Position numbers and translations under genes: made by a program. Shown here one piece after another: positions 1-51,483 of a DNA stretch of 51,483 bases. Numbering within the stretch: the stretch's first letter is position 1; each line of letters opens with the position of its first letter. Source of the DNA: Candidatus Pelagibacter ubique HIMB058 (GTDB taxonomy: Bacteria; Pseudomonadota; Alphaproteobacteria; Pelagibacterales; Pelagibacteraceae); assembly GCA_000419545.1 (NCBI GenBank), contig ATTF01000006.1:1-51483 (forward strand), given 5' to 3'. Below the pieces are notes generated by a model, which searched no databases, had not been told where the DNA came from, and saw nothing but the letters and a program-made list of their open reading frames with translations.

Positions 1-204
1 ATTTTAATGTCAGACGATATTTCAATGAAAGCTTTAAAATATGATCTAGTAACAAATGCAAAAAAAGCTCTCGAGGCAGGTTGTAATTTAGTTCTTTATT
101 GTGATGGAAATATCAAGGACAACTTGAAATTGATCAAATCTGTTCCATACATAGACAAATTTACTACAAAAAAAACATCAGAAATTTATAAAATTTTAAG
201 GTAA
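1..204 (+). CDS. nagZ: Beta-N-acetylhexosaminidase NagZ, C-terminal end (partial)
   Basis: The reading frame is open from base 1, so the gene starts outside the window and only about 67 C-terminal residues are present. The tail shows SDDISMKAL followed by ALEAGC(N)LVLYCDGN, which I recognise as the end of glycoside hydrolase family 3 NagZ; this enzyme removes N-acetylglucosamine from muropeptides during cell-wall recycling. The catalytic part is not in view. It sits 8 bases ahead of scpA, and nagZ-scpA-scpB is a familiar alphaproteobacterial order, which supports the call. Assignment rests on the short tail plus context. Confidence 0.75.
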   Translation: MLMSDDISMKALKYDLVTNAKKALEAGCNLVLYCDGNIKDNLKLIKSVPYIDKFTTKKTSEIYKILR

Positions 205-212
205 AATTCTTA

Positions 213-947
213 ATGGAATCAAATCAAATTTCAGTTAACATCCCTAATTACAGTGGACCTCTTGAAGTTCTATTAGATTTAGCAAAATCACAAAAAGTTA
301 ATCTAGCTGAGATTTCAATCACTAAACTAGCTGATCAATTTTTGGAATTTATTAAAGAAAATAAAAATCTTAATTTAGAAACAGCTTCGGAATTTTTACT
401 TATGGCTACATGGTTGGCTTATTTAAAGTCAAAACTTTTGTTACCTGAAGATGAAGATGATGATTTTAAGGCTTTAGAAGTTGCAGAAAAACTTAAATTA
501 CAACTGAAAAAACTAGAACTTATAAGAATATTATCAGATCAAATGTTACAAAAAAAAAGACTGGGAGTTCATATATTTACCAGGGGAATGAAAGGAGGCA
601 TTAGATCTATTAATACACCAGTATACGACGTGTCTTTATATGATCTTCTTAAAACATATGCTGGTATTCAGATGCAAAAAACTTTTCAAAATATTAGCAT
701 TCCAAAACTACCAGTTTTAACTACCGAGGAAGGAATTAAACAAATAAGAAATAATTTAGATAAAATTACAGATTGGAGAAATATAAATGAATTAATTCCA
801 AAATTTTATTCAAAAAATGAAATGAAAAAAACTGGAATAGCAGGAATTTTTGCTGCTAGTTTAGAATTAACCAAAGAGGGAATAGTTAAAGTGTCACAAA
901 ATAAATTATTTGAAAAATTAATGATTAAAAGAACTAAAAATGTCTAG
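213..947 (+). CDS. scpA: Segregation and condensation protein A (kleisin)
   Basis: The 244-residue protein is the kleisin subunit of the SMC-ScpAB condensin, which bridges SMC heads to compact and segregate the chromosome. The N-terminal stretch (about residues 10-80: YSGPLEVLLDLAKSQKVNLAEISI, then FLLMATWLAYLKSKLLLP in the family pattern) is typical ScpA, and the length is normal. The middle is rich in Lys/Glu and the C-terminal 60 residues form the predicted winged-helix that contacts the SMC head. Its last 8 bases overlap the start of scpB, so the two subunits are likely translationally coupled. Confidence 0.93.
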   Translation: MESNQISVNIPNYSGPLEVLLDLAKSQKVNLAEISITKLADQFLEFIKENKNLNLETASEFLLMATWLAYLKSKLLLPEDEDDDFKALEVAEKLKLQLKKLELIRILSDQMLQKKRLGVHIFTRGMKGGIRSINTPVYDVSLYDLLKTYAGIQMQKTFQNISIPKLPVLTTEEGIKQIRNNLDKITDWRNINELIPKFYSKNEMKKTGIAGIFAASLELTKEGIVKVSQNKLFEKLMIKRTKNV

Positions 948-1626
948 CAAAAAGAAAGATAATATAATTAATTTTCCATCTTCACCTTCAAAATTAGAAA
1001 GACAAGTCGAGGCAATATTATTTGCTGCGTCTGAACCACTTGATATTGAAACTATAGAAAAAAGAATTCAAACAGACACAAACATCAAAAAGATTTTAGA
1101 TAATCTAAAAGAAATTTATAAAAACCGAGGAATTAATTTGGTTTGTATAAAAAATAAATGGTCATTTAGAACAGCTGAAGATTTATCTAAATTGATGGCA
1201 CTTCAAAAATCTACACAAAAAAAATTATCTAAAGCTACAGTAGAAACGTTAGCTATTATTGTCTATCATCAACCGGTTACTAGATCAGAAATTGAAGAGA
1301 TAAGAGGTGTATCGTTTGCCTCTAATACGCTAGATATATTACTTGAATTAGATTGGGTTAAACCTGCTGGCAGAAAAGATGTTCCTGGTAAACCAATCCA
1401 ATATGCTACGACTGAAAATTTTTTAAATCATTTTAATATCCAGAAACTTTCTGATTTACCAACAATTGATGAGCTTGGAACAGCAGGGTTAATCGATACC
1501 TCTAGTATTGATAAGTCAATATTTGGTACTGGTAAATTTTTTAAAGAGCAGTCACTCAAAGAAAAAAACAATATTTATGAAGATATTGATGAGGCAATAA
1601 AAAAAGCACCAGAAGAAGAAAAATAA
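940..1626 (+). CDS. scpB: Segregation and condensation protein B
   Basis: The 228-residue partner of ScpA forms a dimer of paired winged-helix domains that stabilises the kleisin. Recognisable segments are [12 protein letters not shown] near residues 24-35, [30 protein letters not shown] in the middle of the protein (family hallmark), and [19 protein letters not shown]. The ATG overlaps the scpA stop by 8 bases. The C-terminal 60 residues are charged and of low similarity to the rest of the family. The tat genes follow after 40 bases. Confidence 0.92.
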
Positions 1627-1666
1627 ACATATATATTTAAGAAGAATTATTGTATATAATTTCTAT

Positions 1667-1864
1667 ATGGGAAATATAGGTTGGACAGGTATAATAATTA
1701 TAGCAATTTTAGTCGTGATCCTTTTTGGAAAAGGAAAAATTTCAAGCATCATGGGAGATCTTGCTAAAGGCATTAAAAGTTTTAAAAAAGGTATGTCCGA
1801 TGACCCATCTGCTGGTAGCAATAACTCAGAAAAAGATTCAGACAATAATTCTGAGAATAAATAA
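1667..1864 (+). CDS. tatA: Twin-arginine translocase subunit TatA
   Basis: The 65-residue protein has one N-terminal membrane helix (about residues 5-20), the hinge FGKGKI, and an amphipathic helix with [14 protein letters not shown], the standard TatA plan. TatA oligomerises to form the pathway by which folded twin-arginine proteins cross the inner membrane. The acidic Ser/Asn tail is short. A TATAAT-like string lies just upstream (about 1654-1660), so some transcription could start here. It is followed 6 bases later by tatB. An M48 protease with a Tat-type signal at 15810-16643 is a candidate client. Confidence 0.92.
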
Positions 1865-1870
1865 TCTAAT

Positions 1871-2110
1871 ATGCCTCAAATTGGTTGGTTAGAGATTTTA
1901 ACGGTCGTTATAATTGCAATACTTGTTTTAGGTCCAAAAGAATTTCCAATAGCTCTTAAAAAAATAGGTTCTTTCTTTGGAAAATTAAAAAATACTATAA
2001 GCAGTTTTCAAAGGGAAGTCACTTCAGTTACTGATGACATAGATATTGAAAAGAATATAACTAATTCAGATCAAATTAATAAAGAGAAGAAAGAGAATGA
2101 GCGAAAATAA
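1871..2110 (+). CDS. tatB: Twin-arginine translocase subunit TatB
   Basis: The 79-residue protein begins MPQIGWLEILTVVIIAILVLGPKEFP; the Glu in the membrane helix and the LGPKEFP hinge are TatB features that separate it from TatA. It works with TatC as the receptor for twin-arginine signal peptides. At 79 residues it is short compared with many TatB proteins because the cytoplasmic tail is trimmed to an amphipathic helix plus a Lys/Asn/Glu-rich end. The last 14 bases overlap the tatC start. Confidence 0.9.
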   Translation: MPQIGWLEILTVVIIAILVLGPKEFPIALKKIGSFFGKLKNTISSFQREVTSVTDDIDIEKNITNSDQINKEKKENERK

Positions 2111-2864
2111 TTCTTTCACGAGTCATTTCATAGAATTACGTTCAAGATTGATAAAATCAATTGTATTTATATTTATAATTTTTGTTATTTCTTATACTTT
2201 TGCAGAGTACATATACGCATTTTTAGTGAGTCCATACGCTGAAGCAGTTAAAGATGACCCAACATCTAGACGACTTATATTTACTGCATTACATGAAACT
2301 TTTATTACTTATTTAAAAGTTGCTTTTTTTTCAGCAATTTTTATTGGAAGTCCTGTTTTATTAATACAAATTTATAAATTCATAGCTCCAGGACTGTATC
2401 AAAATGAGAAAAAAGCATTATTACCTTATTTAATATCAACACCAATACTATTTTTATTTGGTGGAATGCTAGTTTATTATTTAGTGATGCCACTAGCTAT
2501 TAAATTTTTTTTATCTTTTGAAACAATGGGTACAAGTTCAAGTTTACCAATTCAACTAGAGGCAAAAGTGAACGAGTATTTATCTTTAATAATGAGATTA
2601 ATTTTTGCTTTCGGAATTAGTTTCCAATTGCCAATATTATTAAATCTTCTAGCAAGAATTGGAGTTGTTAACTCAGAATATTTAAAAAAATCAAGAAGAT
2701 ATATTATAGTGATTATTTTCACAGTTGCGGCTATTCTAACTCCACCAGATCCAATAACACAAGTAGGTCTGGCAATTCCACTTTTATTACTTTATGAGTT
2801 ATCTATAATAACTGTTAGATTCACAGAAAAAAAAGCTAATAAAGATAATTTAAAAGATGCATAA
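2097..2864 (+). CDS. tatC: Sec-independent protein translocase TatC
   Basis: The 255-residue protein has six predicted membrane helices and the conserved N-terminal motif HFIELRSRLIKS (about residues 9-20), which takes part in recognition of the twin-arginine signal. The region KFIAPGLYQNEKKALLPY before the third helix and FGISFQLPILL later are typical. TatC is the core receptor of the Tat translocon in the inner membrane. The gene overlaps tatB by 14 bases and serS by 8 bases, so the whole block probably forms one transcript. Confidence 0.95.
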   Translation: MSENNSFTSHFIELRSRLIKSIVFIFIIFVISYTFAEYIYAFLVSPYAEAVKDDPTSRRLIFTALHETFITYLKVAFFSAIFIGSPVLLIQIYKFIAPGLYQNEKKALLPYLISTPILFLFGGMLVYYLVMPLAIKFFLSFETMGTSSSLPIQLEAKVNEYLSLIMRLIFAFGISFQLPILLNLLARIGVVNSEYLKKSRRYIIVIIFTVAAILTPPDPITQVGLAIPLLLLYELSIITVRFTEKKANKDNLKDA

Positions 2865-4104
2865 TATAAAAGATTTAAGAAAAAATTTAGATACCTTTCA
2901 AAAAAAATTAAAGGAAAGAAATATTAATTTTAATATAGAAGATTTTTCTAAAAAAGATGCTTTAAATAGAGAATTAATAAGCAAAAAAGAAAGCCTAGAA
3001 CAAGAAAAAAAATTTTTATCTAAATCAAAAGATAAAACTAATTTTGAAAAATCAAAAAAAATTTCAGATGAAATTGAAATTTTATCAAAAAAGCAATCTG
3101 ATAGTCAGAGTGAGGTTAATAAAATAATTCACGCTCTTCCCAATATTGCTTTAGATGATGTTCCCATCGGAAAGGATGAAAAATCTAATAAATTAATTAA
3201 ACAAGAGGGCAGCATAAAAAAATTTTCCTTCAAAATAAAATCTCATGTTGAGTTAGGTTCAAAAAATAATAATATCGATTTCGAAAGCTCAATAAAATTA
3301 TCAGGATCGAGATTTGTTGTTTTAAAAGAAAACTATGCATTATTAGAAAGAGCATTAATTAATTTTATGCTTGATACACATGTTAATGAATTCAAATATA
3401 CTGAGATTTCACCACCTTTGATAGTAAATGAAGATGTTATGTTCGGTACTGGTCAATTACCAAAATTTGAAGAGGACCAATTTGAAATAAAATTTGACAA
3501 TACAGACCAGAGAAAGTTTTTGATACCAACTGCTGAAGTAGTGCTTACAAATCTTGTAAGAAAATCAACTATTGATAAGAAACAATTACCAAAAAGATTT
3601 GTAGCTTCTACACCTTGTTTTAGAAAAGAAGCTGGAAGTTACGGAAAAGATACAAAAGGCATGATTAGACAGCATCAATTTTATAAAGTTGAGCTTGTTA
3701 GTGTAGTTGAGCCTAACAAGTGCATTGAAGAACTTAATAGAATGTTAAATTGTGCTGAAAAAATTTTAGAAAAACTTGAAATTCCTTATCAGGTTATGCT
3801 TTTGTCATCTGGTGACATGGGTTTTAGTGCTGAAAAAACTTATGACATCGAAGCCTGGATACCCTCTGAAAATAAATATAGAGAAATTTCTAGTTGCTCC
3901 TCTTGTGGCGTTTTTCAATCAAGAAGAATGGGTGCAAAATTTAAATCAGAAAAAGGATCAGAATTTCTTGGAACGTTAAATGGCTCAGGATTGGCCGTAG
4001 GCAGATTAATGATAGCTTTATTAGAGAATAATCAAAACGAGGATGGTTCCATAAATATTCCACCTGTCTTAAGAAAGTATATGAATAACCAAGATAAAAT
4101 TTAA
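2857..4104 (+). CDS. serS: Seryl-tRNA synthetase
   Basis: The 415-residue class II aminoacyl-tRNA synthetase charges tRNA-Ser with serine. An N-terminal coiled-coil arm (about residues 1-105, Lys/Glu-rich) that binds the long variable arm of tRNA-Ser is followed by the catalytic domain with motif 2 FRKEAGSYGKDTKGMIRQHQF and motif 3 GSGLAVGRLMIALLEN. Length is normal. It overlaps tatC by 8 bases. A cognate tRNA-Ser gene lies elsewhere in this window at 19677-19766. Confidence 0.96.
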   Translation: MHNIKDLRKNLDTFQKKLKERNINFNIEDFSKKDALNRELISKKESLEQEKKFLSKSKDKTNFEKSKKISDEIEILSKKQSDSQSEVNKIIHALPNIALDDVPIGKDEKSNKLIKQEGSIKKFSFKIKSHVELGSKNNNIDFESSIKLSGSRFVVLKENYALLERALINFMLDTHVNEFKYTEISPPLIVNEDVMFGTGQLPKFEEDQFEIKFDNTDQRKFLIPTAEVVLTNLVRKSTIDKKQLPKRFVASTPCFRKEAGSYGKDTKGMIRQHQFYKVELVSVVEPNKCIEELNRMLNCAEKILEKLEIPYQVMLLSSGDMGFSAEKTYDIEAWIPSENKYREISSCSSCGVFQSRRMGAKFKSEKGSEFLGTLNGSGLAVGRLMIALLENNQNEDGSINIPPVLRKYMNNQDKI

Positions 4105-4151
4105 TCAAAATTTGCTTGTTTAATTAGATCTTTTCCTATATTTCTTTCTGC

Positions 4152-4436
4152 ATGAGCGGACAAGGATTTGCACAATTCATTCCATTAATATTAATATTTA
4201 TTATCTTTTACTTTTTTCTAATTAGACCACAGCAAAAAAGAGTTAAAGATCATAAAACAATGGTGGACTCACTTAAAAGAGGTGATGAAGTTATAACTTC
4301 TGGCGGTATAATCGGTATAGTTGATCGTGTCATGGAAGATGATCGTATAGAAGTGGTCATTGGAGAAAATACAAAAGTACAAATAATTAGATCGACAATC
4401 ACTAGTTTGCTAAAAAAAGAAGAAGTTAAAAAATAA
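4152..4436 (+). CDS. yajC: Preprotein translocase subunit YajC
   Basis: The 94-residue protein has one N-terminal membrane helix (about residues 8-24) followed by LIRPQQKRVKDHKTMVDSLKRGDEVITSGGIIG, the YajC signature. It belongs to the SecDF-YajC complex that assists SecYEG-dependent export using the proton motive force. It stands 9 bases ahead of secD, the usual order. In many alphaproteobacteria serS and yajC are separated by surE, pcm and a peptidase gene; none of these is present between serS and yajC here. Confidence 0.93.
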   Translation: MSGQGFAQFIPLILIFIIFYFFLIRPQQKRVKDHKTMVDSLKRGDEVITSGGIIGIVDRVMEDDRIEVVIGENTKVQIIRSTITSLLKKEEVKK

Positions 4437-4445
4437 TTCTTTTTC

Positions 4446-5981
4446 GTGTTAAATTTCTCTAAAATAAATGTATTAATAATTTATATTATTTTCTTATTTA
4501 TTAGTTTTTTTTCAATCTTAAATTTTCAAGAAAATAAAATAATAGATAAAAAAGTTAACCTAGGTTTAGATCTTCAAGGCGGATCTTATCTTTTATTAGA
4601 AATAAACTCTGACAATTTAGTTGAAGAAAAAATACAATCAAAAGTAATTCCAATTAAAAAATTATTAAAAGATAATGGATTAAGCTATCAAAATTTCAAA
4701 ATTAATAATCAAAATTTGAATTTGATTGTTGATGATATTGAAAAATTTGAATTACTCTTTTTTTCTAAAAAAGATAATGTTGTTAACCCTTATCTAGATA
4801 ATTATAGATCATTTGAATTAGATTATAAAAAAAATAATAATAATGAGATTGAAATTAGTTTTTCTAAATTTGGATTATTAACTATCAATAACTCTGCCTT
4901 AAAACAGTCAATTGAAATAGTAAGACGAAGAATTGATGATCTAGGAACTAAAGAACCCACCATTCTTCAAAGAGGTGAAAAAAGAATTTTAGTTGAATTA
5001 CCAGGTTTAAAAGATCCAGAAAGAATAAAATCTTTGTTAGGTCAAACCGCTCAATTAAACTTTAGATTAGTTTCTGAAAATGATGAGTTTGGTTCTGAAG
5101 AACTCATTTCTGAAAATGGAGAAAAATTATTTGTTAGTAAAAGAATTGTTATGAGTGGTGAAAATCTAATAGATGCTCAACCAAGTATACAAAATCAAAA
5201 TAATGAACCCACGGTATCTTTTACTTTAGATAGATTAGGCGCTCAAAAATTTGGAAGAGCTACTACTGATAATGTAGGAAAGAGACTAGCAATAGTTCTT
5301 GATGGTGAGATAGTTAGTGCTCCAAATATTAACGAACCGATAACTTCTGGAAATGGAATGATTTCTGGAAATTTTACTTTTCAAGAAGCTACTGATCTTG
5401 CATTACTTTTAAGATCAGGTGCTTTACCAACGCCTCTATTAGTAGTTGAAGAAAGAACAGTGGGTCCTGATTTAGGAGAAGACTCTATTAGATCTGGGGT
5501 AACATCATTAATTATAGGTTTTGTTTTGGTAATACTATTTATGTTTTTCAAATACAGAATATTTGGTTTAATAGCTAACACCGCCTTAATTGCTAACCTA
5601 ATTATGTTAGTTGGAATTTTAACTATTCTTGAAGCTACATTAACTTTACCAGGTATAGCTGGAATTATATTAACAGTTGGTATGGCTGTTGATGCTAACG
5701 TTTTGATCTTTGAAAGAATAAAGGAAGAATTAAAAACAGAAAAATCAATTATTCATGCTTTTGATAGCGGATATGCTAGAGCTAAAATTACAGTTCTAGA
5801 TGCCAATATAACTACTTTAATCGCAGCAGCGATATTATTTGCTTTTGGATCTGGTCCAGTGAAAGGATTTGCTATTACCTTAGGAATAGGGATTGTGACT
5901 ACGTTATTTACAGCATATTTTTTAGCGAGACATTTAACATCTCTTGTCGTGTTAAATAATAATAAGGAAATAAAAATTTAA
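4446..5981 (+). CDS. secD: Protein translocase subunit SecD (GTG start)
   Basis: The 511-residue protein has an N-terminal membrane helix, the motif VNLGLDLQGGSYLLLE near residues 37-52, the periplasmic P1 domain with IVRRRIDDLGTKEPTI, and a C-terminal block of five membrane helices starting at GVTSLIIGFVLVI. SecD with SecF pulls translocating proteins out on the periplasmic side. I use the GTG at 4446: it is 9 bases after yajC, it gives the complete first membrane helix, and no ATG lies early in the frame. It shares one base (TAATG) with secF. Confidence 0.94.
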   Translation: MLNFSKINVLIIYIIFLFISFFSILNFQENKIIDKKVNLGLDLQGGSYLLLEINSDNLVEEKIQSKVIPIKKLLKDNGLSYQNFKINNQNLNLIVDDIEKFELLFFSKKDNVVNPYLDNYRSFELDYKKNNNNEIEISFSKFGLLTINNSALKQSIEIVRRRIDDLGTKEPTILQRGEKRILVELPGLKDPERIKSLLGQTAQLNFRLVSENDEFGSEELISENGEKLFVSKRIVMSGENLIDAQPSIQNQNNEPTVSFTLDRLGAQKFGRATTDNVGKRLAIVLDGEIVSAPNINEPITSGNGMISGNFTFQEATDLALLLRSGALPTPLLVVEERTVGPDLGEDSIRSGVTSLIIGFVLVILFMFFKYRIFGLIANTALIANLIMLVGILTILEATLTLPGIAGIILTVGMAVDANVLIFERIKEELKTEKSIIHAFDSGYARAKITVLDANITTLIAAAILFAFGSGPVKGFAITLGIGIVTTLFTAYFLARHLTSLVVLNNNKEIKI

Positions 5982-6877
5982 TGACTAATTACAATTTTTC
6001 ATCAAAATTTAAGCCAGCAAATATTTTTTCTATTATTTTATTTTTATTAAGTGTTATTTTCATAGCTTTTAAAGGATTGAATTACGGAATTGATTTTAAA
6101 GGGGGTACTTTAATAGAATTAAGATCAATTAATACAGAAATTTCTTCAATTAGAAATTCTTTGAATGACATGAATCTAGGCGATGTAAATGTTAAAAAAT
6201 TTGGTAAAGAGGGTGATTTTTTAATTAAAGTCGAAGAACAAGGTGATAACAACAATCTAATACCCAAAATTAAACAAAAACTCTCAGATAGTTTAAATTC
6301 TGAAATAAATTTTAGGCGTGTTGAGAACGTTGGGCCAAAAGTTAGCGCAGAACTTTTGCAATCAGGAATAATTGCTATTACTTTATCATTAGCTGCAATG
6401 CTTTTCTATATATGGATTCGATTTGAGTGGCAGTTTAGCGTTGGTGCTATTATAGCTTTATTTCACGATGTTGTGATTACACTTGGAGTATTTTCTCTTC
6501 TATCTTTAGAGATAAATTTATCCATTATTGCAGCTGTGCTTACCATTGTTGGATACTCTATGAATGATACGGTAGTTATTTATGATAGGGTAAGAGAAAA
6601 TTTAGGAAAATATCATAAACTTGAAATAGCAAATATCGCTAATTTGTCTATTAACGAAACACTTGCTAGAACAATAATTACGTCGGTGACAACTTTATTA
6701 GCTTTATTCTCAATATTTATTCTAGGCGGAGAAATTTTAAGAGGTTTTTCTTTTGCAATGATTTTAGGTGTTTTTATTGGTACTTACTCCTCAATATTTG
6801 TTGCTTCCCCAATATTAAAGTTTTTTAAAGTTAGCTACAAAACTCTTGAAAAAGAGGAAGAAAAAATAGTCCCTTAA
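5981..6877 (+). CDS. secF: Protein translocase subunit SecF
   Basis: The 298-residue partner of SecD has an N-terminal helix, GIDFKGGTLIELR near residues 32-44, ENVGPKVSAELLQSG ahead of the helix bundle, and VGYSMNDTVVIYDRVREN, all typical of SecF. It forms the proton-driven SecDF membrane motor with SecD. Its ATG overlaps the secD stop by one base. The gene ends 1 base from the end of the convergent membrane-protein gene at 6879, so no room exists for a separate terminator. Confidence 0.95.
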   Translation: MTNYNFSSKFKPANIFSIILFLLSVIFIAFKGLNYGIDFKGGTLIELRSINTEISSIRNSLNDMNLGDVNVKKFGKEGDFLIKVEEQGDNNNLIPKIKQKLSDSLNSEINFRRVENVGPKVSAELLQSGIIAITLSLAAMLFYIWIRFEWQFSVGAIIALFHDVVITLGVFSLLSLEINLSIIAAVLTIVGYSMNDTVVIYDRVRENLGKYHKLEIANIANLSINETLARTIITSVTTLLALFSIFILGGEILRGFSFAMILGVFIGTYSSIFVASPILKFFKVSYKTLEKEEEKIVP

Positions 6878-6878
6878 A

Positions 6879-7481
6879 CTAATAAAGATTTTGAGCTGCT
6901 ACCATTGTCAATAGCATTGGTAGAGAGAGTAAAGTGTTTGTTCTTGAGAATAACATTGCTGTTTTAGCAGAAGCTGCTTTCTCTTCGGGTGTACACTCCA
7001 CCATGCCTAGAGCTTTCTTTTGATTTGGCCATATTACGAACCATACGTTGAAAGCCATTACTAAACCTAACCACATTCCAATACCTATTGCAGTGTTTTT
7101 ACCGCCTGAACCATCTAATCCAAGTATCATTGCATTGTGAACATATCCATTAAGCCACGCTAAAATTAATCCAGATATAACTGTAAAGGCTGCTGCCCAT
7201 CTAAAGTAGAATAAAGCGGCTGGTGCAATCACTTTCCCAATAGCTGGTTTTTGCTCATCCGGAATCTTAGGCATGTTAGGTATCTGAACAAAATTAAAAT
7301 ACCACAACAAACCAATCCACATAATTCCTACTGTTACATGAATATACCTAAACAACCAGCTCCAAAAGATTGTATCAAATGCAAAACCATCACCAAAAAA
7401 ATGTAAACCTAAAAACAATAAAATCGCTAAACCTAAAGAAAGGTGAACTGTCTTTGATAAAGATTGCAATATACCTGTCAT
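6879..7481 (-). CDS. PuuD-like (urate oxidase N-terminal domain) integral membrane protein
   Basis: The protein of about 200 residues has roughly five to six membrane helices and the pattern YIHVTVGIMWIGLLWYFNFVQIPNMP, FRWAAAFTVISGLILAW and GIGMWLGLVMAFNVWFVIWPNQKKALG, which I recognise from the membrane domain of the PuuD/Urate_ox_N family. Conserved His residues in the helices could bind haem. The c-type cytochrome domain of full-length PuuD urate hydroxylase is absent, and no purine genes are nearby, so urate oxidation is not established. I start at ATG 7481; a TTG at 7499 would add 6 residues. It follows uvrA by about 27 bases. Confidence 0.65.
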   Translation of the reverse strand: MTGILQSLSKTVHLSLGLAILLFLGLHFFGDGFAFDTIFWSWLFRYIHVTVGIMWIGLLWYFNFVQIPNMPKIPDEQKPAIGKVIAPAALFYFRWAAAFTVISGLILAWLNGYVHNAMILGLDGSGGKNTAIGIGMWLGLVMAFNVWFVIWPNQKKALGMVECTPEEKAASAKTAMLFSRTNTLLSLPMLLTMVAAQNLY

Positions 7482-7508
7482 GATTCTTTTATAACACAAT
7501 TAAAATCT

Positions 7509-10388
7509 TTAGGCAGTTTTTTTCATTGAGTTATCACCTATGATTTCTTTAAGAAATTTACCGGTAAAACTCTCTTTTACTTCAGCTACTTTTTCAGGAG
7601 TACCTTCAGCTATGATTCTACCACCATTTATGCCACCCTCAGGACCCATATCGATTATATGATCTGCTGTTTTTATAACATCAAGATTATGTTCAATTAC
7701 AACAACAGTATTTCCAGTATTAGCAAAAGCTTGAAGAATTTCTAATAGTTTTTTTATATCATGTGAGTGTAGGCCGGTCGTGGGCTCATCTAAAATGTAT
7801 AATGTTCTTCCAGTTGGTCTTTTTGATAATTCCTTAGCTAGTTTAATTCTTTGAGCTTCACCGCCTGATAGCGTGGTAGCTTGTTGACCAATTTTCATGT
7901 AGCCTAAACCTACATGTTTAAGTGTGATCAATTTTGATCTGATACTTTGTATATTTTCAAAAAATTCACATCCTTCATCAACAGTCATATCTAAAACATC
8001 TGCTATATTTTTATTTTTGAATCTAATTTCTAAAGTTTCTCTGTTGTACCTAGCTCCTTTACATGTATCACACGGTATAAAAACATCAGGCAGAAAATGC
8101 ATTTCATAAGTGATTACACCGTCTCCTTCACATGTTTCACATCTTCCGCCTTTTACATTAAAAGAATATCTTCCAACTTTATAACCACGTGCTTTTGACT
8201 CAGGTAATCCCGCAAACCAATCTCTAATTGGACCAAACGCACCTGTGTAAGTAGCTGGGTTTGATCTAGGCGTTCTTCCAATAGGGGATTGATCTATATC
8301 TATAATTTTATCAATTAATTCTGTTCCTTTAAAACCCGTAAAAGCTTTAGGAACTTTACGGCTTTTATTTTTATTCAAAAGTAAATTAAACGCGTTATAA
8401 AGGGTGTGCAATATTAAAGTAGATTTTCCACTTCCAGAAACTCCAGTTACACAAGTAAAAGTTCCAACTGGTATTTTTAAATTTACTTTTTTTAAATTAT
8501 TTCCACTTGCTCCACTTATTTCAATAAACCTTCCATTTTTAGCTAATCTACGTTTTTTTGGAACGGCTATATATTTTTTTCCAGATAAATAATCTCCAGT
8601 AATACTTTTTTGATTTTGAATTATTTGTTTAACAGTTCCGTCTGCAACAATTTGACCTCCATTTAGTCCTGCTTCAGGTCCTATATCAATAATATGATCA
8701 GAATTTTCCATTGTTTCAATATCATGCTCTACAACAATTACTGTATTTCCAAGATCTCTTAATTTTTTCAAAGCTTTAATAAGTTTTTTATTATCTCTTT
8801 GATGTAAACCAATCGATGGTTCATCAAGTACATAAAGAACCCCTGTCAAACCCGAACCTATTTGCGATGCCAATCTAATTCTTTGTGCTTCACCCCCTGA
8901 TAAGGTACCTGACTCTCTTGATAGTGTTAGGTAGTTCAAACCAACATTTAGTAAAAAATTTAATCTTTCATTTATTTCTTTTAAAATGTGCTGCGCAATT
9001 TTATTTTCTCTTTCTGTTAATACGTTTTGAAGATTTTCAAACCATTTTTGGGCATCATCAATAGATTTTTCTGTTACTTCACTGATATTTAATTTATTAA
9101 TTTTTACACAAAGAGCTTCATCTTTTAATCTCATGCCTTTGCACTTTTCACATTTTGTTTCGCTTTGATATTGAGAAATCTCTTCTCTTTTCCACTCGCT
9201 GTCAGTTTCTAAATATCTTCTTTCTAAATTATTAACTACTCCTTCAAATGTTTTTTTTGTTGTATAAGCTTCATAACCATCGTCATAAGAAAATTTTATT
9301 TCATCTTCATCTGATCCAAATAAAATAACATCTTGTACTTTTTTCGGTATTTTTCTCCATGGATCACTCATTGAGATTTTATAGTGCTTAGCTAAAGAGG
9401 CTAATGTTTGGGCATAGTACATGGAAGTAGATTTCGCCCAAGGTTCAATAGCACCATCTTGAAGACTTTTTTTTGGATCTGATACTACTAAGTTAGGATC
9501 TACATTAAGACTGTGACCTATACCTTCACATTCTTCACAAGCTCCATAGGGTGAATTAAAAGAGAAAAGTCTAGGTTCAATTTCCTCTATGGTAAAACCA
9601 CTCTCTGGACATGAAAACTTAGACGAGAATGTTACAGATTCTAACTTTCTAAATTTTTTTGGCAAAGTCTCATTTTCATACTCTACAACCAATAAACCGT
9701 TTGAGAGATTAACAGCAGTTTCAACACTATCTGCTAATCTATTTCCAAGACTTGAGTTAAGAATTACTCTATCAACAACTATTGAAATTTCATGTTTTAA
9801 CTTTTTATTTAAATTTGGAGATTCATCAATATTTAAGTATTTTCCGTTAACCTTAATTTTGGTGAAACCTCGCTTTTTATAATTTAGAATTTCTTTTTTA
9901 TATTCTCCTTTTCTACCTCTTACAATTGGTGCTAAAAGATAGATAGTGCTATCCTTAGGTAATTTTTTAATCTTATCTACCATCTCACTTATTGGCTGTG
10001 AAACTATAGGTTTACCGGTGAACGGTGAGTAGGGTATTCCAACTCTTGCAAACAATACTCTCATATAATCGTATATTTCTGTAACTGTAGCTACTGTTGA
10101 CCTTGGATTTTTTGAAGTATTTTTTTGCTCAATTGAAATTGCCGGACTTAATCCTTCAATGAGATCGACTTTTGGCTTTTTCATTTTGTCTAAAAATTGT
10201 CTAGCATAAGATGATAGACTTTCTACATATCTTCGCTGTCCCTCAGCGTAAATTGTATCAAAAGCTAAAGATGACTTACCTGACCCAGACAGACCAGTTA
10301 TTACAACTAATTTCTCTTTTGGTATTTCAAGAGAAACATTTTTTAAATTGTGTTCTTTTGCGCCTTTTACAACGATTTTTTTCAACAT
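7509..10388 (-). CDS. uvrA: Excinuclease ABC subunit A
   Basis: The 959-residue UvrA is the damage-sensing ATPase of nucleotide excision repair, acting as a dimer with UvrB. Two ABC modules are visible: Walker A GLSGSGKS at residues 32-39 and GVSGSGKS in the second half, each with its LSGGEAQRI(R/K)LA signature and LDEP Walker B. The C-terminal zinc site CETCEGDG...CDTCKG is intact. In the first zinc site one position reads CPESG, where CPxCG is usual, leaving three of four Cys. Length is normal. No alphaproteobacterial SOS box (GTTC-N7-GTTC) is visible upstream. Confidence 0.97.
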
Positions 10389-10408
10389 ATTTTTTTTCTA
10401 ATTAAACA

Positions 10409-10438
10409 TTGATCTTATATTTATTAGCTTAATATGAT
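10409..10438 (+). promoter_or_regulatory. Candidate sigma-70-type promoter for ssb-gyrA
   Basis: In the 100-base gap between divergent uvrA and ssb there is TTGATC (10409-10414), an 18-base spacer and TATGAT (10433-10438), oriented toward ssb. The match to TTGACA/TATAAT is fair, but the region is so A+T-rich that chance matches are likely. It would leave a 5' leader of about 45 bases. Confidence 0.3.
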
Positions 10439-10488
10439 ATAAATTTATCACTTTAATAAATAAATAATCAAAACTTAATCAAATTAAT

Positions 10489-10947
10489 ATGGCAGGAAGT
10501 TTAAATAAAGTTCAATTAATAGGTCGTTTAGGCGCAGATCCAGAAATTAAGCAAATGGTAAATGGTAAAAGTGTTGCAAGGCTGAGTATTGCTACAAGCC
10601 AAAGCTGGAAAGATAAGTCAAGCGGTGAAAGAAAAGAAAAAACAGAGTGGCACAGAGTAGTAATATTCAATGAGGGTTTAGTAAATGTAGTTCAGCAATA
10701 TGTAAAAAAAGGTGCTAATGTTTATATAGAGGGTGCATTAAGTACAAGAAAATGGAAAGACGAAGCAACTGGTCAAGATAAATATTCTACAGAAATAGTT
10801 CTACAAGGTTATAATTCAAGTTTAACAATGCTAGACAGCAGAGGAAATAGTAGTAATTCAAATCTAATATCAGATAATAAAAGTGCTTTACCCAATGATA
10901 ACCTAAGTCAAGATAATTCTGATTTAGATGATGAAATTCCTTTCTAA
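10489..10947 (+). CDS. ssb: Single-stranded DNA-binding protein
   Basis: The 152-residue protein has the SSB OB-fold (about residues 5-112: LNKVQLIGRLGADPEIK, TEWHRVVIFNEGLVNVVQQYVKKG, and IEGALSTRKWKD) and ends in the acidic tip DLDDEIPF, which recruits replication and repair partners. It coats single-stranded DNA as a tetramer. It is divergent from uvrA and directly precedes gyrA by 6 bases, so replication genes are co-transcribed here. The linker is Asn/Ser-rich and short. Confidence 0.97.
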   Translation: MAGSLNKVQLIGRLGADPEIKQMVNGKSVARLSIATSQSWKDKSSGERKEKTEWHRVVIFNEGLVNVVQQYVKKGANVYIEGALSTRKWKDEATGQDKYSTEIVLQGYNSSLTMLDSRGNSSNSNLISDNKSALPNDNLSQDNSDLDDEIPF

Positions 10948-10953
10948 TATTTC

Positions 10954-13524
10954 ATGGAAAAAAATACGGTAACGAACAAAACATTCAAACCTATATTCGT
11001 TCAAGATGAGATGAGTTCTTCTTATCTATCTTACGCTATGAGCGTAATTGTAAGCAGGGCATTACCAGACGTTAGAGACGGTTTAAAACCAGTTCACCGA
11101 AGAATAATTTATGCAATGTATAAAGGAGGGTACGACTGGTCGAAACCCTTCAGGAAATCAGCTCGTATAGTGGGAGATGTTATTGGTAAATATCATCCAC
11201 ACGGAGATCAATCTGTTTATGATGCTTTAGTAAGATTGGTTCAAGATTTTTCAATGAGTGTTCCATTAATATCTGGCCAAGGAAACTTTGGTTCTATTGA
11301 CGGGGATCCACCAGCAGCAATGAGGTACACGGAGACTAAACTTGGAAAAATTGCTCAATTTTTAACTGAAGATTTAGAAAAAAATACTGTTTCTTATCGA
11401 AGTAATTATGATGAAACTGAGAAAGAACCTGAGGTCTTACCATCTCAATATCCAAATATTTTAGTAAATGGCGCAGGGGGGATTGCAGTTGGAATGGCTA
11501 CAAGTATACCCCCACATAATCTTGGTGAAATAATTAATGGCACGATAGCTTATATTAATAATAAAGACATCACAGTTGCGCAATTGATGAAGCACATTCC
11601 TGGACCTGATTTTCCGACTGGCGGGATAATAATAGGAAAAGATATTATTAAACAAGGATATAATAAAGGAAGAGGTTCATTTAAGATTAGAGGTGAAATA
11701 GAATTTGAAGATAAAAAAGGTGGCAGAGATATTTTAATAATCAAATCAATTCCATATCAAGTTAATAAATCTATATTAATAGAAAAAATTGCACAATTAG
11801 TTAGGGACAAAAAAATTGAAGGAATAAGAGATATTAGAGATGAATCTAACCGTGAAGGTATTAGAGTAGTTATAGAATTAAGAAAAGGTGTTGAGCCCGA
11901 AACAATTAGAAGACAACTTTATAAATTAACTAACATAGAAAGTTCATTTGGTTTTAATACATTAGCTATAGTTAACAACAAACCGAAAATTTTAAATCTT
12001 AAAGAATTTATTTCTGAATTTTTAAAGTTCAGAGAAGACACTGTCATTAAAAGAGTAAAATTTGATTTAAAAAAAGCAGAAGAAAGAGCTCACATATTAA
12101 TTGGTCTTGCTACTGCTGTTGAAAATATTGATGAAATAATTAAAATTATTAAAAACTCTAAGGATACAGAGACAGCTAAAAAAAATTTACTTACGAAAAA
12201 ATGGAAAATTAAAAAAAGTACAAAACTAATATCTCTAATTGAAAAAAAGAAAAATATTACGAGTTACTCACTATCAAATGAACAAGTAAATGCAATTTTA
12301 GAATTAAGATTACAAAAACTTACTGCATATGGAATAGCTGAAATTGAAAATGAAATTAGTAAATTAGCTGAGCTTATTGTTCAATATAATAAAATAATTA
12401 ATTCTAAAAAAGAACTTTATAAGCTTATCGTTAAAGAATTAGAAAATATAAAAGATAAATTTGCATCCCCAAGAAAGACACAAATTATTGATGCTGTTCT
12501 TAATTACAATATTGAAGAAACTATCCAAAAAGAGTCTGTAGTTATAAGTATTACAAATCAAGGTTATATCAAAAGAAGTCCATTGAGCTCTCTGAAAGCT
12601 CAAAAAAGAGGCGGAAAAGGAAAAACTGGCATATCCACGAGAGAAGAAGATTTTGTTGTACAAATTTTTACCGCTAATACTCACACACCTGTATTATTTT
12701 TTTCTACGCAAGGATTAGTTTATAAAATTAAAGCGCACAAAATACCAGAAGGGACTGCAGCTTCAAAAGGAAAATCTATATTTAATATTTTACCTCTTAA
12801 AAGTCACCACTCTATTAGCTCTATAATGCCCTTGCCTGAAGATGAGGCAGAATGGAAAAATTTAATGGTAGTTTTTGCTACATCAAAAGGAAATGTAAGA
12901 AAAAATACCTTAGAGGATTTTATCAATATTAATAATAGCGGAAAAATAGCGATGAAATTAGACCAAGACGATAAAATTATAGGTGTAAAGATTTGCAAAG
13001 ATGATCAAGATATTTTGCTTAGCACTCAATTTGGTAAATGTATAAGATTCAAATCAAAAAAATTAAGATTATTTAAAGGCAGATCTTCCAAAGGAATAAA
13101 AGGAATTCAACTTAAAGAAAAAGATAAGGTAATTTCTCTTTCAATTTTAGATAATACTAAGATAGATGCTAAGACAATTAGCAAGGATAAAAAAATTAAA
13201 AGTGGTGTAGATAAATTCATTTTATCTGTTTCCGAAAATGGTTATGGTAAGCGTTCATCATATCTTGATTACAGAGTTACAAATAGAGGTGGTAAAGGCA
13301 TAATAGGGATTATTAATTCCCCTAGAAATGGCAACATTTCTTCTACATTAGTAGTTAATGATAACGATGAAATAATATTATCAACCGATAAAGGAAGTAT
13401 CATGCGTTGTGCTGTAAAAGAAATTAGAGTTGCTGGTCGAAACACACAAGGTGTGCGGATAAAAAGTTTAAAAGGTACGGAAAAAGTAGTTTCAGTTATT
13501 AAAATTGAAGATAATATAAAATAA
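10954..13524 (+). CDS. gyrA: DNA gyrase subunit A
   Basis: The 856-residue protein is the DNA-cleaving subunit of gyrase, which introduces negative supercoils. The catalytic Tyr is Y125 in AAMRYTE. A GyrA box, QKRGGKG, begins the C-terminal DNA-wrapping domain, which distinguishes it from ParC. In the quinolone-resistance region HPHGDQSVYD the position equivalent to E. coli Ser83 is Gln86, while Asp87 is retained as Asp90. It abuts coaD with no spacer (stop at 13522-13524, ATG at 13525). Length is normal. Confidence 0.96.
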   Translation: MEKNTVTNKTFKPIFVQDEMSSSYLSYAMSVIVSRALPDVRDGLKPVHRRIIYAMYKGGYDWSKPFRKSARIVGDVIGKYHPHGDQSVYDALVRLVQDFSMSVPLISGQGNFGSIDGDPPAAMRYTETKLGKIAQFLTEDLEKNTVSYRSNYDETEKEPEVLPSQYPNILVNGAGGIAVGMATSIPPHNLGEIINGTIAYINNKDITVAQLMKHIPGPDFPTGGIIIGKDIIKQGYNKGRGSFKIRGEIEFEDKKGGRDILIIKSIPYQVNKSILIEKIAQLVRDKKIEGIRDIRDESNREGIRVVIELRKGVEPETIRRQLYKLTNIESSFGFNTLAIVNNKPKILNLKEFISEFLKFREDTVIKRVKFDLKKAEERAHILIGLATAVENIDEIIKIIKNSKDTETAKKNLLTKKWKIKKSTKLISLIEKKKNITSYSLSNEQVNAILELRLQKLTAYGIAEIENEISKLAELIVQYNKIINSKKELYKLIVKELENIKDKFASPRKTQIIDAVLNYNIEETIQKESVVISITNQGYIKRSPLSSLKAQKRGGKGKTGISTREEDFVVQIFTANTHTPVLFFSTQGLVYKIKAHKIPEGTAASKGKSIFNILPLKSHHSISSIMPLPEDEAEWKNLMVVFATSKGNVRKNTLEDFININNSGKIAMKLDQDDKIIGVKICKDDQDILLSTQFGKCIRFKSKKLRLFKGRSSKGIKGIQLKEKDKVISLSILDNTKIDAKTISKDKKIKSGVDKFILSVSENGYGKRSSYLDYRVTNRGGKGIIGIINSPRNGNISSTLVVNDNDEIILSTDKGSIMRCAVKEIRVAGRNTQGVRIKSLKGTEKVVSVIKIEDNIK

Positions 13525-14013
13525 ATGAATACAGCTATTTATCCAGGAACTTTCGATCCAATAACTTTTGGACATATTGATGTTATTAAAAAATCATTAA
13601 ATATATTTGATAAAGTTATTGTTGCAACTACGGATAATGTTAATAAGCACTATCATTTTTCAATAAATGAAAGACTAGATATAATTAATAATTCTCTTTT
13701 TAAAGATTTAAAATTAAATAAAAAAAAAATTAAAATTATAAGTTTTGATAATCTTACAATAGATCTTTGTAAAAAATTTAAAGCTAATACTATAATCAGA
13801 GGTCTAAGAGCAGTTTCAGATTTTGAGTATGAATTTCAATTAGCTGGAATGAACAAAAAACTTAACTCTAAAATAGAAACTATGTTTTTAATGTCAGATG
13901 TTGAAAATCAAATTATTTCTTCTAAATTTGTAAAAGAAATTGCAAGTCTAGGAGGAAATATTAATAGATTTGTGACGAAATCAACTGTAAAAATGTTAAA
14001 AAATAAAATTTAA
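13525..14013 (+). CDS. coaD: Phosphopantetheine adenylyltransferase
   Basis: The 162-residue nucleotidyltransferase converts 4'-phosphopantetheine and ATP to dephospho-CoA, the penultimate step of coenzyme A synthesis. It has YPGTFDPITFGHIDVI at the N-terminus (the T/HxGH nucleotide site), IIRGLRAVSDFEYEFQLAGMN in the middle, and SSKFVKEIA near residue 133. Length is typical. It is sandwiched between gyrA and a cyclophilin gene, with which it shares one base (TAATG). gyrA-coaD-ppi is a familiar alphaproteobacterial order. Confidence 0.95.
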   Translation: MNTAIYPGTFDPITFGHIDVIKKSLNIFDKVIVATTDNVNKHYHFSINERLDIINNSLFKDLKLNKKKIKIISFDNLTIDLCKKFKANTIIRGLRAVSDFEYEFQLAGMNKKLNSKIETMFLMSDVENQIISSKFVKEIASLGGNINRFVTKSTVKMLKNKI

Positions 14014-14567
14014 TGAAGAAATTTTTTTATTTATTTGTACTAATTTTTAGTTTATCTGCTAGTTTATCAGCGAAAGCAAATATTATGATTTTAAAATTAA
14101 CTTACGGTGACGTTGAAATAGAACTTTATCCAGAAAAAGCACCAAATCATGTAAAACGATTTAAAGAATTAGCTGACTCTGGAAAATATGATGGAGTAGT
14201 CTTTCATAGAGTGATAGATGGCTTCATGGCACAAACAGGTGACGTAAAGTTTGGTAATACTAACAGTCCAGATTTTAATCTATCTTTAGCTGGCACCGGA
14301 GGATCAGATCTGCCAAATTTAAAAGCAGAGTTTACCGATATAGCTCACACTAGAGGAATTTTATCTGCCGCTAGATCTGCAGACCCTGATAGTGCTAATA
14401 GTCAATTTTTTATTTGTTTCGATTCAGCTCCACATTTAGATAGACAATATTCTGCTTTTGGAAAAGTAATTAAAGGTATGGAATTTATTGATATGATAAA
14501 AAAAGGTGACCCTAATAGTGGTGCTGTTCCAGATCCTGATAAAATAATTTCTTTAAAATCAAAATAG
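14013..14567 (+). CDS. Periplasmic cyclophilin-type peptidyl-prolyl isomerase
   Basis: The 184-residue protein starts with a signal peptide (MKKFFYLFVLIFSLSASLSAKA, cleavage after about residue 22) and continues with a bacterial cyclophilin domain: VVFHRVIDGFMAQTGD contains the catalytic Arg, SANSQFFICF the substrate pocket, and YSAFGKVIKGME the C-terminal part. It should catalyse prolyl cis-trans isomerisation during folding of exported proteins. It overlaps coaD by one base and precedes tgt by 5 bases. ppiA-like or ppiB-like naming is ambiguous, so no symbol is given. Confidence 0.93.
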   Translation: MKKFFYLFVLIFSLSASLSAKANIMILKLTYGDVEIELYPEKAPNHVKRFKELADSGKYDGVVFHRVIDGFMAQTGDVKFGNTNSPDFNLSLAGTGGSDLPNLKAEFTDIAHTRGILSAARSADPDSANSQFFICFDSAPHLDRQYSAFGKVIKGMEFIDMIKKGDPNSGAVPDPDKIISLKSK

Positions 14568-14572
14568 TTTAA

Positions 14573-15688
14573 ATGCTCAAAAAAGAATTTTCTTTTGAGT
14601 TAATCACTCAAGACGATAAAGCTCGTTTAGGTAAAATAAATACACCAAGAGGAAAAATTGATACACCAGCTTTTATGCCGGTTGGTACTCAAGGTACAGT
14701 AAAAGGAGTATTCACTGATGATATTTTAAAGACAAATACTCAAATTATTTTGGGTAACACATATCATCTTTTACTAAGACCAGGTATTGAAATACTAAAT
14801 CAATTTAATGGAATTCATAATTTTATGAATTGGAACAAACCTATTCTTACGGATTCCGGTGGTTACCAAATAATGTCTTTATCTAAATTTAATAAAATTG
14901 ATGAAAATTTAGGAGCTATATTTTCTTCACACTTAGATGGAAAAAAAATAATATTAAGTCCAGAAAAAAGCATTCAGGTTCAAAAAAGTATAAATTCAGA
15001 TATTTTAATGGTTCTTGATGAATGCCCTAAATTGACTTTAGATAAAAAAATTTTATCTAAAGCAATAGACGTTTCTACAAAGTGGGCAGCAAGAAGTAAA
15101 ATAGAGTTTGGAAATGATAAATCTAAAGCTTTATTTGGTATAACTCAAGGTGGCTTATATAAAGATCTAAGATTAGAGAGTATTGAAAAATTAATTAAAA
15201 TTGATTTTAATGGATACGCAATGGGTGGTTTAGCTGTTGGCGAAAAACAGTCTGATATGTTTCAAATCTTAAATGAAACTGTCAATTATCTCCCAAAAAA
15301 TAAGCCAAGATATTTAATGGGTGTAGGTACTCCCTCAGATATTTTGGGTGCAGTCAATGAAGGTATAGACATGTTTGATTGTGTAATGCCTACAAGATCA
15401 GGCAGAACAGGTTTAGCCTTCACTTGGGAAGGAAAGATTAATTTAAAAAATTCTAAATATCAAAATGATAAGACACCTTTAGATGAAAATTGCACTATCA
15501 GAGATTTAAATAAATATTCGAAAAGTTACCTAAATCATTTAATCAAATCTAATGAAATGATGGCTTCCATGCTCATTTCATTGCATAATATTAATTTTTA
15601 CCAACAATTTATGCGCGAAATAAGAAAAAATATAAAAGAAGGCACATTTAAATCTTTTTACAAAAAAAATATAAAATTATTTAATTAA
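14573..15688 (+). CDS. tgt: Queuine/preQ1 tRNA-ribosyltransferase with a degenerate zinc site
   Basis: The 371-residue TIM-barrel enzyme exchanges guanine-34 for preQ1 in tRNAs with GUN anticodons during queuosine formation. Visible features are GNTYHLLLRPG (61-71), the acid D94 in TDSGGYQ, GGLAVGE (218-224) and the nucleophile D269 in GIDMFDCVMPTR. The zinc ligands normally read CxCxxC plus a His; here only C307 and H338 remain, with I309 and L312 at the other two positions. The remainder looks intact and full length, so this may be a zinc-free variant. It closes the ssb-gyrA-coaD run. Confidence 0.92.
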   Translation: MLKKEFSFELITQDDKARLGKINTPRGKIDTPAFMPVGTQGTVKGVFTDDILKTNTQIILGNTYHLLLRPGIEILNQFNGIHNFMNWNKPILTDSGGYQIMSLSKFNKIDENLGAIFSSHLDGKKIILSPEKSIQVQKSINSDILMVLDECPKLTLDKKILSKAIDVSTKWAARSKIEFGNDKSKALFGITQGGLYKDLRLESIEKLIKIDFNGYAMGGLAVGEKQSDMFQILNETVNYLPKNKPRYLMGVGTPSDILGAVNEGIDMFDCVMPTRSGRTGLAFTWEGKINLKNSKYQNDKTPLDENCTIRDLNKYSKSYLNHLIKSNEMMASMLISLHNINFYQQFMREIRKNIKEGTFKSFYKKNIKLFN

Positions 15689-15732
15689 TTATTTGAAATC
15701 TTCAATATAAGTATATAAAAGATCTTTTTTAA

Positions 15733-15808
15733 GGGCCCTTAGCTCAGTTGGTAGAGCACCTCCCTTTTAAGGAGGGTGTCGATGGTTCGAGTCCATCAGG
15801 GCTCACCA
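15733..15808 (+). tRNA. tRNA-Lys (UUU)
   Basis: The cloverleaf folds with acceptor stem GGGCCCT/AGGGCTC (one G-T pair), D arm AGCTCAGTTGGTAGAGC, anticodon stem CCTCC/GGAGG enclosing the loop CTTTTAA (anticodon TTT), T arm with GGTTCGAGTCC, and an encoded CCA at 15806-15808. The gene sits 44 bases after tgt and ends 1 base before the stop of the convergent M48 protease gene. Confidence 0.98.
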
Positions 15809-15809
15809 A

Positions 15810-16643
15810 TTATGTTTTAATTGGTGGATATTTAATTATTACTTCACTAATCCAATTATTTAAATTTTCAATTCTTTTTTTACTACTTGGATGTGTACTT
15901 AAAAATACTGGGGGTTCCTTACCTTTATTTTTTTCCGCCATACGTTCCCAGAGTTTTACCGACTCTCTAATATCATATCCTGATAATGATGAAAAAATTA
16001 AACCTAGATAATCTGCCTCTGTTTCTTGTTTTCTTCCAAATGGATTCATAATGCCTAGTTGAAATATATCCAAACCAGTGTTTTGTCCTACTGTATTTCT
16101 TGTTCTATTTATAGCTCCACCTAAAAAAATATCTGCAACAGTTGTACTTAAATTTATTGTCATTGCGTGACTCATTCTTTCAACAGAGTGTCTTGCAACA
16201 GCATGAGCTATTTCATGACCCATAACAACTGAAAGAGCATTTGTATTTTTTGTTACTTTAAGTAGACCTGTATACACAGCAATCTTACCACCAGGCATAC
16301 ACCATGCATTAATAACTTTATCATTATCTACTAAAACATAATCCCATCCAAAATTTCTAGTAGGATCATCTTTGCCTTGACTTTCAAAAAAAGAACTTAC
16401 CGCCAATTCCATTTTTTTACCTATTTCTCTTATTTCTTTTAACTGAGATCCAGAGGTAATTAATTTTGTTTTAGCTCTAAATTGTTCATATGCAGCAGCA
16501 GCTTGCGAGTTAATTCTAGACTCTGGAATTATACTAAGTTGCTTGCGTTCAGTAATTGGAACAGTGGAGCAAGAAGGCAAAAGTAAAGAACAGCATCCAC
16601 AACCAAAATAGCCAAGAAATTTACGTCTGTTTATGTTATACAT
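15810..16643 (-). CDS. M48 family metalloprotease with a twin-arginine lipoprotein signal
   Basis: The 277-residue protein carries the gluzincin motif HEIAH at residues 143-147 (catalytic E144), with a likely third zinc ligand in KQETEADYLG. The N-terminus reads NRRKFLGYFGCGCC followed by LLPSC; the RRKFL resembles a Tat motif and C25 fits a lipobox. It is therefore probably exported folded and lipid-anchored in the cell envelope. Related M48 lipoproteins take part in outer-membrane quality control. It converges on tRNA-Lys. Substrate is unknown. Confidence 0.88.
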   Translation of the reverse strand: MYNINRRKFLGYFGCGCCSLLLPSCSTVPITERKQLSIIPESRINSQAAAAYEQFRAKTKLITSGSQLKEIREIGKKMELAVSSFFESQGKDDPTRNFGWDYVLVDNDKVINAWCMPGGKIAVYTGLLKVTKNTNALSVVMGHEIAHAVARHSVERMSHAMTINLSTTVADIFLGGAINRTRNTVGQNTGLDIFQLGIMNPFGRKQETEADYLGLIFSSLSGYDIRESVKLWERMAEKNKGKEPPVFLSTHPSSKKRIENLNNWISEVIIKYPPIKT

Positions 16644-16654
16644 ATGATAGATTC

Positions 16655-16732
16655 ATGATTTTAAATAATAAAATTTTAATTGCAATTTTTATTTTGATAA
16701 TAGTTTTTATTATTTACTCAAGTTATGCTTAA
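16655..16732 (+). CDS. Candidate 25-residue single-pass membrane peptide
   Basis: A small frame starts with ATG at 16655 and ends with TAA at 16730-16732, 3 bases before the DUF502 gene. The product (MILNNKILIAIFILIIVFII, then YSSYA) is almost entirely one hydrophobic helix with two Asn and one Lys at the N-terminus. It fills most of the gap between the divergent M48 gene and 16736. Hydrophobic codons are common by chance in A+T-rich DNA, so translation is uncertain; close spacing to the next gene is the main support. Confidence 0.35.
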   Translation: MILNNKILIAIFILIIVFIIYSSYA

Positions 16733-16735
16733 TAA

Positions 16736-17350
16736 ATGTCTGAGCCATCATTAAAAAAATCAATTTTTGCAAAAATAAGAAATAATTTTATAGCGGGCGT
16801 TGTTGTTTTAATTCCAATTGGAATAACATTATATTTAACATTATTTATTATAAGAATTTCTAGCAAGGCTATTCCAAAGGAAATCAACCCTAATAATTAC
16901 TTACCTTTTGATATTCCTGGAGTTGAAATTTTAATAGCACTAGTAATCATTACTTTTATTGGATGGTTGTCACTTTCTTTTTTGGGAAAAAAATTTTTTG
17001 AGTTATTCAATAATATACTTAAAAAGATCCCAATTTTAAGAACTATATATTCCGCAATTGGTCAAATGACTGAGAGTTTTACAAAAACAGATAACAAACA
17101 AAAAAGTGTTGTATTATTAGAATACCCTCGTAAAGGTGTATGGGCTGTTGGATTTGCAACCAAAGAAAATGAAGGTTTAATTAAAGAAAAGATTAAAGAA
17201 GATTTAATTAATGTTTTTGTTCCAACAACACCAAATCCTACAAGCGGTTTTCTTTTACTAGTTCCGAAGAAAGATTTGATTTTTCTTGATATTTCATTTG
17301 AACAAGCATCTAAATTTATTGTTTCAGCAGGGACAACAAATATTAATTAA
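16736..17350 (+). CDS. DUF502 family membrane protein
   Basis: The 204-residue protein has two membrane segments near the N-terminus (about residues 18-38 and 60-85), then KIPILRTIYSAIGQMTESF, VVLLEYPRKGVWAVGFAT and VFVPTTPNPTSGFLLLVPKKDL, the conserved core of the DUF502 family. The function of the family is not established. In alphaproteobacteria it commonly lies beside recG, as here. Its end overlaps the 3' end of the convergent recG by 4 bases, which leaves no dedicated terminator. Confidence 0.9.
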   Translation: MSEPSLKKSIFAKIRNNFIAGVVVLIPIGITLYLTLFIIRISSKAIPKEINPNNYLPFDIPGVEILIALVIITFIGWLSLSFLGKKFFELFNNILKKIPILRTIYSAIGQMTESFTKTDNKQKSVVLLEYPRKGVWAVGFATKENEGLIKEKIKEDLINVFVPTTPNPTSGFLLLVPKKDLIFLDISFEQASKFIVSAGTTNIN

Positions 17351-19386
17351 AATTCTTCTACGTTAATAATTTCAGCTTTATCAAATAACTTTAAAAGAAA
17401 AGAGTATTTTTTTTCATTAATGTTATCTCGAATTTCTAAAACATATTTTTCCGCTAATTGAAATAAATCCTCATGATGTAAAGGATCTGCAAATCTAAAG
17501 TTTTTAATTCCACTTTGTTGATATCCAATTAAATCACCAAAACCTCTTAATTTCAAATCTTCTTCAGCTATAAAAAAACCATCATCTGAGTTTTTTAATA
17601 TCTTAATTCTTTTAATTGCATTTTTACTTAATCCCTCTTTGAATAACAAAATACATACACCTTGTTTTTCACCTCTACCAACTCTGCCGCGTAATTGATG
17701 TAACTGAGCTAGACCAAATTTATTTGCATTTTCAATAATAATTAAATTTGCATTAGGAAAATCTATTCCAACTTCAATAACAGTCGTTGAAACTAAAATA
17801 TAAATTTCTTTTTTAAGAAATTTATTTAAGATTATCTCTTTTTCCTCTTTATCTAATGCTCCGTGTATAAGCCCAACTTTATTGGGAAATTTTTTGTTGA
17901 TAATTTCATATTTTTTTTTTGCTGATGAATAATCCAAAAAACTAGATTCTTCAATTAATGGACATACCCAAAAAACTTGATTTCCAGACTCGATTTGTTT
18001 TTTAATGGAAGGCCATAACTCATTTATTTTTTTTTCTGGCTTGCTTAATGTTTGTATTGGTTTTCTTTCAGCAGGTTTTTCGTTAATTTTAGAAATATCC
18101 ATATCTCCATAGAGCGACATCATCATCGTTCTTGGAATCGGAGTAGCAGACATTAATAGTACATCACAATTGTTCCCACCTTTTTTTGCTAAGTCACTTC
18201 TTTGTTTTACACCAAATTTATGCTGTTCATCTATTACAGTTAAACCCAAATTATTAAATTCAATTTTTTTTTGGAATAATGAATGTGTTCCAATAATTAA
18301 ATCAATCTTTCCCTCTTTTAACTCTTTTAATATTTTTTTCCTCTCTTTGTACTCAGTTTTTCCAGTTAAAAATCTTATTTCTAATAAATTACCAAATATT
18401 TTTTCTGATAACTCAAAATGTTGCTTTGCTAAAATTTCAGTAGGACTCATCAAAGCAGTTTGATAACCACTTTGTGTGACATTATAAATTGATAAAAGTG
18501 ATACTATTGTTTTGCCTGATCCTACATCGCCTTGAATAATTCTAAACATCCTTTTATTGCTAAGTAAATCTTGATCAATTTCTCCAAGAACTGCTTTTTG
18601 ACTATTAGTTAATCTAAAAGGCAGTTTTTTTATAAGAAACTCAACTTTCTGATTATTGAATACTTTTGCTTTTTTTCTTTTTCTAATTCGTTTTCTATTT
18701 TCTGATAAAGATAAAAAATTTGCACAAATTTCATCAAATACTATTCTTCTATAACTATTTGATTTATTATCTTTTTTTTCAATTAAATGAAGATTTTTAA
18801 TTGCTTTACTCCAATTATGTAGTCTATTTTTTTTGATAAATTGATCATCAAGCCAATCATTAATTTCAGGAATATTCGATATGATTTTTTCACTTATTGA
18901 TCTATATTTTTTTTCATTAATACCTTTTGTTAAATTGTACTTGGGTATATTTTTAACAACATAATCTTGATTTTCTATTGAAGTAACATAATCAGGATTT
19001 GTTATTTGATATCTTTTATTAAAAAAATTAATTTTTCCACTAATAATAACCCATTCATTTAAAGGAAAAAGTTTCCTTAGATAACCTTCACGGCTGTTAA
19101 AATAAACTATATCAATGTTTCCAGTTTCATCTTCACAGATTATTTTATTTGGTAAATTTCTTATTCTAGGAAAATTAAGTTTTTTTACTTTTACTTTAAT
19201 TGAGCAAATGGTTCCAACTTCAAGTTCATTTAATTTTACTATTTTCGATCTATCTGTTTCAGAATAGGGGAGATTTAAAATTATATCCTTTATTTTTTCT
19301 ATTTTTCTTTTTTTTAAATATTTACTTAATTGAGGTCCAACACCTTTTAAAGTACTTATACTATCGAAAAAATTATCTTTATTCAT
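17347..19386 (-). CDS. recG: ATP-dependent DNA helicase RecG
   Basis: The 679-residue superfamily 2 helicase remodels stalled replication forks and Holliday junctions. The N-terminal wedge/OB region (residues 1-200) is followed by Walker A GDVGSGKT, the DEQH-type box VIDEQHKFG, MSATPIPRTM (motif III) and LRGRVGRG (motif VI). Length matches the family. It is divergent from sdhE with 32 bases between the two ATGs, a frequent recG/sdhE arrangement in alphaproteobacteria. Several long poly-A/poly-T runs occur in the gene, as elsewhere in this genome. Confidence 0.96.
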   Translation of the reverse strand: MNKDNFFDSISTLKGVGPQLSKYLKKRKIEKIKDIILNLPYSETDRSKIVKLNELEVGTICSIKVKVKKLNFPRIRNLPNKIICEDETGNIDIVYFNSREGYLRKLFPLNEWVIISGKINFFNKRYQITNPDYVTSIENQDYVVKNIPKYNLTKGINEKKYRSISEKIISNIPEINDWLDDQFIKKNRLHNWSKAIKNLHLIEKKDNKSNSYRRIVFDEICANFLSLSENRKRIRKRKKAKVFNNQKVEFLIKKLPFRLTNSQKAVLGEIDQDLLSNKRMFRIIQGDVGSGKTIVSLLSIYNVTQSGYQTALMSPTEILAKQHFELSEKIFGNLLEIRFLTGKTEYKERKKILKELKEGKIDLIIGTHSLFQKKIEFNNLGLTVIDEQHKFGVKQRSDLAKKGGNNCDVLLMSATPIPRTMMMSLYGDMDISKINEKPAERKPIQTLSKPEKKINELWPSIKKQIESGNQVFWVCPLIEESSFLDYSSAKKKYEIINKKFPNKVGLIHGALDKEEKEIILNKFLKKEIYILVSTTVIEVGIDFPNANLIIIENANKFGLAQLHQLRGRVGRGEKQGVCILLFKEGLSKNAIKRIKILKNSDDGFFIAEEDLKLRGFGDLIGYQQSGIKNFRFADPLHHEDLFQLAEKYVLEIRDNINEKKYSFLLKLFDKAEIINVEEF

Positions 19387-19404
19387 TTAATAGATTAAAT
19401 TCGG

Positions 19405-19410
19405 TATAAT
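19405..19410 (+). promoter_or_regulatory. TATAAT -10 box close to the sdhE start
   Basis: GGTATAAT gives an exact -10 hexamer at 19405-19410, only 8 bases before the sdhE ATG at 19419. If used, transcription would begin at or within a few bases of the ATG and the message would be leaderless or nearly so. No good -35 is seen at the expected distance (TTCATT is the closest string). Confidence 0.35.
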
Positions 19411-19418
19411 ACAATTTA

Positions 19419-19676
19419 ATGAATAATAAATTAGAAATATTTAAAAAAAAATTGATTTATAGAGCTGGTCATAGAGGAACCAAAGAAATGGATATATTAT
19501 TGAGTTCTTTTGTTGATAAAAATATTAATTTATTTAATGAACAGCTTTTAAATGAATTAGATAAATTTCTTAATTTTGAAGATGAAGTAATTCTCAATTA
19601 CTATCAGTACAATATTATTAAAGAAAATATTGATAAAAATGAAGTTTCAAAAATGTTTAAAAAATTTAAAATATAA
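19419..19676 (+). CDS. sdhE: FAD assembly factor SdhE (succinate dehydrogenase assembly factor 2 family)
   Basis: The 85-residue protein contains YRAGHRGTKEMD at residues 14-25, the RGxxE motif of the SdhE/YgfY/Sdh5 family, which helps attach FAD covalently to the succinate dehydrogenase flavoprotein. The remainder is helical and of the usual length. It lies back to back with recG and is followed immediately by a tRNA-Ser gene on the opposite strand (stop at 19674-19676, tRNA from 19677). Confidence 0.92.
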   Translation: MNNKLEIFKKKLIYRAGHRGTKEMDILLSSFVDKNINLFNEQLLNELDKFLNFEDEVILNYYQYNIIKENIDKNEVSKMFKKFKI

Positions 19677-19766
19677 TGGCGGAGAGGGTGGGATTCGAAC
19701 CCACGAACGAGTTGCCCCGTTGCTGGTTTTCAAGACCAGTGCTTTCAACCGCTCAGCCACCTCTCC
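19677..19766 (-). tRNA. tRNA-Ser (UGA)
   Basis: Read on the minus strand: acceptor GGAGAGG/CCTCTCC, D arm TGGCTGAGCGGTTGAAAGCA, anticodon stem CTGGT/ACCAG with loop CTTGAAA (anticodon TGA), a long class II variable arm (CAACGGGGCAACTCGTT region), T loop GGTTCGAATCC, and an encoded CCA at 19679-19677. The long variable arm is diagnostic of tRNA-Ser. It abuts the sdhE stop codon. Confidence 0.98.
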
Positions 19767-19855
19767 TTGAAATAATTATGTCTCTTATTACTATCAAAGT
19801 ACTTAAATAACAATAATTAACTCTCTTTAATTATGCTAGTTGATGCTTATTAATT

Positions 19856-20866
19856 ATGATAATTATTCAAATGATCAAATTATTTCTTAATTTTATCTTT
19901 TTATTCTTTTTAATTTTTAATCAAGCTTTTGCTGACGAGGGTTTCAATGAATGGAAAATAAAATTTAAATCTAGAGCTATTAATTCTGGCATCTCAGAAA
20001 AAGTTGTAAGTGAAATTATGGCTGACGCTATTTTTTTACCTAAAGTGATTGAATACGATAGATTTCAACCAGAATTTTATGAAGATACTTTTACGTATAT
20101 AAAAAAAAGGTCTTCCAAAAGTAAAGTAAGAGAAGGTCTAAAAATATATAAAAAAAACAAAAATATAATTGAAATTATTGAGAAAGAATTTCAAGTAGAA
20201 AAAGAATTATTATTGGCTTTAATGGGCATAGAGACTAATTTTGGAAAATACTTAGGAAAAATGGACATTGTATCTTCATTAGCTACTTTGAGTTACGATA
20301 AAAGAAGAAGTGAGTTTTTTTCTAAAGAATTGCTAATTTTATTAAAGTTAGTAGACAACAGTATTATAGATAGAAAGATTTTGTACGGATCTTGGGCTGG
20401 TGCTTTCGGTAATTTTCAATTTATGCCAAGAACCATTCGAAATTATGCTATTGATTACAATAACAATAAAACAATAGAGTTAAAAAATATTGAAGACTCA
20501 TTTGCATCAGCTGCTAATTATTTAAAAACAATTGGTTGGAAAAAAAATCAACCATGTTTTTTTAAAATTGAACTTAAAGATAATGTTCCAAAGAAATATT
20601 TAAATTCATCAGCTAGAAATATAAAAAATAAAAGAAAAATAAGTTTTCTAAAAAGATATATTAAAAATTTCGATGATTTAGATATCAAAGATAATTTATC
20701 TGCTGCAATAATAATTCCTGATAAAGATATCATACCTGGTGCTGAAACTCTTTCGCCTGCTTATATAATATTCGATAATTATGAAAAAATCTTAAACTGG
20801 AATAGATCTTTAAGATTTTCATTAGCAGTTTGCACTCTCAAAGAAAGATTTGAAAATGAAATTTAA
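19856..20866 (+). CDS. Lytic murein transglycosylase (MltB-type, GH103)
   Basis: The 336-residue protein has an N-terminal hydrophobic signal (about residues 5-26, ending QAFA), then the MltB catalytic domain: ALMGIETNFGKYLG with catalytic E126, and GSWAGAFGNFQFMPRTI. It cleaves the glycan strands of peptidoglycan without water, giving 1,6-anhydro ends. An alternative ATG at 19871 would give a shorter, more ordinary signal peptide and I cannot decide between them. No lipobox is visible, so it is probably soluble in the periplasm. It heads a cell-wall run with the next two genes. Confidence 0.92.
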   Translation: MIIIQMIKLFLNFIFLFFLIFNQAFADEGFNEWKIKFKSRAINSGISEKVVSEIMADAIFLPKVIEYDRFQPEFYEDTFTYIKKRSSKSKVREGLKIYKKNKNIIEIIEKEFQVEKELLLALMGIETNFGKYLGKMDIVSSLATLSYDKRRSEFFSKELLILLKLVDNSIIDRKILYGSWAGAFGNFQFMPRTIRNYAIDYNNNKTIELKNIEDSFASAANYLKTIGWKKNQPCFFKIELKDNVPKKYLNSSARNIKNKRKISFLKRYIKNFDDLDIKDNLSAAIIIPDKDIIPGAETLSPAYIIFDNYEKILNWNRSLRFSLAVCTLKERFENEI

Positions 20867-21593
20867 AATCATTGTATTTTTATTTGCAATATCAGCCTGC
20901 TCACCGCAACTAAAAACTCTTAATATGAAAGAACCATACGCTGCAAATGGTTTTGCATATATTTATAATGAACTTGATTTTAATGAAAAAATTATAAAAG
21001 GAAAAATGAATAATGACATCTTACAAATTTCTCATCAAAATCTTAAAACTGGAACTTTAATCAAAATTATAAACCCAAAAAATAAAGAAAGCTTAGTTTT
21101 AAAGAATATCAAAAGAATACGATATCCAGAATTTTATAAAGTTTTAATAACTGAGGCTGTAGCACAAAAATTAAAATTAGATAAAAATTTACCTATACTA
21201 GAAATTACAGAAGTAAAAAAAAATAAATCATTTATAGCTAAAGAGGCAAAGACTTTTAACGAAGAAAAACAAATTTCCTCGAATGCACCTGTAGAAAATA
21301 TTCAAATATCGAATATTTCTAATGAAAAAATTCCAAAAAATATCAAAACTTCAGAGCAGATTTATATTCTATTAGGTGCTTTTTATTCCATCGACACAGC
21401 AAATTTTTTGAAGCAAAGAATCACTAAGGATGTTCCAGAATTTGATATTAATAAATTAAAGTTTAAAAAGAATAATATGAAAGAAAATCTAGTAATATCA
21501 GGACCTTATAACTCTATTAATTCTGTGAAAAATGATTACATTCTACTCAAAACTTTTGGATTCGAAGAACTAGATATTTTCTTAAATGAATAA
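20856..21593 (+). CDS. Lipoprotein with degenerate RlpA-like barrel and SPOR domain
   Basis: The 245-residue protein begins MKFKIIVFLFAISAC, a lipoprotein signal with lipobox AISAC. Residues about 25-120 resemble the RlpA double-psi beta-barrel (HQNLKTGTLIKIINPKNKESLVL), but the Asp of the RlpA NDRGP motif appears replaced in NIKRIRYP, so glycan cleavage is doubtful. The last 75 residues (IYILLGAFYSIDTANFLKQR..) form a SPOR domain that binds denuded peptidoglycan at division sites. I use the ATG at 20856; a TTG at 20850 adds two residues. It overlaps the MltB gene by 11 bases. Confidence 0.75.
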   Translation: MKFKIIVFLFAISACSPQLKTLNMKEPYAANGFAYIYNELDFNEKIIKGKMNNDILQISHQNLKTGTLIKIINPKNKESLVLKNIKRIRYPEFYKVLITEAVAQKLKLDKNLPILEITEVKKNKSFIAKEAKTFNEEKQISSNAPVENIQISNISNEKIPKNIKTSEQIYILLGAFYSIDTANFLKQRITKDVPEFDINKLKFKKNNMKENLVISGPYNSINSVKNDYILLKTFGFEELDIFLNE

Positions 21594-22734
21594 AATTTTA
21601 TTAATATTTGTATTGTTAATTAGTTTAACCACTAAGCTTCTTTCAAACCCAAATATACAGGCTAGAACAGGAATATTAGTCGACTATCATTCTGATGAAA
21701 TTTTATTTGAGTTAGACTCTGATGCACAAATTTATCCTGCGTCCATGACTAAGATCATGACTGCAATAATAGCTTTTGATTTAATCAAAGCAAACAAACT
21801 ATCTTTAGATGATCAATTTACAGTTTCTGAGAATGCTTGGAGGTTGTCTCAAGCTGGATATTCATCAATGTTTATTATGATTAATGACCAAGTTTCCGTT
21901 GAAAATCTTCTTAAGGGAATAATTATTGCTTCCGGCAATGATGCATGTGTAGCTCTTGCAGAGGGAATAGCCGGATCAGAACAAAACTTTGCAGATATGA
22001 TGAATGAAAAAGCTGGTGAGATAGGCATGACATCCACTAATTTTACAAATTCTTCAGGGATAAATGATCCGGATAATATATCTACAGTAAGAGACATAGC
22101 ATTGATGTCCAAATATTTAATAAAGAACTATCCTAATTACTATGAACTATTTGCTGAAAAGACTTTTACATGGGACAGAACCGGTGGCGAACCTATAAAA
22201 CAAGGAAATCGTAATCCTTTATTGTATAAAAACGTTGGTGTTGATGGTGTAAAGACCGGCTATTTAGCTGTTGAAAAATATTCTTTAGCTAGTTCAATGA
22301 AAAAAAATGAGAGAAGAATAATTGCTGTAGCATCAGGTTTTGAAACTAAAAGTTTGAGAAGTTCTCAGTCTTTAAAATTATTAAATTGGGGATTTAGAAA
22401 CACAAATACTTTTGAGATCTCAAAAAAAGATGAGACTTTTTTTGAAATAGACACATGGTTGGGTGTAAAACCCAAGATTAAAGCAACTACGAAAGAAGAT
22501 TTTTACGTAACTATTAATAAAAAAGATATTAGATACTTGACCGTTTCATTGGATTACAAAGGGCCTATTCAAGCCCCAATTTATAAAGATACAGAAATAG
22601 CAAAAATTATAGTTACTCAGAAAGATAATACCATTAAGGAAATTCCTTTATATGCAGCAGAAGATGTAAAAAAAGTAAATTTTTTTAAAAGCCTTTTAAC
22701 CTCTCTAAATTATTTGATTTGGGGAGATGTTTAA
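21586..22734 (+). CDS. D-alanyl-D-alanine carboxypeptidase (PBP5/6 type, S11)
   Basis: The 382-residue penicillin-binding protein trims the terminal D-Ala from peptidoglycan pentapeptides. It has a signal peptide (about 1-20) and the three active-site motifs SMTK (nucleophile S53, K56), SGN (116-118) and KTG (223-225), then the C-terminal beta domain and a hydrophobic end (FFKSLLTSLNYLIWGDV) able to anchor to the membrane. It overlaps both the preceding SPOR lipoprotein gene and tmk by 8 bases, so translation is likely coupled. Confidence 0.94.
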   Translation: MNKILLIFVLLISLTTKLLSNPNIQARTGILVDYHSDEILFELDSDAQIYPASMTKIMTAIIAFDLIKANKLSLDDQFTVSENAWRLSQAGYSSMFIMINDQVSVENLLKGIIIASGNDACVALAEGIAGSEQNFADMMNEKAGEIGMTSTNFTNSSGINDPDNISTVRDIALMSKYLIKNYPNYYELFAEKTFTWDRTGGEPIKQGNRNPLLYKNVGVDGVKTGYLAVEKYSLASSMKKNERRIIAVASGFETKSLRSSQSLKLLNWGFRNTNTFEISKKDETFFEIDTWLGVKPKIKATTKEDFYVTINKKDIRYLTVSLDYKGPIQAPIYKDTEIAKIIVTQKDNTIKEIPLYAAEDVKKVNFFKSLLTSLNYLIWGDV

Positions 22735-23371
22735 AAAAAAACCTTTTTTTATAGTCTTTGAAGGAGTTGAAGGCTGCGGAAAATCTTACCAGAGCAAAAA
22801 ACTCTTTAATAAATTAAAAAGATATAAAATTAAAGGTATTTTAACACGAGAACCAGGCGGTACAAAAAGCTCAGAACTGATAAGAAATTTGATTTTAAAA
22901 GATTACTTTAACAAAAATACAAAAGAGAAATTCGATAAGTACACAGATACACTTTTATATTTAGCTGCAAGAAATGAACATGTAAAAAACAAAATTAAAC
23001 CAGCGCTTTTAAAAAAACAAGTTGTGATTTGCGATAGATTTACTGACTCTACTTTAGCTTATCAAGTTTATGGGAAACAAGTAGATATAGGATTTATTAA
23101 TAATATTCATAAAAAAATTTTAGGTAAAATAAAACCTAACTTAGTTTTTATTTTAAAAGTATCTGCAAAATCTTCAAAACTAAGACTAAAAAAAAGAAAA
23201 TCCAAAAACAGATATGATAACTTTGCACAATCTTTTTACACTAAAGCTCAACAATCCTTTTTAAAAATTGCAAAAAATAAAAAAAATTATTTTGTTTTGG
23301 ACTCTTCCTCTAATGATGCAGAGTTAGAAAAAAAGATTTTTAATATAGTAAAGAAATACCTAAATATTTAA
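22727..23371 (+). CDS. tmk: Thymidylate kinase
   Basis: The 214-residue P-loop kinase phosphorylates dTMP to dTDP. It shows the P-loop FEGVEGCGKSYQSKKL near the N-terminus, TREPGGTKSSELIR, and the DR(F/Y) motif CDRFTDSTLAYQVYG. Length is normal. It shares one base with holB (stop 23369-23371, ATG 23371), and tmk-holB is a common order. The C-terminal half is very Lys-rich, as are the neighbouring genes. Confidence 0.95.
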   Translation: MFKKKPFFIVFEGVEGCGKSYQSKKLFNKLKRYKIKGILTREPGGTKSSELIRNLILKDYFNKNTKEKFDKYTDTLLYLAARNEHVKNKIKPALLKKQVVICDRFTDSTLAYQVYGKQVDIGFINNIHKKILGKIKPNLVFILKVSAKSSKLRLKKRKSKNRYDNFAQSFYTKAQQSFLKIAKNKKNYFVLDSSSNDAELEKKIFNIVKKYLNI

Positions 23372-24306
23372 TGGATTACCCTAAATATTTTAATCCAAAA
23401 AATTCATTAAAATTGTTTGGTTTAGAGGAAAATTTTAATTTCTTATCATCAATATATACAAAGCAAAAATTACCTAAAGTTTTAATGTTGTCTGGATTGA
23501 AAGGAACTGGAAAATCAACTTTAATTAATCATCTCTTCTTTTCAATATTTGATGAAGAAAATTATAATAAATCGAAATACTCTTTATCTGATGATTCAGT
23601 TTTTTACAAAAAATTTAGAGAGGGTATTTTTCAAAATATACTCTATTTAAAAGGATCTGATTTTAAATCATTAAAAATTGAAGATATTAGAAATTTAAAA
23701 TCTGTTATTCAACAATCATCAATGATTGATAGCGATAGATTTATAGTTTTAGATGATATCGAACTTTTCAATGCTAATAGTCTAAATGCATTACTGAAAA
23801 TTATTGAGGAGCCAAGTAAAAAAAATTATTTTATTCTTATTAATAATAAAACTAGACCAATATTAGATACAATTAAATCAAGATCTTTAGAAATCAAAAT
23901 TATTCAAAACGAAAATGAAAGAGTTAAAATTATTAAAGAACTAATTAAATTTTATAATATTGATACTGTTTTAGACCCTGAACAATCTAAATTAACACCA
24001 GGAAATTATATAAAGTTCAACTATGCCTTTGATGAATACGACATATCACCAACTGGCAATTTTATTGATAATCTATCCACATTGTTAAATTTACATAAGA
24101 AAAATAAAGACATATTGTTTATAGATATAATTTTTTATTTGTCAGATTTCTATTTTAAAAATTTAAAAGACCAACATATTCTTAAAAATGATAAAGTTTA
24201 TGAATTAAAAAGTTTTGTATTAGATAATTTAAATAAATACTTGACTTTCAATCTTAATCAAAATTCGTTAATAAATGCTATTAACAACAAGTTAAATTAT
24301 GGCTAA
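23371..24306 (+). CDS. holB: DNA polymerase III subunit delta'
   Basis: The 311-residue AAA+ family protein is the clamp-loader delta' subunit. It has the P-loop-like LSGLKGTGKSTLINH (about residues 46-60), and VLDDIELFNANSLNALLKIIEEPSKKNYFILI, which contains the Walker B/sensor region typical of DnaX/HolB proteins. The zinc-binding Cys cluster found in many HolB/DnaX proteins is not present. It follows tmk and overlaps metG by 8 bases. Confidence 0.9.
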   Translation: MDYPKYFNPKNSLKLFGLEENFNFLSSIYTKQKLPKVLMLSGLKGTGKSTLINHLFFSIFDEENYNKSKYSLSDDSVFYKKFREGIFQNILYLKGSDFKSLKIEDIRNLKSVIQQSSMIDSDRFIVLDDIELFNANSLNALLKIIEEPSKKNYFILINNKTRPILDTIKSRSLEIKIIQNENERVKIIKELIKFYNIDTVLDPEQSKLTPGNYIKFNYAFDEYDISPTGNFIDNLSTLLNLHKKNKDILFIDIIFYLSDFYFKNLKDQHILKNDKVYELKSFVLDNLNKYLTFNLNQNSLINAINNKLNYG

Positions 24307-25840
24307 AAATTTTTATATAACAACTCCTATATATTATCCTTCTGGTAAACCACACATGGGTCATGCTTATTCAAGTATCGTTGCGGATATTTTTGCTCGT
24401 TTTAAAAGACTTGAAGGTTACAACGTTTTATTTTTAACAGGTACAGATGAGCATGGTCAAAAAATTGAAAAAGAGGCTAAAAAAAATAATAAAGATCCTC
24501 AGATTTTTTGTGATGAATTATCAGAAACTTTCAGGTCTCTTACTAAAACCTTAAATTTAACTAATGATGATTTCATTAGAACTACTGAAATTAGACATCA
24601 TAAATCTGTAATTGATATTTGGAATAAGTTAGTTGACTCAGGTGATATTTATCTAGACAAATATAGTGGTTGGTATTCAGTTTCAGATGAAGCTTTTTAC
24701 GAAGAAGATGAGATCGAAGAAAACGATGGAAAAAAAATTTCAAAATCTTCAGGGTCAACTGTAGAATGGGTTGAAGAAGAATCTTATTTTTTCAAACTCT
24801 CTGCTTGGCAGGGCAAACTTGTAAAATTCTACGAAGATAATAAAAAATTCATTTTGCCAGATTCGAGACGTAATGAGGTTATGCAATTTGTAAAAAAAGG
24901 TTTAAAAGACCTTTCAATTAGCAGAACTTCATTTTCTTGGGGTATACCTGTACCTAAAAATAACAAGCATGTAATCTATGTATGGTTAGACGCACTAACT
25001 AATTATATAAGTGCTTTAGATTATCCAGATACGACAAGTGTTAAATACAAAAATTTTTGGCCAGCAGACATTCATATAATTGGTAAAGATATATTAAGAT
25101 TTCATGCTATTTTTTGGCCTGCATTCTTGATGGCAGCAAAACTTCCTTTACCTAAAAGAGTTTTTGGGCATGGTTGGATTCTTTCTGATGATAAGAAAAT
25201 GTCAAAATCATTAGGTAATATTTTAGATCCTATAGAAATCATAGATAAGTATGGAATTGATCAATTAAGATATTATTTAATTAAAGAGGTTTCTTTAGGA
25301 AATGATGGATCAATTTCTTTAGAAAATTTAAAAAATTGTATTAACAATGATTTAGCTAATAATTATGGAAATCTTTGCCAGCGCGTTTTTTCATTTATAA
25401 AAAAGAATTGCAATAATAAGATTCCCAAGAAAAGTAAGCTTGATGAAAACGATAAAAAATTAATTGGTAACCTTAAAAATAATTTATCTAAATTAGAATC
25501 TTTTATGAATAATCAAGATTTAAATGAATATATTAAAATGGTAGTAGGTTTTTCTTTTGAAGCTAATAAATACTTTAATGACTCCGAGCCTTGGGCTGTA
25601 AAAAATACAGATCCTGAAAGAATGAAAAATATATTATTTACAATAATGGAGCAAATTAAAAATATCAGTGTTTTATTAAATCCAATTATCCCTATTGCTA
25701 CAAATAAAGTTCTTGGAGCAATGAATATATCAAATCAAAATATAAACCTAGATAAAATAAGAGATGAAAATATATTTGATCATGATAAAGAACTTAATAA
25801 TCTAGAAATTTTATTTACTAAAATCGAAGATGATAATTGA
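24299..25840 (+). CDS. metG: Methionyl-tRNA synthetase
   Basis: The 513-residue class I synthetase charges tRNA-Met. The HIGH-equivalent motif is PHMGHAYSS near residues 17-25 and the KMSKS motif appears exactly in DDKKMSKSLGNILDP near residue 300. The connective peptide lacks Cys clusters, indicating the zinc-free type, and the C-terminal tRNA-binding (OB) extension of longer MetG proteins is absent. It overlaps holB by 8 bases and tatD by 11 bases. Confidence 0.96.
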   Translation: MAKNFYITTPIYYPSGKPHMGHAYSSIVADIFARFKRLEGYNVLFLTGTDEHGQKIEKEAKKNNKDPQIFCDELSETFRSLTKTLNLTNDDFIRTTEIRHHKSVIDIWNKLVDSGDIYLDKYSGWYSVSDEAFYEEDEIEENDGKKISKSSGSTVEWVEEESYFFKLSAWQGKLVKFYEDNKKFILPDSRRNEVMQFVKKGLKDLSISRTSFSWGIPVPKNNKHVIYVWLDALTNYISALDYPDTTSVKYKNFWPADIHIIGKDILRFHAIFWPAFLMAAKLPLPKRVFGHGWILSDDKKMSKSLGNILDPIEIIDKYGIDQLRYYLIKEVSLGNDGSISLENLKNCINNDLANNYGNLCQRVFSFIKKNCNNKIPKKSKLDENDKKLIGNLKNNLSKLESFMNNQDLNEYIKMVVGFSFEANKYFNDSEPWAVKNTDPERMKNILFTIMEQIKNISVLLNPIIPIATNKVLGAMNISNQNINLDKIRDENIFDHDKELNNLEILFTKIEDDN

Positions 25841-26606
25841 TTCACACTGTCACTTAAATTATGAGCCTATGTCTCTTTCTTTAAAAGAGACAATAGATAG
25901 AGCAAATAACGATGGTGTAAAATACTTATTAACTATCTCAACAGAGGACAAAAGTTTTGATAAAATTTTAAAAATAATACAAGAATTTAAATGTGTGTAC
26001 GGCACTTACGGCATTCATCCTCATGAAGCTAAAAATCATAATAAAATTAAAGCAGCAGATATAATTAAAAAAGTTGAATCAGATAAAAAAATAATTGGAA
26101 TAGGTGAGAGTGGTTTAGATTTTTATTACAACCATTCTGAAAAAAATGATCAAATTAAATGTTTTGAAGAACATATTACTGCAGCCCAAGAATTACAGAT
26201 TCCAATAGTTGTTCACACTAGGAGCGCGGAAAAAGAAACTTTAGAAATTATAAAGAAAAAGAAGACTGAAAAAGACTTTAAAGTTTTAATTCACTGTTTT
26301 ACTGGTTCGAAAGATTTTGCTTTTAAACTAATTGATCTTGGAGCCTACATCTCGGCAAGTGGAGTAGTTACATTTAAAAAATCTGAAGATTTAGCAAATA
26401 CATTTAAGGAAATACCTGCTGATAGAATGTTAGTTGAGACTGATGCTCCATATTTAGCCCCTGTTCCTTTAAGAGGAAAGCCAAATGAACCAAGTTATAT
26501 TATTCATACAGTTAAGTTTCTCTCTAAGATTAAAGAACTTTCCTTTGAGGATCTATCTAATACAACTTCCAAGAACTTTTTTAATTTGTTTGGAAAATTA
26601 GAATAA
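25830..26606 (+). CDS. tatD: TatD family metal-dependent DNase
   Basis: The 258-residue TIM-barrel hydrolase begins MIIDSHCHLNY (metal-binding HxH), has GIGESGLDFYYN (the catalytic-Glu region), VVHTRSAEKETLEI, LIHCFTGS and VETDAPYLAPVPLRGKPNEPSY. TatD proteins act as metal-dependent DNases or phosphatases; the exact role here is not shown. The gene overlaps metG and shares one base with the downstream metallo-beta-lactamase-fold gene. metG-tatD-MBL is a standing alphaproteobacterial order. Confidence 0.94.
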   Translation: MIIDSHCHLNYEPMSLSLKETIDRANNDGVKYLLTISTEDKSFDKILKIIQEFKCVYGTYGIHPHEAKNHNKIKAADIIKKVESDKKIIGIGESGLDFYYNHSEKNDQIKCFEEHITAAQELQIPIVVHTRSAEKETLEIIKKKKTEKDFKVLIHCFTGSKDFAFKLIDLGAYISASGVVTFKKSEDLANTFKEIPADRMLVETDAPYLAPVPLRGKPNEPSYIIHTVKFLSKIKELSFEDLSNTTSKNFFNLFGKLE

Positions 26607-27370
26607 TGAATAAATTTACAATATTAGGATGTGGTAGCTCTTTAGGTTCTCCATGGATTACAAACTACTCTGCTAAGCTAAAAAAAAACTCTAAAAATAT
26701 TAGAACAAGATGCTGTGCACATATACAAAAAGGCAATCTTTCAATTTTAATAGACACTTCACCTGACATCAAATCTCAATTTTTAAATAATAAAATTAGG
26801 TCTTTAGATGCAATAATTTATACACATGAACACGCAGACCAAACATCTGGAATTTTTGAGATGCGCCCTTTTTTTTGGAAAAATAAAAAAAAAATACCTG
26901 TTTACGCCTCCAGCAGAACAATTAAAGAATTAAAAGATAAATATACTTTTTGTTTTTCACAAAGGCATGGTTACAAACCAATAATGAAAGCTAATACTAT
27001 TAAAAAAAAATTTTTAATAAAAAAAGATAACACTCAATTATTTGTAGATGCTTTTGAAGTTGAACATGGAATGATCAAATCAACTGGTTATAGATTTGAT
27101 GATATCGCTTATATTAGTGATTGTAATAAAATAAGTAATTCTGTATCTAAAAAGCTTTTAAACTTGAAGTATTTAATAATTGATTGTTTGCGTAAGGAAA
27201 AACACCCTTCTCATTTTAATTTTGATGATGCATTAAGTTTTATAAAGCTAGTGAAGCCTCAAAAAGCAATTTTAACTAATTTACATGTAGATATGGATTA
27301 TTTTGATTTAAAAAGAAAATTACCAAAAAATATAATGCCAGCTTTTGATGGTTTAAATGTTAACTTTTAA
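26606..27370 (+). CDS. MBL-fold phosphodiesterase-like protein (PhnP-like) with HxHxDQ
   Basis: The 254-residue protein has the metallo-beta-lactamase fold: FTILGCGSSLGSPW at the start, LIDTSPDIKSQ, the metal motif THEHADQTSGI (residues 73-83), YISDCN and a final TNLHVDMDYFDL. The canonical HxHxDH is changed, with Q79 in place of the second-metal His. The nearest characterised relatives I can name are PhnP-type cyclic phosphodiesterases, but no phosphonate genes are near. It is coupled to tatD by a one-base overlap and converges on the gpx gene with an 11-base overlap. Substrate unknown. Confidence 0.82.
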   Translation: MNKFTILGCGSSLGSPWITNYSAKLKKNSKNIRTRCCAHIQKGNLSILIDTSPDIKSQFLNNKIRSLDAIIYTHEHADQTSGIFEMRPFFWKNKKKIPVYASSRTIKELKDKYTFCFSQRHGYKPIMKANTIKKKFLIKKDNTQLFVDAFEVEHGMIKSTGYRFDDIAYISDCNKISNSVSKKLLNLKYLIIDCLRKEKHPSHFNFDDALSFIKLVKPQKAILTNLHVDMDYFDLKRKLPKNIMPAFDGLNVNF

Positions 27371-27905
27371 TCTGTTCTTCTATAAAATTAATAAATCTTT
27401 TAGATGAAGGATTTGTTATTGAAGTAAAAGTTTCAGCAACTTTACCATCTTTTCCAATTATTATTTTATGAAAATTCCACTTTGGTATAGCGCCTTTGCC
27501 ATAATTATCTTTCGCCCATTTATAAAAGGGATGTGCATTAATACCAATTACATCAATTTTTTCCGTCATTGGAAAATTTATATTAAAGTTTGTCTCACAA
27601 AAATCTTTAATTTCTTTATTAGACCCTGGTTCTTGTTTAAAGTTATTAGTTGGAACACCTATCACAACTAAGTTTTGATTTTGATAATTAGACCATAATT
27701 TTTGTAAATCTTCATATTGATTTGTAAAACCACATCTTGATGCTACATTTACAATTACAATTATTTTCTCTTTATAATCTTTTAAATCTATTGTGTTTCC
27801 GTCAATACTCTTAAATGAAAATTCATGAGCTAACTGATCATAATTTGAATTTGCGTTTGAAAAAAAACTAAACATTATTAATATTATGGTAATTATTTTT
27901 TTCAT
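27360..27905 (-). CDS. Glutathione peroxidase with predicted signal peptide
   Basis: The 181-residue protein has an N-terminal hydrophobic signal (MKKIITIILIMFSFFSNANS) followed by the thiol peroxidase domain. Motifs are NVASRCGFTNQY with the peroxidatic Cys, GVPTNNFKQEPGS with the Gln, and KWNFHKIIIGKDG with the Trp/Asn of the catalytic tetrad. It probably reduces peroxides in the periplasm. I start at ATG 27905, which shares one base with the stop of the upstream IscU-like gene; a longer frame to 27950 would lose the signal peptide placement. Confidence 0.92.
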   Translation of the reverse strand: MKKIITIILIMFSFFSNANSNYDQLAHEFSFKSIDGNTIDLKDYKEKIIVIVNVASRCGFTNQYEDLQKLWSNYQNQNLVVIGVPTNNFKQEPGSNKEIKDFCETNFNINFPMTEKIDVIGINAHPFYKWAKDNYGKGAIPKWNFHKIIIGKDGKVAETFTSITNPSSKRFINFIEEQIKS

Positions 27906-28306
27906 TATTTTAAAGCTTTTAACACGGCATCTAAGGGTAAAAAAATACAATTCAGTCTATTAGTATTAGTTTTCTTAAATAATGACTTAAATTTCTTAAA
28001 TTTAATTGGAATTTGAAAAGATTTTATATCCATAGAAAACGATCTCAATTTATTCAAATCTTTTTTTACCTTGTTGATGCTTAATCCTCTTATATGCTTT
28101 GCTATTAAGTTTGCAGATGCATTGCAGTAAATACATGACTCGGTTTCATATCTCATTGAGTTAATTTTTGATTTATTTACCACTAATTCTACTTTTATTA
28201 AGTCACCGCACATCGAATTTTTCTTCGATGATTTATATGTGTAGTCATTTTTTAGTCCAACATATGATGTGTTAGATGCAATTTTAATTATTTCATTGCT
28301 AATCAT
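27905..28306 (-). CDS. IscU/SufU-like iron-sulfur cluster scaffold protein
   Basis: The 133-residue protein keeps the three Cys positions of the IscU/NifU N-terminal/SufU fold: MCGDLIKVEL, ESCIYCNASAN and LNCIFLPLDAVLKAL. Such proteins hold nascent Fe-S clusters or, as SufU, carry sulfur. Unlike a housekeeping IscU it sits outside any isc or suf cluster, between nhaA and a glutathione peroxidase gene, overlapping the former by 4 bases (ATGA) and the latter by 1. It is more divergent than a standard IscU, so its client is uncertain. Confidence 0.82.
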   Translation of the reverse strand: MISNEIIKIASNTSYVGLKNDYTYKSSKKNSMCGDLIKVELVVNKSKINSMRYETESCIYCNASANLIAKHIRGLSINKVKKDLNKLRSFSMDIKSFQIPIKFKKFKSLFKKTNTNRLNCIFLPLDAVLKALK

Positions 28307-29475
28307 TTTTTAGAAAATAATAATAACAGAAAGTAACCAAAAAGCGTTGAAAGTAACGAACCAGCTAAAACTCCAATTTTAACTCCATCCATATATTCTA
28401 TATTATTAGCAAAAGCTAAGTTTCCGACAAATAAACTCATTGTAAATCCAATCCCAGTTAAAATTGAAACTGCATAAAAAGCTGGCCATGTTGAACCCGA
28501 AGGTTTGTCAGCTATTTTTAATTTTACTGATAAATAAGATAAAACAAATACACCAATTTGCTTTCCAAAGAAAAGTCCCAAAACAATTCCTAGTGGCACA
28601 GGATTTAATAAAGTCGCAAATGTTAAACCTTCTAGTGAGACACCGGCATTTGCAAATGCAAAAATTGGCATAATTCCAAAAGCTACGTAAGGAGCTAATC
28701 CATGTTCGAGTTTTAATAAAAGAGAATTTTTATTTTCTTTTGTATTATGAGGTATGGTTAGAGCCAATAGTACTCCAGCTATTGTAGCATGTACACCAGA
28801 TTGATGCGTAAAATCCCATAAAAATATACCAACGATTAAATATGGTAAAAAAATATTTATTTTAAATTTGTTAAGTAGAATTAAAATTATGATTGCAGCT
28901 AACATTAATAGTAAATAAATTATTTGAATATTACCTGAATAGAAGAATGCAATTATAACTATTGCGCCCAGATCATCAATAATTGCTAAAGCAGTTAAAA
29001 AAATTTTAAGAGAGATAGGAACTCTTTTTCCAAGCAAAGAAAGCACACCTAGTGAAAAAGCAATATCAGTAGCAGAAGGTATTGCCCATCCGTTAAGCGT
29101 AGTACTGTCTGAATAATTTACAATAATATAGAAAAGGGCAGGAACTGCCATTCCTCCAACCGCTCCAATTATAGGAAGTAAAGCTTGTTTTGGGTTTGAT
29201 AATTCACCTTGTAAAAATTCCCTTTTGATTTCTAGTGAAACAAAAAAGAAAAATATTGCCATCAAGACATCATTGATCCAATGCAAGACACTTAATTTCA
29301 AGCCAAAGCTTTCCGTACCTAAAGTTATGTATTTTTTTAGTATTGAAAAATATTCATCACTATATGATCCATTACTTATGATTAAAGCTAATACCGCAGC
29401 TAAAAGAAGCATAATTCCAGAGGAGGCTTCTAATTTGAAAAACTCTTTAAATGGCTTTGTAATAAATTGGATCAT
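28303..29475 (-). CDS. nhaA: Na+/H+ antiporter NhaA
   Basis: The 390-residue protein has about 12 membrane helices and the NhaA hallmarks IPSATDIAFSLGVLSLLGKRVP and LTALAIIDDLGAIVIIAFFY, with the two adjacent Asp residues that bind the transported ions. It exports Na+ in exchange for protons, sensible for a marine cell. The N-terminal FFKLEASSGIMLLLAAVLALIISN also matches the family. It is first in a minus-strand operon with the IscU-like and gpx genes, and lies divergently beside tRNA-Pro. Confidence 0.96.
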   Translation of the reverse strand: MIQFITKPFKEFFKLEASSGIMLLLAAVLALIISNGSYSDEYFSILKKYITLGTESFGLKLSVLHWINDVLMAIFFFFVSLEIKREFLQGELSNPKQALLPIIGAVGGMAVPALFYIIVNYSDSTTLNGWAIPSATDIAFSLGVLSLLGKRVPISLKIFLTALAIIDDLGAIVIIAFFYSGNIQIIYLLLMLAAIIILILLNKFKINIFLPYLIVGIFLWDFTHQSGVHATIAGVLLALTIPHNTKENKNSLLLKLEHGLAPYVAFGIMPIFAFANAGVSLEGLTFATLLNPVPLGIVLGLFFGKQIGVFVLSYLSVKLKIADKPSGSTWPAFYAVSILTGIGFTMSLFVGNLAFANNIEYMDGVKIGVLAGSLLSTLFGYFLLLLFSKK

Positions 29476-29521
29476 AAAAGCTTTTACTTCTATAGCGATT
29501 ATCTTTCAATTGCCAAATAGG

Positions 29522-29527
29522 TATAAT
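29522..29527 (+). promoter_or_regulatory. TATAAT -10 box for tRNA-Pro
   Basis: GGTATAAT places an exact -10 hexamer at 29522-29527, 20 bases ahead of the mature 5' end of tRNA-Pro. The string TTATCT at 29499-29504 is at -35 distance (17-base spacer) and is a moderate match. Confidence 0.45.
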
Positions 29528-29547
29528 TAACCTATAAAACATCCAAT

Positions 29548-29624
<77 letters not shown>

Positions 29625-29630
29625 TTTAAG

Positions 29631-29915
29631 ATGAAAAAAGCTAAAATTTACATACCAACCAAAACTGCGATGCAATCGGGTAGAGGAAAACTCAAAAAAT
29701 GGGTTCTAGAGTTTGATACTAAAGATCCTTCTATTAATCCATTAATGGGCTGGGAAACCTCGACAGATACTTTAGAAGAAGTAATCTTAAAATTCCCTTC
29801 GAAAGAAAAAGCAATAGAATACGCAGAAAATAACAATATTTCATATACTGTTATTGAACCTAAGAAAAAAGAATTTGTGATTAAATCATACGCTGATAAT
29901 TTTCTTAAGAATTAG
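29631..29915 (+). CDS. NADH:ubiquinone oxidoreductase accessory subunit (NDUFS4-like)
   Basis: The 94-residue protein matches the ETC complex I subunit region family (NDUFS4, 18 kDa): [35 protein letters not shown] and [23 protein letters not shown] are characteristic. It is an accessory subunit on the peripheral arm of complex I, known from alphaproteobacteria and mitochondria. It follows tRNA-Pro directly, a location I recall for this gene in alphaproteobacteria, and precedes the SbmA-like gene by 2 bases. Confidence 0.9.
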
Positions 29916-29917
29916 AT

Positions 29918-30925
29918 ATGTGGCGAAGTTTTTTTAAAGATAAAAAGTGGTACTTATGGTCTTACGGTGGAGGTTTTTTTATAATTTCTCTTCTTGTTTT
30001 ACAAACTTATTTAGACGTATTATTCAACAGTTGGTACAAAGATTTTTACGATATTCTCCAAACAGCAGAAGATAGAGATATATCTGAATTTTGGAGCTCA
30101 ATTAAAAAATTTTTATATATTGCATTGCCATACGTAACCATCTTTGCTTTCACAAATTGGTTTACTAGACTTTGGGCATTTAGATGGCGTGAAGCTATAA
30201 CCTTTTCATATATGCCTTATTGGCGCGCCACAGAGGCGAAAGTAGAGGGTTCTTCTCAACGTATTCAAGAAGACTGTATGAATTTTGCTAAAATCGTTGA
30301 GTCAATTGGTTTGCAAGTTGTTAAAGCTATAATGACTTTGATCGCATTTATTCCGATCTTATGGGTTTTATCTTCTAATGTAACTGTTCCTTTTTTAAAT
30401 GATGTTTCAGGATCTTTAGTATGGGTAGCACTTACACTTAGTTTAGGTGGTATTTTAATAAGTTGGTTAGTTGGTATTAAACTCCCAGGACTTGAGTACA
30501 ACAATCAAAAAGTAGAGGCCGCTTTTAGAAAAGAACTAGTGTATGGAGAAGATGATAGAAAAAATTATGTTCAAGCCCCAACAATATTGCAATTATTTAC
30601 AGGTATAAAATTCAATTATCATAAGCTTTTTCTTCATTATGGTTATTTTGATTTATGGGCTATTTGGTACAGGCAATTATTTGTAATAGTGCCATTTTTA
30701 ATTATGGCTCCAGGGTTATTTACTGCTGCTTTTACACTAGGTGTAATGATGCAAGTAGTTAATGCTTTTGGAGAAGTAAAAGATGCTTTTTCTGTATTTT
30801 TATATAATTGGACCAGAATTACTGAATTAAGATCTATCCACAAAAGGTTAATGGAGTTTGAACTTGCCATTAATTATAACACTAAAAAGTTGAGAAAACC
30901 TAGGAAATCTGATGTAAGAGCTTAA
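29918..30925 (+). CDS. SbmA/BacA-like peptide transporter
   Basis: The 335-residue protein has about seven to eight membrane helices and SbmA/BacA signatures: FNSWYKDFYDILQTAEDRD, FRWREAITFSYMPYWR, EGSSQRIQEDCMNFA and the Gly/Glu-rich AFRKELVYGEDDR. SbmA/BacA proteins are proton-driven importers of peptides (including proline-rich antimicrobial peptides) and modified microcins; BacA also influences lipid A in rhizobia. No ATP-binding domain is fused, unlike BclA/Rv1819c relatives. The substrate in a free-living marine cell is unknown. It shares one base with the AEC permease gene. Confidence 0.88.
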   Translation: MWRSFFKDKKWYLWSYGGGFFIISLLVLQTYLDVLFNSWYKDFYDILQTAEDRDISEFWSSIKKFLYIALPYVTIFAFTNWFTRLWAFRWREAITFSYMPYWRATEAKVEGSSQRIQEDCMNFAKIVESIGLQVVKAIMTLIAFIPILWVLSSNVTVPFLNDVSGSLVWVALTLSLGGILISWLVGIKLPGLEYNNQKVEAAFRKELVYGEDDRKNYVQAPTILQLFTGIKFNYHKLFLHYGYFDLWAIWYRQLFVIVPFLIMAPGLFTAAFTLGVMMQVVNAFGEVKDAFSVFLYNWTRITELRSIHKRLMEFELAINYNTKKLRKPRKSDVRA

Positions 30926-31824
30926 TGGAGCTCTACTTAAAACTCATAGATGTAATTGCCCCTGTTTTCTTTGTTATCGGTATTGGATATTACTTAGGAA
31001 AAAAAAATCCAGAAATAAGTACAGATTTTATAACTACTTTCGCAGGAAACGTAGGTACTCCTGCAATGATTTTCTACACAATAACAACTACTGGGGTAAC
31101 TTTAAGTGTTTTTATTGAATACTTCATTTATGCATTAATTATAATCGGAGGATTTTCTCTTGTAGGTATTATATTTCTTTTATTACTTAAAAAAGATTTT
31201 ATAAGTGAATTGCCACCATTAATTTTACCTAACACTGGAAATATGGGTATTCCTATTTGTTTATTTGCTTACGGAACGGCAGGGTTAGGGGTCGCATCGG
31301 CAATTGCATCAGTAATTATTCTTCTTCACTTTACACTTGGAGTTTTATTAGCCAAAAAAAGTTTTTCATTTGAAATATTAATTAAGAATATGCCAATTTA
31401 TGGAATAATTATTTCAGTTATATTTTTATATTTTGAATGGGATGTTCCTGGATACTTAGAAAACACTACGTTTTTACTTACATACGCCACTATATTTTTA
31501 GTTTTAATGTCATTAGGTATTGCTTTATCTAGATTAAAAGTAGTGTCATGGACACATGCATCTATTCTAGGAGCGGTTAGAGTAATTATTGGCCCCTTAA
31601 TAGGATTTGGATTAATTAAATTTTTAAATTTAAACGGGTTTGCTGCTGGCGTTCTTCTAATTCAATCATGTATGCCAAGCGCTGTTTTAACTTATTTAGT
31701 GGGTTCAATGTATTCAGAAAGAAAGGTGGTTGATAGCGTAGCAAGTGTTATCGTTATCTCTACTGTAATGTCTTTTATTACTATTCCTATAGTAGTTTTT
31801 ATAAGTCTTAAATATTTCCAATAA
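30925..31824 (+). CDS. AEC (auxin efflux carrier) family permease
   Basis: The 299-residue protein has about ten membrane helices and AEC patterns such as VFFVIGIGYYLGKK at the N-terminus, LPNTGNMGIPICLFAYG in the fourth helix region, and SCMPSAVLTYLVGSMYSE near the C-terminus. Bacterial members move small carboxylates such as malate or malonate, but substrate cannot be read from sequence. It ends the plus-strand run and is followed by a 412-base non-coding stretch. Confidence 0.88.
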   Translation: MELYLKLIDVIAPVFFVIGIGYYLGKKNPEISTDFITTFAGNVGTPAMIFYTITTTGVTLSVFIEYFIYALIIIGGFSLVGIIFLLLLKKDFISELPPLILPNTGNMGIPICLFAYGTAGLGVASAIASVIILLHFTLGVLLAKKSFSFEILIKNMPIYGIIISVIFLYFEWDVPGYLENTTFLLTYATIFLVLMSLGIALSRLKVVSWTHASILGAVRVIIGPLIGFGLIKFLNLNGFAAGVLLIQSCMPSAVLTYLVGSMYSERKVVDSVASVIVISTVMSFITIPIVVFISLKYFQ

Positions 31825-31999
31825 ATGCAGTAACATACGTAAAATATTTAAAGTAATAAATTAAGAAATAGGTAAGTAGTATTTATATATAAAATAAAAA
31901 ATGTAAATAAACATTAGAAAATAACACTTATTTAAGCATAAAAAATTAAAAAATAAGTTAGCAAAGGTTAAGAAAATTCAAGATTTACATAAAAATCGT

Positions 32000-32016
32000 T
32001 AGTATTTCAAATACTA
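32000..32016. repeat. 17-base perfect dyad TAGTATTT-C-AAATACTA
   Basis: Two 8-base arms (32000-32007 and 32009-32016) are exact inverted copies around a single C. It lies in the non-coding stretch after the AEC permease gene and could be a protein-binding site or the stem of a transcript. A function cannot be assigned from sequence. Confidence 0.5.
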
Positions 32017-32044
32017 GAAGACTAGAATTGAGCAAAATAGAGTA

Positions 32045-32062
32045 TTTTAGAACGTTCTAAAA
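32045..32062. repeat. 18-base perfect palindrome centred on GAACGTTC
   Basis: TTTTAGAACGTTCTAAAA is identical to its reverse complement with no spacer. Perfect symmetry over 18 bases that includes a G+C-containing core is unlikely to arise by chance in a given short interval. It resembles an operator for a dimeric regulator more than a hairpin, because there is no loop. Confidence 0.55.
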
Positions 32063-32114
32063 GCGGCAATAATCAATAATTCTACAAGCTTTGCGTACAC
32101 TGAATATAGCGTTT

Positions 32115-32140
32115 AAACGGCCATAGAGGGCGTTTTTTTT
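32115..32140 (+). terminator. Weak intrinsic-terminator-like hairpin
   Basis: AAACG-G-CC (32115-32122) pairs with GG-G-CGTTT (32128-32135) around the loop ATAGA, with one G-G mismatch, and is followed by T through 32140. It could end the plus-strand transcript of the AEC permease operon or of a small RNA in this stretch. The stem is weak, so the call is tentative. Confidence 0.35.
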
Positions 32141-32236
32141 GCAATCAATGATTTTAAAGTGCAACTGACTGGTGTATCGCAAAAAAATACAATGAAGTAG
32201 GGGCTAATAGACCCGATCGCCCGTCAAATAACAATT

Positions 32237-32512
32237 CTAGAGCGTTACACCCTCTTTTTTTAGCAATAATCTCTTGGTTTTAATGCCTCCTTTGCCAGAA
32301 TAACCGCCTAAGGATCCATCTGATCTGATTACTCTATGGCAAGGAATTTGAGGAGCTAGAGGGTTTTTTCCTATAGCATTAGCTACAGCACGCACAGCTA
32401 GCGGTTTTCCTATCGATTTAGCCACTTCAGAGTAGGTTTTTACCTTCCCACGAGGTATTTTTTTCAGATAATTCCATACTTTCAGCTGAAACTTAGTCCC
32501 TTTGAGCTTCAT
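32237..32512 (-). CDS. Methylated-DNA-protein cysteine methyltransferase, DNA-binding domain only
   Basis: The 91-residue protein is the C-terminal domain of O6-alkylguanine-DNA alkyltransferases: KFQLKVWNYLKKIPRGKVKTYSEVAKSIG (helix-turn-helix), then IPCHRVIRSDGSLGGYSGKG with the alkyl-accepting C58. The N-terminal domain of Ogt/Ada is absent. Because PCHR is intact, it is not an alkyltransferase-like protein of the Trp type, and direct repair of alkylated bases is plausible. Its ATG shares one base with the stop of the 54-residue membrane protein upstream. Confidence 0.88.
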   Translation of the reverse strand: MKLKGTKFQLKVWNYLKKIPRGKVKTYSEVAKSIGKPLAVRAVANAIGKNPLAPQIPCHRVIRSDGSLGGYSGKGGIKTKRLLLKKEGVTL

Positions 32513-32676
32513 TAGTCTATAATTAAATAAATTGTTAATATTAAGCTTAATAATATACCTATAAGCAGTCCTATAGCAATTTTTTTTCTTCCTTGGACGC
32601 TTGAGTTATTCCAGAAGTACGATATTCCAAATACCACAGCTATGAACACAGCAATTGGAAGTATAATCTTTATCAT
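32512..32676 (-). CDS. 54-residue protein with two membrane segments
   Basis: A minus-strand frame from ATG 32676 to TAA 32514-32512 encodes 54 residues. Two hydrophobic segments (about residues 3-22 and 33-53) flank the polar loop WNNSSVQGRKK, a hairpin membrane protein topology. Its stop overlaps the start of the methyltransferase gene by one base (TAATG), the same coupling seen at many genuine junctions in this window, which is the main support. I do not recognise a family. Confidence 0.6.
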   Translation of the reverse strand: MIKIILPIAVFIAVVFGISYFWNNSSVQGRKKIAIGLLIGILLSLILTIYLIID

Positions 32677-32719
32677 TAACTTCTAAATTATACCTGTTGA
32701 CAGGAACTTTCACTTGATA

Positions 32720-32756
32720 TATTACTAACGATAATTAATGGTTATCAATAGTAATA
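32720..32756. repeat. 37-bp imperfect dyad, recombinase core-site-like
   Basis: Arms ATTACTAACGATAA (32721-32734) and TTATCAATAGTAAT (32742-32755) are inverted copies with 12 of 14 positions matching, around the 7-base spacer TTAATGG; one further T-A pair extends them. The layout (11-14 base arms, 6-8 base spacer, inner ends ATAA and TTAT) is that of a Xer/dif or phage-integrase core site. It lies 9 bases before the recombinase ATG, so an operator for autoregulation is the alternative. Confidence 0.5.
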
Positions 32757-32765
32757 ATAAGAAAA

Positions 32766-33722
32766 ATGAGCAACTTAATTACAGACATAAAAAAATTACA
32801 AGATGAAACTTTAAAGAATCTGAAGAGTTCAAAGGCAATAAACACAGTTAGAGCCTATAAATCAGACTTTGAGGATTTCAGTTTATTTTGTGTTAAAAAT
32901 GGATTTAAGAGTATACCAACTGATATAAAGATAGTCTCTTTATACCTAACATATTTATCTAGCAAGGACGTTAAAATCAGCACAATAAAACGCAGGCTGG
33001 TATCGATCAGCGTTTTTCATAAAATGAAAGGCCATTATTTAGATACAAAACATCCTGTAATTATTCAAAATTTCTTAGGTATAAAAAGGAGAAAAGGAGT
33101 AAATCAAAAGGGAAAAAAACCGTTATTAATCAGTAACTTAAAACAAATAATTGATGTTATTAATCAACAAAATGAGCCTGATATTAAAAAATTACGAAAC
33201 AAGGCTTTATTGCTCCTAGGTTTTGCAGGTGGTTTTAGAAGGAACGAATTAATATCATTAAATATAGAGGATTTAGAATTTGTTTTTGAAGGGCTAAAAG
33301 TACATATAAAAAGATCGAAAACGGATCAATTTGGTGAAGGATTTACAAAAGGTATCCCCCACTTTGAAAACTATCTTTATTGTCCAGTTAAAAATTTGAA
33401 AAACTGGCTAAATATATCAAAAATTAAAAAAGGACCTATTTTTGTTAGGTTTTCAAAAGGCTCAAAAATTACAAATATAAGACTTACAGATCAATCCGTG
33501 GCATTAATAATTAAAGAATATTTAACAAAAGCTGGAATAGATAGTAAAAATTACTCAGGTCATAGTTTAAGATCTGGATTCGCTACTTCAGCTGCTGAAG
33601 CAGGAGCAGAAGAAAGAAGCATAATGGCTATGACAGGACATAAATCAACTGAGATGGTAAGAAGATATATTAAAGAAGCTAATCTATTTAAAAATAATGC
33701 GTTAAATAAAATTAAAATGTAA
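32766..33722 (+). CDS. Tyrosine recombinase / phage-type integrase
   Basis: The 318-residue protein has an N-terminal SAM-like DNA-binding domain (about 1-105) and the catalytic domain with all six key positions: R158 (GGFRRNEL), K185 (KRSKTD), H266 and R269 (GHSLRSG), H292 (TGHKS) and nucleophile Y301 (VRRYIKEA). It looks complete and active. It belongs to the broad integrase/Xer group but the gene is not in a Xer context; it stands alone beside a glycan-gene block, so it is likely the integrase of an island. It converges with the GT2 gene, overlapping by 11 bases. Confidence 0.9.
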   Translation: MSNLITDIKKLQDETLKNLKSSKAINTVRAYKSDFEDFSLFCVKNGFKSIPTDIKIVSLYLTYLSSKDVKISTIKRRLVSISVFHKMKGHYLDTKHPVIIQNFLGIKRRKGVNQKGKKPLLISNLKQIIDVINQQNEPDIKKLRNKALLLLGFAGGFRRNELISLNIEDLEFVFEGLKVHIKRSKTDQFGEGFTKGIPHFENYLYCPVKNLKNWLNISKIKKGPIFVRFSKGSKITNIRLTDQSVALIIKEYLTKAGIDSKNYSGHSLRSGFATSAAEAGAEERSIMAMTGHKSTEMVRRYIKEANLFKNNALNKIKM

Positions 33723-34548
33723 AAAAAGACCTAATTTTACATATTATTAATCCAATAATATAATTAAATGAAACCTTGGGTTCATTTAATGGCCCTTTGT
33801 ACTTACTTCTAGATTTTAAATAATGTTTCTTAAAAAATTTAGTAGTAATTCCCCATTTTTTTAAAAAAATTTTATCTCCGCGATTTAGAGTTAAAAATTT
33901 TTTTTTTCGAGTAGTAATTGATCCAAAGTGATAAACTTTAAAATCATTTAGACCTTTAAAAATTCTCACTCCCTCTTTCCATAACTTCATATTAAAATCT
34001 GGATCAGATCCTATACCTGGATTAAATTCTTCACTAAATCCACCTACTCTATCCCATAAAGATTTACTAACAAGGTGAGGCGCAAAATGACTACCTTGAT
34101 GATCAAAATAGTTTAATTCCTTGTATTTACGTAAAAAATCTTCTTCTTGAAAATCAGCAAAAGTGTTTCCAAAATTATAAGTTATATGGCCTGAAAACTT
34201 TTCAATCATAGTTCCTGATAGATAAAAATTATCATGTTTATGAAGTTTTACTTCTCTTAATAAAATTTCATCCCAAAAAGGGCAAAAATACATATCATCA
34301 TGGCTATATAATAGATATTTAGCTGTGCTTAGTTTTGAAGCTTTGTTAATTGAGGAACACAGTCCGATATTTTCATTCGAATGAGTATATTTATAACCAT
34401 TTTTAATAATAAAATCTTTAGTTCCATCTGAACCATCGTTTATATGAAAAATTATTTCATGATTGTACTTTGAGTTATTTGTAAGGCTTTTTAAGCATAA
34501 TTTAAGGTACCCTAAATTATTGAAAGTAGGAATTACTATAGAAAACAT
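33712..34548 (-). CDS. Family 2 glycosyltransferase
   Basis: The 278-residue protein has a GT-A fold: FSIVIPTFNNLGYLKLCLKSL at the N-terminus, IGLCSSINKASKLSTAKYLLYSHDDMYF carrying the DxD-like HDDM metal motif near residue 80, and GGFSEEFNPGIGSDPDFNMKLWKEG as the acceptor-side ED-type motif. No membrane anchor is evident apart from a weakly hydrophobic C-terminus. It should add a sugar to a surface polysaccharide or lipopolysaccharide. It is the last of a tightly overlapping minus-strand set and shares one base with the methyltransferase gene. Confidence 0.85.
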   Translation of the reverse strand: MFSIVIPTFNNLGYLKLCLKSLTNNSKYNHEIIFHINDGSDGTKDFIIKNGYKYTHSNENIGLCSSINKASKLSTAKYLLYSHDDMYFCPFWDEILLREVKLHKHDNFYLSGTMIEKFSGHITYNFGNTFADFQEEDFLRKYKELNYFDHQGSHFAPHLVSKSLWDRVGGFSEEFNPGIGSDPDFNMKLWKEGVRIFKGLNDFKVYHFGSITTRKKKFLTLNRGDKIFLKKWGITTKFFKKHYLKSRSKYKGPLNEPKVSFNYIIGLIICKIRSFFTF

Positions 34549-35351
34549 TAAAATCGGAAAAGCAAAATCTTTTTAAAAAAATTAAAAATATAAAGAAACA
34601 AAGTATATGATTTAAAAATTATCATATATTTAATAAAATATTGCATCTTTCTTTTATTATTTCTTTTTATTTTAGTTAAATATCTTTTATTTTCATAAGA
34701 ATTATTTATTAATAAATTGCTATTAAAATTGATTTTATCTTTTACGATAACTATCATATTATTAAAAAAAGATATGTTTCTTATTAAACCATCATATTTC
34801 GATTTAATATAAAACGGGTTGGCTATCTCCTGAAAATTCACACTATCTGATAATTTTTTAAAATAATTTACTTGTGTATTTGCATATTTTAAATCGAAAG
34901 GATTTCCTCCAAAAAAGTGATTATAACTAGTTTGAGTATCTTCAACAAAATATATTCCTTTATTAGAAAGCGCATCGAACAAAAGATTAAAAGATTTAAT
35001 TACATCAGAAGGGATATGGCTACCGTCATCTATAATAATATCAAATTTTTTATACTTATTAATTAAAAATTTGATAAATTCTTTGTCAGATTGCGAACCC
35101 TGATAAATACTTATTTTTTTTCTATTAAGTTTTCTTTTTTTTAAGTCAATTTTTTTAATATCAATTCCAATGATATTTGAATTTTTAAAATAATCTGACC
35201 AAGCTTTAATTGAAGCACCATCAGATACACCGATTTCTAGAATATTTAATTTTTTTTGTTTTAGATTTTTCAAATAAGGTTCATAAATTAGATGATAACC
35301 GTGATTATATTTATCTGATTTATGTTTTTTAAATAGTTCCTTTAATGACAT
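34548..35351 (-). CDS. SAM-dependent methyltransferase (macrocin/tylosin O-methyltransferase-like)
   Basis: The 267-residue protein has a class I methyltransferase core: LNILEIGVSDGASIKAWSDYF (SAM motif I), IIGIDIK, FDIIIDDGSHIPSDVIKSF and GIYFVEDTQTSY. This pattern resembles sugar O-methyltransferases of the MycE/macrocin group that methylate deoxysugars of natural products and glycans. Set between two glycosyltransferase genes, it most likely methylates a surface glycan residue. The last 50 residues are rich in Lys and aromatic residues and of no known role. Three bases separate it from the upstream GT gene. Confidence 0.78.
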   Translation of the reverse strand: MSLKELFKKHKSDKYNHGYHLIYEPYLKNLKQKKLNILEIGVSDGASIKAWSDYFKNSNIIGIDIKKIDLKKRKLNRKKISIYQGSQSDKEFIKFLINKYKKFDIIIDDGSHIPSDVIKSFNLLFDALSNKGIYFVEDTQTSYNHFFGGNPFDLKYANTQVNYFKKLSDSVNFQEIANPFYIKSKYDGLIRNISFFNNMIVIVKDKINFNSNLLINNSYENKRYLTKIKRNNKRKMQYFIKYMIIFKSYTLFLYIFNFFKKILLFRF

Positions 35352-35354
35352 AAA

Positions 35355-37472
35355 TTAGATTTTATTTTCCCAAAAATATTTTTTACTATAATTTTTATAG
35401 GTTTTATTTATTATAAACTCTGCAATTGTTTTAGAATTAAAATATTTATGGTATTTTAATCTTCCTTTTTTGGCTATTTTTCTTCTTAGTTTATCGTTTT
35501 TGCTAAGTTTATTAATTTTTTCAGCCAAATCTTTTAAGCTTTTATATGTAACAATTTCATTTTTGTTTAAAAAATTATTAAAACGAGTTTTTTCATCTAC
35601 TAAAACTGTCAAACCATTACCAATTATTTGAGCAAATCTATCACTGCTATAGTATTTTGCTGTTTTTCCTTGGCTTAAGTTTAAGCCCATTTTCGAATTT
35701 GAAATCTTATTAATAAAATTATCTGCCCAAATAGGCTGATTATTATTCATGCCATAAAGATCATATTTAACATTTGGTGTCATTTTCATAAGATCTTGAA
35801 TAAACGTTTCTCTTTCATCAAATTTTCCTTTTTTTAAAACACCTCTATGAACACCATGGCTCATAGCAAAAAAAACATCATTATTTAAATTTGATTTTTG
35901 GTCATTTTTTAATTTTTCAAATGACTCATCAACAGGATTAGGGAGATAATAAATCGGTTTTTCTTTATCGGTATTTATGCTTTTAGGATCGCTTGTGCAA
36001 AAATTTGCATCCATTAGGTCTAATTTATGTTTAAATCTATTCAAATTTTTCATCCATCTATGATCCATTCTATCTAGGAACCATTGACATAATTTTATGT
36101 CTGGATATGTTTTTTTGATAAATTTGATTGTTTCTCTTTTAATCAAGTCTGCATGTCCAAATATGATTAAATCAGGCAGATAATTACTTATGACTTCGAT
36201 AAATTTATTGTTAAGTCTTTTTGATCCATCAATATCACCTATATTTCTGTAATAACTAACTATATCTCTATCACTAAATTCTAAAACGCTATGTTTAAGT
36301 CTTATAAGTCCATTGTTTATTCTTTTTCCAGTATTGTAGAAAAGTCTTCCATTATGTCTTTCATTAAAATTAGTTACATGTAAAATTTTTAATTTTTTTC
36401 CATTTATTTTGTTTTGAAATCTGTTTTCAATTAATTTACTTCTGTAATCATCAATCTGTAATGTTGCGTTTTTATGCGTTAAGTAAAAGTTTGATAAAGA
36501 TAATTTTTGTAATTCTTTTCTAAAAGATTTATTATTAATTAATTTTATTATTGAGTCATAAATATTCTTTTTATTTAATTTTTGTACTATGATACCATTA
36601 GTAATTGTTTCAGGAAGACCTCCTCTATTAGTAATAATAACAGCGCAACCACAACTGGCGGACTCTAAACTTGTTCTTCCAAATGGCTCTTCCCATCTTG
36701 AACAAACCACTGATATAGAAGTTTTTTTAAAAATATTTAAAACATCTTTGTGTTCTTTAAAACCTAAGTTTGTTAGACGCTCATGGTTAAATTCTATATT
36801 TTCCCTTTCCTCGTCGCCTATTACAATTGCCTTCCAATTTTTATTCTCATTTAAAACATCAATTATTGCTGACCCAAATACATCATACCCTTTTGCTTTA
36901 TTTAGCTTTCCTACAAAAGTAATTATATTTTCTTTTTTATTTAAATTTACTTTTTGTAAGTCAGCGCTTTGTTTGATTACTATTAATTTTGGTGATTTTA
37001 TATAAATAGTATCTAATTTTGTTAAAAATCTATTTTTAGACCATTCGCTATTAAAAATTATTCTGGAACATTTATTTATTAATTCAACTCTCTCATTTAC
37101 TGATTTAGAGCCGCTCATACTTAATGGGTCATTATGAAAGTAAAGTATCTTTTTTGATTTATTATTAGGTAACAAAGAAATATAGATGGGCCTATTATGC
37201 ACCTCTATAATGTCAGAAGGTTTTTTAGACTCAAGTTTTATAAAATTATCAATATAATTTGATGTTTGACTACCTATACCTAAAATTTTCTTTTGTATTG
37301 GTATATTTATATATTTTAATTTAAATTTTTTTTTATATTCTGTATTTCCATAAACTGTTATAAATTTCTTAAATTTACTTTTTTGAGTAACAGCGTTTAA
37401 AAAAATAGAAACTGCTCCAGGATATACAGGAGAAAAATTTTCTTTATAAGGCAACAGAATTGAAATTTTCAT
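35355..37472 (-). CDS. Two-domain glycosyltransferase (GT4-like plus CgeB-like)
   Basis: The 705-residue protein joins two glycosyltransferase units. Residues 1-345 form a GT4/GT-B unit with IITFVGKLNKAKGYDVF, then SRWEEPFGRTSLESASCGCAVI with the E-x7-E pair (E262, E270). From about residue 353 (KILHVTNFNERHNG) a second unit begins, with LPDLIIFGHADLI, LCQWFLDRMDHRW, YYLPNPVDESF and a C-terminal FAQIIGNGLTVLVDE typical of CgeB-type transferases. It may add two sugars in succession to a surface glycan. Its start lies inside the GIY-YIG gene by 29 bases. Confidence 0.8.
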   Translation of the reverse strand: MKISILLPYKENFSPVYPGAVSIFLNAVTQKSKFKKFITVYGNTEYKKKFKLKYINIPIQKKILGIGSQTSNYIDNFIKLESKKPSDIIEVHNRPIYISLLPNNKSKKILYFHNDPLSMSGSKSVNERVELINKCSRIIFNSEWSKNRFLTKLDTIYIKSPKLIVIKQSADLQKVNLNKKENIITFVGKLNKAKGYDVFGSAIIDVLNENKNWKAIVIGDEERENIEFNHERLTNLGFKEHKDVLNIFKKTSISVVCSRWEEPFGRTSLESASCGCAVIITNRGGLPETITNGIIVQKLNKKNIYDSIIKLINNKSFRKELQKLSLSNFYLTHKNATLQIDDYRSKLIENRFQNKINGKKLKILHVTNFNERHNGRLFYNTGKRINNGLIRLKHSVLEFSDRDIVSYYRNIGDIDGSKRLNNKFIEVISNYLPDLIIFGHADLIKRETIKFIKKTYPDIKLCQWFLDRMDHRWMKNLNRFKHKLDLMDANFCTSDPKSINTDKEKPIYYLPNPVDESFEKLKNDQKSNLNNDVFFAMSHGVHRGVLKKGKFDERETFIQDLMKMTPNVKYDLYGMNNNQPIWADNFINKISNSKMGLNLSQGKTAKYYSSDRFAQIIGNGLTVLVDEKTRFNNFLNKNEIVTYKSLKDLAEKINKLSKNDKLRRKIAKKGRLKYHKYFNSKTIAEFIINKTYKNYSKKYFWENKI

Positions 37473-37707
37473 TTTTAATTTTATTTCTAATTGTTCTATT
37501 TTTCTTTATATAATATTCTCTTAAAATAGCTTTATTTTTTGATGTAAATTTTTCCTTATAAATTAATTTCCATTTTCTCCCCCTAGTAAATTTAGCACCT
37601 TTTCCAGTGTTATGAAGATTGATTCTATTTTTTAGGTTACTTGTATACCCAACATATGAAACAGGTTTATCGCCCTTAGATAAGAGCATATAAACATAGA
37701 AAGCCAT
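37444..37707 (-). CDS. GIY-YIG domain protein (UPF0213/YhbQ-like)
   Basis: The 87-residue protein is a single GIY-YIG domain: FYVYMLLSKGDKPVSYVGYTSNLKNRINLHNTGKGAKFTRGRKWKLIY shows the paired strands, the catalytic Arg (NR in LKNRI) and the KGAKFT segment common in small bacterial members. Some are structure-selective nucleases; others have no known role. It lies at the far edge of the glycan block from the tyrosine recombinase. Its 3' end overlaps the following glycosyltransferase gene by 29 bases in another frame. Confidence 0.85.
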   Translation of the reverse strand: MAFYVYMLLSKGDKPVSYVGYTSNLKNRINLHNTGKGAKFTRGRKWKLIYKEKFTSKNKAILREYYIKKNRTIRNKIKNENFNSVAL

Positions 37708-37727
37708 TAGTTATATATTGTAAATTT

Positions 37728-39173
37728 TTATTCGTAAGAAATACCAAAGTGCGTATATTTGATATTTAGATAGTCTTTAATAGCCATTGAGCCACCTTCT
37801 CTTCCATAACCTGTTTGCTTTATGCCTCCAAATGGAGCTTCAGCTACAGCTACAGCAGGAGTATTGACTGCCACACAGCCTGTTTCTAAAATTTCTGAAG
37901 CCTCATTAGCTTTCTTGAGATCAGTGGTATAAACATAGCTACATAAACCAAGGTCATTGTCATTTGCTCTTTTCATTACTTCATCAAAATTTTTAAAAGT
38001 TAAAATTGGAACTATTGGACCAAAAGGCTCTTCCTTCATTACTGTAAAATTATCTTTAACATCATCAAATATTGTAGGTTCATAAAAATACCCTTTGTTA
38101 AATTTTGCTGCTCTTTTACCTCCTAATAAAACTTTTCCTCCTTCTTTCTTTGTAGTTTCAACTAATTTTTCTACACCTTCTAATCTTTGTTTTGTACATA
38201 AAGGGCCAAGTAAAGTGTCTTTGTCCATTCCATTTCCAATTTTTAGTTTTTTTGTTTTTTCTACCATTAAATTAGCAAACTCATCTTTCTTCTTTTCATG
38301 AATATAAAATCTGTTTGGTGATATACAAACTTGACCATTATTCCTAAATTTAGCTGTAATTGCCATGTCAGTTACTTTATTTAAATCTACATCATCAAAT
38401 ACAATGAAAGGAGAATGACCACTTAACTCCATTGTAACTCTTTGAACTTTATCAGCAGCTTGTTTTAATATAAGTTTTCCAACTCTTGTTGATCCTGTAA
38501 TCGAAATCTTTTTTACAATATCTGATTTTATAAGTTCTTCAGAAATACCAGCTGGATCACCAGATAATAAATTTACTACTCCTGGAGGAACACCTGCTTC
38601 CCTACAAATATCTACAATCTCCATTACACTTCCTGGTGTTATTACGTCAGGTTTAACAATAACAGAACAACCAGCGGCTAAAGCAGTAGAAATTTTTCTA
38701 GAAGCAAGTATTACTGGAAAATTCCAAGGAACTAAAGCTGCAACAACACCAACGGGTTGATATATTACGTGTATACGTGTGTTAGGAAAACGACTTTGGT
38801 TTATTTCACCAAAAATTCTTTTTGTTTCTTCTGAATTCCATTCAAAAATATCTGCAGCACCCCCTACTTCACCTGGCCCCTCTGTTAATGGTTTGCCGAC
38901 TTCTAATGTTAACCATTTAGATAAAACATCTACTCTTTGTCTAATTAATTCTGAAATTTTTCTTATAACTTTTGATCGTTCCCATGGTGAAGTGTTTCTC
39001 CAAACTTGCAGACCTTTCTCAGCTGATTTTAATGCTCTTTGAACATCAGTGCTATTTGCTTTAGAAGCCTTACCAATAATTTCCTCATTTGCTGGATTAA
39101 TTACATCGTAAGTTTCATTACTAGCAGATTTTTGCCATTTACCATCGATGAACTGTCCAAATTTTTCGTACAT
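37728..39173 (-). CDS. NAD(P)-dependent aldehyde dehydrogenase (GabD-like)
   Basis: The 481-residue enzyme has the ALDH fold with PWNFP (149-153), KISITGSTRVGK, catalytic E249 in MELSGHSP and nucleophile C283 in NNGQVCISPNR, and a C-terminal EAPFGGIKQTGYGREGG. Motifs are closest to the succinate-semialdehyde dehydrogenase (GabD) group rather than CoA-acylating methylmalonate-semialdehyde dehydrogenase (IolA/MmsA). It is divergent from iolD with a 46-base gap, so a role with the cyclitol pathway, oxidising a semialdehyde product, is inferred from location. Confidence 0.85.
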   Translation of the reverse strand: MYEKFGQFIDGKWQKSASNETYDVINPANEEIIGKASKANSTDVQRALKSAEKGLQVWRNTSPWERSKVIRKISELIRQRVDVLSKWLTLEVGKPLTEGPGEVGGAADIFEWNSEETKRIFGEINQSRFPNTRIHVIYQPVGVVAALVPWNFPVILASRKISTALAAGCSVIVKPDVITPGSVMEIVDICREAGVPPGVVNLLSGDPAGISEELIKSDIVKKISITGSTRVGKLILKQAADKVQRVTMELSGHSPFIVFDDVDLNKVTDMAITAKFRNNGQVCISPNRFYIHEKKKDEFANLMVEKTKKLKIGNGMDKDTLLGPLCTKQRLEGVEKLVETTKKEGGKVLLGGKRAAKFNKGYFYEPTIFDDVKDNFTVMKEEPFGPIVPILTFKNFDEVMKRANDNDLGLCSYVYTTDLKKANEASEILETGCVAVNTPAVAVAEAPFGGIKQTGYGREGGSMAIKDYLNIKYTHFGISYE

Positions 39174-39213
39174 ATTAAGTTGAAATAAGATATTTAATTA
39201 ATTAGTTTATATT
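39172..39213. promoter_or_regulatory. Two half-sites shared with the iolG/iolE palindrome
   Basis: ATATTAAGTTGAAATA (39172-39187) matches the left half of the iolG/iolE palindrome (GTATTAAGTTGATATT) at 13 of 16 positions, and TTAATTAGTTTATATT (39198-39213) matches the right half read on the other strand, with AGTTTATATT identical. Both point the same way. The first copy begins at the ALDH start codon and both sit in the 46-base gap between divergent ALDH and iolD, where a regulator would act on both genes. Confidence 0.5.
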
Positions 39214-39219
39214 GAATTT

Positions 39220-41064
39220 ATGAAAAACATTCAACTCACTTGTGCTCACGCTTTAGTGAGATTTCTAATTGCCCAAAAGACTTTAATTGAAGGAAAAAAA
39301 TTGCCTTTATTTCCAGGAGTGTTTGGAATTTTTGGACATGGAAATGTTGCTTGTTTGGGTCAAGCTTTACAAGAAAATCAAAAAGATTTGCCAACTTGGA
39401 GAGGTCACCATGAACAAAACATGGCTCTAACTGGGATTGCGTATTCAAGAGCGAAAAGAAGAAAGCAAATTTTTGTAGCCACTTCTTCAGTAGGACCAGG
39501 ATCAACTAATATGATAACAGCAGCAGCTGTTGCAATGAGTAACAGGCTTCCAATTCTATTTTTACCGGGCGATACTTTTGCAAATAGAATGCCAGATCCT
39601 GTATTACAACAAGTTGAGCATTTTAATAATCCAGGAATTACACAAAACGATGGTTTTAAACCAGTCGTAAGATACTTTGATAGGATAACAAGACCAGAAC
39701 AGATAATTTCTAGTTTGCAACAAGCTATTCAAGTAATGTTAGATCCTGCTGATTGTGGACCTGCATGTATTTCTTTAAGCCAGGATGTTCAAGGTGAAGT
39801 GTATGAATATCCCGAAGAATTTTTTAAAGAGAGAATTCATACAATAAGAAGACCAAAACCAGATGATTTTCAAATTAAAGAGGCAGCTGAGTTAATAAAA
39901 AAATCTAAAAAACCAATTATCATTGCTGGTGGCGGAGTCTTATATTCAGATGCAACAGATGAGTTAAGTGACTTTGCAAAAAAACATAACATACCGGTTA
40001 CTCAGACGGTTATGGGTTATTCTTCTCTTAAAAAAGATCATTCTCATTATTTAGGTGCTATAGGTGGATTAGGAAGTAAAGCCGCTAATAACTTAAGTAA
40101 AGAAACTGACACTGCTATAGCTATAGGAACTAAATTAGCAGATTTTACTACTGGCTCATGGGCAAATTTTGAAAATCCTAATTTTAAATTAGTCTCTATA
40201 AATGCAGCTAGATTTGATGCTAACAAACATATGGCCCAGGCTGTTGTTGGTGATGCTAAAGTTTCTTTAATTGAATTGTCTCAGGCTCTAGGGAGCTGGA
40301 AGGCAGATGATAATTGGTACAAAAAATCTAGAGCAGAGCTTAAAGATTGGGACTCTTATGTAGATAAACATAGCGGTCCTACTAATCAAAAACTACCTAG
40401 TTATGCTCAAGTCATAGGCGCTTGCTATAGAAACTCAGATCCATCCGATATAGCCGTAACAGCAGCGGGTGGACTTGTTGGAGAAGTAATACAAGTATGG
40501 AAACCGAGGGAGCTTAACACTCATGAAACTGAATGGGGTTTTAGTTGCATGAGTTACGAAATTTCAGGTGCACTTGGAATTAAAATGGCAAATCCAGATA
40601 AAGAAGTTGTATCATTTGTTGGAGATGGATCTTATCTTTTATACAATTCTGATATTTATAGTTCTGTTATAACTAATAACAAATTAATAATAATAGTATG
40701 TGATAACGGAGGTCATGCTGTCATAAATAGACTTCAATTATACAAAGGCGGAAAAGAATTTAATTGTTTATTAAAAAGTTCAAAAACTCCTAATTTAGTT
40801 CCAGTTGATTTTGCAGCACATGCTAAAAGTATGGGTGCAGATGGTGAACAAGTCAGTTCTATTTCAGAACTAGAAGAAGCTTTTAAAAGAGCGAAGAAAT
40901 CAAAGAAGACTTATGTTATATCAATTCAAACAGATGGGTACCAATGGTTGGAAGGATCTGCTTATTGGGAAAGCCCTACTCTAGGAATACCATCAACAGA
41001 AGAAAATAAAAAATCACTCAAAGAACACCTAGAAGGTAAAAAGAAACAAAGAAAAGGTGTTTAA
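39220..41064 (+). CDS. iolD: 3D-(3,5/4)-trihydroxycyclohexane-1,2-dione hydrolase
   Basis: The 614-residue thiamine-diphosphate enzyme opens the ring of trihydroxycyclohexanedione to give 5-deoxy-glucuronate in inositol breakdown. It begins with LTCAHALVRFLIAQK, has GHHEQNMALTGIAYSRAKRRKQI with the TPP-activating Glu, SVGPGSTNMITAA, and the cofactor-binding FVGDGSYLLYNSDIYSSV in the C-terminal third. Length and motifs agree with IolD rather than acetolactate synthase. It is divergent from the ALDH gene and followed after 5 bases by a Gfo/Idh/MocA gene. Confidence 0.94.
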   Translation: MKNIQLTCAHALVRFLIAQKTLIEGKKLPLFPGVFGIFGHGNVACLGQALQENQKDLPTWRGHHEQNMALTGIAYSRAKRRKQIFVATSSVGPGSTNMITAAAVAMSNRLPILFLPGDTFANRMPDPVLQQVEHFNNPGITQNDGFKPVVRYFDRITRPEQIISSLQQAIQVMLDPADCGPACISLSQDVQGEVYEYPEEFFKERIHTIRRPKPDDFQIKEAAELIKKSKKPIIIAGGGVLYSDATDELSDFAKKHNIPVTQTVMGYSSLKKDHSHYLGAIGGLGSKAANNLSKETDTAIAIGTKLADFTTGSWANFENPNFKLVSINAARFDANKHMAQAVVGDAKVSLIELSQALGSWKADDNWYKKSRAELKDWDSYVDKHSGPTNQKLPSYAQVIGACYRNSDPSDIAVTAAGGLVGEVIQVWKPRELNTHETEWGFSCMSYEISGALGIKMANPDKEVVSFVGDGSYLLYNSDIYSSVITNNKLIIIVCDNGGHAVINRLQLYKGGKEFNCLLKSSKTPNLVPVDFAAHAKSMGADGEQVSSISELEEAFKRAKKSKKTYVISIQTDGYQWLEGSAYWESPTLGIPSTEENKKSLKEHLEGKKKQRKGV

Positions 41065-41069
41065 ATTAC

Positions 41070-42227
41070 ATGGCCAAAATATTTAATGTTGGTTTAATTG
41101 GTTGTGGCCATATAGCGGAAACTTACTTTAGAGCACATAAATACTTTAATAATTTTAAAATTATCAAATGTGCTGACATAAATAAAAAAGCAGCCGATAA
41201 GTGTGCTAAAATTTATAAAATCAAATCAGTTCCAGTCAATGAATTGCTTAAAGATGAAAGTATAAAAGTTATACTAAATCTTACTATTCCAAAAGCTCAT
41301 TATATTATTGCAAAAAAATCTTTACTTAATAATAAACATGTTTATTCGGAGAAACCTTTAGCTGTAAGTCTGAAAGATGGAAAAGAACTTATAAAAATAG
41401 CAAAAAGAAAAAAACTATATATTGGAAATGCGCCGGACACTTTTTTAGGTGGAGGTAATCAAAAAGCAAAAGAACTGCTAGATAAAAAGGTAATTGGTAA
41501 AGTTAAATTTGGTAATGCCATCTTTGCTTTTCCGGGCGTTCAATCTTATCATCCAAATCCTGAACCTTGGTTTGCCCAAAAAGAAGGTGGTCCTGTTATT
41601 GATATGGGCCCTTATTACTTAACAGCGTTAGTGAATCTATTAGGACCCGCTGAAGAAGTTAGAAGTATTTCTGCTAAAGGTGTAGATAAAAGAGTTATAG
41701 GTATAGGACCAAAAAAAGGAAAAAGTTTTAAAGTTCAATGCCCTACAACTTATTTTTCCACGATCAAATTTAAAAATGGTTCAATAATAAGAGTTACATT
41801 ATCTTTTGATGTAATTTCACATCTAAGAAATCATATAGAGCTATATGGAGAAAAAGGATCAATGATAGTACCAGACCCTAACATGTTTGGAGGATCAGTT
41901 TTAATAAATAATAAATTAGGTAATCCTTGGAAAACTTACAAAACTAATAAGATGAAATTAGGAAAAATTAATATTAAATCTCAAAGCTCAAGAGCTAATG
42001 AATCGCCAACTAACGCAAATTATAGAGGAGTTGGACTTTCTGAAATGATTTTTTCTATACAAAATAAGAAAATTAACAAATGTAATGGTAATTTATCGCT
42101 TCATGTTCTTAACATAATTGAAGCAATTCATGTTTCTTCAAAGAAAAATAAAGCTCAAAAAATAACTGTTATGTGTGAAAAACCTAAATCTTTTACCAAT
42201 AAAGAGATTAATTCAATTATGAAATAA
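41070..42227 (+). CDS. Gfo/Idh/MocA family oxidoreductase, inositol-type pathway
   Basis: The 385-residue NAD(P)-dependent dehydrogenase has VGLIGCGHIAETYFRAHKYF (Rossmann fold), SEKPLAV (the Lys of the EKP motif) and GGPVIDMGPYYLTALVNLLGPAEEV (family C-terminal signature). It is not the IolG in this locus, which is at 45256. A likely role is to oxidise or reduce another cyclitol, for example a scyllo-inositol isomer or an inosose, or a sugar acid; this is inferred from its place right after iolD. It ends exactly where the convergent ABC transporter gene ends. Confidence 0.85.
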   Translation: MAKIFNVGLIGCGHIAETYFRAHKYFNNFKIIKCADINKKAADKCAKIYKIKSVPVNELLKDESIKVILNLTIPKAHYIIAKKSLLNNKHVYSEKPLAVSLKDGKELIKIAKRKKLYIGNAPDTFLGGGNQKAKELLDKKVIGKVKFGNAIFAFPGVQSYHPNPEPWFAQKEGGPVIDMGPYYLTALVNLLGPAEEVRSISAKGVDKRVIGIGPKKGKSFKVQCPTTYFSTIKFKNGSIIRVTLSFDVISHLRNHIELYGEKGSMIVPDPNMFGGSVLINNKLGNPWKTYKTNKMKLGKINIKSQSSRANESPTNANYRGVGLSEMIFSIQNKKINKCNGNLSLHVLNIIEAIHVSSKKNKAQKITVMCEKPKSFTNKEINSIMK

Positions 42228-43022
42228 TTAATTTGTTGAAAGTCTATTCATTTCTTTTAATTCAACTTCTAACTTATCTAATTCTTCACCTCCTGCCATC
42301 ATACTTAGAAGTTTTTCTCTAGTAATATTCTTTTTTTCATAAGTTCCTAAACTTTTACCTCTATTTAAAACAGTAAAACTGTTGCCTACAGGGTAAGCAT
42401 GATGAACGTTATGAGTAATCAAGATAACAGCTAACCCTTGTGAAGCTGCTTTAACGATATATTTTAAAACTACAGAAGCTTGATGCACTCCAAGCGCAGA
42501 AGTGGGTTCATCTAATACTAATACTTTAGCACCAAAATAAATTGCTCTACTTATTGCTAAGCACTGTCTTTCACCTCCAGACATAGTTCCTACTGCTTGA
42601 GACGGGTCTCTAACGTCAATTCCTATTTGACCCATTCTTTCTGCTGCGATCTTATTTGCTTTTTCTATGTCAAATGTTTTAAAAAAAGGAGGACCTTTTA
42701 AAGGCTCTCTACCCATAAAAAAATTTCTAGTGACACTCATTAAAGAGACCAAAGCTAAGTCCTGATAAACCGTTGCTATTCCCATGTCCAAAGCATCTTT
42801 TGGGCTATCAAAAATTGTTTTTTTACCCTCAATAATAATTTCACCTTCGTCAGGTTTGTGTACTCCTGCTAACGTTTTGATAAGAGTAGATTTTCCAGCA
42901 CCATTATCACCTAACAGACACATGATCTCTCCTTTTCTGAGCTTCATTGTTACATCCTTCAAAGCTATTACTTTTCCAAAAAATTTACTGATATTGTTAA
43001 ATTGAACTAAGTAATCTGACAT
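42228..43022 (-). CDS. CUT2-type sugar ABC transporter, ATP-binding protein
   Basis: The 264-residue protein is one ABC domain: Walker [10 protein letters not shown] (38-46), signature [10 protein letters not shown] (147-156), Walker [13 protein letters not shown] (167-178) and H-loop ITHN. Most CUT2 importers of the Rbs/Xyl type use a double-length ATPase; a single-length one resembles the FrcA type of the fructose/ribose/mannose system. It is third in the gene order binding protein, permease, ATPase, and touches the permease gene by one base. Transport of inositol or a relative is inferred from the flanking iol genes. Confidence 0.9.
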
Positions 43023-44149
43023 TATTTACTTTCTGTTACTTTTCTTCTTATGTAATTGTTAAATATTACGGCAACTAGCATCATTGCTCCTAAAAATACT
43101 TTAAACCAATCTGTATCTACATCTGTATAGAAAATACCCATAGAAACTGTTCCAAATATTATTGCACCAAAAGCTGCACCGATTGCAGAACCATAACCAC
43201 CGGTTAACAGACATCCACCTACCACGGCTGCCGCAATTGCTTCTAATTCTTTTAAAGTTCCTCTCATTGTATCTGCAGATCCAGCATCTAGTACTTGTAT
43301 AGTCGCAAAAATAGTAGCTGCTACAGCAGTTCCAATAAATAAACTTATTTTAACTCTTCCAACAGGTACTCCAACATTATTTGCTCCGTTTTTATCTCCA
43401 CCTGATGCAAAGATCCAATTTCCATATCTAGTTTTCATCAAAATCCACGTTGAGATAATTGCTAAAGCTATAAACCATATAACTGATGGAGGAATTCCAG
43501 TAGCTAAAGGTGTTCCATCAGTTCTTAATGCTATTAAATTCATTGATCCCAACCAAGTAAATAACCATTTAAATGTGTCTGTTGCAAATATCCAAGCGAT
43601 AGGATCATTTTCAATCAAAACCCTTAGACCTGGTACTTGTGTTCGGCCTGTTATTAATCTTGTTAACGCTAAAGTAGCCCCTCTTAAAATAAAAAGCATC
43701 GCAAGTGTTACAATAAATGATGGCAATCCTGTCCTAACGACAAGTATTCCATTAAAATACCCAACTAGCACAGCCATTGAAAAAGCAAAAATAATACTCA
43801 TCCATAAAGGCCAACCCCAATAAATAGCTGGGATAGCTATACAAATTCCTGCAAAACCAATCATTGATCCGATTGACAAATCAAATTCACCGCCAATCAT
43901 TAACATTGCAGCGGCAATTGCAATTATTCCAAGATTAGCTGAAACATCTAAAAAATTTAAAATACCATAAGCACTGAACATTCCAGTGTCACCTGCGACG
44001 ATACCAAAAAAAATAAATACTAATATTGCACCACCAAGTGCACCTAACTCTGGTCTGTTTAATAAAATTTTTAATTTTGAAACTTTTTGTAGTCTTTCAT
44101 CCTGATTAAAATCAGTTTTACTTTCTATACTTTTAGATTTTGTAGACAT
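43022..44149 (-). CDS. CUT2-type sugar ABC transporter, permease
   Basis: The 375-residue membrane protein has about ten helices and the BPD_transp_2 pattern: [57 protein letters not shown] and [27 protein letters not shown]. Such permeases import pentoses, hexoses or cyclitols. Its start is 23 bases downstream of a strong hairpin that separates it from the binding-protein gene (44172-44199), so its expression is probably lower than that of the binding protein. It overlaps the ATPase gene by one base. Confidence 0.92.
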
Positions 44150-44160
44150 ATTTAATAAAA

Positions 44161-44199
44161 CTTTAAAAAAAAAGGCCTAGTGAAAATTCACTAGGCCTT
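44161..44199 (-). terminator. Strong intrinsic terminator between binding-protein and permease genes
   Basis: The arms AAGGCCTAGTGAA (44172-44184) and TTCACTAGGCCTT (44187-44199) are perfect inverted copies with a 2-base centre. Read in the minus-strand direction the hairpin is followed by nine T (44173-44165), giving a textbook intrinsic terminator. It sits 12 bases past the stop of the binding-protein gene and 22 bases before the permease ATG, so it should cut most read-through and set a high binding-protein to permease ratio. Confidence 0.9.
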
Positions 44200-44211
44200 C
44201 TTAATATATTT

Positions 44212-45135
44212 TTATCTATAACCTTGAGCAGCCCATTTAATTACACTCTTAGCATTCTGAGGTGTAACAAAACCAGGTCCTGTCATAACTACACCAGCTG
44301 GCATAGTTCCATATCTCATATATTGAGCAAAGATAGATATAGGTAAATAACCTTGTAAGTACTGTTGTTGATCAATTAAGAACTCAACTTTTCCAGCAGC
44401 AGCAGCTTTAAGCATTCCTGGAGACATATCAAATGTTCCAAGTTTAACGCTTCCAACTTTTCCAGCTGACTCTAATGCTTTAAGAGCAGCTTCACCTGCT
44501 AGACCAGCTCCTAATGTAAGGATAGTGTCGTATCCACCACCTAATTTAGCAGCTACAGCTTTTTGAATTTCAGTTGGGTCATTTGATGTTCCTAATATTT
44601 CTACAGAACCACCAAAACCTTTTTTGAAACCAGCACATCTTCTATCTAAAGCAACGTTACCAACTTCGTGGTTAACACATAATGCTTTTTTTCCACCAGC
44701 AGCTTTCATTTTTTGTCCGCCACCTACTCCTGCTTCAAATTCAGTTTGACCTACGTGAGCACTAATTCCTAGTTTCATGTAGTCATCTGAACCAGAGTTC
44801 ATAGAAATTACTGGGATACCAGCAGATATTGCAGCTTTAACAGATTTACCTAAAGCGGCAGCATCTGGTAAAGTTATTACGATACCTTTTGGCTTTTGAG
44901 AAACAGCGTTATCTATTAATTTTGCCATTTCAACCATATCAAATGTTGCTGGAGCAGTGTATTTGCAAGATATTTTCATATCTTTACAAGCTTTATCTAC
45001 ACCGTTTTTAGCAACTGACCAGAAAGGGTCATTAGCTTGCCCGTGTGACACAACAATAATATCAACCGCTAAAGCAGCAACTGATGTCATCGCCCATGTT
45101 AAAAGAGCAGCAATTGTTAAGTATACTTTTTTCAT
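44212..45135 (-). CDS. CUT2-type ABC transporter, periplasmic sugar-binding protein
   Basis: The 307-residue protein has a signal peptide (MKKVYLTIAALLTWAMTSVAALA) then a type I periplasmic-binding fold of the LacI/RbsB kind: VDIIVVSHGQANDPFWSVAKNG, VITLPDAAALGKSVKAAISAGIPVISMNSG and GVVMTGPGFV near the C-terminus. I start at ATG 45135 because a good Shine-Dalgarno AGAGGG lies 8 bases before it and the signal peptide is then normal; a frame back to 45204 adds a non-signal tract. It is the first gene of the transporter, followed by a strong terminator. Ligand inferred as inositol or a relative. Confidence 0.92.
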   Translation of the reverse strand: MKKVYLTIAALLTWAMTSVAALAVDIIVVSHGQANDPFWSVAKNGVDKACKDMKISCKYTAPATFDMVEMAKLIDNAVSQKPKGIVITLPDAAALGKSVKAAISAGIPVISMNSGSDDYMKLGISAHVGQTEFEAGVGGGQKMKAAGGKKALCVNHEVGNVALDRRCAGFKKGFGGSVEILGTSNDPTEIQKAVAAKLGGGYDTILTLGAGLAGEAALKALESAGKVGSVKLGTFDMSPGMLKAAAAGKVEFLIDQQQYLQGYLPISIFAQYMRYGTMPAGVVMTGPGFVTPQNAKSVIKWAAQGYR

Positions 45136-45140
45136 TATTA

Positions 45141-45150
45141 TTTCCCTCTT
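45141..45150 (-). promoter_or_regulatory. Strong Shine-Dalgarno for the binding-protein gene
   Basis: On the minus strand AAGAGGGAAA (45150-45141) includes AGAGGG, 8 bases before ATG 45135. Good Shine-Dalgarno sequences are rare ahead of genes in this window, so its presence fits a highly translated transporter gene and decides the start. Confidence 0.7.
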
Positions 45151-45255
45151 TATTATTGTTATTAAAAGTTGAGGCATTAAAACAAAAAAAAAGATTAATA
45201 TCAAAAAAAAATATTTTCATACAACCTGAGGTATGTAGAAAAAGTATTGAGTGTA

Positions 45256-46248
45256 TTAAATTTTTATCGTTTTTTTTGATTTCAAAGATTTATATGCAGC
45301 ATTAGCTAATTTCAATGCAATATAACCATCTTCAAAAGTTGATCTAGATTTAATTTTATTTTTATGAAGAGAGATTAATTCTTTAAGCTGAATATTGTAA
45401 GCATCATTGTAACGTTCAATAAAAAAATTTAAGAATGGTTTTTGAGAATTAGTCAGACTTGAATTAAATAACTCTGTTGCGTTTTCTTTTTTGTTTCCAG
45501 AGATTAGCATTCCTTTTTTGCCAAATAGTTCAACTCTCTGATCATAACCAAAAGAACAATGTCTTGAATTAGTGATAACGCATATTACTCCTTTTTTTGA
45601 TTTCATAGTAACTACTGCTAATTCATGATCTTTTATTTTCTTATAAAAAGGTGTGAATGATGAAGTAAATGCATGAATCTCCATAATTTCATCTTTACCT
45701 AAATACAATCTACATAAATCAAAGTCATGGATCATCATATCTCTGAAAATTCCACCCGAGGATCTTAGGTAAGATGTTGCTGGCGGGGCTGGATCCCTGC
45801 TTGTAATAATAATTTTTTCTAATTTTCCTATTTTATTTTTGTCTAAATCTTTTTTTAATGAAAAATGCCCAGGATCATATCTCCTATTAAATCCTAATTG
45901 GATTTTAGGTTTTAGTTTTTTTACTTTTTTTAATGTTTTTATAATTTTATTGATATTAAGATCTAAAGGTTTTTCACAAAAAATTGTTTTTTTTCTTTTC
46001 ATCCCTTCTTCAATAAATTTTATGTGTGTATTTGTAGGGCTAGAAATAAAAACTATATCAACTTTTTTATCGTTAAAAATTATATTATAATTTTTTTCAA
46101 TCTTACATCCGTATAGCTTTTTTGCTTTATTGCTTAACTGATCGATTTTTTCGTAAACATAAAGTAATTTTATTTCTTTATTTTTAGTAAGATTTTCAGC
46201 ATGCATTTGACCTATACGTCCAAATCCGAATAAAGCTACATTGATCAT
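45256..46248 (-). CDS. iolG: Inositol 2-dehydrogenase
   Basis: The 330-residue Gfo/Idh/MocA protein has the IolG pattern: VALFGFGRIGQMHAENL (NAD site), FCEKPLD (catalytic Lys), LGFNRRYDPGH, GGIFRDMMIHDFDLCRLYLG (catalytic Asp/His region) and NSRHCSFGYDQRVELFG. It oxidises myo-inositol to 2-keto-myo-inositol (scyllo-inosose), the first step of the pathway. It is divergent from iolE across a 54-base gap that contains a 35-bp palindrome. The transporter binding-protein gene lies downstream on the same strand after 120 bases. Confidence 0.92.
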   Translation of the reverse strand: MINVALFGFGRIGQMHAENLTKNKEIKLLYVYEKIDQLSNKAKKLYGCKIEKNYNIIFNDKKVDIVFISSPTNTHIKFIEEGMKRKKTIFCEKPLDLNINKIIKTLKKVKKLKPKIQLGFNRRYDPGHFSLKKDLDKNKIGKLEKIIITSRDPAPPATSYLRSSGGIFRDMMIHDFDLCRLYLGKDEIMEIHAFTSSFTPFYKKIKDHELAVVTMKSKKGVICVITNSRHCSFGYDQRVELFGKKGMLISGNKKENATELFNSSLTNSQKPFLNFFIERYNDAYNIQLKELISLHKNKIKSRSTFEDGYIALKLANAAYKSLKSKKTIKI

Positions 46249-46255
46249 ATTTTTT

Positions 46256-46290
46256 GTATTAAGTTGATATTTGTAATATAAACTTAATAC
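46256..46290. promoter_or_regulatory. 35-bp near-perfect palindrome between iolG and iolE
   Basis: The halves GTATTAAGTT-G-ATATT (46256-46271) and AATAT-A-AACTTAATAC (46275-46290) are inverted copies, 15 of 16 pairs matching, around the 3-base centre TGT. It covers almost the whole 54-base divergent gap, so it overlaps any promoters for both genes. It is most likely the operator of a dimeric or tetrameric repressor of the iol genes. A related half-site pair lies between the ALDH gene and iolD. Confidence 0.65.
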
Positions 46291-46302
46291 TTTATTAAAA
46301 TT

Positions 46303-47202
46303 ATGTCTATAAAATTAGGTATAGCCCCTATAGCATGGAGCAATGATGATATGCCAGAATTAGGTAGCGATACTACATTAGAGCAATGTTTATATGAAGC
46401 AAGCAAAGCTGGTTTTACTGGTATAGAGTCAGGTGGTAAATTTCCTAAAAATTCAAAAGAATTAATACCGAAACTGGAGAAAGAAAATTTACAACTTTGT
46501 TCTGGATGGTATGGAGCAACACTTTTAAAAAATACTCCAAAAGAAGAATTTGAATTAATGCGTGAACAGATGGATTTGTTCAAAGATTGTAAATCTCCAT
46601 GCATGGTATTTGCTGAGGTAACAAATTCTGTGCAAGGTGATCCGAAAACACCTTTGTCAAAAAAACCTAAACTTTCAGAAGATGAGTGGAAATTACTTAT
46701 ATCTAGGATAAATGAAATAAGTAAAATGATGATAGATGAAAATATGCCTCTCGCTTATCATCATCATATGGGAACAGTCATTGAAACAGAGGATGAAACT
46801 AGGAGATTAATAGAAAGTACTAGTGATAGCGTAAAATTATTAATTGATACTGGTCACATGTTATTTGCAGGTGGAAACTCAATTAAACTGACCGAAGATT
46901 TCATGGAAAGAATAATCCATGTTCATTGTAAAGATATTCGTAAAGGTGTTTTAGAAAAATCATTAAAAAATGATAGCACCTTCCGGCAAGCTTTTCTTGA
47001 TGGCGTTTTCACAGTTCCAGGTGATGGATGCATTGACTATAAGCCTTTCTTAACAGTTTTAAAAAATAAGAATTATGAAGGTTGGCTTGTAGTTGAAGCA
47101 GAGCAAGACCCAGCAAAGGCTAATCCATTTGAATACGCAAAAATTGGTTATAATTATTTAAGTAAAACTGCTAAAGAATGTGGGTTTAATATAATTAGTT
47201 AA
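46303..47202 (+). CDS. iolE: Inosose dehydratase
   Basis: The 299-residue xylose isomerase-like TIM barrel begins LGIAPIAWSNDDMPELGSDTTLEQCLYEASKAGFTGIESGGKFP, which is diagnostic of IolE, and has AYHHHMGTVIET, LLIDTGHMLFAGG, IIHVHCKDIRKG and VPGDGCIDYKPFL as metal and substrate residues. It dehydrates 2-keto-myo-inositol to trihydroxycyclohexanedione, the substrate of IolD. It is divergent from iolG and its stop overlaps the stop of the convergent 169-residue protein gene. Confidence 0.95.
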   Translation: MSIKLGIAPIAWSNDDMPELGSDTTLEQCLYEASKAGFTGIESGGKFPKNSKELIPKLEKENLQLCSGWYGATLLKNTPKEEFELMREQMDLFKDCKSPCMVFAEVTNSVQGDPKTPLSKKPKLSEDEWKLLISRINEISKMMIDENMPLAYHHHMGTVIETEDETRRLIESTSDSVKLLIDTGHMLFAGGNSIKLTEDFMERIIHVHCKDIRKGVLEKSLKNDSTFRQAFLDGVFTVPGDGCIDYKPFLTVLKNKNYEGWLVVEAEQDPAKANPFEYAKIGYNYLSKTAKECGFNIIS

Positions 47203-47708
47203 CGATAAGCAGACACAAGTTCATTATTTCCAGCAGCTACACACGGCGATTTAACGCAAGTGCCTATCACCCACTCAGATCCAGCTTCTGACTCAAAATT
47301 GCTTTCTGAGACAAAGATAATACCTTTATCTGTGGATTGACCGGCTTTACCTTCTGCTTGAATTCTAGGATCTTGTGATGTTTGTATTAGAGGCTTATCA
47401 ATATTGTAAGGATTATTAAGTTTTATGTTATTCAAAATATGATTAACAATTTTTGAAGATATCCAAGCTGAATTACAATTGTCACCCCATAAAGTAGTGC
47501 CTTCTTCATTTGAACTGCATTCATTAACTTGATTATTAATAAATTCTACAACGAGTTTATGGTTAGCTTTTATATCGTTAGCTTTTTGTACAACTGCCGA
47601 TCGTGTAGACGCGGTCCAAACTAACATTATAATGACATAGGCAAGTGAACTTAAAACTAAAGCTTCAAGAGGACCAAAATTTTTTAATCTTCTTCTTAAA
47701 TTAATCAT
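47199..47708 (-). CDS. Unrecognised single-pass membrane protein with four Cys
   Basis: The 169-residue protein has one N-terminal hydrophobic segment (about residues 13-33, FGPLEALVLSSLAYVIIMLVW) after the basic LRRRLKN, so the rest is probably outside the cytoplasm. It contains C64, C78, C151 and C156, which could form disulfides, and a NPYN motif near residue 100. The layout (long N-terminal helix, small Cys-containing exported domain) recalls type IV pilin-like proteins, but the Glu+5 rule is not met, so I do not assign it. The ATG overlaps the 2-hydroxyacid dehydrogenase stop by 4 bases (ATGA). Confidence 0.7.
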   Translation of the reverse strand: MINLRRRLKNFGPLEALVLSSLAYVIIMLVWTASTRSAVVQKANDIKANHKLVVEFINNQVNECSSNEEGTTLWGDNCNSAWISSKIVNHILNNIKLNNPYNIDKPLIQTSQDPRIQAEGKAGQSTDKGIIFVSESNFESEAGSEWVIGTCVKSPCVAAGNNELVSAYR

Positions 47709-48661
47709 ATTTTTACAATCATTGATTTATCTATTTTATTTTCAAAAAAATCAATAATATTTTTAGTTGTTTCTAAGGACATTCTTGATTTACATTCATT
47801 AGTAAAAGTTGCTGAATGTGGACTCAATAAAACTTTATTGTTTTTTAATAATGGATTGTTTTTATCAACTGGTTCCTTTTCAAAGACATCTAACCCAGCA
47901 CCAAAAATAATTCTTTCGTTAATTGCTTTATCTAAATCAGCTTCATTAATTATCCCACCCCGAGATGTATTTATTATAATCGCAGTATCTTTCATTGTTT
48001 TGAGTTTAGAATAATTAAGCATATTTTTTGTTTTTTCTGTTAAAGGGACATGTAAAGATAAATAATCACATGTTTTTAATCCATCATCTAAATCTTCAAC
48101 TTTAGATCCTCCAAATTTTTTGATTATATCCTCTGAAACAAATGGATCAAAAATTTTTACTTTCATATCAAAACCTAAGCATCTTTTGATTAAACTTTTT
48201 CCTATTCTCCCAAAACCTAATATTAATATTTCTTTATTAAATAATTCTAAAGTTTCTATTTGAGATGCGTTTTTTTTAAAATTTCCAGATCTTACTTCAT
48301 TATCATACCGGTTTATGCTTTTTGAAATAGACATCATCATGTAAATAACATGTTCTGCCACTGCTACAGCATTTGCTGTTGCTGTTATTAGAAGAGAAAT
48401 ATTTTTCTTTTTAATATAATTTAGATCTACATTATCATAACCGACACCATGTCTAGAGATAACTTTGAGTTTTGGACAATGTTTGAGAATATTTTCATTA
48501 AGTTTTGAAACTCTTAGTGTACATGCATCAAATTCTGGAAGCTTTTTTATTAAATTATCTTCTGAAACGTCTGTAATTAATTCATACTCATAACCTTGGC
48601 TCTTTTTAAGTAACTCTAAGCCAACATCATGTATTTTTTCAATTATAGCGATTTTTTTCAT
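47705..48661 (-). CDS. D-isomer specific 2-hydroxyacid dehydrogenase (SerA-like)
   Basis: The 318-residue enzyme has a Rossmann NAD site ILILGFGRIGKSLIKRCLGF, the Arg of INTSRGGIINEADL and the His of LLSPHSATFTNEC, typical of the SerA/hydroxypyruvate reductase family. The C-terminal ACT domain of E. coli-type SerA is absent. It may be a phosphoglycerate dehydrogenase or act on another 2-hydroxy acid; family motifs cannot decide. It lies 7 bases after tRNA-Glu on the same strand and is coupled to the 169-residue protein gene. Confidence 0.85.
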   Translation of the reverse strand: MKKIAIIEKIHDVGLELLKKSQGYEYELITDVSEDNLIKKLPEFDACTLRVSKLNENILKHCPKLKVISRHGVGYDNVDLNYIKKKNISLLITATANAVAVAEHVIYMMMSISKSINRYDNEVRSGNFKKNASQIETLELFNKEILILGFGRIGKSLIKRCLGFDMKVKIFDPFVSEDIIKKFGGSKVEDLDDGLKTCDYLSLHVPLTEKTKNMLNYSKLKTMKDTAIIINTSRGGIINEADLDKAINERIIFGAGLDVFEKEPVDKNNPLLKNNKVLLSPHSATFTNECKSRMSLETTKNIIDFFENKIDKSMIVKI

Positions 48662-48668
48662 AGAATTT

Positions 48669-48743
48669 TGGCGGTCCCAAGGGGAATCGAACCCCTCTTT
48701 GTTGGATGAAAACCAACTGTCCTAACCGATAGACGATGGGACC
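48669..48743 (-). tRNA. tRNA-Glu (UUC), overlapping the recJ 3' end
   Basis: Read on the minus strand: acceptor GGTCCCA/TGGGACC, D arm with TATCGGTTAGGAC, anticodon stem GTTGG/CCAAC with loop TTTTCAT (anticodon TTC), T arm AGGGGTTCGATTCCCCT, G73 and an encoded CCA at 48671-48669. The recJ reading frame runs on into the first 22 bases of this gene and stops in its D arm. Confidence 0.98.
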
Positions 48744-50506
48744 GTATTTTTGAATGTTTTAATAACAGAAATATCATCGATAATAAACTCTACATTTGAT
48801 TGCCCTTTCCATTCATTTAGGGATAATTTTCCTGCAATATTAAATAATTTAGAATTATTATTCAGAAGGTACTCGCCTAAATCACTATCAGCTACGTTAA
48901 ATGCTATAGTTTTTATGGACGATCCGTCTTTACCAACAAGAATTGATTTAACATGTCTCTCTCCTACAACTTTACCGCTTATTGTTTTCACATTCTCTAT
49001 AACAAATTTAGGCTCAGGGTTGCCTGATCCAAAAGGAGACAGCAAGGAAACTTTATTAAAAAATTCTAAATTAACTGCTGATGGAGATATTATACTATCA
49101 AAAAAAAGTGGTTTTTCCTTTGATAAGTCTTCATTGATAGTTTTAAATTTTTTAAATACAAATTTTTTAAACTGATCTATTTTTTCAACTTTTATAGAAA
49201 ATCCTCCAGCCATTTTGTGTCCTCCCCCTTTTAATAGAATATTATTTTGAGTCGCAGAAATTATTACTGATCCAATATCAAAACCTATAATAGATCTAGC
49301 TGAAGCTTTACCAGTATTTCCCTCTATTGATATTAATATAACTGGTTTATTAAATTTATCTTTTAATCTAGCAGCTACAATACCAATAATTCCTTCATGC
49401 CAATTTTTTCCACTAAGAATCAGCACAGGGTCATTAGAATAATCTATTGTTTCATTAAGGATCTTTTGCAAAAGATCTTTTTCAAGCATTTGTCTCTCTT
49501 TATTATATTGATCCAGTTCCAATGCGAGTTTGAAAGTATTTTTAGGATCCTTATTTAAAAGTAGATTAGCACCATGAGAACATTTTCCTACTCTTCCACC
49601 AGCATTAATTCTTGGACCAAGCATAAATCCTAGATGATAAATTGTTGGATTTGTTTCTATTTTACAAATATCTAATAAAGTTTTTATTCCCAAATTTTTT
49701 TTGGATTTTATAATTTTTAAACCCTGTTTTACAAAAGCTCTGTTTAATCCTTTTAAAGGAACAACATCACAAATCGTCCCTAATGAAACTAAATCAAGAC
49801 AATTAATTAAATTAGGTTCTTTTATTTTATGTTGCGAGAACCATTTTTTTTCTCGTAGTTCTCTATTTAAAGAAACTAAAAAAATATAAGCAACTCCTAC
49901 TGCGCAAAGATATTGAAGCTCAGAATTATCGTCAAAACGATTTGGGTTTATTATTGAGAAAGCATTTGGCAATTTCACTTCAGACTGATGGTGATCTAAA
50001 ACAATTACATCTATATTATTTTCTTTGGCAAAATTTATAGCTTCAAACGAAAGTGTTCCACAATCAACTGTGAATATTAACTTAACTCCTTTATCTATTA
50101 ATTGTTTAAAACTTTTAATAGATGGACCATATCCCTCCTTTTTTCGATCGGGTATGTATATTTCATAGTTTAAATTTAATTCAGATAGATAATTCCCAAG
50201 TAATGCGGTTGAGGTTGCTCCATCTACATCATAATCCCCAAAAATACCTATTTTATCTCCGTTTAATATTGTTTGAAAAGTTCTAGATGTTGCTTTTTCC
50301 ATATCAAGAAGAATATTTGGGTTAGGAAGGAAATTTTTAATTAAAGGATTTAAAAAAGAATTTATTTCTTCTTTTTTGATTTTTCTAATAGATAAAAGTT
50401 TAGAAGTAATTTCATCTAATGAGTAATTATCTTTTATAAAATTTAGATCTTCTTGATTAAATTTTTTTAAGATCCAAGATTTTCCACTTATTGAAAGTGA
50501 ATTCAT
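48722..50506 (-). CDS. recJ: Single-stranded-DNA-specific exonuclease RecJ
   Basis: The 594-residue DHH-family 5'-3' exonuclease has GIFGDYDVDGATSTALLGNYL (motif I), FTVDCGT (motif II), VIVLDHHQ (motif III, DHH) and LMAGGFSIK-type DHHA1 features near GGGHKMAGGFS. It processes single-stranded DNA in RecF-type recombination and mismatch repair. Its final codons (V-P-S-S-I-G-stop) are read from the start of the tRNA-Glu gene, so the stop TAG falls within the tRNA D arm. It overlaps glpX by 4 bases (ATGA). Confidence 0.95.
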   Translation of the reverse strand: MNSLSISGKSWILKKFNQEDLNFIKDNYSLDEITSKLLSIRKIKKEEINSFLNPLIKNFLPNPNILLDMEKATSRTFQTILNGDKIGIFGDYDVDGATSTALLGNYLSELNLNYEIYIPDRKKEGYGPSIKSFKQLIDKGVKLIFTVDCGTLSFEAINFAKENNIDVIVLDHHQSEVKLPNAFSIINPNRFDDNSELQYLCAVGVAYIFLVSLNRELREKKWFSQHKIKEPNLINCLDLVSLGTICDVVPLKGLNRAFVKQGLKIIKSKKNLGIKTLLDICKIETNPTIYHLGFMLGPRINAGGRVGKCSHGANLLLNKDPKNTFKLALELDQYNKERQMLEKDLLQKILNETIDYSNDPVLILSGKNWHEGIIGIVAARLKDKFNKPVILISIEGNTGKASARSIIGFDIGSVIISATQNNILLKGGGHKMAGGFSIKVEKIDQFKKFVFKKFKTINEDLSKEKPLFFDSIISPSAVNLEFFNKVSLLSPFGSGNPEPKFVIENVKTISGKVVGERHVKSILVGKDGSSIKTIAFNVADSDLGEYLLNNNSKLFNIAGKLSLNEWKGQSNVEFIIDDISVIKTFKNTVPSSIG

Positions 50507-51444
50507 TTATTATAAATATTTTTGATATTTTTGATTGTTTTTTCACTTTTATGTAATACAAAGCTATTAACCTCATATTCATTACCTAAATCTTTTACCC
50601 CATCGGCTAAGTCACCAGAAGTAACGCCTGTTGCACAAAAAATAACATCGCCTTTTACCATATCATCAATGTTATATTTTTTATTAAAATCAGTAATACC
50701 TAGTTTTTTTGCTCTTATTTTCTCTTCTTCATCTAAAACTAATCTGCCTTGAATTTGACCTCCGTAACACGATAAAGCTGCAGCAACTATTACACCTTCA
50801 GGTCCACCCCCTGTGCTGTAATAAATATCATTTTTTGGCTTATCTCCAATTACGCTTAAAGCACCAGCAATATCTCCATCAGTTATATAATTAATTTTAA
50901 CGTTTAATTTATTTAATTTGTCGACAATATGATCGTGTCTTGGTCTTTTTAAAACACATGCTTGTATATCTGAAATTTTTTTATTCTTAGCTTCTGCAAG
51001 TATTCTAATGTTTTTTTCAACACCATTATCTAAATCCATTAAATGATTTGGCATACCAGAGCCTATTACTATCTTCTCCATATAAGTATCTGGAGCAGAT
51101 AATAAACAGCCTTTTTCTGAAACAGCTAAAACAGAAAAAGCATTAGGAAGACCATTAGCGGTAAACTTAGTTCCCTCTAAAGGATCAACAGCTATATCTA
51201 ATTCAGGCCCATTAAGTGTTCCTAATCTTTCTCCAATATACAGCATTGGAGCTTCATCCATTTCACCTTCACCTATAACAACTGTTCCATTCATATTAAT
51301 TCTATTTAATTCTTTTCTCATCGAGTCTACAGCTCCTTTATCAGCTGCAATTTTGTCTTTTTTTCCTATAAATTTTGATGCACCTATAGCTGCTTTTTCG
51401 GTAGCTTTCGTGAATAAATTCAAAAATTTTTTATCTATAGCCAT
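50503..51444 (-). CDS. glpX: Fructose-1,6-bisphosphatase class II
   Basis: The 313-residue GlpX-type phosphatase has TVVIGEGEMDEAPMLYIGE (metal ligands), DIAVDPLEGTKFTANG with the family's DPLEGT motif and YSTGGGPEGVIVAAAL. It hydrolyses fructose 1,6-bisphosphate in gluconeogenesis; members in some lineages also accept sedoheptulose bisphosphate. The ATG abuts the stop of the upstream partial frame (probable hom) with no spacer, and the 3' end overlaps recJ by 4 bases. hom-glpX-recJ is an alphaproteobacterial order. Confidence 0.95.
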   Translation of the reverse strand: MAIDKKFLNLFTKATEKAAIGASKFIGKKDKIAADKGAVDSMRKELNRINMNGTVVIGEGEMDEAPMLYIGERLGTLNGPELDIAVDPLEGTKFTANGLPNAFSVLAVSEKGCLLSAPDTYMEKIVIGSGMPNHLMDLDNGVEKNIRILAEAKNKKISDIQACVLKRPRHDHIVDKLNKLNVKINYITDGDIAGALSVIGDKPKNDIYYSTGGGPEGVIVAAALSCYGGQIQGRLVLDEEEKIRAKKLGITDFNKKYNIDDMVKGDVIFCATGVTSGDLADGVKDLGNEYEVNSFVLHKSEKTIKNIKNIYNK

Positions 51445-51483
51445 TTAATCATTAATTCTTATTAATTTAGGATTTTGTTTAAT
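51445..51483 (-). CDS. C-terminal fragment, probably homoserine dehydrogenase (partial)
   Basis: On the minus strand the last 12 codons before TAA (51447-51445) read IKQNPKLIRIND in frame with the edge of the window. The stop is directly next to the glpX ATG. Homoserine dehydrogenase precedes glpX and recJ in many alphaproteobacteria and several end in a (L/F)IRI-like tail, which is why I suggest hom. Twelve residues cannot prove it. Confidence 0.4.
   Translation of the reverse strand: MKQNPKLIRIND

Follow-up and report, generated by a model that had tools for sequence, protein, structure and literature searches.

Sequence comparison favors a compact shared promoter over a palindromic operator between divergent inositol genes of a SAR11 bacterium

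The 54-bp gap between the divergent genes iolG and iolE of Candidatus Pelagibacter ubique HIMB058 is strongly constrained, beyond what is seen at neutral sites. We think it somewhat better than an even bet (roughly 0.55) that this gap is a compact promoter region common to iolE and the iolG operon, with a core of TAATATA and with arms that have no symmetric role. A near-palindrome in the gap had been proposed as an operator; judged from aligned sequences, a compact shared promoter appears to be the better account, and the footprint across relatives weakens the case for an operator.

Results

A 35-bp dyad in the iolG/iolE gap

The window analyzed here, a 51,483-nucleotide stretch of contig ATTF01000006.1, comes from a SAR11 genome of the Pelagibacteraceae (1.1 Mb, 98% complete). 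The features that bear on the dyad are as follows.

45256 to 46248, minus strand: iolG, inositol 2-dehydrogenase-like gene (open reading frame; TIGR04380, 342 bits, cut-off 355)
46249 to 46302, unstranded: 54-bp divergent gap between iolG and iolE, under strong constraint in 17 close loci and alignable to a second clade
46256 to 46290, unstranded: 35-bp near-palindrome with its axis at 46273; among the genomes seen, only this one has perfect 10-bp arms
46256 to 46265, unstranded: left arm, GTATTAAGTT, poorly conserved
46281 to 46290, unstranded: right arm, AACTTAATAC, conserved better than the left arm; close-clade consensus G at 46287
46303 to 47202, plus strand: iolE, myo-inosose-2 dehydratase (TIGR04379, 406 bits, cut-off 290)

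The iolG score lies slightly below its cut-off, and we retain the name. This gene is the first in an apparent operon that continues with genes for a substrate-binding protein, a permease, and an ATPase. The earlier note on this DNA had described the gap and its palindrome accurately. The gap is indeed 54 bases long, bounded by the starts of iolG (46248, minus strand) and iolE (46303, plus strand), and the two 10-base arms, GTATTAAGTT and AACTTAATAC, match exactly as inverted copies. Beyond a single mismatch (46266/46280), a further five bases pair as claimed (46267 to 46271 with 46275 to 46279), leaving a 3-base center at 46272 to 46274. The dyad thus totals 15 of 16 pairs around a 3-nt center.

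Constraint on the gap is strong and lopsided

We located iolE in 31 of 101 related genomes and collected 80 further loci from named genomes, a partly overlapping set. The footprint comprises the 57 iolG/iolE loci with an alignable gap, which represent 37 distinct gaps: a close clade (17 loci, 15 distinct gaps, IolE more than 86% identical) and an outer clade (40 loci, 22 distinct gaps, IolE about 80% identical). Below about 73% IolE identity, the gap or the neighboring gene differs. Close kin differ from the window at 2 to 7 of the 54 gap sites, while 21 to 54% of iolE four-fold sites are changed.

The two sides of the dyad axis are constrained unequally, and the core is off-center. Mean pairwise differences per site within the close clade amount to 0.12 (left arm), 0.19 (46266 to 46273), 0.00 (46274 to 46280), and 0.06 (right arm); between clades, the corresponding values are 0.48, 0.31, 0.065, and 0.21. 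TAATATA (46274 to 46280) is invariant in the close clade, and the left arm is the most divergent part of the gap between clades. The earlier note had expected an operator to keep its arms wherever the two genes are conserved. Instead, the next clade keeps iolG and iolE (about 80%), yet its arms pair at only 4 to 7 of 10 positions, against 6 to 9 in close kin and 10 in the window. Counted over the whole dyad, 15 of 16 positions pair in the window, 9 to 14 in the remaining close clade, and 6 to 11 in the outer clade; in close kin, symmetry still peaks at 46273, with 78% paired.

Placed on an iolE tree, the deeper close-clade lineages mostly have 11 or 12 of 16 pairs (9 in one), and the window's subclade has 13 to 15 in nine of its ten distinct sequences and 10 in the tenth. 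Pair gains and losses in this subclade show no drive to symmetry. Across the 15 close-clade sequences, none of the 16 dyad pairs has a second complementary type, and every variable pair varies by breaking; including the outer clade raises the count to 2 of 16.

As a control, we examined an inverted repeat at 44172 to 44199 (minus strand), which lies between the binding-protein and permease genes of the iolG operon and is conserved in the same relatives. It resembles an intrinsic terminator (AAGGCCTAGTGAA / TTCACTAGGCCTT, followed by a T run). It is kept, with compensatory changes, across 40 distinct related sequences; 90% of its cells are paired and 6 of its 13 pairs occur with a second complementary type, indicating that the method picks up inverted repeats that are maintained. 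This hairpin may lower expression of the permease and ATPase relative to the binding protein, whose gene is of the inositol/rhizopine type.

Other copies of the dyad and candidate regulators

Our genome-wide statements are based on pattern and family searches, plus 300 kb of one relative. The genome contains no second copy of the dyad with up to three arm mismatches and no other 16-bp half-site with one mismatch allowed. An 11-mer, TATTAAGTTGA, common to the dyad and the iolD/ALDH gap was dropped as a candidate; it is missing from that gap in the relatives examined, and one-mismatch matches to the arm occur at chance level.

In line with the earlier note, Pfam and NCBIfam scans of most window ORFs turned up no regulator gene. 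Beyond the window, the search covered RpiR, LacI, GntR, and DeoR-HTH. The HTH_6 domain of RpiR proteins, the type to which we take the alphaproteobacterial IolR (CC1297) to belong, is found in 0 of 61 SAR11 genomes, the window's own 98% complete genome among them, and neither a LacI nor a GntR gene was found in the window's own genome; controls were positive in all cases. LacI-type and DeoR-type sugar regulators use dyad operators at catabolic promoters. This genome is unlike those systems in showing no LacI gene and in giving a single weak DeoR-HTH match, on contig C12. That match was rejected as a DeoR candidate, as the only Pfam models hit by the 341-aa protein concerned (L142:1210-2235) are TrmB/Crp HTH models. 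These matches fall near residues 262 to 295 of what may be an unusual regulator, encoded directly upstream of a membrane-transporter-like frame. None of the papers searched combined Pelagibacter, inositol (iol), and regulation.

A candidate −10 element that may be read in both directions

In the account we prefer, the functional core of the gap would be the AT-rich conserved block around 46274 to 46280, rather than the arms. RNA polymerase would read this block as overlapping −10 elements in both orientations, TAATAT on the plus strand and TATATT on the minus strand, and would start transcription at two positions 18 bp apart.

46274 to 46280, unstranded: candidate shared −10 element, TAATATA; invariant in the close clade, 0.065 differences per site to the next clade
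46268, minus strand: predicted iolG start (A on the minus strand), from the spacing rule of PMC10268837; column 100% T on the plus strand
46286, plus strand: predicted iolE start (A), from the spacing rule of PMC10268837; column 100% A

The motif TANNNTA is present at 46274 in 32 of the 37 distinct gaps, and at 46274 or 46272 in 36 of them, despite internal substitutions. The outer-clade core mostly contains plus-strand TATAAT; some members have TATTATA instead, which places TATAAT on the other strand, the variants TATAATA and TATTATA being reverse complements of each other. The bases at both predicted starts fit an initiating A on either strand in the window, and their columns are invariant. 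Gaps in the outer clade are mostly 56 to 60 bp long, and most of them carry a 2-nt insertion after the core, which makes the spacing to the plus-strand A 20 bp instead of 18. No −35 element was recognized in the gap, and a consensus promoter scan returned nothing above chance. Relative to base composition, the 24 divergent gaps of a relative show no excess of TANNNTA, so we infer the −10 assignment, both start sites, and use in two directions from conservation and spacing. The relatives keep the promoter-like core but not the symmetry, so the gap resembles an ordinary, compact promoter for both directions. The dyad would then be specific to this lineage and may have grown stepwise on the AT-rich core, through 11, 12, 14, and 15 of 16 pairs on the branch to the window; most likely it has no symmetric protein-binding role, and it is possibly coincidental.

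Discussion

Part of the proposal that this gap is an iol operator holds up: a constrained region is common to two divergent inositol genes. The palindrome as the operator itself does not fare well, given arms that decay, lopsided conservation, and the lack of compensation in close kin. It could still be a young operator, confined to the roughly ten sampled species of the window's subclade, at which a dimeric or tetrameric regulator bound to both arms blocks both overlapping promoters. The dyad spans the candidate promoters of both genes, its 15 of 16 pairs within a 54-bp divergent gap have a probability of about 0.001, and nine of the ten distinct subclade sequences have 13 to 15 pairs. We nevertheless consider such an operator unlikely: the arms decay in kin that conserve the genes, compensatory changes are absent from the 15 close sequences, conservation falls on one side of the axis, and the genome offers no second copy or half-site, the TATTAAGTTGA match at the iolD/ALDH gap being missing in relatives. 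RpiR, LacI, and GntR genes were not found, and the half-site centers, 25 bp or about 2.4 helical turns apart, would be awkward for a single dimer. The more specific version, in which a single Pelagibacteraceae subclade has gained a young operator, laid over its shared bidirectional promoter, for an unrecognized SAR11 inositol regulator from outside the RpiR, LacI, and GntR families, seems to us distinctly improbable.

The symmetry might instead be an accident of AT-rich DNA, with two ordinary promoters packed together and no special architecture. In simulated 54-bp gaps of matching composition, an equally good palindrome arises with P = 0.001 (0.0006 in a second estimate). The dyad is, however, the second-best inverted repeat in the 51-kb window, and 4 of 15 Markov-randomized windows contain one that is equally good. 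In 300 kb of a relative we counted 24 divergent gaps measuring 30 to 150 bp, none scoring above 9 versus 13 for the dyad; this density implies roughly 90 short divergent gaps per genome and, by our own estimate, about 0.05 to 0.1 such dyads per genome by chance. The dyad is unlikely for a single gap, but much less remarkable once all the divergent gaps that an AT-rich genome contains are considered. That pairs are lost and gained in the subclade without a drive to symmetry also suits plain chance, but conservation of the core far exceeds that of neutral sites, and the overlap of the two candidate −10 elements makes the packing unusually tight, which counts against this reading; we regard it as doubtful. 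An RNA hairpin, acting as a terminator or attenuator in one transcript, would explain an inverted repeat with a 3-nt center and is very improbable. The gap contains no terminator-like site and no known RNA family, the stem is almost entirely A-T, and close kin show no compensatory changes, unlike the hairpin at 44172 to 44199. Moreover, with both candidate starts placed within the dyad, no single RNA would be expected to contain the two arms.

The shared-promoter reading has a close parallel in the bidirectional promoters of bacteria, which use a shared, pseudo-symmetric −10 element by the account that PMC10268837 and PMC12825309 give of Warman et al. 2021. Divergent starts 7 to 25 bp apart define the class; 18 bp is the commonest layout (PMC10268837; PMC12825309). 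The SAR11 gap resembles them in its TANNNTA core, its reciprocal −11A/−7T, its predicted A starts 18 bp apart, and its position between two divergent genes. It differs in that its starts are predictions, the motif is unenriched in the divergent gaps tested, and the plus-strand spacing is 2 bp longer in most of the outer clade. The resemblance to the operator of Caulobacter IolR (CC1297), GGAA-N6-TTCC, which also occurs in other alphaproteobacteria (PMC2597717), is looser. In each case a palindrome sits in the promoters of idh/iol genes and of inositol transporter genes, but the dyad is 35 rather than 14 bp long and differs in sequence and composition, GGAA-N6-TTCC has three matches in the window and none in the iol gaps, and HTH_6 is missing from the 61 SAR11 genomes.

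As it stands, this is an ordinary finding that matters little: a streamlined genome with a compact divergent promoter. If the shared −10 element is real, it would be a conserved case in which one short element drives both a catabolic gene and the operon for an inositol transporter. Searches in this lineage turned up none of the usual inositol regulators, and such an element would suggest that the pathway may operate without transcriptional control of its own.

Surroundings of the inositol genes

The distribution of iolE is patchy: the gene is present in 31 of 61 genomes of the same genus (the window's own counted) and in 0 of 40 of the same order, many of these genomes being incomplete. Tail to tail with iolE, and overlapping it by 4 bp, is a 169-aa reading frame (47199 to 47708) with no match in Pfam or NCBIfam; its C-terminal part is recognizable at the equivalent place in many relatives. 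Adjoining the inositol genes, 32766 to 37707 encodes a phage-type integrase, a glycosyltransferase, and a GIY-YIG nuclease about 3 kb past a tRNA gene, and is possibly a genomic island. On the minus strand, a tRNA gene at 48672 to 48743 shares 22 bp with the 3′ end of a 594-aa frame (48722 to 50506), which looks RecJ-like by eye.
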